Positions 1-33,239 of a DNA stretch of 33,239 nucleotides are shown here, in pieces. Made by a program: the position numbers and the translations under genes. Source of the DNA: Desulfuromonadales bacterium (GTDB taxonomy: Bacteria > Desulfobacterota > Desulfuromonadia > Desulfuromonadales > UBA2197). The stretch spans positions 1 to 33,239 of the forward strand of contig JACUTW010000023.1 in NCBI GenBank assembly GCA_014859605.1, given 5' to 3'. Numbering within the stretch: position 1 is the stretch's first letter; each line of letters opens with the position of its first letter. Below the pieces are notes generated by a model, which saw only the letters and a program-made list of their open reading frames with translations, was not told the DNA's origin and did no database searches.

Positions 1-2202
1 GACTACGACATCAACCTCATCGGCGAGTACAACATCGCCGGCGATCTCTGGGGGATGCTCCCCCTCTTCGACAAGCTCGGCATCCGCATCCTTTCCTGCA
101 TCAGCGGCGACGCCAAATTCGCCGAACTGCGCTACGCCCACCGCGCTAAACTCAACGTCATCATCTGCTCGAAGAGTCTGACCAATCTCGCCAAGAAGAT
201 GAAGACCCGCTGGGGGATCGGTTATCTTGAAGAATCCTTCTACGGCATGACCGATACTGCCAAGGCGCTGCGCGATATTGCCGGTGAACTCGACCGGATT
301 CACGGCAATACGATCATGGCCGAGCGGGTCGAAGCCCTCCTTGCCGAGGAAGAGCCGAAGTGTCGCGTTGCTCTCGAACCGTACAAAAAAGGTTTGGAAG
401 GGAAGCGCTGCGTCCTCTTTACCGGCGGGGTCAAGACCTGGTCGATGGTCAGCGCCCTGCGCGAACTCGGGGTGGAAATCCTCGCCGCCGGTACCCAGAA
501 TTCGACCCTCGATGATTTTCACCGCATGAAGGCGTTGATGCATCAGGACGCGACGATCATCGAGGACACCTCGAGTGCCGGCCTTTTGTCGGTCATGTAC
601 GACAAGCTGCCGGACATGATCGTTGCCGGCGGCAAGACCAAGTATCTGGCACTCAAGACCCGCACCCCCTTTCTCGATATCAACCATGGCCGCGCCCATC
701 CTTATGCCGGTTATGCCGGGATGGTCACCTTTGCCAAACAGCTCGACATGACGGTGAACAACCCGATCTGGCCGATCCTTAACGCCAAGAGCCCTCTGGA
801 GAAGAGACCGGATGAGCTGTCGGCTGATCTTGCTGCAGCGGCCGGGCACGCAGAACGTTGTCTGTCCAAGGACGTAAGGGCACGGCGCGCCGTGCCCTTA
901 CAGGAATCAACCAAAAGCGGCACCGTTAATCCCCAGAAGAATTCGCCGGCCCTGGGCGCCACTCTCGCTTATCTCGGCATCGACAATATGCTCGGCCTGC
1001 TGCACGGCGCCCAGGGCTGTTCGACTTTTATTCGCCTCCAGCTCTCCCGCCACTTTCGCGAGCCGATCGCCCTCAACTCGACGAGCATGAGCGAGGATAT
1101 GGCGATCTTCGGCGGCTGGGAGAATTTGAAGACCGGTATCGGCCGCGTCATCGAGAAGTTTGGACCGGAGATCGTCGGCGTTATGACCACCGGCCTTACC
1201 GAGACGATAGGGGATGATGTGCGCAGCGCCATTGCCCAGTTCCGGGCCGAGCACCCTGAACACGCTGCTGTGCCGGTGGTCTGGGCGAGCACTCCTGACT
1301 ACTGCGGCTCACTGCAGGAAGGGTATGCGGCAGCGGTCGAAGCGATTGTTCACACCATCCCCGAGCCGGGGAGCATGATTCCCGGTCAGGTCACCCTCCT
1401 CCCCGGCGCCCATCTCAGCCCGGCGGATGTCGAAGAGATCAAGATGATGTGCGAGGATTTCGGCCTCGATCCGGTCGTCATCCCGGATTCCTCCTGCGCC
1501 CTCGACGGCCACATCGACGCAACGGTCTCCGCCCTCTCCACCGGCGGGGTCAGCGTCAGCCGCATTCGTCAGGCGGGGCGGAGCAGCGCCACCCTCTTCT
1601 TTGGCGACTCCCTCGCCAAAGCGGCGCGGCTTCTTACGGAGCGCTGCGGCATGCTTTCCTACGGTTTTACTTCAGTGATTGGGCTGGCGGAGATTGATCA
1701 GTTGATGATCGTCCTGGCCGAGCTCGCCAACGCGCCGATCCCGCAGAAGTACCTGCGCCAGCGCAGCCGCCTTTGCGATGCTATGGTCGATTCCCATTAC
1801 CAGTTTGGCCGCAAAAAGATTGCCCTCGCCCTCGAAGGGGATCTCCTCAAGACCCTGACCCCCTTCCTGCACTCCATGGGCTGCGATATCCGGTTGGCGA
1901 TCAGCGCCAGCCGCGTCATCGGCCTCGGCGAACTCCCCTGTGACAACGTGCTGGTCGGCGATCTCGAAGATCTCGAAGAGCAGGCGGGGGGCGTCGATCT
2001 CCTCGTCGCCAACAGCAACGGTCGCCAGGCCGCCGCTACCCTTGGTATCAGCAATCATCTGCGCGCCGGCTATCCGGTCTTCGACCGCATCGGTGCCCAT
2101 CAGCGCACCTGGGTCGGCTATCGCGGCTCGATGCAGTTGATCTTCGAGGTCGGCAATATCTTCATGGCCAGCGCCAAAGAAGCACAGAAACTCCATAATT
2201 AA
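1..2202 (+). CDS. nifEN: NifE-NifN fusion, FeMo-cofactor scaffold (5' end missing)
   Basis: The frame is open from base 1, so the start lies outside the window. The first part is the C-terminal half of NifE: it runs through LSCISGDAKF and the NVIICSKSL segment, whose Cys (codon at 166) aligns with the FeMo-co-ligating Cys of NifD, then FLDINHGRAHPYAGYAG. After a linker of about 40 residues (bases 790-930) comes a complete NifN domain, beginning near SPALGATLAYLGIDN, with GAQGCSTFIRLQLSRHF near its start and GVMTTGLTETIGDD. NifEN matures the NifB product into FeMo-cofactor in the cytoplasm. NifE and NifN are usually separate; a fusion is known in Geobacter. The linker contains a perfect 28-bp palindrome read in frame (874-901). 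It is probably cotranscribed with nifX downstream. Confidence 0.95.
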   Translation, partial: DYDINLIGEYNIAGDLWGMLPLFDKLGIRILSCISGDAKFAELRYAHRAKLNVIICSKSLTNLAKKMKTRWGIGYLEESFYGMTDTAKALRDIAGELDRIHGNTIMAERVEALLAEEEPKCRVALEPYKKGLEGKRCVLFTGGVKTWSMVSALRELGVEILAAGTQNSTLDDFHRMKALMHQDATIIEDTSSAGLLSVMYDKLPDMIVAGGKTKYLALKTRTPFLDINHGRAHPYAGYAGMVTFAKQLDMTVNNPIWPILNAKSPLEKRPDELSADLAAAAGHAERCLSKDVRARRAVPLQESTKSGTVNPQKNSPALGATLAYLGIDNMLGLLHGAQGCSTFIRLQLSRHFREPIALNSTSMSEDMAIFGGWENLKTGIGRVIEKFGPEIVGVMTTGLTETIGDDVRSAIAQFRAEHPEHAAVPVVWASTPDYCGSLQEGYAAAVEAIVHTIPEPGSMIPGQVTLLPGAHLSPADVEEIKMMCEDFGLDPVVIPDSSCALDGHIDATVSALSTGGVSVSRIRQAGRSSATLFFGDSLAKAARLLTERCGMLSYGFTSVIGLAEIDQLMIVLAELANAPIPQKYLRQRSRLCDAMVDSHYQFGRKKIALALEGDLLKTLTPFLHSMGCDIRLAISASRVIGLGELPCDNVLVGDLEDLEEQAGGVDLLVANSNGRQAAATLGISNHLRAGYPVFDRIGAHQRTWVGYRGSMQLIFEVGNIFMASAKEAQKLHN
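874..901. repeat. Perfect 28-bp palindrome inside nifEN
   Basis: The left arm GTAAGGGCACGGCG is followed without a spacer by its exact reverse complement CGCCGTGCCCTTAC. The outer arms resemble the GTAGGGGCGC...GCGCCCCTAC palindromes found between genes in this window. In the nifEN frame it encodes VRARRAVPL, in the linker between the NifE and NifN domains. Confidence 0.85.
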
Positions 2203-2221
2203 ACTGAGAACAAGGCTGTCT

Positions 2222-2359
2222 CACACGGATCAACACGGATGTGACGGATAAACGACGGATCAATCAAAAGGGGATAAAGGCTTGAAGATAAAGATGTGTT
2301 GGTCAACGTTTAATCAGATTTATCCGTAAAAATCCGTCCAATCAGATTTTATCCGTGTG
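2222..2359. repeat. Inverted repeats built on ATCCGTGT units
   Basis: The 248-base gap between nifEN and nifX holds several copies of (A)CGGAT on its left side and ATCCGT on its right side. The outer arms CACACGGAT (2222-2230) and ATCCGTGTG (2351-2359) are exact complements, so a long hairpin is possible. No sigma-54 promoter or terminator with a T-run was found here, so nifX is probably read through from nifEN. Confidence 0.5.
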
Positions 2360-2450
2360 CAAAATGCTTTTTAAGTTTTCACCGGGGGTCACCATGATCC
2401 ATACCCGTCGTCTCCATCTGGTTGAGAGTCACAAACTGAAAGGATTGGCT

Positions 2451-2837
2451 ATGAAAGTCGCATTCGCCAGTACTGACAAAATCCATATCGATGAACACTT
2501 TGGCCGCGCCGAGAATTTTTTGATCTGGGAGATCGGCCCAGAGGAAGCGGCCTTTTCGGGCGTTTTGCAGGTGTATAGCGCCGGGGAGGATGAAGAGAAT
2601 CGCATCGAAGCGCGCGGCGCCGCCCTCGCTGATTGTGCTCTGGTCTACGTCGCCCAGATTGGCGGGCCGGCGGCGGCGCGGCTGGTCGCCAAGAAGATTC
2701 ACCCGATCAAGAGTAAGGATTGTGAGCCGATTGCCGAGGTCGTCGTCAAGCTGCAGGAGGTGCTGCGCAATAATCCGCCGCCGTGGTTGAAGAAGGCGAT
2801 GCTCAAGGGCGAACGGCCGGGATTTGTCGAACGTTAG
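2451..2837 (+). CDS. nifX: NifX, FeMo-co/NifB-co carrier protein
   Basis: The 128-residue product begins MKVAFASTDKIHIDEHFGRAENF, the N-terminal signature of the NifX/NifB-C-terminal/NafY fold that binds iron-molybdenum cofactor intermediates. The His-Phe-Gly segment is the conserved part. The C-terminus (NPPPWLKKAM) is typical of NifX proper. NifX carries NifB-co or VK-cluster to and from NifEN in the cytoplasm. An in-frame ATG at 2355 exists, but the start at 2451 has an AAAGGA ribosome site and gives the usual NifX N-terminus. It lies directly downstream of nifEN, as in many nif operons. Confidence 0.88.
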   Translation: MKVAFASTDKIHIDEHFGRAENFLIWEIGPEEAAFSGVLQVYSAGEDEENRIEARGAALADCALVYVAQIGGPAAARLVAKKIHPIKSKDCEPIAEVVVKLQEVLRNNPPPWLKKAMLKGERPGFVER

Positions 2838-2853
2838 GATGAAATTACAGATG

Positions 2854-2898
2854 TAGTGGCGCAATTCATTGCGCCCAGGGCTTGATAAATCGCGCCCC
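2854..2898. repeat. Degenerate GTAGGGGCGC-type palindromic repeat
   Basis: The sequence reads GTAGTGGCGCAATTCATTGC, then GCCC, and closes with CGCGCCCCTAC. It contains an internal GGCGCAAT/ATTGCGCC hairpin. It sits between nifX and the ferredoxin gene and belongs to the same family as the copies at 3922 and 30477. Confidence 0.65.
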
Positions 2899-2934
2899 TA
2901 CGAAAAATAAACAACACCAACAAGGAGAAAAACC

Positions 2935-3204
2935 ATGGCGTATCTCACCGGTAAAACCCGCGGCGGCAAGGACTGGACCCCGGCCTTCGCTGAAGCGATC
3001 GACCCCGAAAAGTGCATCGGCTGCGGTCGCTGCTACAAATCCTGCGCCCGCAAGGTTCTCGGACCTGAAGATCTTGTCGACGAAGAGACCGATTCGACGC
3101 GCATGGTCATGACCATCATCGATGCCGGCGACTGCACCGGCTGCGCCAGCTGCGGCGTCGCCTGTCCGAAGAACTGCTTCACCTTCAAGCCGTTGACGAT
3201 CTGA
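2935..3204 (+). CDS. nif-type 2[4Fe-4S] ferredoxin
   Basis: The 89-residue protein has two cluster motifs: C27-IG-C30-GR-C33-YKS-C37 and C67-TG-C70-AS-C73-GVA-C77-P, with an extra Cys at 81. The spacing, the N-terminal YLTGKTRGGKDWTP and the position between two NifX-family genes match the nif-specific ferredoxin III (FdxB-like) family. That family probably supplies electrons for nitrogenase cofactor assembly or for NifB. The first motif lacks the Pro that usually follows its fourth Cys (it reads CAR). The start has a strong AAGGAGA ribosome site. The family assignment is secure; the exact electron partner is inferred. Confidence 0.9.
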   Translation: MAYLTGKTRGGKDWTPAFAEAIDPEKCIGCGRCYKSCARKVLGPEDLVDEETDSTRMVMTIIDAGDCTGCASCGVACPKNCFTFKPLTI

Positions 3205-3228
3205 GTTTTTATGGAAAATTTTCAAATT

Positions 3229-3376
3229 GTAAGGCTGTTGGGTTACGCGATGTAGCTGCTAACCCAACCTACGAAAAGTTGGTAGGTCGTGTTGAGGAAC
3301 GAAACGCGACGGATTTTCAATGCAAACGTTGTCAGCGTTGCGTTTCGCGATGAATCAGCTCAACAGCAACCTACGA
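3229..3376. repeat. Two adjacent imperfect inverted repeats
   Basis: The first has GTTGGGTT (3238-3245) facing AACCCAAC (3261-3268). The second starts near GTAGGTCGTGTTGAGG (3283) and ends with CAACAGCAACCTAC (3361-3374), with ACGAAACGCGAC and GCGTTTCGCG as inner arms. Both look like dispersed GTAGGTTGGGTT-type intergenic repeats. They fill the gap before the second nifX-like gene. Confidence 0.5.
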
Positions 3377-3394
3377 AATGATAGGGAGGTTCTT

Positions 3395-3751
3395 ATGCGT
3401 ATCGCCGTGGCATCAAAATCCGGGACAGACGTCGATCAGCACTTCGGCCATGCCGAACGTTTTCTCCTTTACGAATACAACCGTGGCAATCCGGTGGCGG
3501 CCGGTGAGGTGGTGGTGGAGAAGTACTGTTCCTACGATCCCGAGCATCCCTTCCGTCATCGCCAGTTCGACGCAATCGTCGCTGCGTTGGCCGGATGCCG
3601 GGTGGTGATCACCGCCATGATCGGTGAATATCCCCTGGCTGAACTGGAGAAGGCCGGCCTCAAGCATGTCACTGCCAGCGGTCCGATCGCTGCGGCCTTG
3701 CAAGCGGCCCATGGAGAAGCCTGCGGTTGCGCCTGCCGTGGATGTCCGTAA
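3395..3751 (+). CDS. NifX/NifB-C-terminal-domain protein with Cys-rich tail
   Basis: The 118-residue product starts MRIAVASKSGTDVDQHFGHAERF, the dinitrogenase iron-molybdenum cofactor-binding fold shared by NifX, NafY and the C-terminus of many NifB proteins. NifB in this window lacks that domain, so this protein may supply it in trans (inference). It ends with GEACGCACRGCP, four Cys in nine residues, which could bind metal. The chosen ATG follows a GGGAGG ribosome site; an upstream in-frame ATG at 3320 lies inside repeat sequence. A strong terminator follows at 3789, so it ends the nifEN-nifX-fdx transcript. Confidence 0.82.
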   Translation: MRIAVASKSGTDVDQHFGHAERFLLYEYNRGNPVAAGEVVVEKYCSYDPEHPFRHRQFDAIVAALAGCRVVITAMIGEYPLAELEKAGLKHVTASGPIAAALQAAHGEACGCACRGCP

Positions 3752-3788
3752 ATCCAGCAAAAAATCCAGAGTGAATTGCCAAGGGCAT

Positions 3789-3833
3789 GGGCAGATGGAT
3801 GGGTGAGGGCCCTCCCTCTGCCCGATTTTTTTT
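3789..3833 (+). terminator. Rho-independent terminator after the second nifX-like gene
   Basis: The outer stem GGGCAGA (3789-3795) pairs with TCTGCCC (3817-3823), and GAGGGCCCTC lies inside. Eight T residues follow (3826-3833). It separates the nifEN transcript from nifB, which has its own promoter. Confidence 0.85.
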
Positions 3834-3921
3834 GGGCTTGTCAGTATCTGCTTAATAATTAAACGATCAGAGCGGCGATGCTCAGCGTCGCGGCACGCTG
3901 TCCTTGTCATTATCTTTACTG

Positions 3922-3951
3922 GTAGGGGCGCACACACAGGTGCGCCCCTAC
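3922..3951. repeat. GTAGGGGCGCAC palindromic repeat next to the nifB promoter
   Basis: GTAGGGGCGCAC (3922-3933) is the exact reverse complement of GTGCGCCCCTAC (3940-3951). The right end stops one base before the -24 element of the nifB sigma-54 promoter, so it may separate the promoter from any upstream activator site. Confidence 0.8.
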
Positions 3952-3952
3952 A

Positions 3953-3969
3953 TGGCACAACCAATGCAA
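3953..3969 (+). promoter_or_regulatory. Sigma-54 promoter of nifB
   Basis: TGGCACAACCAATGCAA has an exact -24 TGGCAC, GG-N10-GC spacing (GG 3954-3955, GC 3966-3967) and a -12 ATGCA. The predicted start of transcription is near 3979, two bases before the first ANTAR-type hairpin. Confidence 0.8.
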
Positions 3970-3980
3970 TAACCTCAGTC

Positions 3981-4054
3981 AGTACAAAGATGTACTCGAC
4001 AATCAGAATACGGCAACGACGCCCCGACGGTTATGCACCGTGCGGGGATTTTTT
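3981..4054 (+). promoter_or_regulatory. ANTAR-type antiterminator/terminator leader of nifB
   Basis: Hairpin P1 is AGTAC-[AAAGAT]-GTACT (3981-3996). After a 15-base linker comes P2, GGC-[AACGAC]-GCC (4012-4023). Both loops have six bases with A at position 1 and G at position 4, as in RNAs bound by ANTAR proteins. The right arm of P2 overlaps the left arm of a terminator: CCCCG+ACGGT (4022-4031) pairs with ACCGT+CGGGG (4037-4047, one bulged G), followed by six T. P2 and the terminator cannot form together. The P2 stem has only 3 bp and would need protein for stability. Confidence 0.78.
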
Positions 4055-4078
4055 GTTCCGTTCGTTACTCACCAGCAA

Positions 4079-4114
4079 GGGCGCTTTGCGGATTTTCCGC
4101 AAGCGCCCCTTTTT
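4079..4114 (+). terminator. Second terminator-like hairpin in the nifB leader
   Basis: GGGCGCTT(T)GCGGA (4079-4092) pairs with TCCGCAAGCGCCC (4096-4108), with one bulged T and a three-T loop, followed by five T (4110-4114). It lies 25 bases beyond the first terminator and just ahead of the nifB ribosome site. No separate hexaloop hairpin was found for it. Confidence 0.7.
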
Positions 4115-4134
4115 GTCCCAGCGAGGAGGTTCCC

Positions 4135-5004
4135 ATGGCTTCAGCCTGCCCGATGATGAAAAAGCAGCTCAGCGATCATCCCTGTTTCGGCGGCGATCAT
4201 ACCGCTAACGGTCGCATCCATCTCCCCGTCGCCCCCGGCTGCAACATCAAGTGCGGCTTCTGCGAGCGCAAGTTCGACTGTGCCAACGAAAGCCGTCCCG
4301 GCGTCACCAGCCGTATCCTTTCGCCCCAGGAAGGGCTGGAGCGGGTCAATCTCGTCCTCCGTCACCCGACGGTCGGGCCGAAGCTCAAGGTCGTCGGTAT
4401 CGCCGGCCCCGGCGATCCCCTCGCCAACCCCCGCACCTTCGAGACCTTCCGCCTGATCAAGGCGGCGCATCCAAACATGACCCTCTGTCTGTCGACCAAC
4501 GGCCTGCTGCTGCCGGAGAAGTTGCCGGAGCTGGTCGATCTCGATCTGCACAGTCTGACCGTGACCGTCAACGCCCTGACCCCGGAGGTCGGCGCCCAGG
4601 TCTATGAGTGGATCAACTATCAGGGGAAACGTTACGATGGTATCGAAGGGGCGAAGATCCTCCTCGAAAAACAGCTCGCCGGCATCGAGGCCGCGGCCCA
4701 GACCGGGCTCCTCATCAAGATCAATCATGTCTACATCCCCGGCGTCAACGATCACGAAACCTTTGAGCTCGCCGTCAAAATGCGGCAGCTCGGGGCGACG
4801 ATGATGAATATCATCCCGGTCATCCCCATCGGCCGCTTTGCCGGCTGGGAAGAGCCGTCGCCGGCGGTGATGGAGCTGGTCCGCAACCAGGCCGAATCGA
4901 TCCTCTCCCAGGCGCGCCACTGCAAACAGTGCCGTGCCGATGCCGTCGGGATGATCGGTCAGGATCTCGATCTGGCGACCCTCGAAGCGCGGTCGGCCCG
5001 CTAA
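4135..5004 (+). CDS. nifB: NifB, radical SAM NifB-co synthase
   Basis: The 289-residue enzyme joins two Fe-S units with a carbide and sulfide to form NifB-co, the precursor of all nitrogenase cofactors. The SAM-cluster motif is C36-NIK-C40-GF-C43, inside the NifB signature RIHLPVAPGCNIKCGFC, followed by FDCANESRPGVTS. HPCF at 15-18 and the C-terminal HCKQCRADAVG supply further conserved Cys. It is the short form without a NifX domain; two NifX-family proteins are encoded just upstream. The ATG at 4135 follows a GAGGAGG ribosome site and gives the normal N-terminus; an earlier in-frame ATG at 4033 lies inside the first terminator. Expression is predicted to need sigma-54 and antitermination. 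Confidence 0.97.
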   Translation: MASACPMMKKQLSDHPCFGGDHTANGRIHLPVAPGCNIKCGFCERKFDCANESRPGVTSRILSPQEGLERVNLVLRHPTVGPKLKVVGIAGPGDPLANPRTFETFRLIKAAHPNMTLCLSTNGLLLPEKLPELVDLDLHSLTVTVNALTPEVGAQVYEWINYQGKRYDGIEGAKILLEKQLAGIEAAAQTGLLIKINHVYIPGVNDHETFELAVKMRQLGATMMNIIPVIPIGRFAGWEEPSPAVMELVRNQAESILSQARHCKQCRADAVGMIGQDLDLATLEARSAR

Positions 5005-5027
5005 GCTGGCGGGAAAGGAGGAAGCTC

Positions 5028-5765
5028 ATGGCTCCGGATATGCTGCTTTTGCTCACCGTATCGATCTTTGTTGTCGCCATCCTTTACGGCAGTGTCGGCC
5101 ACGGCGGCGCTTCGGGCTACATCGCCCTCATGGCCCTTTGCGGTCTAGCGCCGGCCCTGCTCAAGCCGACCGCTCTGACGTTGAATATCGTCGTTTCGGC
5201 GACGGTGGCCTGGTGCTTTATCCGTTCCGGGCACTTTGCCTGGCGCCTCTTCTGGCCCTTTGCCTTGACCTCGATTCCGGCAAGCTTCATCGGCGGCGCG
5301 CTGACCCTGCCGCCGGAGATTTACCGCCCCCTCCTCGGTGGCGCGCTCCTCTTTGCGGCCCTCCGCCTTGTCCTGAAAATCCGCGATGATGGTCGGCCGC
5401 AAAAATCTCCCCCCCTTCCTTTGGCCCTGCTGATCGGCGCCGGCTTCGGCCTCCTCTCCGGCCTCACCGGCATCGGCGGCGGCATCTTTCTCAGTCCTCT
5501 CCTCCTCCTTTGCGGCTGGGGGAGGGCGCGCGAGGTTGCCGGCGTTGCCGCCCTCTTTATCCTCGTCAACTCCAGCGCCGGCCTCCTCGGGCATGTCGGT
5601 GTCCTTGCTAAAATCCCGAGCTTTACCCCCCTCCTCGCTGCCGCTGCCTTTGCCGGCGGCCTCCTCGGCGCCACTCTCGGCTGCCGGCTGCTGCCGACAC
5701 GGGTGCTTATCCCGGCGCTGTCGCTGGTGCTGTTACTGGCCGGGAGCAAGTTGATTTTGCTGTAG
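5028..5765 (+). CDS. TauE/SafE-family membrane permease
   Basis: The 245-residue hydrophobic protein has about seven or eight membrane segments. It shows the TauE/SafE pattern: N-terminal AILYGSVGHGGASGYIALMAL and an internal repeat GLLSGLTGIGGGIFLSPLLLL. Members export sulfite or other small organic anions across the inner membrane; the substrate cannot be told from sequence. It starts 23 bases after nifB with a GGAGGAAG ribosome site, so it is probably in the nifB transcript. Cofactor synthesis consumes sulfur, so a role in sulfur-anion balance is possible, but this is only inferred from position. Confidence 0.85.
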   Translation: MAPDMLLLLTVSIFVVAILYGSVGHGGASGYIALMALCGLAPALLKPTALTLNIVVSATVAWCFIRSGHFAWRLFWPFALTSIPASFIGGALTLPPEIYRPLLGGALLFAALRLVLKIRDDGRPQKSPPLPLALLIGAGFGLLSGLTGIGGGIFLSPLLLLCGWGRAREVAGVAALFILVNSSAGLLGHVGVLAKIPSFTPLLAAAAFAGGLLGATLGCRLLPTRVLIPALSLVLLLAGSKLILL

Positions 5766-5846
5766 TGAGGTGCGAGAGGGCAGGGGGAAGGCAGACAGTT
5801 ATCGACTGCCGGCCTACCGCTGGCTTGACGGAGAAAGGGGAAACAA

Positions 5847-6515
5847 GTGCTTTACATCATCCAGAACCATCCAGATGTTCCGGCCGGGATCTACGGCGAC
5901 CTGCTCAAGACCGCCCGTATCCCCTTTCAGACGATTCGTGCGGATCGTGGCGTACCGTTGCCGACCGCGACTTCAGCGACGGCGGTCATCGTCCTCGGCG
6001 GCTATATGGGCGTCCATGATGTGGAGCAGTTCCCGTTTCTGCACGGGGTCAAGAATTTTGTCCGCGACTGCGTGAGCGCCAATACTCCCCTCTTCGGCAT
6101 CTGTCTCGGTGGGCAACTCCTGGCCGAAGTCCTCGGGGGTGAGGTGAAGGCCTGTTGTTGCGGTGAAAAGGGGGTCTGTCAGCTGAAGTTGACACCCGCC
6201 GGCAAAAAAGATCCCCTTTTCAGTGGAGTGAAGGTCCCCTTCTCCGCTTTTCAGTGGCACAACGATAGCTTCTCCCCCCCGCCGACGGCGCAATGGCTCG
6301 CCAGTTCAGCGACCTGTCCGGGACAGGCCTTCCGGCATGGCCGCGCATGGGGTGTGCAATTTCATCCGGAAGCTGATCTGGCGATTGTGCGGGATTGGAC
6401 GAAGGAGAGTGGGCGGAGCTTGGAATATCAGCAGGATTTTTCCCGGGGAGAGATTGAGTTGCGCAGTTTCGGATCGCGCTTGCTCGGCAATTTCCTCGAA
6501 ATGGCCGGGTGTTGA
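5847..6515 (+). CDS. Class I glutamine amidotransferase-like protein
   Basis: The 222-residue protein has a GuaA-N-terminal-type fold. The nucleophile motif is GICLGGQ (Cys86) and the His-Glu pair is in QFHPEAD (His173, Glu175), so the Cys-His-Glu triad is intact. No synthase domain is attached. Stand-alone members act on small amines or glutamyl compounds; the substrate here is unknown. The start is GTG at 5847, after GAGAAAGGGG. It follows the permease by 81 bases and may be the last gene of the nifB transcript. A terminator-like hairpin lies at 6595. Confidence 0.8.
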   Translation: MLYIIQNHPDVPAGIYGDLLKTARIPFQTIRADRGVPLPTATSATAVIVLGGYMGVHDVEQFPFLHGVKNFVRDCVSANTPLFGICLGGQLLAEVLGGEVKACCCGEKGVCQLKLTPAGKKDPLFSGVKVPFSAFQWHNDSFSPPPTAQWLASSATCPGQAFRHGRAWGVQFHPEADLAIVRDWTKESGRSLEYQQDFSRGEIELRSFGSRLLGNFLEMAGC

Positions 6516-6534
6516 TTTTTCATATCTATTCAGC

Positions 6535-6562
6535 GCCCCCTTTGGAAAAGGGGGGCTGGGGG
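6535..6562. repeat. G/C-tract dispersed repeat
   Basis: CCCCCTTT-GG-AAAAGGGGGG is followed by a G-run. It resembles the C-tract/G-tract repeat at 27621-27666 and lies just after the amidotransferase gene. Confidence 0.5.
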
Positions 6563-6594
6563 GGATTTCTTTTTGCAGCCAGGCAAACTCCCCT

Positions 6595-6619
6595 AAGGCG
6601 GCCAAATTGGTCGCCTTTT
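6595..6619 (+). terminator. Terminator-like hairpin after the amidotransferase gene
   Basis: AAGGCGGCCA pairs with TGGTCGCCTT (one G.T pair) and is followed by TT. It is nearly symmetrical and could also work on the other strand for parDE read-through. Confidence 0.5.
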
Positions 6620-6646
6620 GCGTTGGGTTTGGAAGAGGAAAGGGAC

Positions 6647-6784
6647 ATGACAGAATTGACCCAGCGAATTAATCAGGTGGTCAAAGCCACGTCTCACAAT
6701 CCATGCGTCCGTGTAGAATACGAACAATTTCTATCGAATCTTTGGATTTCTGGCGATAAAAGATCACATGACTTCCAGCACTAA
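6647..6784 (+). CDS. Possible truncated 45-aa reading frame facing parE
   Basis: An ATG at 6647 preceded by GAGGAAAGGGAC opens a 45-residue frame (MTELTQRINQVVKATSHNPC...). After about 11 codons it runs into the antisense of parE and ends there. The good ribosome site and plausible first residues suggest the 5' remnant of a gene cut by arrival of the parDE pair. It could equally be chance. No family was recognised. Confidence 0.2.
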   Translation: MTELTQRINQVVKATSHNPCVRVEYEQFLSNLWISGDKRSHDFQH

Positions 6785-6974
6785 ATTTTCGGTAGCCGCT
6801 GCGAATATCGCTGCAATCCTTCCCTGTCCGCGGATAGGCAGCCAGTTGTTGAAAGGACATATCCAACATTTCCAGATACAGATTGCGCTGTTCGCGTCCC
6901 CAATGTCCCAAAGTATAGCGACCAATATCCTTTAAATCGGCAATGGCCTTCTTCGTGAGGCTGAAGGTTGGCAT
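6681..6974 (-). CDS. parE: ParE/RelE-superfamily toxin
   Basis: The 97-residue protein has the ParE fold signature: FSLTKKAIADLKDIGRYTLGHWG at the start, then YPRTGKDCSDIRSGYRKFSAGSHVIFY and a terminal VRILHGRMD. ParE toxins usually inhibit DNA gyrase; some relatives cut mRNA, so the target is unproven. Its ATG overlaps the parD stop by one base (TGATG), so translation is coupled. The pair lies downstream of the HTH and 96-aa genes but has its own promoter. Confidence 0.9.
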   Translation of the reverse strand: MPTFSLTKKAIADLKDIGRYTLGHWGREQRNLYLEMLDMSFQQLAAYPRTGKDCSDIRSGYRKFSAGSHVIFYRQKSKDSIEIVRILHGRMDCETWL

Positions 6975-7219
6975 CAGTTGCAGCAGCCGTCGTCGTCAAG
7001 TTCCTTGAGCAAAGCCTTAAGAGAATAGTCGGCTTCGCCGCTTTCTTCCCCCTCGACAAGCGCTCGACGCAACAAGGAAAGTTTGGTTTCACGCTCTTCA
7101 AGAAGTCGTAACCCAGCTCGTACTGCCTCGCTTGCTGATCCAAAATGACCTTGGGCGACTTGTTGAGAGATGAATTGTTCGTAATGTGAGCCGAGCGTGA
7201 CGCTGGTATTTTTTTGCAT
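6974..7219 (-). CDS. parD: ParD-type antitoxin
   Basis: The 81-residue protein begins MQKNTSVTLGSHYEQFISQQVAQGHF, the ribbon-helix-helix DNA-binding domain, and continues SASEAVRAGLRLLEERE, the usual linker to the toxin-binding tail. It should neutralise ParE and repress the parDE promoter. Start codons further upstream exist in the frame, but the ATG at 7219 follows GGAGG and gives the family N-terminus. The tail ends DDDGCCN, with two adjacent Cys that are unusual for ParD. Confidence 0.9.
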   Translation of the reverse strand: MQKNTSVTLGSHYEQFISQQVAQGHFGSASEAVRAGLRLLEERETKLSLLRRALVEGEESGEADYSLKALLKELDDDGCCN

Positions 7220-7236
7220 GGGATAGGCCTCCAACA

Positions 7237-7283
7237 ATGTCTGAGATGACATTAGATTATAATATTTATTGGTATAGGTCAAA
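7237..7283 (-). promoter_or_regulatory. parDE promoter and likely operator
   Basis: On the minus strand TTTGAC (7283-7278) is followed after 16 bases by TATAAT (7261-7256), a sigma-70 type promoter. Just downstream ATGTC and GACAT form an inverted repeat with a 6-base spacer (7237-7252), well placed as a ParD operator. Confidence 0.6.
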
Positions 7284-7332
7284 TTGAAGGGAGAGGCTCC
7301 GGGGACGCGTTCGTCCCGCCCGCGTTGATCGA

Positions 7333-7623
7333 TTACCCCAGCTCCTCCCGCATCATCCCGACCAGACAACGATAAATCTCTTCGCGACTGCGGATAAAGG
7401 CGGGAACCTGGTCGTTCAGGATCTTTTCGATGCGCTGCAGCACCGCGCCGTCGACACTCTCCAGTTCATCCATCACCGCCTCAAACATCGGAATCACTTC
7501 GTAAAGATCGTTGCGATCAAAGGGCAGGGGATCTGGCAGGCCGGAAAATTTCGGCGCATCCCGGGTCTCTTTTTTACGGGGATAGCGATAGTACAGATCC
7601 GATGGTTTGATCTCGATGCCCAT
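7333..7623 (-). CDS. 96-aa protein of unknown function in the nif island
   Basis: I do not recognise this family. The 96-residue product begins MGIEIKPSDLYYRYPRKKETRDAPKFSG, is rich in charged residues, and continues with a predicted helical half (DLYEVIPMFEAVMDELESVDGAVLQRIEKIL). It has no signal peptide, membrane segment or Cys. Translation starts after AGGAGG. It lies 20 bases after the small HTH gene and shares its sigma-54 promoter and attenuator leader, so it should be made under nitrogen limitation. A role near nitrogenase or its regulation is an inference from this control. Confidence 0.75.
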   Translation of the reverse strand: MGIEIKPSDLYYRYPRKKETRDAPKFSGLPDPLPFDRNDLYEVIPMFEAVMDELESVDGAVLQRIEKILNDQVPAFIRSREEIYRCLVGMMREELG

Positions 7624-7643
7624 AGCGACCTCCTGATGCCTGA

Positions 7644-7886
7644 TTATTCAGCAGCTGTGCCGCAGGATGCGCAGCCGCCGGCTTTGCTGGCGCAGCTGCT
7701 GCGGCATTCGACCAACGGTCCATCCCCCTGCCGGGCCGCGCGAATGCATTGTAAGCTTTCGGACGTGATCCGCCAGGTACCGTCAACCTCGACGCCGGTC
7801 AGTTCGTTACGGCGCAACAACATGAGGATGGCGGTCGGCGTGGTATTCAGGGCGGCGGCGGCTTCTGTTATCGTCAGATTTTCCAT
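7644..7886 (-). CDS. Small excisionase/MerR-type HTH protein with Cys-rich tail
   Basis: The 80-residue protein has an N-terminal winged-helix DNA-binding domain of the excisionase/helix-turn-helix-17 type: LTITEAAAALNTTPTAILMLLRRNELTGVEVDGTWRI. A short tail has four Cys (CRSSC, then CASC), which could bind an Fe-S cluster or zinc. ATG at 7886 is preferred over TTG at 7892 because GGAG lies about 7 bases before it. It is the first gene after a sigma-54 promoter and an ANTAR-type leader. A metal- or redox-responsive nif regulator is possible, but that is inference; no integrase gene is nearby. Confidence 0.75.
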   Translation of the reverse strand: MENLTITEAAAALNTTPTAILMLLRRNELTGVEVDGTWRITSESLQCIRAARQGDGPLVECRSSCASKAGGCASCGTAAE

Positions 7887-7921
7887 CTTCAACTCCTTGG
7901 ACGCAGCTTACGTCTGCGCAT

Positions 7922-7964
7922 AAAAAAGCCCACAGAGATGATTCTCTGCGGGCGCCGTTGCTCG
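7922..7964 (-). promoter_or_regulatory. ANTAR-type P2 hairpin and terminator ahead of the HTH gene
   Basis: On the minus strand CGAGC-[AACGGC]-GCCCG (7964-7949, one A.C mismatch) gives a hexaloop with A1 and G4. Its right arm is the start of the terminator stem GCCCGCAGAGA/TCTCTGTGGGC (7953-7943 and 7938-7928), followed by six T (7927-7922). The P1 hairpin is unclear: an ACAGTT hexaloop at 7976-7971 competes with a more stable GGAA/TTCC hairpin. Confidence 0.65.
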
Positions 7965-7994
7965 CGGTGGGAACTGTTCCTGTTCGGTTATGGT

Positions 7995-8025
7995 GGTAGG
8001 GTCGCCCCTCGTGGGTGCCCCTACC
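7995..8025. repeat. GGTAGGG palindromic repeat inside the HTH-gene leader
   Basis: GGTAGGG (7995-8001) faces CCCCTACC (8018-8025), with a degenerate GTCGCCCCTC centre. It lies at the very start of the predicted transcript, between the sigma-54 promoter and the attenuator. Confidence 0.65.
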
Positions 8026-8036
8026 GTTGATCTTTC

Positions 8037-8052
8037 AGCATAAAGTGCGCCA
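8037..8052 (-). promoter_or_regulatory. Sigma-54 promoter of the HTH/96-aa operon
   Basis: The minus strand reads TGGCGCACTTTATGCT: GG (8051-8050), ten bases, GC (8039-8038). The -24 box has G for A in TGGCAC. The predicted start is near 8026. Confidence 0.65.
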
Positions 8053-8053
8053 A

Positions 8054-8161
8054 AAACATCCCCTCATCCGCCCGTTCCGGGCACCTTCTCCCTCATGGAG
8101 AAGGGCACCTAAGAGTCCCCTCTCCCTATGGGAGAGGGTGGCCGCAGGCCGGGTGAGGGCG
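8054..8161. repeat. Dispersed CCCTCTCCC/GGGAGAGGG repeat cluster
   Basis: This contains CCTTCTCC/GGAGAAGG (about 8084-8104) and CCCTCTCCC-TAT-GGGAGAGGG (8118-8138), then GGCCGCAGGCC and GGGTGAGGG. It overlaps the 3' end of draG and supplies its last codons and stop. Confidence 0.75.
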
Positions 8162-9020
8162 AAAGTCGAATCAGCTCCCCTGCCAGCCTCTGCACCTCGA
8201 CACTCACCGCCGGATCGAGCTTCTTCGTCCAGGCGCGCGGCAGCTGCTCCATGCCATAAAAAGCGCCGGCGAGAGCGCCGCCGATGGCGCCGGTAGTGTC
8301 GGCATCCCCTCCCTGGTTGACGATACCGATCAGGCAATTCTCGAAGCTGTCGGTGGTGAAGAAGTAGTGCAAAACGGTCTGCATCGTTTCGACGACATAA
8401 CCGCCGGCATGGCCGCGATAATCGTTGAAGTGGAATTTGGGATAAGCAGCGATGAGGTCGCGGGCGATGGCATGCAGGGCAAAGCGGTCGGCGCCACTCA
8501 GGGCGGCATGGATCATTTTGCCGAAGGCCAGGCAGGCGGCGTCGGAAAGGGGATGATGGTGGGTGAGATGGGCCTGTTCGATGGCGCAGCGCCGCAACAG
8601 CGCTGCATCGCCAAGGGTGTAAAGGGCGGTGGGCAGCAGGCGCATCAGGGCGCCATTGCCGGCGTCGTTGTCGCTGTAGGGCTGCTCAAGATTGCCGCTG
8701 AGCAGGTAGTCGCGAATCCCCTTGCGGCAGGTGCTGCCGATATCGATCGGCTTGCTCTTCATCCAGGCAAGAAAATTGTCGGCGATGGCCGGGAGGTCCC
8801 AGCCGCCCCGGTCGACAATCGCCCGGGCGACGCAGAGGGACATCTCGGTGTCGTCGGTGACGCGGCCGGGTTTGAGGTTGAGCCAGCCGCCGCCGATGAT
8901 CTGTCGATGCACCTTGTACTGGTTGCGGATTTCGCCCGGCGTCATGAATTCGGTGGTGGCGCCGAGGGCGTCGCCGAGGGCGAGGCCGAGAAAGGCGGCG
9001 CGGGCGCGGTCCGTAACCAT
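8109..9020 (-). CDS. draG: DraG, dinitrogenase reductase-activating ADP-ribosylglycohydrolase
   Basis: The 303-residue enzyme removes ADP-ribose from the NifH Arg and so reactivates nitrogenase. It starts RARAAFLGLALGDALGATTEFM and has the metal-binding motifs VTDDTEMSL, NDAGNGALMRLLP and GGDADTTGAIGGALAGAFYG, all intact for the two Mn ions. It begins 2 bases after draT. The normal fold ends near VQRLAGELIRL; the last residues (SPSPGLRPPSPIGRGDS) are encoded by the dispersed repeat at 8109-8161, so the natural C-terminus has been replaced. GlnK and AmtB, which tether DraG to the membrane in other bacteria, are encoded 3.7 kb upstream. Confidence 0.95.
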   Translation of the reverse strand: MVTDRARAAFLGLALGDALGATTEFMTPGEIRNQYKVHRQIIGGGWLNLKPGRVTDDTEMSLCVARAIVDRGGWDLPAIADNFLAWMKSKPIDIGSTCRKGIRDYLLSGNLEQPYSDNDAGNGALMRLLPTALYTLGDAALLRRCAIEQAHLTHHHPLSDAACLAFGKMIHAALSGADRFALHAIARDLIAAYPKFHFNDYRGHAGGYVVETMQTVLHYFFTTDSFENCLIGIVNQGGDADTTGAIGGALAGAFYGMEQLPRAWTKKLDPAVSVEVQRLAGELIRLSPSPGLRPPSPIGRGDS

Positions 9021-9022
9021 CC

Positions 9023-9817
9023 TCAGCCGCCGCTCAAAAGTTGCACTTCGAACTCGCCGCCGATGACCAGCAGCTCTCCTTCCCCTTTGAGCAGGGAGGA
9101 GGGGAGGAGGTCGCCGGAGAAGAAGATCTTCGCCAGCGGCACCTCAGTCTGGAGAACGCGGCTGCCGAATTCCCAGGCGCACTCAAAGTCGCTGGTAAAG
9201 GAGTTGAGATTGTTGAGGCGCAACAGGTAGCGGCGTTTGTCGTACTGCTCGATGATCTGGTGCTCGGCAAAGTCGTTGATGCCGCGGTACAGGGTGAGGG
9301 GGGCGTTATCAGGGTGGCGGCAGTCCATTTCGAACTGGACGTATTCGTAAAGGAGGTCGAGCTGGGCGTAGATGGCGCTGGTGCGGGCCGAGCCGTGCAT
9401 GCGATCGAGCAGGTAGCGCTGCATCGCCGGGTCGTCGGGGCCGGCAATCGGCTGATGATGGAAGGTCGGAGGCAGGCCGATGCGGCTCTCGACCCAGCCT
9501 TTGAGGACCGCCCCTTCGACGGAGTTGGCGTCGAACATCCAGCCGCGCAGAAAGCGCAAATAGCTGTTCTTCAGACTCTTGCGTCCTGATTCCGAAGTCT
9601 CTTGCCGCCACTGGTGCAGCTGGAAGGAGACATCGAGATAATCGTTAAAGAGGGCGGCGCGGGCCAGCGGATCAGCGAGTTCGGCGAGGCGGCGGAAAAG
9701 GTTGGGGTTGGCGCTGCGCACCCCCTGGATCTCGATCCGCTGCGGATTGCGATTGAAATGGCGCGAGGCGATCGCCCAGGGGGGGAGGTTGCAGCGATTA
9801 AAGGGGGACGACGCCAT
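9023..9817 (-). CDS. draT: DraT, NAD-dinitrogenase reductase ADP-ribosyltransferase
   Basis: The 264-residue enzyme transfers ADP-ribose from NAD to an Arg of NifH when ammonium appears or energy falls, switching nitrogenase off. It starts with FNRCNLPPWAIASRHFNRNP and carries the ADP-ribosyltransferase elements LTLYRGIND, NNLNSFTSDFECAWEFG and GELLVIGGEFEVQLL. Length and order match DraT from phototrophs and Azospirillum. It lies 10 bases after the ANTAR regulator and 2 bases before draG, a tight three-gene operon. PII proteins control DraT in other species; GlnK here is a candidate partner. Confidence 0.95.
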   Translation of the reverse strand: MASSPFNRCNLPPWAIASRHFNRNPQRIEIQGVRSANPNLFRRLAELADPLARAALFNDYLDVSFQLHQWRQETSESGRKSLKNSYLRFLRGWMFDANSVEGAVLKGWVESRIGLPPTFHHQPIAGPDDPAMQRYLLDRMHGSARTSAIYAQLDLLYEYVQFEMDCRHPDNAPLTLYRGINDFAEHQIIEQYDKRRYLLRLNNLNSFTSDFECAWEFGSRVLQTEVPLAKIFFSGDLLPSSLLKGEGELLVIGGEFEVQLLSGG

Positions 9818-9827
9818 CGTCGCTCCT

Positions 9828-10391
9828 TCAGCTTTCCATGAGGAGGATGGCCTCGGCGACTTCTTTCAGGGATTTGCGCTTGTCCATCGCCAGTTTCTGC
9901 ATCTTGCGATAGGCTTCGTTCTCGCTCATCCCCTTCTTGATCAGCAGCCCCTTGGCCTTGTCGATGAGTTTACGCGTCTCCAGGGTTTCGCGCAGAGTCG
10001 AGACCTCTTCGCGCAGCGAGTGGAGTTCGACAAACTGGTGGATGGCGAGATCGACGGCCGCCAGCATCTGCTCGTCACGAAAGGGCTTGACAACATAACT
10101 GAGGATACCGCTGAGGCGGGCGCGTTCGATCGTTTCGAGATCGGTGGCGCCGGTCATCAGGACCATCGGCGTCGAAAACTTTTTGTTGATCTGGTCGCAG
10201 GCCGACAGTCCGTCAAGTTCGGGCATGGTGTAATCGATAACGATGAGGAGCGGTTCGAGCTTGAGGGCGAGGGTGACGGCTTCGCGACCATTCGCCGCTT
10301 CGATAATCTGGTCGAATCCATAACGTTCCAGGACATCACGGACCTGACGACGCAGCAACGGTTCGTCATCGGCAATCAGAGCGGTCTTCAT
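9828..10391 (-). CDS. ANTAR-domain response regulator (GnfR/NasT-like antiterminator)
   Basis: The 187-residue protein has a receiver domain (1-120) with acidic pocket D8-D9, phosphoacceptor Asp53 in VIDYTMPELDG and a Lys in YVVKPF. A coiled linker (LHSLREEVSTLRETLETRK) leads to an ANTAR RNA-binding domain (about 140-187, KLIDKAKGLLIKKGMSENEAYRKMQKLAMDKRKSLKEVAEAIL). ANTAR proteins bind paired hexaloop hairpins and prevent termination. GnfR in Geobacter sulfurreducens does this for nif genes. Four matching leaders occur in this window, so this is their probable reader. It is the first gene of an operon with draT and draG, under a sigma-54 promoter without an attenuator. Confidence 0.92.
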   Translation of the reverse strand: MKTALIADDEPLLRRQVRDVLERYGFDQIIEAANGREAVTLALKLEPLLIVIDYTMPELDGLSACDQINKKFSTPMVLMTGATDLETIERARLSGILSYVVKPFRDEQMLAAVDLAIHQFVELHSLREEVSTLRETLETRKLIDKAKGLLIKKGMSENEAYRKMQKLAMDKRKSLKEVAEAILLMES

Positions 10392-10424
10392 CGCGATTTC
10401 CTTTCGGGTGCGGCCCGGCGGGCC

Positions 10425-10447
10425 GGTAGGGGCGCTGCTTGCTGCGC
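10425..10447. repeat. Degenerate GTAGGGGCGC repeat in the regulator leader
   Basis: GTAGGGGCGCTGC-TT-GCTGCGC resembles the family copies elsewhere. It lies in the 5' untranslated region of the ANTAR regulator gene, with GGCCCGGCGGGCC next to it. Confidence 0.5.
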
Positions 10448-10469
10448 GTGTTGGGGTACTGTTTTCTCT

Positions 10470-10485
10470 TGCAGTGCCGATGCCA
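10470..10485 (-). promoter_or_regulatory. Sigma-54 promoter of the regulator-draT-draG operon
   Basis: The minus strand reads TGGCATCGGCACTGCA: GG (10484-10483), ten bases, GC (10472-10471), with a good -12 CTGCA. The predicted start near 10459 leaves a 68-base leader with no terminator and no hexaloop pair. Confidence 0.7.
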
Positions 10486-10573
10486 AAAGTTATCCGTCTG
10501 ATTAATCAGGTTATTTTTCTGTAAAAAGGTCTTTGTGCCATTTTGTTGGGCAGAGTCAGCGTTTGTTTGTAGT

Positions 10574-10613
10574 AAAAAAGGCCGCCATCCCGATTTTCGA
10601 ATGGCGGCCTTTT
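10574..10613 (-). terminator. Bidirectional terminator after the porin gene
   Basis: GGCCGCCAT (10580-10588) pairs with ATGGCGGCC (10601-10609). On the minus strand six T follow the stem (10579-10574). It ends the glnK-amtB-porin transcript. Confidence 0.88.
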
Positions 10614-10652
10614 CTCGGCAGGAGGCAACCTGACCGAAAGATTGAGGTTAAT

Positions 10653-11330
10653 TTAGAAGGAGAGAGCGATTGTCAGCCCGGCGACAAATTCATCGTCAAG
10701 AGCATCTTTGGCTTCGTTGCTAAGCGGCGTCGAGTAAAGGACCGATGGGGTGATTGCCAGCTGATCAGTGAAGGCGTAGGACAGGCTGGCAGTCAGTTCG
10801 GCATTATTCAAATAGTCGAAATCGAAGTAGCCGGCAGCCGCGCCAAGGCTGAGGCTGGTCTTGTCGGCAATGTCAAAGCTCTTACCGAGGGCCAGGGTCA
10901 GATAGGAGACCTCAAATTCATCGTAATCGTAAAAGTAGGTCAGCTTGACGTCGAGGGGCAGCGTGGTGGGAGCCACCGCAAGATAGACTTCATTGGTATC
11001 GCTCGCTCCATCCACATTGTAAAGGATGTTGCCGACACTGACCGCCAGGGGGCCGAGCTCGGTGCTGTAGTCGAGGGTGAAATCGACCTCATCCATCTCG
11101 CCGGTATTTTCATTCATATTGCCCCACCAGTTGACCGAGAAGCCCCCAATTCCGACGGTGACCGACGGCTGGACGACCATCTTGGCATCGCCGGTGAAGT
11201 TTGCGCCGCGCCAGATGTAGTCACTGAAGACGCCGACCGAGGCGTCTCCTTCGACTTTGATTTCGGCCAGGGCCGAGGTGGCGCCGGCAAAGAGCAGGGC
11301 GGCGGCAAGCAGTACAGTTAGTTTTTTCAT
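10653..11330 (-). CDS. TorF-like putative outer-membrane porin
   Basis: The 225-residue protein has a clear signal peptide, MKKLTVLLAAALLFAGATSALAE. Alternating beta-strand segments follow, starting EGDASVGVFSDYIWRGANFTG and ending with an aromatic Phe (TIALSF), as expected for an outer-membrane barrel. SDYIWRG near the N-terminus and the overall length suit the TorF/Gcw_chp putative porin family. The ATG at 11330 follows AGGAGAAG; an upstream ATG gives no sensible signal peptide. It lies 62 bases after amtB on the same strand and ends at a strong terminator, so it is probably expressed with glnK and amtB. Its solute is unknown. Confidence 0.75.
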   Translation of the reverse strand: MKKLTVLLAAALLFAGATSALAEIKVEGDASVGVFSDYIWRGANFTGDAKMVVQPSVTVGIGGFSVNWWGNMNENTGEMDEVDFTLDYSTELGPLAVSVGNILYNVDGASDTNEVYLAVAPTTLPLDVKLTYFYDYDEFEVSYLTLALGKSFDIADKTSLSLGAAAGYFDFDYLNNAELTASLSYAFTDQLAITPSVLYSTPLSNEAKDALDDEFVAGLTIALSF

Positions 11331-11392
11331 TTGTTCTTCTCCTTGGGTGGAATGGTTTGATGACACGATGCCGAGCTTGTCGGCGACAAGTT

Positions 11393-12718
11393 TTAACGCA
11401 GGCCCTGTGAACCGCGCCCGAATTCCGGGTAAGCTTCGAGGCCGAGTTCGGTGGTGTCGCTGCCGGCAAATTCCTCTTCTTCCGAGACGCGGATGCCGAC
11501 GGTGAATTTGAGGGCCATCCAGACGATGGTGGTGCTGATCAGGACAAAGGCGGCGATCGCGGCGACGCCGATCAACTGGGTGAGAAAGCTCGCCTCCGGA
11601 TTGGTCAGAGGGACGGCCAGCGTTCCCCAGATGCCGCTGACGAGATGGACGGAGAGGGCGCCGACGACATCGTCAACTTTGAGCTTGTCGAAGAGGGGGA
11701 TGGCGAGGACGACGAGGATGCCGCCAACCGCACCGATAAGGATGGCCACCCCCGGTGTCGGGGTATCGGGACCGGCGGTAATGGCGACCAGGCCGGCGAG
11801 GGCGCCGTTGAGCGCCATGGTCAGATCGACCCTTTTATAGACGGCCTGCAATAACAGGAGCGCTGCCATCATGCCGCCGCAAGCGGCGAGGTTGGTGTTG
11901 ACAAAGACATTTGACATACTGACAGCGGCGTCAGCACTGCCGAGAGAAAGGACCGAGCCGCCGTTGAAGCCGAACCAGCCCATCCAGAGGATGAAGGTGC
12001 CGAGGGTGGCCAGGGTCAGGTTGGAACCGGGCATCGGGTTGACCTTGCCATCTTTGGTAAACTTCCCTTTGCGGGCACCGAGGATAAGGGCGCCGGTCAG
12101 GGCTGCCCAGCCGCCGACCGAATGGACCAGGGTCGAGCCGGCAAAATCTTTGAAACCCATTTCGGTCAACCAGCCACCACCCCAGACCCAGGAGCCCTGA
12201 ATCGGATAGATGACACCGCAGAGGACCGCGCAGAAGATCATGAAGGGCCAGAATTTGATGCGCTCGGCCACGCAGCCGGAGACGACGGAACAGGCGGCGC
12301 CGCAGAAGACCATCTGGAAGAACCAGTCGGAGCCGGCCGCATAGTTGCCGGAGTAGTCACCGGAAAGGGCGGCCGCGTCATCCGCGCCCCAAAGTCCGAG
12401 GCTGCCGATCCAGCCGCCGTCGACGCCGTTGTACATCAGGTTGTAGCCGGCGACGTAAAAGAGGATGCCGGCGACGCCGAAGAGGGAGATATTCTTCAGG
12501 CAGATGGTGGCAACGTTCTTGGAGCGCACCATGCCGGCTTCCAGCATGCCGAAACCGGCGGCCATCCACATGACCAGGGCGCCGTTCATCAGAAAGGCAA
12601 AGGTGTTGAGAATGTAAGAAAATTCGGAGACCGCTGCCGGTGCTTCTTCGGCCAGAGCCAGGGCCGGCGCCAAAAGCAGCGCACAGCCGGTGAGGGTAAG
12701 CAGGTTAAACCGTTTCAT
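11393..12718 (-). CDS. amtB: AmtB ammonium channel
   Basis: The 441-residue protein begins with a cleavable signal-like segment (MKRFNLLTLTGCALLLAPALALAEE). Eleven membrane helices follow, with Amt family motifs such as AFLMNGALVMWMAAGFGMLEAG, FFQMVFCGAACSVVSGCVAER, FAGSTLVHSVGGWAALTGA and LGTFILWMGWFGFNGGS. It conducts ammonium into the cell and is blocked by GlnK when nitrogen is plentiful. The cytoplasmic tail after the last helix is short and ends GRGSQGLR. It follows glnK by 45 bases in the usual glnK-amtB order. Amt also sequesters GlnK and DraG in diazotrophs, which fits the draTG genes nearby. Confidence 0.96.
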   Translation of the reverse strand: MKRFNLLTLTGCALLLAPALALAEEAPAAVSEFSYILNTFAFLMNGALVMWMAAGFGMLEAGMVRSKNVATICLKNISLFGVAGILFYVAGYNLMYNGVDGGWIGSLGLWGADDAAALSGDYSGNYAAGSDWFFQMVFCGAACSVVSGCVAERIKFWPFMIFCAVLCGVIYPIQGSWVWGGGWLTEMGFKDFAGSTLVHSVGGWAALTGALILGARKGKFTKDGKVNPMPGSNLTLATLGTFILWMGWFGFNGGSVLSLGSADAAVSMSNVFVNTNLAACGGMMAALLLLQAVYKRVDLTMALNGALAGLVAITAGPDTPTPGVAILIGAVGGILVVLAIPLFDKLKVDDVVGALSVHLVSGIWGTLAVPLTNPEASFLTQLIGVAAIAAFVLISTTIVWMALKFTVGIRVSEEEEFAGSDTTELGLEAYPEFGRGSQGLR

Positions 12719-12763
12719 GGTGTCCTCCCGTTTATGGTGACTGTTGTCTGGAGCTTGTCGCTG

Positions 12764-13129
<366 letters not shown>

Positions 13130-13133
13130 TCAG

Positions 13134-13223
13134 AAAATCAATAAAGGCGTCCGATTTCCTTCTCTGGTGTCAGAAAACGGGGCGCCTTTGCCCTGAAAGT
13201 ACGATTCCGTGACGCCGTTGTCA
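13134..13223 (-). promoter_or_regulatory. ANTAR-type antiterminator/terminator leader of glnK-amtB
   Basis: On the minus strand P1 is TGAC-[AACGGC]-GTCA (13223-13210). After a 16-base linker comes P2, GGGC-[AAAGGC]-GCCC (13193-13180). Both hexaloops have A1 and G4. The terminator's left arm, AAAGGCGCCCCG (13189-13178), begins inside the P2 loop and pairs with CGGACGCCTTT (13153-13143) through a long imperfect stem, followed by ATTGATTTT. P2 and the terminator exclude each other. The T-run is interrupted, so termination may be leaky. Confidence 0.75.
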
Positions 13224-13287
13224 GGAAGTGTCTTTGCTTGATTTTTTAGCCAGCGTTGTCATGCTGTCGGTCTTGCTATTTCTCTTT

Positions 13288-13303
13288 AGCACAGGCTGTG
13301 CCA
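13288..13303 (-). promoter_or_regulatory. Sigma-54 promoter of glnK-amtB-porin
   Basis: The minus strand reads TGGCACAGCCTGTGCT: exact -24 TGGCAC, GG (13302-13301), ten bases, GC (13290-13289). The 20 bases at 13284-13303 are identical to those at the nifV promoter. The predicted start is near 13277. Confidence 0.8.
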
Positions 13304-13390
13304 GATTTTTTTTATCTTTAATTTCGATGGGTTGATCGGTTTTTCTGGTTTTTTTCGGCAATCCGCCGCGCTGAGGATAGCGGTGATTGC

Positions 13391-14971
13391 CTAATATTTA
13401 TTCAATCTTTTGGTGGGGAGAGTCACTCTGACCGTGGTGCCGCTGGCGCTGTCAGAGTCGATTTCGATCGTCCCCTGGTGTTCGAGGATGATGTGGCGGC
13501 AGACGTAAAGGCCGAGACCGGTCCCTTCGCCATCGGCCTTGGTGGTAAAGAAGGGGTCGAAGATCCGTTCGCGCACCCCGGGAGGAATGCCCGGCCCGTT
13601 GTCGTGCAGCAGAATCTCGACGTAGTTCTCGGTTGTGGTCCGCGTCGTCAGGGTCAACGTCCCCTTTGTCCCCATCGCCTGCACCGCGTTCATCACCAAA
13701 TTGATCAGCACCTGTTTGAGGCGGTTGGCGTCGGCTTCGACCAGAGGGATCTCACCGTACTCTTCGCGTAGCTCGATACTGTGGCGCAGAATCTCGAACC
13801 GGAGCAGGCGCAGAATGTCGGCGAGGAGGTCGTTGAGGTCGATCGCCACAAAGTTTTCATCCTGCGGCCGCGAAAAGGAGAGGAGGCTGCCGGTGAGTCC
13901 CTTGAGTCGTTCGGTCTCGCCGGCGATGCGGGCGATGATCTCCTGCTGAAAGTCGGAGATCGGTTCTTCCCGCTGCAAAAGTTGCGCGGCGTAAGCGATG
14001 ATCGCCAATGGGTTATTGACTTCGTGCGCCAGGGCGGCGGTGAGGCGGCCGACTTCGGCGAGCTTCTCCATATGCACGGTCTGATCAAGGAGTTGGCGAA
14101 ATTCGGTAATATCCTCAACGATGACGACAACACCGATGGTTTCGTCACCCTCCTTGAGCGGGGTGATGCGGCGCTTTTCAAAGCGGGTGGTGCCGCTCAG
14201 GTCGCGGTGGCTGAGCTGGAGCTTTTCACTGCGCCCGGTGGTGAGGACCCGCTGCAGGCGCTCGTCGAAATCTTCATCGCGCAGGGCCGGAAAGAGGGTG
14301 AAGAGCTGGCGGCCAACTGCGGTTTCGGCACTGTCGCCACTGATCTCGGCCATGCGCCGGTTCCAGGCGGTGATGGTCAGGTCGGCATCGAGGGCATAGA
14401 TACCGAGGCTGGCGCTGTTGAGGATCCGTTCGTTAAGGTGGTGCAGGCGCTGGTAGCGCTCTGAGCCCTGGCGGAGCTTGTCGTAGAGGCGGGCATTTTC
14501 GATGGCGATTGCCGCCTGGCCGGCGAGGGCAAGGAGGGGTTCGATATCCGCCGCACTAAAGGCGTCGGGGCGCGGGCTCTCGACGTTAAAGACGCCGATG
14601 AGATGATCGCGCACCAGCATCGGCACGGCAAGTTCGCTGCGGGCGCCGGCAATGCCGGGGAAGTAGTCCGCTTCGCTGCGGAGATCGTTGATCAGCAGCG
14701 GCTGACGGCTGCGGGCGACACGTCCCATGATCCCCTGGCCGACCGGCAGCGGCGGTGATGTCACCTCGGCCGGATAGCCGTAGGAAGTGACGGTGCTCAG
14801 GGTTGCTCCCTCGCTATCGAGGAGGCGGATAATGGCATTCTCAAAGCCGAAAATATCCCGTGAGACCTGAAGGATGCGATCGAGGAGTTCGGGGAGATCG
14901 ACGGTCGAGGCGAGATCCTGACCGATATTGAGCAGGGCATTGAGGAGTTTTTCCCGGGATGTGGCAGTCAT
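13391..14971 (-). CDS. GAF-PAS sensor histidine kinase (NtrB/GnfK/GnfL-like)
   Basis: The 526-residue soluble kinase has a GAF domain (about 20-165), a PAS domain (about 185-295, [25 protein letters not shown]), a HisKA helix with His316 in [21 protein letters not shown], and an ATPase domain with [19 protein letters not shown] and [14 protein letters not shown]. No membrane segment is visible, so it should sense a cytoplasmic signal. ATG at 14971 is chosen because GGAGAG lies before it; ATG at 14989 would sit within that site. It has its own sigma-54 promoter. No response regulator adjoins it; the nearest is the ANTAR regulator 3 kb downstream, its most likely partner. Confidence 0.92.
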
Positions 14972-15012
14972 GTGTGAAGCTCTCTCCACTCAAGGGGTTG
15001 GCTTACACATTC

Positions 15013-15027
15013 GCATAATATGTGCCA
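15013..15027 (-). promoter_or_regulatory. Sigma-54 promoter of the sensor kinase
   Basis: The minus strand reads TGGCACATATTATGCG: exact -24 TGGCAC, GG (15026-15025), ten bases, GC (15014-15013). The start would be near 15001, giving a 30-base leader with no attenuator. Confidence 0.7.
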
Positions 15028-15137
15028 GATATTCTGTTTGAAAAATGCTCAGATTCAGCGGGTTACACGGGTAAGCTCATGTCTTGCTCGAAAAGTTGTA
15101 TAAAATGCAGGCAGGGCTGCCGCGTAATTCTACAAAA

Positions 15138-15938
15138 TCAACCACAGCTCCCCAGGGTGGCGAGGGCCAGCAGGCGTCGCCAGTCAACCTCTGTTGGGCC
15201 GGCGACCATCAGTGCGGTGCTGCCGGTGTTGGTGAACCCGGCGGCACCGAGGAGTCCCTCCCGCTCGCAAGGGCTGAGCAGGTCGACGATCAACTCCTGC
15301 TGCGGTGCGGCCGCTGTTATCAGCCGGTCGAGGAGCTCGGCATCGTCCTGAAGACGTGTCGATCCATACCATGGCCCGATGATCTGGAGATCGCTGCCCC
15401 GTTGCAGGAGGGCGAGGCTATTCCCCTGCTGTTGCCAGTTGCCGCCGCTTTCGAGGTGGCGCAAAAGCGGCCGGCGATCGTCGCCCCAGATGGCGGCATC
15501 GCTATGACTGCCATGGACGCCGGCATCCAGCAGCCCGCCGGCGCCTCTCCCCCCTGGCCGCCGCACCCAGCGCTGGACTTCGGCGACGGGTTGAAAGCCC
15601 CGTTTGGCATAAAGGGGCGCGCCCTGGGCGGAGGCGGTCAGCCACAGCGTCGTTGCCCCGGCGGCGCGTAACTCCTGGACGGAGTGGTCAAAGAGCTGCG
15701 CGCCGCAGCCGCGTCCACGCGCCGTCGGGGCGATAATCAGGTTGCCGATCCAGGCGCTGTGCCGGTGGCGGACGCCGGTGATCAGGCCGATGCTGGTATC
15801 GTCGTCGCGCAGCGCCCAGGCGCGGCTGCATCCCCCTAGGCGATGCAGGGATAACTCATTCTGCGGCACTCGCCATCCCTCCTGCTGTGCCAGGGACATA
15901 AAGACCCGCCAGTCTTTAGCGGCGGCGGTAACGATCAC
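15138..15938 (-). CDS. GNAT-family N-acetyltransferase
   Basis: The 266-residue protein has a GNAT core at about 40-130: IGLITGVRHRHSAWIGNLII followed by APTARGRGCGAQLFDHSV, the acetyl-CoA pyrophosphate loop (R-G-R-G-C-G), then GAPLYAKRGFQPV. The C-terminal half (SGGNWQQQGNSLALLQRG... and CEREGLLGAAGFTNTGS) looks like a second, degenerate acetyltransferase domain. The start is GTG at 15938, overlapping the nifV stop by 4 bases, so the two are translationally coupled and share the nifV promoter. The substrate is unknown. Coupling to nifV suggests nitrogen-limited expression, not necessarily a role in homocitrate metabolism. Confidence 0.8.
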   Translation of the reverse strand: MIVTAAAKDWRVFMSLAQQEGWRVPQNELSLHRLGGCSRAWALRDDDTSIGLITGVRHRHSAWIGNLIIAPTARGRGCGAQLFDHSVQELRAAGATTLWLTASAQGAPLYAKRGFQPVAEVQRWVRRPGGRGAGGLLDAGVHGSHSDAAIWGDDRRPLLRHLESGGNWQQQGNSLALLQRGSDLQIIGPWYGSTRLQDDAELLDRLITAAAPQQELIVDLLSPCEREGLLGAAGFTNTGSTALMVAGPTEVDWRRLLALATLGSCG

Positions 15939-17080
15939 GACGCCACCTGTCGGGCCGCAGCGCAGAGCGCGAAAAGTTCGGCGTCGTTCACCGGACGTTT
16001 GCGCCCCTGTGCCAGGGCCCGGACTTCGCCGAGGAGAGAGTCGGCAAAGGAAAGGTCGGCAGTAATACCGAGCAGCTGCAGACGATGGAGGAGGGCGTGG
16101 CTGCCGGAGTGTTTACCGAGGACGAGATGGCGGCGAAGGCCGACTTCGCGGGGATCGAAGCCTTCGTAATTGCCGGGAAACTTGAGGACGCCGTCGGCAT
16201 GCAGCCCGGATTCATGGGCAAAGACCTTCTCGCCGACGATCGCCTTCCACTCCGGCACCGGCCGGCAGCTCGCTGTGCCGACGTAGCGGGAGATTTCGAC
16301 AAAGCGGCGGGTGTCGACCCCGGTGTCGATGCGGCAGCTGTGCTTGAGGGCCATCACCACCTCTTCGAGGGCGGCATTGCCGGCGCGTTCGCCGAGACCG
16401 TTCACTGTGGTGTTGACGAAACGGGCGCCGGCGCGAATCCCGGCGAGGGCGTTGGCGGTCGCCATGCCGAGGTCGTTATGGGTGTGGACTTCGATCTCCA
16501 GTTCGGGGACGCGCGTGCGCAGGGTGCGGATATTCTCGTACATGCGGAAGGGGTCGAGGATGCCGAGGGTGTCGCAGTAGCGGAAGCGATCCGCCCCCAT
16601 GCTCCGGGCAATCTCCATGAGCTCGACGAGAAAATTCAGATCGGCGCGGCTGGCATCTTCGCCGCCGATTGAGACATAAAGGTTGTGCGCCTTGGCAAAA
16701 CCGAGGGCGGTTTTTAACTGTTCCTTGACCCAGTCGCGATCCTTGCCCAGCTTGCGGCTGATCTGCAGATCGGAGACCGAGAGGGAAAGATCGACGGCCC
16801 GCACCCCGCAGGCCAGGGAGGCCTGAATATCGGTGATCAGCGCCCGGTTCCAGGTGAGGAGGCGGCAGCCCAGATTCATCTCGACGAGGGCACGGATACT
16901 TTTCTGCTCCTCCGTCCCCATCGCCGGAATGCCGCATTCGAGTTCGTGGACGCCGATCTCGTCGAGCATGGCGGCGATCCGTTTCTTCTCCTCCAGGCTA
17001 AAGACGACGCCGGCGGTCTGTTCACCGTCGCGCAGGGTGGTATCGTCGATAATGACGGGGCTGGCGCTGTAATCATCCAT
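15935..17080 (-). CDS. nifV: NifV, homocitrate synthase
   Basis: The 381-residue enzyme condenses acetyl-CoA with 2-oxoglutarate to R-homocitrate, the organic ligand of FeMo-cofactor. It has the DRE-TIM motifs VIIDDTTLRDGEQTAGV at the start, EVHTHNDLGMATANALAG (metal-binding His pair) and VNTTVNGLGERAGNAALEEV. FAHESGLHADGVLK and GLRRHLVLGKHSG are typical of NifV rather than LeuA, and the LeuA regulatory domain is absent. The ATG at 17080 follows GCGGAG. An in-frame ATG at 17110 would begin inside the terminator stem and is rejected. Expression is predicted to need sigma-54 and antitermination. Confidence 0.96.
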   Translation of the reverse strand: MDDYSASPVIIDDTTLRDGEQTAGVVFSLEEKKRIAAMLDEIGVHELECGIPAMGTEEQKSIRALVEMNLGCRLLTWNRALITDIQASLACGVRAVDLSLSVSDLQISRKLGKDRDWVKEQLKTALGFAKAHNLYVSIGGEDASRADLNFLVELMEIARSMGADRFRYCDTLGILDPFRMYENIRTLRTRVPELEIEVHTHNDLGMATANALAGIRAGARFVNTTVNGLGERAGNAALEEVVMALKHSCRIDTGVDTRRFVEISRYVGTASCRPVPEWKAIVGEKVFAHESGLHADGVLKFPGNYEGFDPREVGLRRHLVLGKHSGSHALLHRLQLLGITADLSFADSLLGEVRALAQGRKRPVNDAELFALCAAARQVAS

Positions 17081-17091
17081 GGCGGTCTCCG

Positions 17092-17161
17092 CAAAAAAGA
17101 AAAGCCCCATGATCGAAAGATCACGGGGCGACGTTGCCAGGGGTCCGGCGACGGTGCCGGA
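17092..17161 (-). promoter_or_regulatory. ANTAR-type antiterminator/terminator leader of nifV
   Basis: On the minus strand P1 is TCCGGC-[ACCGTC]-GCCGGA (17161-17144). After a 5-base linker comes P2, GGC-[AACGTC]-GCC (17138-17127). Both hexaloops have A1 and G4. The right arm of P2 is shared with the terminator GCCCCGTGATC/GATCATGGGGC (17129-17119 and 17114-17104, 11 bp, four-base loop), followed by TTTTCTTTTTT. This is the clearest of the four leaders. Confidence 0.85.
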
Positions 17162-17182
17162 AGTCAGGTTGATTATTTCTTT

Positions 17183-17198
17183 AGCACAGGCTGTGCCA
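17183..17198 (-). promoter_or_regulatory. Sigma-54 promoter of nifV
   Basis: The minus strand reads TGGCACAGCCTGTGCT: GG (17197-17196), ten bases, GC (17185-17184). The core GCACAG-G-CTGTGC is itself a palindrome. The predicted start is near 17172, eleven bases before P1. Confidence 0.8.
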
Positions 17199-17298
17199 AG
17201 AAAGTGGCGCTCTGTTTAAGCTCCTTCCTGCCGCTGCAGTGGTTGCGCTTTCCGGGGAGACATTGTAAAAGAGAACGCTGCCACAGGAGTTGACGACG

Positions 17299-18306
17299 AT
17301 GAAACCACTGATTATTACCATGGGTGATCCAACCGGGATCGGCCCGGAGATCATTATTAAGGCTTGTCTGGCCGGAGAGTTCGATAGCCTGCGCTACCCG
17401 CTGCTGATTGCCGGTGATGTCGGAGTATTGCTTCGCGCCGCGAGGATCTTCGGTGTCGAAGGTATTCTCGCGGCGGGGGGAGCGGCCGATGAAGTGCTCC
17501 TGCACCTCGGACCGCGATCGTTGCGGGTGCAGACCCTCTCTACCCTTGATGCGGCCGGGTTACATTACGGTTCTCCTGATCGCGCTTGTGGAGCAGCGAT
17601 GCTGGCTTACATCGAGTGGGCCTGCGCCGCTTGTCTGGCCGGCCGCGCCGTCGGGATGGTCACCGCTCCGATCAACAAGGCGGCGATCCGGGCGGCCGGT
17701 TCGCCCTTTCCCGGCCATACCGAACTTCTCGCTGCACGCTGTGGCGTTGCCAAAGAAGTGATGATGCTCGCCGGCGACCGACTTAAGGTGGCGCTGGTGA
17801 CGACGCATCATCCTCTTGCTGCTGTTCCGGCCCTCCTCTCCTCCGCAGAGATTCTCGCCACCATCCGTGTGACCGATGCGGCGCTGCGCCTTCATTTCGG
17901 CCTGACTGAGCCCCGGCTCGCGGTTCTCGCCTTGAATCCCCATGCTGGGGAAGGGGGACAGTTTGGCGATGAAGAGCGCACACTCATCGCCCCGGCGATT
18001 GCTGCCGCGCAGGCGGAAGGGATTGTTGCCAGCGGGCCGTACAGCGCCGATACCCTCTTTCACTTCGCCGTGCAGGGGAGGTATGACGCGGTGATTTGCA
18101 TGTACCACGATCAGGGATTGATCCCACTGAAGCTGCTGCATTTCGATGATGGCGTCAACGTGACTCTGGGACTGCCGATCGTGCGGACCAGCGTCGATCA
18201 CGGCACTGCCTACGATCTTGCCGGCAGCGGCCGTGCCAGTGCAACCAGTTTGGTAGCGGCGATCCGCATGGCGGAAGAGATGGCGGAGAACCTGCACGAC
18301 CTTTGA
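17299..18306 (+). CDS. pdxA: PdxA, 4-hydroxythreonine-4-phosphate dehydrogenase
   Basis: The 335-residue enzyme catalyses an NAD-dependent oxidation in the DXP-dependent pathway to pyridoxal phosphate. Family motifs are MGDPTGIGPEIIIKA at the start, VTAPINKAAIRAAG, PGHTELLAARCG (metal-binding His), LALNPHAGEGGQFGDEE and YHDQGLIPLKLL, ending with RTSVDHGTAYDLAGSG. The metal ligands are all present. ATG at 17299 is spaced 8 bases from AGGAG; TTG at 17290 is less likely. It is divergent from nifV, with about 120 bases between the two promoters. Its last base overlaps the start of the MATE gene. Confidence 0.95.
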   Translation: MKPLIITMGDPTGIGPEIIIKACLAGEFDSLRYPLLIAGDVGVLLRAARIFGVEGILAAGGAADEVLLHLGPRSLRVQTLSTLDAAGLHYGSPDRACGAAMLAYIEWACAACLAGRAVGMVTAPINKAAIRAAGSPFPGHTELLAARCGVAKEVMMLAGDRLKVALVTTHHPLAAVPALLSSAEILATIRVTDAALRLHFGLTEPRLAVLALNPHAGEGGQFGDEERTLIAPAIAAAQAEGIVASGPYSADTLFHFAVQGRYDAVICMYHDQGLIPLKLLHFDDGVNVTLGLPIVRTSVDHGTAYDLAGSGRASATSLVAAIRMAEEMAENLHDL

Positions 18307-19679
18307 TGAAAATCCCCTTCTTTAATCCGAAACTTTTCCGGCTGCGCCAGGCCGAGGGTCGCGCCCTTCTGGTGCTGGCGGCGCCGATCTTTACCTCCCT
18401 CTTTGCCCAGCAGACCCTCGCCTTTGTCGATACGGTCATGGCCGGCCGGGTCAGTGCCGTCGATCTCGCCGGGGTGGCGGTCGGCGGCAGCTTGTGGATT
18501 CCCCTCCTCCTCTTTCTTTACGGGGTCCTCCTTGCGGTCACGCCCCTGGTGGCGCAACTCTACGGCGCCGGGCGCACGGCCGAGTGTGGTCCCTTGGCGC
18601 GCCGGGCCCTGTGGGTGGCGCTGCCGCTGGTCCTTGTTGCCATCCTGCTGCTGCGTCAGGCCGCCGGGGTCTTTGTCATCATGGGGGTCGAAGCGGCGAT
18701 TGCGACGATTGCCGTCGATTATCTCAAGGCGCTGACCTGGGGGCTGCCGGCGATCGGCATCTTCTACGTTCTGCGCAACCTGAGTGAAGGGCTCGGCCTT
18801 GCTCGTCCGAGTATGCTCATTGGACTGGCGAGTCTGCCGGTCAATATCTTCTTCAACTACATCTTCATCTACGGCAAGCTCGGCCTTCCGGCTCTGGGCG
18901 GCGTCGGCTGCGGCTGGGGGACAACTGTCACGCTGTGGTTCATGTGCGGCTGCATGTTCCTCACGATCCGTCGCGTCGGCGCTTATACCCCCACCCACTT
19001 TTTCGATCTGTCACAAAAGCGTGGTGCGCAAGGGGCGACTCAGGTTCTCCGCCTCGGCCTGCCGATCGGCGCGACCCTGTTGGTTGAATCGAGTATCTTT
19101 GCGCTCATCGCCCTCTTTCTCGCGCCGCTCGGGGCGGTGGCGGTGGCGGCGCATCAGATCACCCTTAACTATTCCTCGCTGATCTTCATGATTCCCTTGA
19201 GTCTCTCCAGTGCCATGACCATCCGTGTCGGCCATGCTGTCGGCCGCGGTCGTCTCGACCGGGCGCGTCTGGTCAGTCATACCGGTCTGACCGTGACCGC
19301 GCTTATTGCTCTGGCCACCGCGACGTTTACCCTCCTTTTGGCCGGTCCGATCGCCGCTCTCTATACCCGCGACCCTCAGTTGATCCTCTCCGTCGTCGGC
19401 CTGTTGACGCTGAACGCTCTTTATCAGCTCCCGGATGCCCTGCAGGTCGGCGCTGCCGCCTCCTTGCGCGGTTACAAGGATACCCGTGTCCCGCTCCTGC
19501 TGGTGGTCGTCGCTTACTGGGTGATTTCCCTCCCCCTCGGTTACACTCTGGCTCTGACTAATCTGTGGGGGCCGCCGCTGGGAGCCCGCGGCTTCTGGAT
19601 CAGTTTGATCATCGGGCTGAGCGTGTCCGCCCTTCTGCTCGGCTCTCGCCTGTGGCGGGTGGAGCGACGCTTGTCGTGA
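18306..19679 (+). CDS. MATE-family multidrug/metabolite efflux transporter
   Basis: The 457-residue inner-membrane protein has about twelve hydrophobic segments and the MATE/NorM pattern: LVLAAPIFTSLFAQQTLAFVDTVMAGRVSAVDLAGVAVG in the first helices, TWGLPAIGIFYVLRNLSEGLGLARPS, and LGLPIGATLLVESSIFALIALFLAPLG at the start of the second half. MATE proteins export cationic compounds using Na+ or H+ gradients. The ATG overlaps the pdxA stop by one base (TGATG), so the two are coupled; a substrate link to vitamin B6 is not implied. The gap of 446 bases after it holds two putative small RNAs. Confidence 0.92.
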   Translation: MKIPFFNPKLFRLRQAEGRALLVLAAPIFTSLFAQQTLAFVDTVMAGRVSAVDLAGVAVGGSLWIPLLLFLYGVLLAVTPLVAQLYGAGRTAECGPLARRALWVALPLVLVAILLLRQAAGVFVIMGVEAAIATIAVDYLKALTWGLPAIGIFYVLRNLSEGLGLARPSMLIGLASLPVNIFFNYIFIYGKLGLPALGGVGCGWGTTVTLWFMCGCMFLTIRRVGAYTPTHFFDLSQKRGAQGATQVLRLGLPIGATLLVESSIFALIALFLAPLGAVAVAAHQITLNYSSLIFMIPLSLSSAMTIRVGHAVGRGRLDRARLVSHTGLTVTALIALATATFTLLLAGPIAALYTRDPQLILSVVGLLTLNALYQLPDALQVGAAASLRGYKDTRVPLLLVVVAYWVISLPLGYTLALTNLWGPPLGARGFWISLIIGLSVSALLLGSRLWRVERRLS

Positions 19680-19687
19680 TTTTTCTC

Positions 19688-19716
19688 TTGCATCTGTCAG
19701 CGTGATCGTGTATAAA
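19688..19716 (+). promoter_or_regulatory. Sigma-70 promoter of the first putative small RNA
   Basis: TTGCAT (19688-19693) and TATAAA (19711-19716) are separated by 17 bases. The predicted start (about 19723) lies three bases before a hairpin. Confidence 0.6.
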
Positions 19717-19722
19717 AATTTC

Positions 19723-19795
19723 AATGAGCCCCTTCCCCCCCTCCAGGGGCTCCAGCGCTCTGGCCACCCCCCTCCGGCTAGGGCGCTGTTTTTTT
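19723..19795 (+). ncRNA. Putative small RNA with two C-rich (anti-SD) hairpin loops
   Basis: About 73 bases form two hairpins. The first is GAGCCCCT/AGGGGCTC (19726-19752) with loop TCCCCCCCTCC. The second is a 13-bp stem, CAGCGCTCTGGCC/GGCTAGGGCGCTG (19753-19788), with loop ACCCCCCTCC, followed by seven T, a good Rho-independent terminator. Both loops expose CCCCUCC, complementary to Shine-Dalgarno sequences. Such loops are known from the alpha-proteobacterial alpha-r14 and CcsR (cuckoo) RNAs. No reading frame of note lies inside. A terminator for the MATE gene would be an alternative reading, but a good promoter sits between. Confidence 0.55.
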
Positions 19796-19957
19796 GTCCA
19801 GAGTGTACGATCTCCTCCTCGGTGTGCATTTGCACACCCCTGCTGTGGCCATCTCCGACCTGAAATATACGAAGTTCCACCTACTTTGTTATCGGCCCTT
19901 GCGTTATCCTTCCACCATACAGCAACAAAATTTCCTCCCAAAATAGTTTAAACATAA

Positions 19958-20020
19958 CCTGACTCCCACTCAGGAACCCTTTTGCCGGTTGAGGTCCTCC
20001 TCTTTGACCGGCTTTTTTTT
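19958..20020 (+). ncRNA. Second putative small RNA or 3' end with C-rich loops
   Basis: CCTGA-[CTCCCAC]-TCAGG (19958-19974) is followed by a terminator stem GCCGGTTGAGG/CTTTGACCGGC (19984-20012, with G.T pairs) whose loop is TCCTCCT, and eight T (20013-20020). The loops again carry CUCCC and CCUCC. No clear promoter was found directly upstream, so the 5' end is unknown. The stretch 19796-19957 holds one more hairpin, GGTGTGC-ATTT-GCACACC (19821-19838), preceded by CTCCTCC, and no gene. Confidence 0.4.
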
Positions 20021-20053
20021 GTTTTGAGCCATTGGCCAGCGACCCCCTTTTTC

Positions 20054-20082
20054 TTGACTCCATCCAGTGATTATCCTATTCT
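20054..20082 (+). promoter_or_regulatory. Sigma-70 promoter of yicC-gmk-rpoZ
   Basis: TTGACT (20054-20059), 17 bases, TATTCT (20077-20082). It lies after the terminator at 20020 and 44 bases ahead of the yicC start. Confidence 0.7.
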
Positions 20083-20125
20083 GCCGGCCGCTGCGTAACA
20101 ACTTCATTTTGCGAGGAAATCAACG

Positions 20126-21004
20126 ATGATCCGTAGTATGACCGGTTTTGGCAAGGGGATAGCGACGATCGACGGGGCGACACTGACCGTGGAGATTAAG
20201 ACGGTCAATCATCGTTTCTGCGATATCAGCGTCAAGTCCCCCCGGCTCTTTTCCGCCTGTGAAACGGAGTTGCGCCGCCGACTCAGCGAGCGCCTCAAGC
20301 GCGGCAAGGTCGATCTTTTGGTTCTGCTCGAATATACCTCGGGCGGCGCCGCCCTGCCGGTCCTGAATCTCCCGCTGGCGCAAGCTTATTACCAGGCTTT
20401 TAGTGAATTGCGGACGAACCTGAATCTGCAGGGAGAGATTAATCTCGAACTGATTGCCGGCCAGCGCGATGTGATTTTGATGCGGGAGAACGCCCTGCCG
20501 GAAGAGGATCTGTGCCGCTGTCTCTTTGTCGCCCTGGAGCGGGCCATCGAAGCTGTCGAAACGATGCGTGGTCATGAAGGGGAGGCGACGCAGCGTGATA
20601 TCGAAGGACGGATTTCCACCCTTGATGCCCATTTAAATGCCATCTCGGCGCGGGCGGCGGTGGTGCCGAATGAGTGGCAGGGGCGGTTGAATGAGCGCTT
20701 GACCCGCCTCGGTCCTGATTTTGCCTACGATCCTCTGCGTGTCGCTCAGGAGATCGCCCTCTTTGCCGACCGCTGCGATATCAGTGAAGAACTTTCCCGT
20801 TTCCGCAGTCATCTCGAACAGGTACGGCTCCTCTTAACCGAACCGGAACCGGTCGGCCGTCAGCTCGATTTTCTCGTGCAGGAACTTAACCGCGAAACCA
20901 ATACCATGGGCTCGAAGTCGAACGATGCCGAGTTGACACGGCATGTCGTGCAGATCAAATCCGAACTCGAAAAAGTGCGTGAGCAGATCCAGAATGTCGA
21001 ATAA
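20126..21004 (+). CDS. yicC: YicC-family endoribonuclease-like protein
   Basis: The 292-residue protein begins MIRSMTGFGKGIATIDG and ends [41 protein letters not shown], the two signatures of the YicC family. Family members are stress-related proteins; the E. coli protein acts as an endoribonuclease that affects small RNA stability. The gene lies directly before gmk and rpoZ, its usual place in Geobacter relatives. Its 3' end overlaps gmk by 11 bases. Two putative small RNAs lie immediately upstream, which is worth noting given the E. coli role. Confidence 0.93.
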   Translation: MIRSMTGFGKGIATIDGATLTVEIKTVNHRFCDISVKSPRLFSACETELRRRLSERLKRGKVDLLVLLEYTSGGAALPVLNLPLAQAYYQAFSELRTNLNLQGEINLELIAGQRDVILMRENALPEEDLCRCLFVALERAIEAVETMRGHEGEATQRDIEGRISTLDAHLNAISARAAVVPNEWQGRLNERLTRLGPDFAYDPLRVAQEIALFADRCDISEELSRFRSHLEQVRLLLTEPEPVGRQLDFLVQELNRETNTMGSKSNDAELTRHVVQIKSELEKVREQIQNVE

Positions 21005-21620
21005 TTCCCAGTCACTTCAACGCGAAGGCGCCCTCTTTGTGATCTCCGCCCCCTCCGGCGCCGGGAAGACCTCGCTCTGCAAGGAAATCGTTGACATCAT
21101 TCCGGGGCTGCGGCATTCTGTCTCCTACACCACCCGGCCGATGCGCAAAGGGGAAGTGGATGGCGTCGATTATCACTTTGTTGATGCAGACGTTTTTGCC
21201 GGCATGGTTGCTGCCGATGCGTTCGCGGAATGGGCAGAAGTCCACGGTAATCGTTACGGCACCGCCCTGGCAACCCTCGACAATGCCCGCCAGACCGGTT
21301 GTGATCTCCTCCTCGACATTGACTGTCAGGGAGCGATCCATTTGAAGGCGAAGCAGGTGCAGGGGGTGAATATCTTTATTCTCCCCCCCTCGATGCCTGA
21401 ACTCGAGCGGCGTTTGCGCGAGCGCCAGACCGACAGTGACGCCGTGATTGAACGTCGGATTGTCAATGCCCGCGGCGAGATTGCTCAGGCTGGCTGGTAC
21501 GATTACTGGGTCTTCAACGATGATTTCAATCTGGCCCTGGAACAGCTGAAATCGATTATTACCGCGGAGACTTGCCGGGCTGCCCGTTATCGCGGCGTTA
21601 TTGAAGATCTCTTACGCTAA
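20994..21620 (+). CDS. gmk: Guanylate kinase
   Basis: The 208-residue enzyme phosphorylates GMP to GDP. The P-loop is [11 protein letters not shown], followed by [24 protein letters not shown] (GMP-binding), [24 protein letters not shown] and [23 protein letters not shown]. All catalytic residues look normal. ATG at 20994 inside the end of yicC gives the expected short N-terminus; earlier in-frame starts would overlap yicC more. It is part of the yicC-gmk-rpoZ cluster. It supplies GDP/GTP, the substrates of the spoT product encoded downstream. Confidence 0.96.
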
Positions 21621-21675
21621 AAAAACGATCCCCCCACGCATCCTGCATGCGTTTCATTATCAAGGAGTATCAACG

Positions 21676-21882
21676 ATGGCACGTGTAACCGTAGAAGACT
21701 GTCTCAAACAGATCCCCAACCGCTTCTTGCTGGTGACGGTAGCTGCAAAACGGACCAAGCAACTTTATAAAGGGTCGCAACCCCTCATCGAGAACAAATC
21801 CAACAACAAGACGATCGTCGTCGCCCTGCGTGAAATTGCTGCCGGCAAGGTCGACTACGAAATCCCGACACGGCGGCTTTAA
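21676..21882 (+). CDS. rpoZ: RNA polymerase omega subunit
   Basis: The 68-residue protein begins [33 protein letters not shown] and continues [18 protein letters not shown], the omega signature that helps assemble RNA polymerase and forms part of a ppGpp site in E. coli. ATG at 21676 follows AAGGAG; the longer upstream frame reaches back into gmk and is rejected. The order gmk-rpoZ-spoT is conserved in many proteobacteria. Confidence 0.95.
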
Positions 21883-21928
21883 GTCTTCGCGCCTTTTTCA
21901 CCGAAGGATCATGTTCAGATTCAGTTAG

Positions 21929-21963
21929 CAGGCGGGTCGATTTTATTGCCCCGCCTGATTTTC
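21929..21963 (+). terminator. Hairpin between rpoZ and spoT
   Basis: CAGGCGGG (21929-21936) pairs with CCCGCCTG (21950-21957), followed by ATTTTCG. The T-run is short, so it may be a weak terminator or an mRNA-processing or stability element. Confidence 0.4.
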
Positions 21964-21983
21964 GTTTACAGGTAAGCACCCCC

Positions 21984-24134
21984 ATGTCTCCTCTCGACAA
22001 CCTTCTTGCCAGTGTTCAGGCCTACAATCCATCCGCCGATCTTGCACCGATTCGCGACGCTTATACCTTGGTGGCGAGCGGTTCTTTCGGCGGCGTCCGG
22101 CCGACGGCGGCGCAAAATATTGAACATGCCTGCGAGGTTGCGCAGATTCTGGCCCGCCTGCGCATGGATGTGCCGACGATTGTCGCTGGTCTGTTGCATG
22201 AAGCCCTGGAAGGGCAGGGGGCGACGACGCTGCCGGAACTGCGTCGGCGTTTCGGCGATGAAATCGCCGAACTCGTCGATGGCCTGACGCGGATCAGTCG
22301 CTACAATGCGGTCAGCAGCGAAGAGCGGCAGGCAGAGAACTTCCGCAAAATGTTGATCGCCATGGCCCGGGATCTGCGCGTCATTCTCGTCAAGCTTGCC
22401 GACCGCCTGCATATCATGCGCACCCTGGCAGCGCAGCCGGAAGAAAAACAGCGGCAGTTGGCCCGGGAAACACGGGATATTTATGCCCCTCTTGCCAATC
22501 GCCTCGGTATCAGCTGGCTCAAGTGCGATCTGGAAGATATCGCCTTTCGTTTTCTTGAACCGGAAATTTTTACCTCCCTCGCTGCGCAGGTCGAGAAGCG
22601 GGCCCAGGAGCAGGCCGGCTATGTCGAAGCGGTGCGGATAAATATTCTCGACAAGCTGCACGAGCACAAAATTGCCGGCGAGGTCTACGGCCGCTCTAAG
22701 CACCTTTGGTCAATCTATCGCAAGATGGAACGGCAGGGCGTGGAGCTGGATCAGATCTACGATCTTGTTGCCTTCCGGGTGATGGTCACGTCGCTGCGCG
22801 ATTGTTATGCCGTTCTCGGGATTATTCACGCTGCCTGGAAACCTCTGCCGGGACGTTTCAAAGATTATATCGCCATGCCCAAGGCGAATATGTACCAATC
22901 GCTGCACACCACGGTGATCGGCCCGCAAGGGGAGCCGATGGAGGTGCAGATCCGCACCGAAGAGATGCACCGCATTGCCGAGGAAGGGATCGCCGCCCAC
23001 TGGAAGTACAAGGAGAAGGGGGTCACGGTCGCGGATGCGCGCGATGACAAGAGCTTTGCCTGGCTGCGGCAGATGCTGGAATGTCAGTACGAACTCACCG
23101 ATTCCAAGGAATTCATGGATTCGGTGCGCTTCGAACTCTTCCCCGGCGAGGTCTTTGTCTTTACTCCTCGTGGCGAAGTGTGCGAGTTGCCAAGAGGTTC
23201 GACTCCGATCGATTTTGCCTTCTCCATCCACACCAATATCGGCATGCACTGTGTCGGCGCCAAGGTCAACGGCAAGCTGGTGCCGCTCAAGACCGTCCTC
23301 AGCAACGGTGATCTTGTCGAAATTATCACGTCGCCGAACCAGACGCCGAGCAAGGATTGGCTCAAACACGTTCATACCGCCAAGGCGCGCAACAAAATTC
23401 GCCAATGGATCAAGGGTGCCGAGCGGGATAAGAGTATCGTCATCGGTCGCGATCTGCTCGAAAAGGAGTTGCGCAAACAGGGGGCCGCGCTGGGGCGCTT
23501 TTTGAACTCCGAGGAGATGAACCATGCTGCTCTCGACCTCGGTTTTGCTAATAGCGAAGAGTTGCTCGCCAGTGTCGGTTATGGCAAGGTGCCGGTCGGC
23601 CAGGTCGTCGGCCGCCTCCTGCCGCCGGAAAAAAGCAAGGACGAGATCGCTGTCATCCCCCTGACGCCCCGTCCGCCGGAACGGAAGAAGGCGGGAAGCG
23701 CGATCACCATCCACGGTGTCGACGATATCATGGTGCGCTTTGCCAAGTGCTGCAACCCCCTCCCCGGCGACGAGGTGATCGGTTTCGTCACCCGGGGGCG
23801 CGGCGTGACCGTGCACACGGTCGACTGCAACCACGCCTTGATGTCCGACCCGGAACGGCGTATCGATGTCGAGTGGGACCTCAAAAAGAAGACGACACGG
23901 CCGGTCAAGGTGCGGGTCTACTGTTATGATCAGCAGGGGATGCTGGCGAGTATTACCGGCGCGATTACCAACTGTGAAGCAAATATCGTCAGCGCCAGCA
24001 TCATGTCGACCCCCGACCATCGCGGTCTCAATAATTTTGAGCTTGATGTGCAGGATCTCGCCCACCTCAACCGGGTGATCAATGCGCTGTTGAAGATCAA
24101 GGGTGTCTATAAAGTTGAGCGCTTGCGCAGTTGA
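21984..24134 (+). CDS. Long RelA/SpoT-family (p)ppGpp synthetase with altered HD site
   Basis: The 716-residue protein has HD, synthetase, TGS and ACT domains in order. The synthetase region is intact: EVYGRSKHLWSIYRKM, DLVAFRVMV, RFKDYIAMPKANMYQSLHT and EEGIAAHWKYKE; RFKD is the sequence seen in bifunctional enzymes. TGS starts near FVFTPRGEVCELPRGSTPIDFAF and ACT fills the last 75 residues. In the HD domain His48 and His72 are kept, but the usual HD...ED reads H72-E73...E76-G77, and the Asn of RLHNMRTL is Ile144. (p)ppGpp hydrolysis may therefore be weak or lost. It is in the position of the single rel gene of Geobacter. The ribosome site before ATG 21984 is weak. Confidence 0.93.
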   Translation: MSPLDNLLASVQAYNPSADLAPIRDAYTLVASGSFGGVRPTAAQNIEHACEVAQILARLRMDVPTIVAGLLHEALEGQGATTLPELRRRFGDEIAELVDGLTRISRYNAVSSEERQAENFRKMLIAMARDLRVILVKLADRLHIMRTLAAQPEEKQRQLARETRDIYAPLANRLGISWLKCDLEDIAFRFLEPEIFTSLAAQVEKRAQEQAGYVEAVRINILDKLHEHKIAGEVYGRSKHLWSIYRKMERQGVELDQIYDLVAFRVMVTSLRDCYAVLGIIHAAWKPLPGRFKDYIAMPKANMYQSLHTTVIGPQGEPMEVQIRTEEMHRIAEEGIAAHWKYKEKGVTVADARDDKSFAWLRQMLECQYELTDSKEFMDSVRFELFPGEVFVFTPRGEVCELPRGSTPIDFAFSIHTNIGMHCVGAKVNGKLVPLKTVLSNGDLVEIITSPNQTPSKDWLKHVHTAKARNKIRQWIKGAERDKSIVIGRDLLEKELRKQGAALGRFLNSEEMNHAALDLGFANSEELLASVGYGKVPVGQVVGRLLPPEKSKDEIAVIPLTPRPPERKKAGSAITIHGVDDIMVRFAKCCNPLPGDEVIGFVTRGRGVTVHTVDCNHALMSDPERRIDVEWDLKKKTTRPVKVRVYCYDQQGMLASITGAITNCEANIVSASIMSTPDHRGLNNFELDVQDLAHLNRVINALLKIKGVYKVERLRS

Positions 24135-24161
24135 AAAGCAAAAGCAGGAAGGAGCAGGAAG

Positions 24162-24548
24162 ATGGCACTTCAGGTGGTGAGTAGTGAAGGGGCTCCGGCC
24201 GCGATCGGTCCTTATTCGCAGGGAATGCGCGCTGGGGATTTTGTCTTTTTTTCCGGACAGATCCCCCTTGATCCGGTCAGCGGTGCGGTTGTTGCCGGCG
24301 GTATCGAGGCTCAGATCGAACAGGTGATGGCGAATTGTGCGGCGATGCTGGCTGCGGCCGGGGTCGGCTTCGAGCGAGTGGTCAAGACGACCATCTTTCT
24401 CGTCGATATGGCGGATTTCGCAGTGGTGAATGCCGTTTATGGCCGGCATTTCGCGACAAATCCCCCGGCGCGGTCGACGGTGCAGGTCGCCGCTTTACCT
24501 CGGGGCGTGGCCGTCGAAGTCGAGATGGTTGTTTACTGCGGGTCTTGA
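24162..24548 (+). CDS. ridA: RidA-family enamine/imine deaminase
   Basis: The 128-residue protein hydrolyses reactive 2-aminoacrylate and related imines made by PLP enzymes. It has the family sequences GAPAAIGPYSQGMRAGDFVFFSGQIPLDP, FERVVKTTIFLVDMADFAVVNAVY and PARSTVQVAALPRGVAVEVEMVV, with the conserved Arg in PARSTV. The ATG follows an AAGGAGCAGGAAG ribosome site 27 bases after spoT, so it is probably cotranscribed. A 17-bp terminator hairpin shared with rpmB follows. Confidence 0.95.
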   Translation: MALQVVSSEGAPAAIGPYSQGMRAGDFVFFSGQIPLDPVSGAVVAGGIEAQIEQVMANCAAMLAAAGVGFERVVKTTIFLVDMADFAVVNAVYGRHFATNPPARSTVQVAALPRGVAVEVEMVVYCGS

Positions 24549-24571
24549 TGGAAAAGAGTTGTTAGAAAAGA

Positions 24572-24608
24572 AAACAGGGGGATGGACAAAATGTCCATCC
24601 CCCTGTTT
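24572..24608. terminator. Shared ridA/rpmB terminator, 17-bp perfect stem
   Basis: AAACAGGGGGATGGACA pairs perfectly with its complement across an AAA loop. On the minus strand TTTTCTTTTC follows, so it best serves rpmB; on the plus strand only TTT AA follows. Confidence 0.88.
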
Positions 24609-24641
24609 AACTGGCGGATATTCCTGGCGACGTTTTGCCGA

Positions 24642-24833
24642 TCAGACCACTTTGGTGACCGACCCGGAACGAATGCAACGGGTACAGACTTTCATGGTGC
24701 GAACAACCCCGTTATTCAGCGCTTTGACGTGCTGAAGATTCGGATACCAAGTCTTCTTGGTTTTGTTATGCGCATGACTGACATTGTTACCGGTGGAAGG
24801 TTTTTTTCCGCAAACTGCACAAATTCTCGACAT
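24642..24833 (-). CDS. rpmB: 50S ribosomal protein bL28
   Basis: The 63-residue protein begins [27 protein letters not shown] and continues [10 protein letters not shown], then [12 protein letters not shown]. The four Cys (CAVC and CTRC) make it the zinc-binding form of bL28. ATG at 24833 is chosen because AAGGATC precedes it and the family starts at MSR; upstream in-frame codons are not used. It is encoded alone, convergent with ridA. Confidence 0.96.
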
Positions 24834-25060
24834 GATCCTTCGACCTCCTAAAGAGTAGACGCGAATTGATAGCATCCTTTAGAGCGAAAGGCAATAGGTT
24901 TTTTTCTTTTTCGTCATTGCCTGGCCGGCTGGCCTCCTTTATACTTCACCGTCCGAACGTCCCTTTCCACCCTTGCCCCCCGAGGATGAGATCTTTATGC
25001 GTGACCCCAATCAGTCTTTCCGTCTAAAGTCCGTGTGTTCTGTCTTAAAGGAGGCGAGCC

Positions 25061-25573
25061 ATGTTTGAACCTCTTCCCTTGGCGGCGGATGAAACGATCC
25101 GCTGGCATGGGCGTCCCGCGCCGCGGGCTTATACCTTTCGTAACTGGCGGCTCAGTCTTTGGGGGCTGGTGTTTCTGCTGCCCTGCCTGGTCTGGCAACT
25201 GGTCGGGATCGAGCTGGTTGCCAATGGCGCCCCGGCCTGGGTGGCCTGGCTCCCTTTGCCGTTCAATCTCGCTAGCCTCTATCTCGCCTTTGGTCAACTG
25301 CTGATTGCCCGGCTGGAATGGGAGCAGATCGTCTATGTCGTGAGTGACCGCAGCCTTTACCAGCGCGCCGGGTTTTTTCGTTCGCGGCTGCGCTCTCTGC
25401 CGCTGGCGGCGGTGACGCGCCTTCGCAAAAAAGATCTCGGGCCAAATCTTGCCACAGTTCGTATTGACGGCAGAGACGGAGAGTTTCTCCTCTTTACGGC
25501 GATCGAACATTCCGAGCTCCTGTTGCGCCTTTTTCCCGATGTGGCCGGGGGGGATACGGCGCAAAAAAAATGA
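25061..25573 (+). CDS. PH-domain (YdbS/YdbT-like) membrane protein
   Basis: The 170-residue protein starts with ADETIRWHGRPAPRAYTFRNW, followed by two hydrophobic helices (about 30-55 and 60-85), then a bacterial PH-like domain (EWEQIVYVVSDRSLYQRAGFFRSRLRSLPLAAVTRLRKKDLG). Such proteins sit in the inner membrane; their role is not known. The ATG follows AAAGGAGG. The 227 bases upstream, between rpmB and this gene, showed no convincing promoter or RNA. It ends 50 bases before miaB. Confidence 0.7.
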   Translation: MFEPLPLAADETIRWHGRPAPRAYTFRNWRLSLWGLVFLLPCLVWQLVGIELVANGAPAWVAWLPLPFNLASLYLAFGQLLIARLEWEQIVYVVSDRSLYQRAGFFRSRLRSLPLAAVTRLRKKDLGPNLATVRIDGRDGEFLLFTAIEHSELLLRLFPDVAGGDTAQKK

Positions 25574-25623
25574 CATTTCCCGGCCCTGCTAAACCATAAC
25601 CGCACTTTCTTTCAGGACAAATC

Positions 25624-26946
25624 ATGGCAAAGAGTTTTTATCTGGAAACATTCGGCTGTCAGATGAATGTCGTCGATTCGGAACGGATCGTCGCCACCCT
25701 GCATGACCTTGATTATCAGCAGGTTGACAACCCGGAGCAAAGCGATCTCATCCTCCTCAATACCTGTTCGGTGCGCGACAAGGCCGAACGCAAGGTTTAT
25801 GGCCATCTCAATCGTTTTAAAGCCCTGAAACAGGAGAATCCCCGGCTGATCATCGGTGTCGGCGGTTGTGTTGCCCAGCAGGAAGGGGAGAAAATCCTCA
25901 AAAAACTCCCCTTTGTCGACCTCGTCTTCGGGACCCACAATGTTCACCGTCTTGCCGAATTGGTCGGCGAAGTCGCCGTGCGCCGCGGTCAGCAACTCGC
26001 CACGGAATTCCTTGATCGCGAAACCCGCCTGCGCCTCTTCCCCCGCCGCGCTGCCGGTAGCGGCATTGCCCGTTTTGTTACGGTGATGCAGGGGTGTGAT
26101 AACTTCTGCACTTACTGCGTCGTCCCCCTGGTGCGCGGGCGCGAGATCAGTCGCCCCTGTGATGAGGTTCTTGATGAAGTGCGTGCTCTCGCCGGGCAGG
26201 GGGTCAAGGAGATTACCCTGATCGGCCAGAACGTCAACTCTTACAATCGCCAGGAAGCAACAGCCCCCGACTTTGCCGGACTGCTACAGCAGGTGCATGC
26301 GATTGAGGGGATTGAGCGGATTCGTTTTGTCACTTCGCATCCCCGCGACCTCTCCGATCCCCTCATCGATTCCTTCGCTTCTCTGGAGAAGCTCTGTCCC
26401 CAGCTCCATCTCCCGGTGCAGAGCGGTTCCGACCCGATCCTGACAGCGATGAATCGTGGCTACACAGTCGCCGATTATCTCGGCAAGGTCGAGCGCTTGC
26501 GGGCGGTTCGTCCGGATATTCGTCTCAGTTCCGATGTTATTGTCGGCTTCCCCGGCGAAACGCAAGAGGATGCTGATGCCTCTTTGGCTCTGGTGCGGGA
26601 GATCGGTTACGCCGATATCTACCTCTTCCTTTATTCGCCGCGCCCCGGCACCGCCGCGGCCGCGCTGGTCGACGACACCCCGGCGGCGGTCAAGCAGGCG
26701 CGCTTCGAAGCGATCCTGGCGGCGCAGAAAGAGAATAGTCAAAGGATCTGGGGGGCGGATGTCGGGCAGATCCTGCCGATTCTCGTCGAAGGACCGAGTC
26801 GCCGCAATGGCGAAGAGTCCCTCTTTGGCCGCTCCCCCTGGAACCGGATCGTCAACTTTCGCGGCGATCCGCAGCTGATCGGGTCGATCGTGCCGGTCAA
26901 GATCATTCGCAACAATACCAATACCCAGTTCGGCACCATCCTTTAG
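25624..26946 (+). CDS. miaB: MiaB, tRNA-2-methylthio-N6-isopentenyladenosine synthase
   Basis: The 440-residue radical SAM enzyme adds a methylthio group to i6A37 of tRNAs. The N-terminal domain holds the auxiliary-cluster Cys12 (ETFGCQMNVVDSE), Cys48 (NTCSVRDKAE) and Cys82 (GGCVAQQEG). The SAM cluster is C158-DNF-C162-TY-C165. LIGQNVNSY, LHLPVQSGSDPIL and SSDVIVGFPGETQED follow, and a TRAM domain closes the protein. These features favour MiaB over RimO or MtaB. The gene starts an apparent run with the PHP and M42 genes. Confidence 0.96.
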   Translation: MAKSFYLETFGCQMNVVDSERIVATLHDLDYQQVDNPEQSDLILLNTCSVRDKAERKVYGHLNRFKALKQENPRLIIGVGGCVAQQEGEKILKKLPFVDLVFGTHNVHRLAELVGEVAVRRGQQLATEFLDRETRLRLFPRRAAGSGIARFVTVMQGCDNFCTYCVVPLVRGREISRPCDEVLDEVRALAGQGVKEITLIGQNVNSYNRQEATAPDFAGLLQQVHAIEGIERIRFVTSHPRDLSDPLIDSFASLEKLCPQLHLPVQSGSDPILTAMNRGYTVADYLGKVERLRAVRPDIRLSSDVIVGFPGETQEDADASLALVREIGYADIYLFLYSPRPGTAAAALVDDTPAAVKQARFEAILAAQKENSQRIWGADVGQILPILVEGPSRRNGEESLFGRSPWNRIVNFRGDPQLIGSIVPVKIIRNNTNTQFGTIL

Positions 26947-26963
26947 CCCGCAATGGAGGTTCC

Positions 26964-27614
26964 ATGATCGATCTGCATACCCATACCCTCTTCAGCGACG
27001 GCGAGTTGATCCCCGCCGAATTGACCCGGCGCGCCGCCTTTGCCGGCTACCGCGCTCTGGCGATGACCGATCACGTCGATCTCTCCAATCTCGACTTCAT
27101 TCTGCCGCGCCTGCTCAAAGTCGCCGCGGATCTTGGTCAGGCCTGGGGGTTGACAGTCCTCGCCGGCGTTGAGCTCACCCATATCCCGCCAGCGCAGATC
27201 GCCGCCGCTGCCACACTCGCCCGGCAGCTCGGTGCCCAGATCATCGTCTGCCACGGCGAGACGATCGTCGAACCGGTCGCGGCCGGCACCAATCTCGCCG
27301 CCCTGGCCGCCGATATCGACATCCTCTCCCATCCTGGCCTGCTGACTGCCGAAGAGGCAGCGTTGGCGGCGGAGCGCGGCATCTTTCTCGAGATTACCAC
27401 CCGCAAGGGACACAGTCTCACCAACGGCCACGTCGTCAAAATGGCACAAGTCGCCGGTGCCCGGATGGTGATCAACAACGATGCCCACGCCCCCGGCGAC
27501 CTCGTCTCTCTGGAGATGGCGCGCAAAATCGCCCTCGGCGCCGGCCTTGACGAAGCCGGTTTTTCCGCCTGTCGGCGTAACAGTGAAGAGCTGGTGAAGA
27601 AGGCTTTGGCGTAA
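26964..27614 (+). CDS. PHP-domain phosphoesterase
   Basis: The 216-residue protein starts MIDLHTHTLFSDGELIPAELTRRA, with metal ligands His5 and His7, then AMTDHVD, AGVELTHI, IVCHGETI, ILSHPG and NNDAHAP, the complete ligand set of a PHP active site. The family includes histidinol phosphatase, nucleotide 3',5'-phosphatases and PolX domains; this stand-alone form is of unproven substrate. It follows miaB by 17 bases. Confidence 0.85.
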   Translation: MIDLHTHTLFSDGELIPAELTRRAAFAGYRALAMTDHVDLSNLDFILPRLLKVAADLGQAWGLTVLAGVELTHIPPAQIAAAATLARQLGAQIIVCHGETIVEPVAAGTNLAALAADIDILSHPGLLTAEEAALAAERGIFLEITTRKGHSLTNGHVVKMAQVAGARMVINNDAHAPGDLVSLEMARKIALGAGLDEAGFSACRRNSEELVKKALA

Positions 27615-27620
27615 AAGCGA

Positions 27621-27666
27621 CCACCCCCAACCCCTCCTTGAAAAAAGGAGGGGGGGGAGGGGTGGT
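27621..27666. repeat. C-tract/G-tract inverted repeat
   Basis: ACCACCCC (27621-27628) and GGGGTGGT (27659-27666) enclose CCCCTCCTT/AGGAGGGG. It is a dispersed intergenic repeat similar to 6535-6562, and could act as a weak hairpin terminator between the PHP and M42 genes. Confidence 0.6.
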
Positions 27667-27701
27667 GAGATTTCAGAACGAAAGAAAAAAAGGAACCAAC
27701 C

Positions 27702-28772
27702 ATGAACAGAGCCGATTACGCTTTTCTTAAAGAGTTGGTCGAAGCGCCGAGCCCTTCCGGTTTTGAGCAACCAGTGCAGCGCATCTTGCGTCGCGAGCTG
27801 GCGCCCTTCGTCGATGCGCTGCGCACGGATGTCCTCGGCAATCTTATTGCCCGCATCGATGGCAGTGGAGCGGCGCCGCTCAAAGTGATGCTGGCGGCGC
27901 ATTGTGACGAAATCGGCTTCATGATCCGCTACATCGATGAACAGGGCTTTCTTTGGTTCGCGCCGATCGGCGGCGTCGATCCCCATCTCTGTCCGGGGCA
28001 GCGGGTCACTGTACAGAGCGAATCCGGGCCGATCCTTGGCGTGATCGGGAAAAAACCGATCCACCTCATCGAGACCAAGGATCGCGATACCGTCGTCAAA
28101 TTCCGCAATCAGTTTATCGATATTGGCTGCAGCACCCGCGCCGAGGCTGAGGCGGTGGTCGCCATCGGCCAGCCGGTGACCTTTGCGGTGACGTTGGAAC
28201 GGTTGCAGGGGGAGAAGGTCACCAGCCGTGCCTTTGACGACAAGATGGGGGTCTTTGTCCTTTCCCAGGTGCTCAAGGAAGTACGGCGGCGCGGCGTGCC
28301 GACCGTGGAACTGTACGGGGTCTCGACAGTGCAGGAGGAGGTCGGTCTGCGCGGTGCTGCCACCAGCGCCTTTGAACTTCGGCCCGATGTAGCGATTATC
28401 CTCGAAGTCGGTTTTGCCTCTGATGTTCCGGATGGCGACAAGAAGGAACAGGGAGAGATCCGCCTCGGTTGCGGCCCGATTCTGTCCTGTGGGCCGAACA
28501 TCAATCCTGCCCTTCTGGCCAAGCTCAAAGCCGTCGCGGCCGCCGAAGAGATCCCGGTGCAGATACTCGCCGAGGCGAAGATTACCGGCACCGACGCCAG
28601 TGTCGTCCAACTCTCGCGCAGCGGCGTCGCCACCGCCTTGGTGCGGGTGCCGCTCCGTTATATGCACACCCCGGTCGAAGTCCTGTCGCTGGACGATCTC
28701 GATGCCGCCATCCGTCTGGTCGTGGCCCTGCTGGAGCAGTTGGGCGATCGGCAGGAGTTGATCCCTACCTAA
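27702..28772 (+). CDS. M42-family metallo-aminopeptidase
   Basis: The 356-residue cytoplasmic peptidase has the M42 pattern: APSPSGFEQPVQRI, LAAHCDEIGFMIRYI (first metal His), FDDKMGVFVLSQVL (bridging Asp), TVQEEVGLRGAATSAF (catalytic Glu pair), ILEVGFASDVPDG and VPLRYMHTPVE (last metal His). Members form large tetrahedral aminopeptidases that trim peptides; some were annotated as endoglucanases. All metal ligands are present. It is the last gene of the miaB run; a large inverted repeat follows. Confidence 0.9.
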   Translation: MNRADYAFLKELVEAPSPSGFEQPVQRILRRELAPFVDALRTDVLGNLIARIDGSGAAPLKVMLAAHCDEIGFMIRYIDEQGFLWFAPIGGVDPHLCPGQRVTVQSESGPILGVIGKKPIHLIETKDRDTVVKFRNQFIDIGCSTRAEAEAVVAIGQPVTFAVTLERLQGEKVTSRAFDDKMGVFVLSQVLKEVRRRGVPTVELYGVSTVQEEVGLRGAATSAFELRPDVAIILEVGFASDVPDGDKKEQGEIRLGCGPILSCGPNINPALLAKLKAVAAAEEIPVQILAEAKITGTDASVVQLSRSGVATALVRVPLRYMHTPVEVLSLDDLDAAIRLVVALLEQLGDRQELIPT

Positions 28773-28797
28773 ACTCGGAACCCCAATAAAGGTTTCA

Positions 28798-30464
<1,667 letters not shown>

Positions 30465-30476
30465 TAGATTCTTCCG

Positions 30477-30550
30477 TAGGGGCGCAGCGTGCTGCGCCCT
30501 TTTTCGTGACCCACACAACAAAATCGGGCGCAGCACGCTGCGCCCCTACG
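30477..30550. repeat. Pair of identical palindromes between guaB and guaA
   Basis: GTAGGGGCGCAGCGTGCTGC+GCCC (30477-30500) recurs as its exact 24-base reverse complement at 30527-30550. Each unit can also fold on itself (GGGCGCAGC/GCTGCGCCC). The first is followed by five T (30501-30505) and could act as a terminator between the two genes. Confidence 0.85.
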
Positions 30551-30569
30551 CATCTATAGGCCTCTTCCC

Positions 30570-32129
30570 ATGCACGACATCCATAGCGAAAAGATCCTCA
30601 TCCTCGATTTCGGCTCGCAGTACACCCAGCTCATCGCCCGTCGGGTGCGCGAAGCCCATGTTTATTGTGAGCTTCATCCCTTCGATATGACGATGGCGGA
30701 GATTCGTGCTTTTAAACCGAGCGGGATCATCCTCTCCGGCGGGCCGAAGTCGGTTTACGAAGAGGGCGCCCCGGCCGTGGCTGAAGAGCTCTTTGAACTC
30801 GGCGTGCCGGTTCTCGGTATCTGTTACGGCATGCAGCTCATGGCCCGCCACTTTGGCGGCAAGGTCGTCCCGGCCGGCAAACGCGAATTCGGTCACGCCG
30901 AACTCCTGGCAGAGGGGATGCCGGATCCGCTCTTTGACAGCTTCTTTGTCGAAGGGAAGAGTCCGGTGTGGATGAGTCACGGCGATCATGTCGAAGTGGT
31001 CCCGACCGGTTTCGAGATTGTCGCCGGCACCGCCAATGCCCCGGTCTGCGCCATTCAGAACCGTGCCCGTCGTCTTTACGGCGTGCAGTTTCATCCTGAG
31101 GTCAACCACACCCCGCGCGGTGAAGCCCTCCTCGATACCTTTGTCCGCAAGATCTGCGGCTGCAGCGGGCTGTGGACACCGGGGCAGATCATCGAAGATG
31201 CCGTCGAGCGGATTCGTGCCCAGGTTGGCAGTGATCGCGTTATTCTCGGTCTTTCCGGCGGCGTTGATTCTTCTGTCGCCGCCGCCCTCATTTATCGCGC
31301 CATCGGCGATCAGCTCACCTGTGTCTTTGTCGATAACGGCCTGTTGCGCCTTGGTGAAGGGGATCAGGTCATGGCCACCTTTGCCGAGAATCTCGGCGTC
31401 AAGGTCATCCGCGTCGATGCTGAAGAGCTCTTTCTGTCCCAACTTGCTGGCGAAGTCGATCCCGAGAAGAAGCGCAAGATCATCGGCCGCCTCTTCGTCG
31501 AAATCTTCGAGGCCGAATCGAAGAAGATTGCTGATGCCAAATGGTTGGCGCAGGGGACGATCTACCCCGACGTCATCGAATCCGCCGGAGCCAAGACCGG
31601 CAAGGCCCACAGCATCAAGAGCCATCACAATGTCGGCGGTCTCCCTGAGCACATGACCTTGAAACTTCTCGAACCGCTGCGCGAGCTTTTCAAGGATGAA
31701 GTGCGCGCCATCGGCGAAGAGCTCGGCCTGCCGCATCGCATGGTCTGGCGTCATCCCTTCCCGGGACCCGGTCTCGGGGTGCGCATCCTCGGCGCGGTCA
31801 ACAAAGAATACGCGGATATCCTCCGTCAAGCCGATGCCATCTATATTGAAGAGCTCTACGCCAGCGGCCACTACGAAAAGATCAGCCAGGCCTTTGCCGT
31901 CTTTTTGCCGGTGAAGAGCGTCGGCGTCATGGGCGATGGCCGCACCTACGAATATGTCGTGGCACTGCGGGCGGTCGAAACCAAGGACTTCATGACCGCC
32001 GGCTGGTACCCGATGCCTTACGAAGATCTGGCGCGGATAAGTTCGCGGATCATCAACGAAGTGCGCGGCATCAATCGCGTTGTCTACGATATTTCGAGCA
32101 AGCCGCCGGCGACGATCGAGTGGGAGTAG
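30570..32129 (+). CDS. guaA: GMP synthase (glutamine-hydrolysing)
   Basis: The 519-residue enzyme converts XMP to GMP. The N-terminal amidotransferase domain has GICYGMQ (Cys85) and QFHPEVNHT; the ATP-pyrophosphatase domain has the P-loop [14 protein letters not shown], and the C-terminal dimerisation domain contains [15 protein letters not shown] and ends [12 protein letters not shown]. All catalytic residues are present. The gene lies next to guaB as in many bacteria. Its last 10 bases overlap the GTG start of the Nudix gene. Confidence 0.97.
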
Positions 32130-32527
32130 AGACGCGGCGTCACCATCATGTTGCCTGCGCGCTGATTGAAAAGGACGGGCTCCTGCTCGCCGCCCAACGC
32201 AGCGCCGTGATGAGTCTCCCTTTGAAGTGGGAGTTTCCCGGCGGCAAGATCGAAGTCGGAGAGTCGCCGGAAGAGTGTCTGCACCGGGAACTGCAGGAAG
32301 AGATGGCAGTCAGCGTCGTCATCGGCCAAGCACTTTTGCCCCGCACCCATCACTATCCGGATTTCACCGTCACCCTTTATCCCTTTGTCTGTCAGTTGGC
32401 AACGACGGAGATTGTGCTGCGCGAACATGCAGCGATGCGCTGGTTGGCACCGGCGGAGATCATGACTCTTGATTGGGCGGCAGCGGATCTGCCGGTGATT
32501 GCTGACTATCTGGCGAGTGCGAGTTGA
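32120..32527 (+). CDS. mutT: MutT-type Nudix hydrolase (8-oxo-dGTP diphosphatase-like)
   Basis: The 135-residue protein has the Nudix box [22 protein letters not shown], with all catalytic Glu residues, after the MutT-like [18 protein letters not shown] and LPLKWEFPG. The C-terminal half ([26 protein letters not shown]) matches MutT, which removes oxidised dGTP from the nucleotide pool. The start is GTG at 32120, overlapping guaA by 10 bases; no ATG gives a full domain. Coupling with guaA is likely. A different Nudix substrate cannot be excluded. Confidence 0.88.
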
Positions 32528-32562
32528 TTGGCTTTTTTGGGAAATCGGGTTAATATCTCCGT

Positions 32563-32847
32563 ATGACAACGCAACAGCTCGAACAAACACTCATTTCCAT
32601 CCTCAATCGTCACGATGCCGGTCGCATCGCGATCTTCGGTTCGCGTGCCCGCGACGATTGGCGACCGGAGAGCGATCTTGATTTGCTGGTCGATTTCCGC
32701 AAGACGAAGAGTTTGCTGAGTCTGGTCGGAATCGAACGGGAACTCACAGAGACCCTCGGCATCAAGGTCGATCTCCTCACCGAAAAGGCGATCAGCCCAC
32801 ACCTGCTCGACCGCATCAAGCAGGAACTCAAGGTGATTCAGCAGTGA
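32563..32847 (+). CDS. mntA: MNT-type nucleotidyltransferase antitoxin
   Basis: The 94-residue minimal nucleotidyltransferase has the motif IFGSRARDDWRPESDLDLLVDF, with GSRAR and the two metal-binding Asp of SDLDLL, and a third acidic strand, IKVDLLTE. In the MntA-HepT system this protein adds AMP units to a Tyr of the HEPN toxin and so inactivates it. Its stop overlaps the GTG start of the HEPN gene by 4 bases (GTGA). The pair is not linked to the guanine genes in function as far as can be seen. Confidence 0.88.
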   Translation: MTTQQLEQTLISILNRHDAGRIAIFGSRARDDWRPESDLDLLVDFRKTKSLLSLVGIERELTETLGIKVDLLTEKAISPHLLDRIKQELKVIQQ

Positions 32848-33179
32848 CGGTGAGAGACGATACTGTATATCTCTTGCATATTCTCGATGCAATCAAGCAG
32901 GTTGAAGAATATCTTGGTAATATCGACTATGAGGGATTCAGTCACTCCCGTCTGGTACAGGACGGCGTGATTCGCCAGTTTGAGATTATTGGCGAGGCGA
33001 CAAAAAATATCTCGAATGCAACGCGTGATCGCGTGCCGCAAGTGCCATGGAAGAATATGGCCGGCATGAGGGATAAGCTGATTCACCAGTATTTTGGTGT
33101 TGATATCGAATCTTTATGGGAAACGGCTAAGGAAGATCTTCCATTTATTCAGAAAGAGGTTGCGCAACTGCTCAAGTGA
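32844..33179 (+). CDS. hepT: HEPN-domain toxin (HepT)
   Basis: The 111-residue helical protein has the HEPN/DUF86 pattern: MTVRDDTVYLLHILDAIKQVEEYLG, QDGVIRQFEIIGEATKNIS, and the active-site motif R-x4-H-x-Y in RDKLIHQYFG. HEPN toxins of this type are RNases or tRNA-targeting; the Tyr of the motif is the residue AMPylated by MntA in the studied system. The GTG start overlaps mntA by 4 bases. The last 60 bases of the window after it show no gene. Confidence 0.9.
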   Translation: MTVRDDTVYLLHILDAIKQVEEYLGNIDYEGFSHSRLVQDGVIRQFEIIGEATKNISNATRDRVPQVPWKNMAGMRDKLIHQYFGVDIESLWETAKEDLPFIQKEVAQLLK

Positions 33180-33239
33180 AAATGGGTCAAGTCCAAAATT
33201 TGCTGTAAATTCTCTCCGGTCACTGACGTTTTTTAGCCT

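Follow-up and report, generated by a model that had tools for sequence, protein, structure and literature searches.

The nifB leader of a Desulfuromonadales bacterium carries two predicted terminators in tandem, each overlapped by an ANTAR-type hexaloop hairpin

The closest described systems are the EutV-type leaders of Enterococcus faecalis (eutP and others; Ramesh 2012, PMC3369931; Walshe 2022, PMC8934654), which have two hairpins with A1 and G4 in a six-base loop, the second of them over an intrinsic terminator, and an ANTAR-domain response regulator. It was reported that ANTAR dimers bind single hexaloops in succession, and that lengthening of the P1-P2 linker abolished antitermination in EutV (PMC8934654). 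In Pelobacter carbinolicus, a nitrogenase regulon was predicted in which three nif-related transcription units carry ANTAR RNAs (PMC3369931, Figure 9B). This regulon shares the bacterial group and the kind of gene with the leader described here; the main text of PMC3369931 is silent on tandem terminators and on a third hexaloop. In Desulfotomaculum acetoxidans, a member of another phylum, at least 13 ANTAR systems in six transcription units were reported (PMC3369931), so that there, too, the average unit has several ANTAR attenuators; the main text is silent on a tandem placement within one leader.

The window analysed here (33,239 nt) is the entire contig C113 of a 2.76-Mb Desulfuromonadales genome. 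Its nifB leader resembles the EutV-type leaders in the two A1/G4 hexaloop hairpins, in the position of the second hairpin over a terminator and in the presence of an ANTAR response regulator (Table 1). In contrast to them, it belongs to nif genes, follows a sigma-54 promoter, has a P1-P2 linker of 15 nt (5-12 nt in eut) and possesses an additional hexaloop, the third, which overlaps a second terminator. That nif genes of this bacterial group are under ANTAR control is already published; the predicted tandem P3/T2 arrangement is the new part. In the literature that could be searched, which comprised main texts and few subscription papers, no such third hexaloop on a second terminator was found described. 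The GnfK/GnfR two-component antiterminator of Geobacter sulfurreducens (Ueki and Lovley, 2010) reportedly acts on a subset of nif genes with leader terminators, and may share this kind of control with the present locus.

Table 1. Features of the nifB leader and of related loci in the window (hairpin loops in square brackets)
Feature	Position	Strand	Remarks
nifB leader	3953-4134	+	from the promoter up to nifB
Sigma-54 promoter TGGCACAACCAATGCA	3953-3968	+	GG 3954-3955, GC 3966-3967; predicted +1 at 3979
P1, putative recruitment hairpin AGTAC[AAAGAT]GTACT	3981-3996	+	pattern count and covariation across relatives
P2, putative antiterminator hairpin GGC[AACGAC]GCC	4012-4023	+	over T1 left arm; stem invariant in 24 leaders
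Terminator T1	4022-4054	+	hairpin 4022-4047, T6 4049-4054; -15.4 kcal/mol
P3, hexaloop hairpin AGC[AAGGGC]GCT	4074-4085	+	A1 and G4 in loop; overlaps T2 left arm
Terminator T2	4079-4114	+	hairpin 4079-4108, T5 4110-4114; -22.7 kcal/mol
Ribosome binding site GAGGAGG	4123-4129	+	
nifB	4135-5004	+	289 aa; radical SAM domain only
ANTAR response regulator	9828-10391	-	Response_reg and ANTAR domains; beside DraT and DraG genes
nifV leader	17096-17198	-	sigma-54 box 17198-17183; one terminator

For comparison, nifB leaders were taken in the coding direction from 116 searched relatives, in 72 of which nifB was detected, and from additional genomes belonging to the same class. After removal of paralogues and one truncated leader, 94 were kept. 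Families are the groupings of the search tool, and part of the genomes are incomplete. Terminators were called thermodynamically, and the transcription start is a predicted one. A covariance model spanning P1-P2-T1 (R1) was run over the genome. A close relative, Desulfuromonadaceae bacterium UBA5613 (L062), also carries the locus described here.

The promoter, P1, P2 and T1 of a preliminary description, made from the DNA alone, were all found in place. The window has four matches to the strict sigma-54 pattern where 0.31 would be expected, and the same box also precedes P1 in 34 other nifB leaders. The P1 pattern GTACNNNGNNGTAC was found once (0.01 expected), and in the aligned relatives 99% of the P1 cells are paired, with base changes that compensate each other. 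Since the computed fold has an A-U pair closing the loop of P1, it is the comparison with relatives, and not the fold, that supports a hexaloop there. The placement of the start two bases before P1, to which the same description had drawn attention, holds in the genus of the window and in some others, but is not general, the distance ranging from 1 to 55 nt among relatives. P1 and P2 have stems of at least 3 bp and six-base loops with A1 and G4, both in the window and in the aligned relatives. For the two hairpins together, pairing reaches 99.5% of cells, and the 21 both-side changes all lie in P1. P2 and T1 share two bases, 4022-4023. The model R1 scored 63 bits over P1-P2-T1, and the whole leader folds at z = -5.2 relative to shuffles. 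A search of Rfam at gathering score (riboswitches, T-box and others) gave no match anywhere in the window. It was also observed that position 1 of the P1 loop is G instead of A in five leaders (G010, G030, G048, G061 and G079, with loops such as GACGAG and GATGGC), which suggests that a purine, and not specifically A, may be enough at this position.

The second strong terminator predicted before the ribosome site was confirmed: T2 by itself folds at z = -5.4, and among the aligned P3/T2 units its pairing holds in 96% of cells, both-side changes number 23 and the covariation is 0.379 (0.179 after shuffling). The preliminary description had further stated that no hexaloop pair is visible for this terminator, which proved wrong; its puzzle over how T2 is passed arose because P3 had been overlooked. 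The loop and right arm of P3 coincide with the left arm of T2 over 4079-4085, parallel to the position of P2 over T1. What is absent is a second P1, since none was found by eye in 4055-4073 of the window; P3, whose loop is spaced 62 nt from that of P2, has no P1 of its own. The stem of P3 has 3 bp in the window, and across the leaders two of its pairs are invariant and the third is paired in 27 of 28; the covariation of P3 itself is weak. All 36 T2-bearing leaders, a set that includes some leaders with a single terminator of the P3/T2 type, have G4 in the loop and GC in the 5' arm, and position 1 is A in 94% of them and otherwise G. Because the GC arm lies outside the T2 pairing in the window and in most leaders, its conservation is not explained by T2. 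A control set was formed by 188 ordinary terminators of these loci, and in 9 of them (4.8%) the left arm is overlapped by an A1/G4 hexaloop whose stem has 3 bp or more. A chance overlap as the origin of P3 was rejected on the strength of this control set together with the leaders that keep P3 after the loss of T2.

Within the class, P2/T1 followed by P3/T2 was found in about 30 of the 94 nifB leaders, spread over 13-14 families and two orders; the leader of the cultured relative Malonomonas rubra DSM 5091 (L091) is an example. The automatic tally gave 33 such leaders from 14 families, of which one belongs to another order of the class; ∼30 is the safer figure, because T1 was counted from a weak fold alone in three members of genus g33. 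Single P2/T1 leaders that the tally had misfiled under P3/T2 (G009, G031, G109 and others) were not counted as tandem. Three kinds of variant point the same way, namely to P3 being more than a chance feature. In G063, P1 is followed 26 nt on by P3/T2, which occupies the place of P2/T1. In five g33 genomes the strong T1 is gone and the P2 stem is changed but still pairing (GAC/GTC), followed by P3/T2. Nine leaders, which are related and do not represent nine independent events, retain P3 after T2 loss (G029, G087, G089, G095, G104 and G115, from L141, L140, L133, L060, L127 and L132; G127, G127b and G134, from L275, L276 and L279). Their ten core positions are invariant, conservation being 1.78 bits per site compared with 0.58 for the flanking bases, and P3 lies at -41 to -47 relative to the start codon; some of them have a longer stem and the loop AAAGGT replacing AARGGC.

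Several leaders depart from these layouts. The nifB leader of G133 (L274) has the P3 hairpin twice, as AAGC[AAAGGC]GCTT, ahead of one T2-like hairpin. In another order, the nifB leaders of L256, L257 and L263 lack any P1, and their P2 with its terminator comes only a few bases after the predicted start; these might be single-hexaloop attenuators. The G218 leader, also of another order, appeared to have the same composition when read by eye, and such P1-less leaders suggest that a lone hexaloop may suffice. Matches of a second model, R2, in other orders lie mostly away from nifB, and a match on contig C71 of the window's own genome (26 bits) was read as a terminator after another gene.

The response regulator in the window carries the only ANTAR domain found in the genome, and its gene lies 6 kb from nifB. 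Aligned with EutV (6wsh; numbering counted by hand from M172), it keeps R142, K143, K147, E160, Y164, M172 and R175, while N173 is replaced by D; in EutV these residues reportedly touch the loop or hold it in place (PMC8934654). Leader and regulator co-occur: of 118 relatives, 70 have both, 3 the leader alone, 17 the regulator alone and 28 neither (p = 2.6e-12, uncorrected for ancestry). Two of the three leader-only genomes hold partial ANTAR genes, and the 17 regulator-only genomes are those with no leader match at the threshold used. This regulator is the probable ligand of P1, P2 and P3. Regulation of the GnfK/GnfR type pairs a response regulator of ANTAR output with a histidine kinase that responds to nitrogen; a GAF-PAS histidine kinase gene lies in the same window (13391-14989, minus strand).

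At 25 bits or more, R1 also matched the nifH leader on C146 (60 bits), the nifV leader (25.6 bits) and a leader of a small gene at 7982-7920 on the minus strand (25.2 bits); the match at the glnK leader was weak (11.4 bits). In the nifV leader, the hairpins are P1 TCCGGC[ACCGTC]GCCGGA and P2 GGC[AACGTC]GCC. The nifH leader (C146:20416-20617; about 1455-1702 in L153) is a double attenuator, a layout common to many relatives. Its first stage consists of P1 GACAC[AAGGTG]GTGTC and P2 GGC[AACGAA]GCC with T1, and its second of P3 GGGC[AATGCC]GCCC with T2; between T1 and P3 stands a hairpin whose loop has five bases, GCGACTCC[ATGGC]GGAGTCGC. The nifH leaders of relatives (e.g. L209, L212 and L214) often add a conserved, terminator-less hexaloop, CATC[AACGGG]GATG, followed by CCGCC, about 67-99 nt upstream of the nifH start codon.

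Taken together, the nifB leader is quite probably a two-stage ANTAR antitermination switch, in which T1 would be opened at P2 and T2 at P3. RNA polymerase with sigma-54 would initiate at the predicted start. In the presence of fixed nitrogen the ANTAR regulator would be inactive, so that transcription would stop at T1 and any leak-through would be caught at T2. When nitrogen is limiting, P1 would recruit the regulator as a phosphorylated dimer, which would hold P2 and so keep T1 open; the same dimer or a second one would then hold P3 and keep T2 open, and nifB would be transcribed. The comparison of sequences shows the two terminators, the three hairpins with their conservation, and the joint presence of leader and regulator. 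How the events are ordered, the nature of the nitrogen signal, and the binding and phosphorylation of the regulator are inferred, following the model of Walshe and colleagues, in which a dimer occupies one hexaloop at a time and passes from P1 to P2. The earlier proposals of ANTAR antitermination at T1 and of a tandem off-switch are well supported by the comparison, and two terminators would give a concrete reason why cofactor synthesis could stay tightly off under ammonium. As for a hand-over between hairpins, the spacing of the P2 and P3 loops argues against a tight one, while the g33 leaders, with P2 and no strong T1, argue for it.

The 3-bp stem of P3, its weak covariation, the missing P1, the 17 regulator-only genomes and, in view of the linker effect in EutV, the 62-nt loop spacing were weighed against the two-stage reading. 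The first and third of these would also fit an arrangement in which the regulator opens T1 alone and T2 is an unregulated terminator that damps expression through a fixed leak, the hexaloop being a by-product of the T2 sequence. The strength of T2 agrees with this, and the P3 loop is partly forced by the T2 pairing. But the 5' GC arm and A1 are conserved although T2 pairing does not involve them in the window and the majority of leaders, P3 persists without T2, and such loops are rare in ordinary terminators, which makes this explanation unlikely. The persistence of P3 without T2 suggests in turn that P3 may have another role, and is a point against the two-stage reading as well. The regulator might act at P3 near the ribosome site and alter the translation or stability of nifB mRNA, with T2 being secondary. 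The persistence of the T2-less P3 at -41 to -47 in nine leaders and the terminator-less hexaloop ahead of nifH are in line with such a role, as are the mycobacterial ANTAR-type stem-loops over ribosome sites that are cited in PMC8934654. Nevertheless, P3 overlaps a strong, covarying terminator in the window and in most relatives, and we regard a post-transcriptional role as less likely still.

The preliminary description had held that T2 must be passed by processive antitermination or by an unknown factor. Polymerase made resistant to termination after T1 is possible in principle, and P3 without its own P1 would allow it; nothing else speaks for it specifically. No processive antitermination element was recognised, Rfam gave no match, and T2 has its own conserved hexaloop, so that no extra factor is needed; the proposal was therefore unsupported and seems very improbable. 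Attenuation by a leader peptide was also judged unlikely, as the spacing of the elements varies by non-multiples of three.

The two-stage reading might be extended, tentatively, to the nif leaders of the class as hexaloop relays, in which the dimer would move from P1 to P2 to P3 as the hairpins emerge, clearing a terminator at each step. The protein would then act both on elongation and afterwards, through the hexaloop that some lineages later kept ahead of nifB with no terminator and through the terminator-less one ahead of nifH. Walshe and colleagues predicted ANTAR sites made of a single hexaloop, for which the terminator-less hexaloops are candidates. The tandem switch offers a natural test of whether one dimer travels from hairpin to hairpin, for which the relatives provide variants with P1 and P3 only, with P2 but no strong terminator, with P3 but no T2, and with a single terminator.

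Two further leaders in the window have related elements. The small gene (7886-7643, minus strand), which stands in front of the nif regulator genes, is preceded at 8051-7920 by a sigma-54-like box and a single-terminator leader of ANTAR-like form. The glnK leader (13303-13138, minus strand) has a sigma-54 box, the hexaloops TGAC[AACGGC]GTCA and GGGC[AAAGGC]GCCC, and a long imperfect terminator-like stem.
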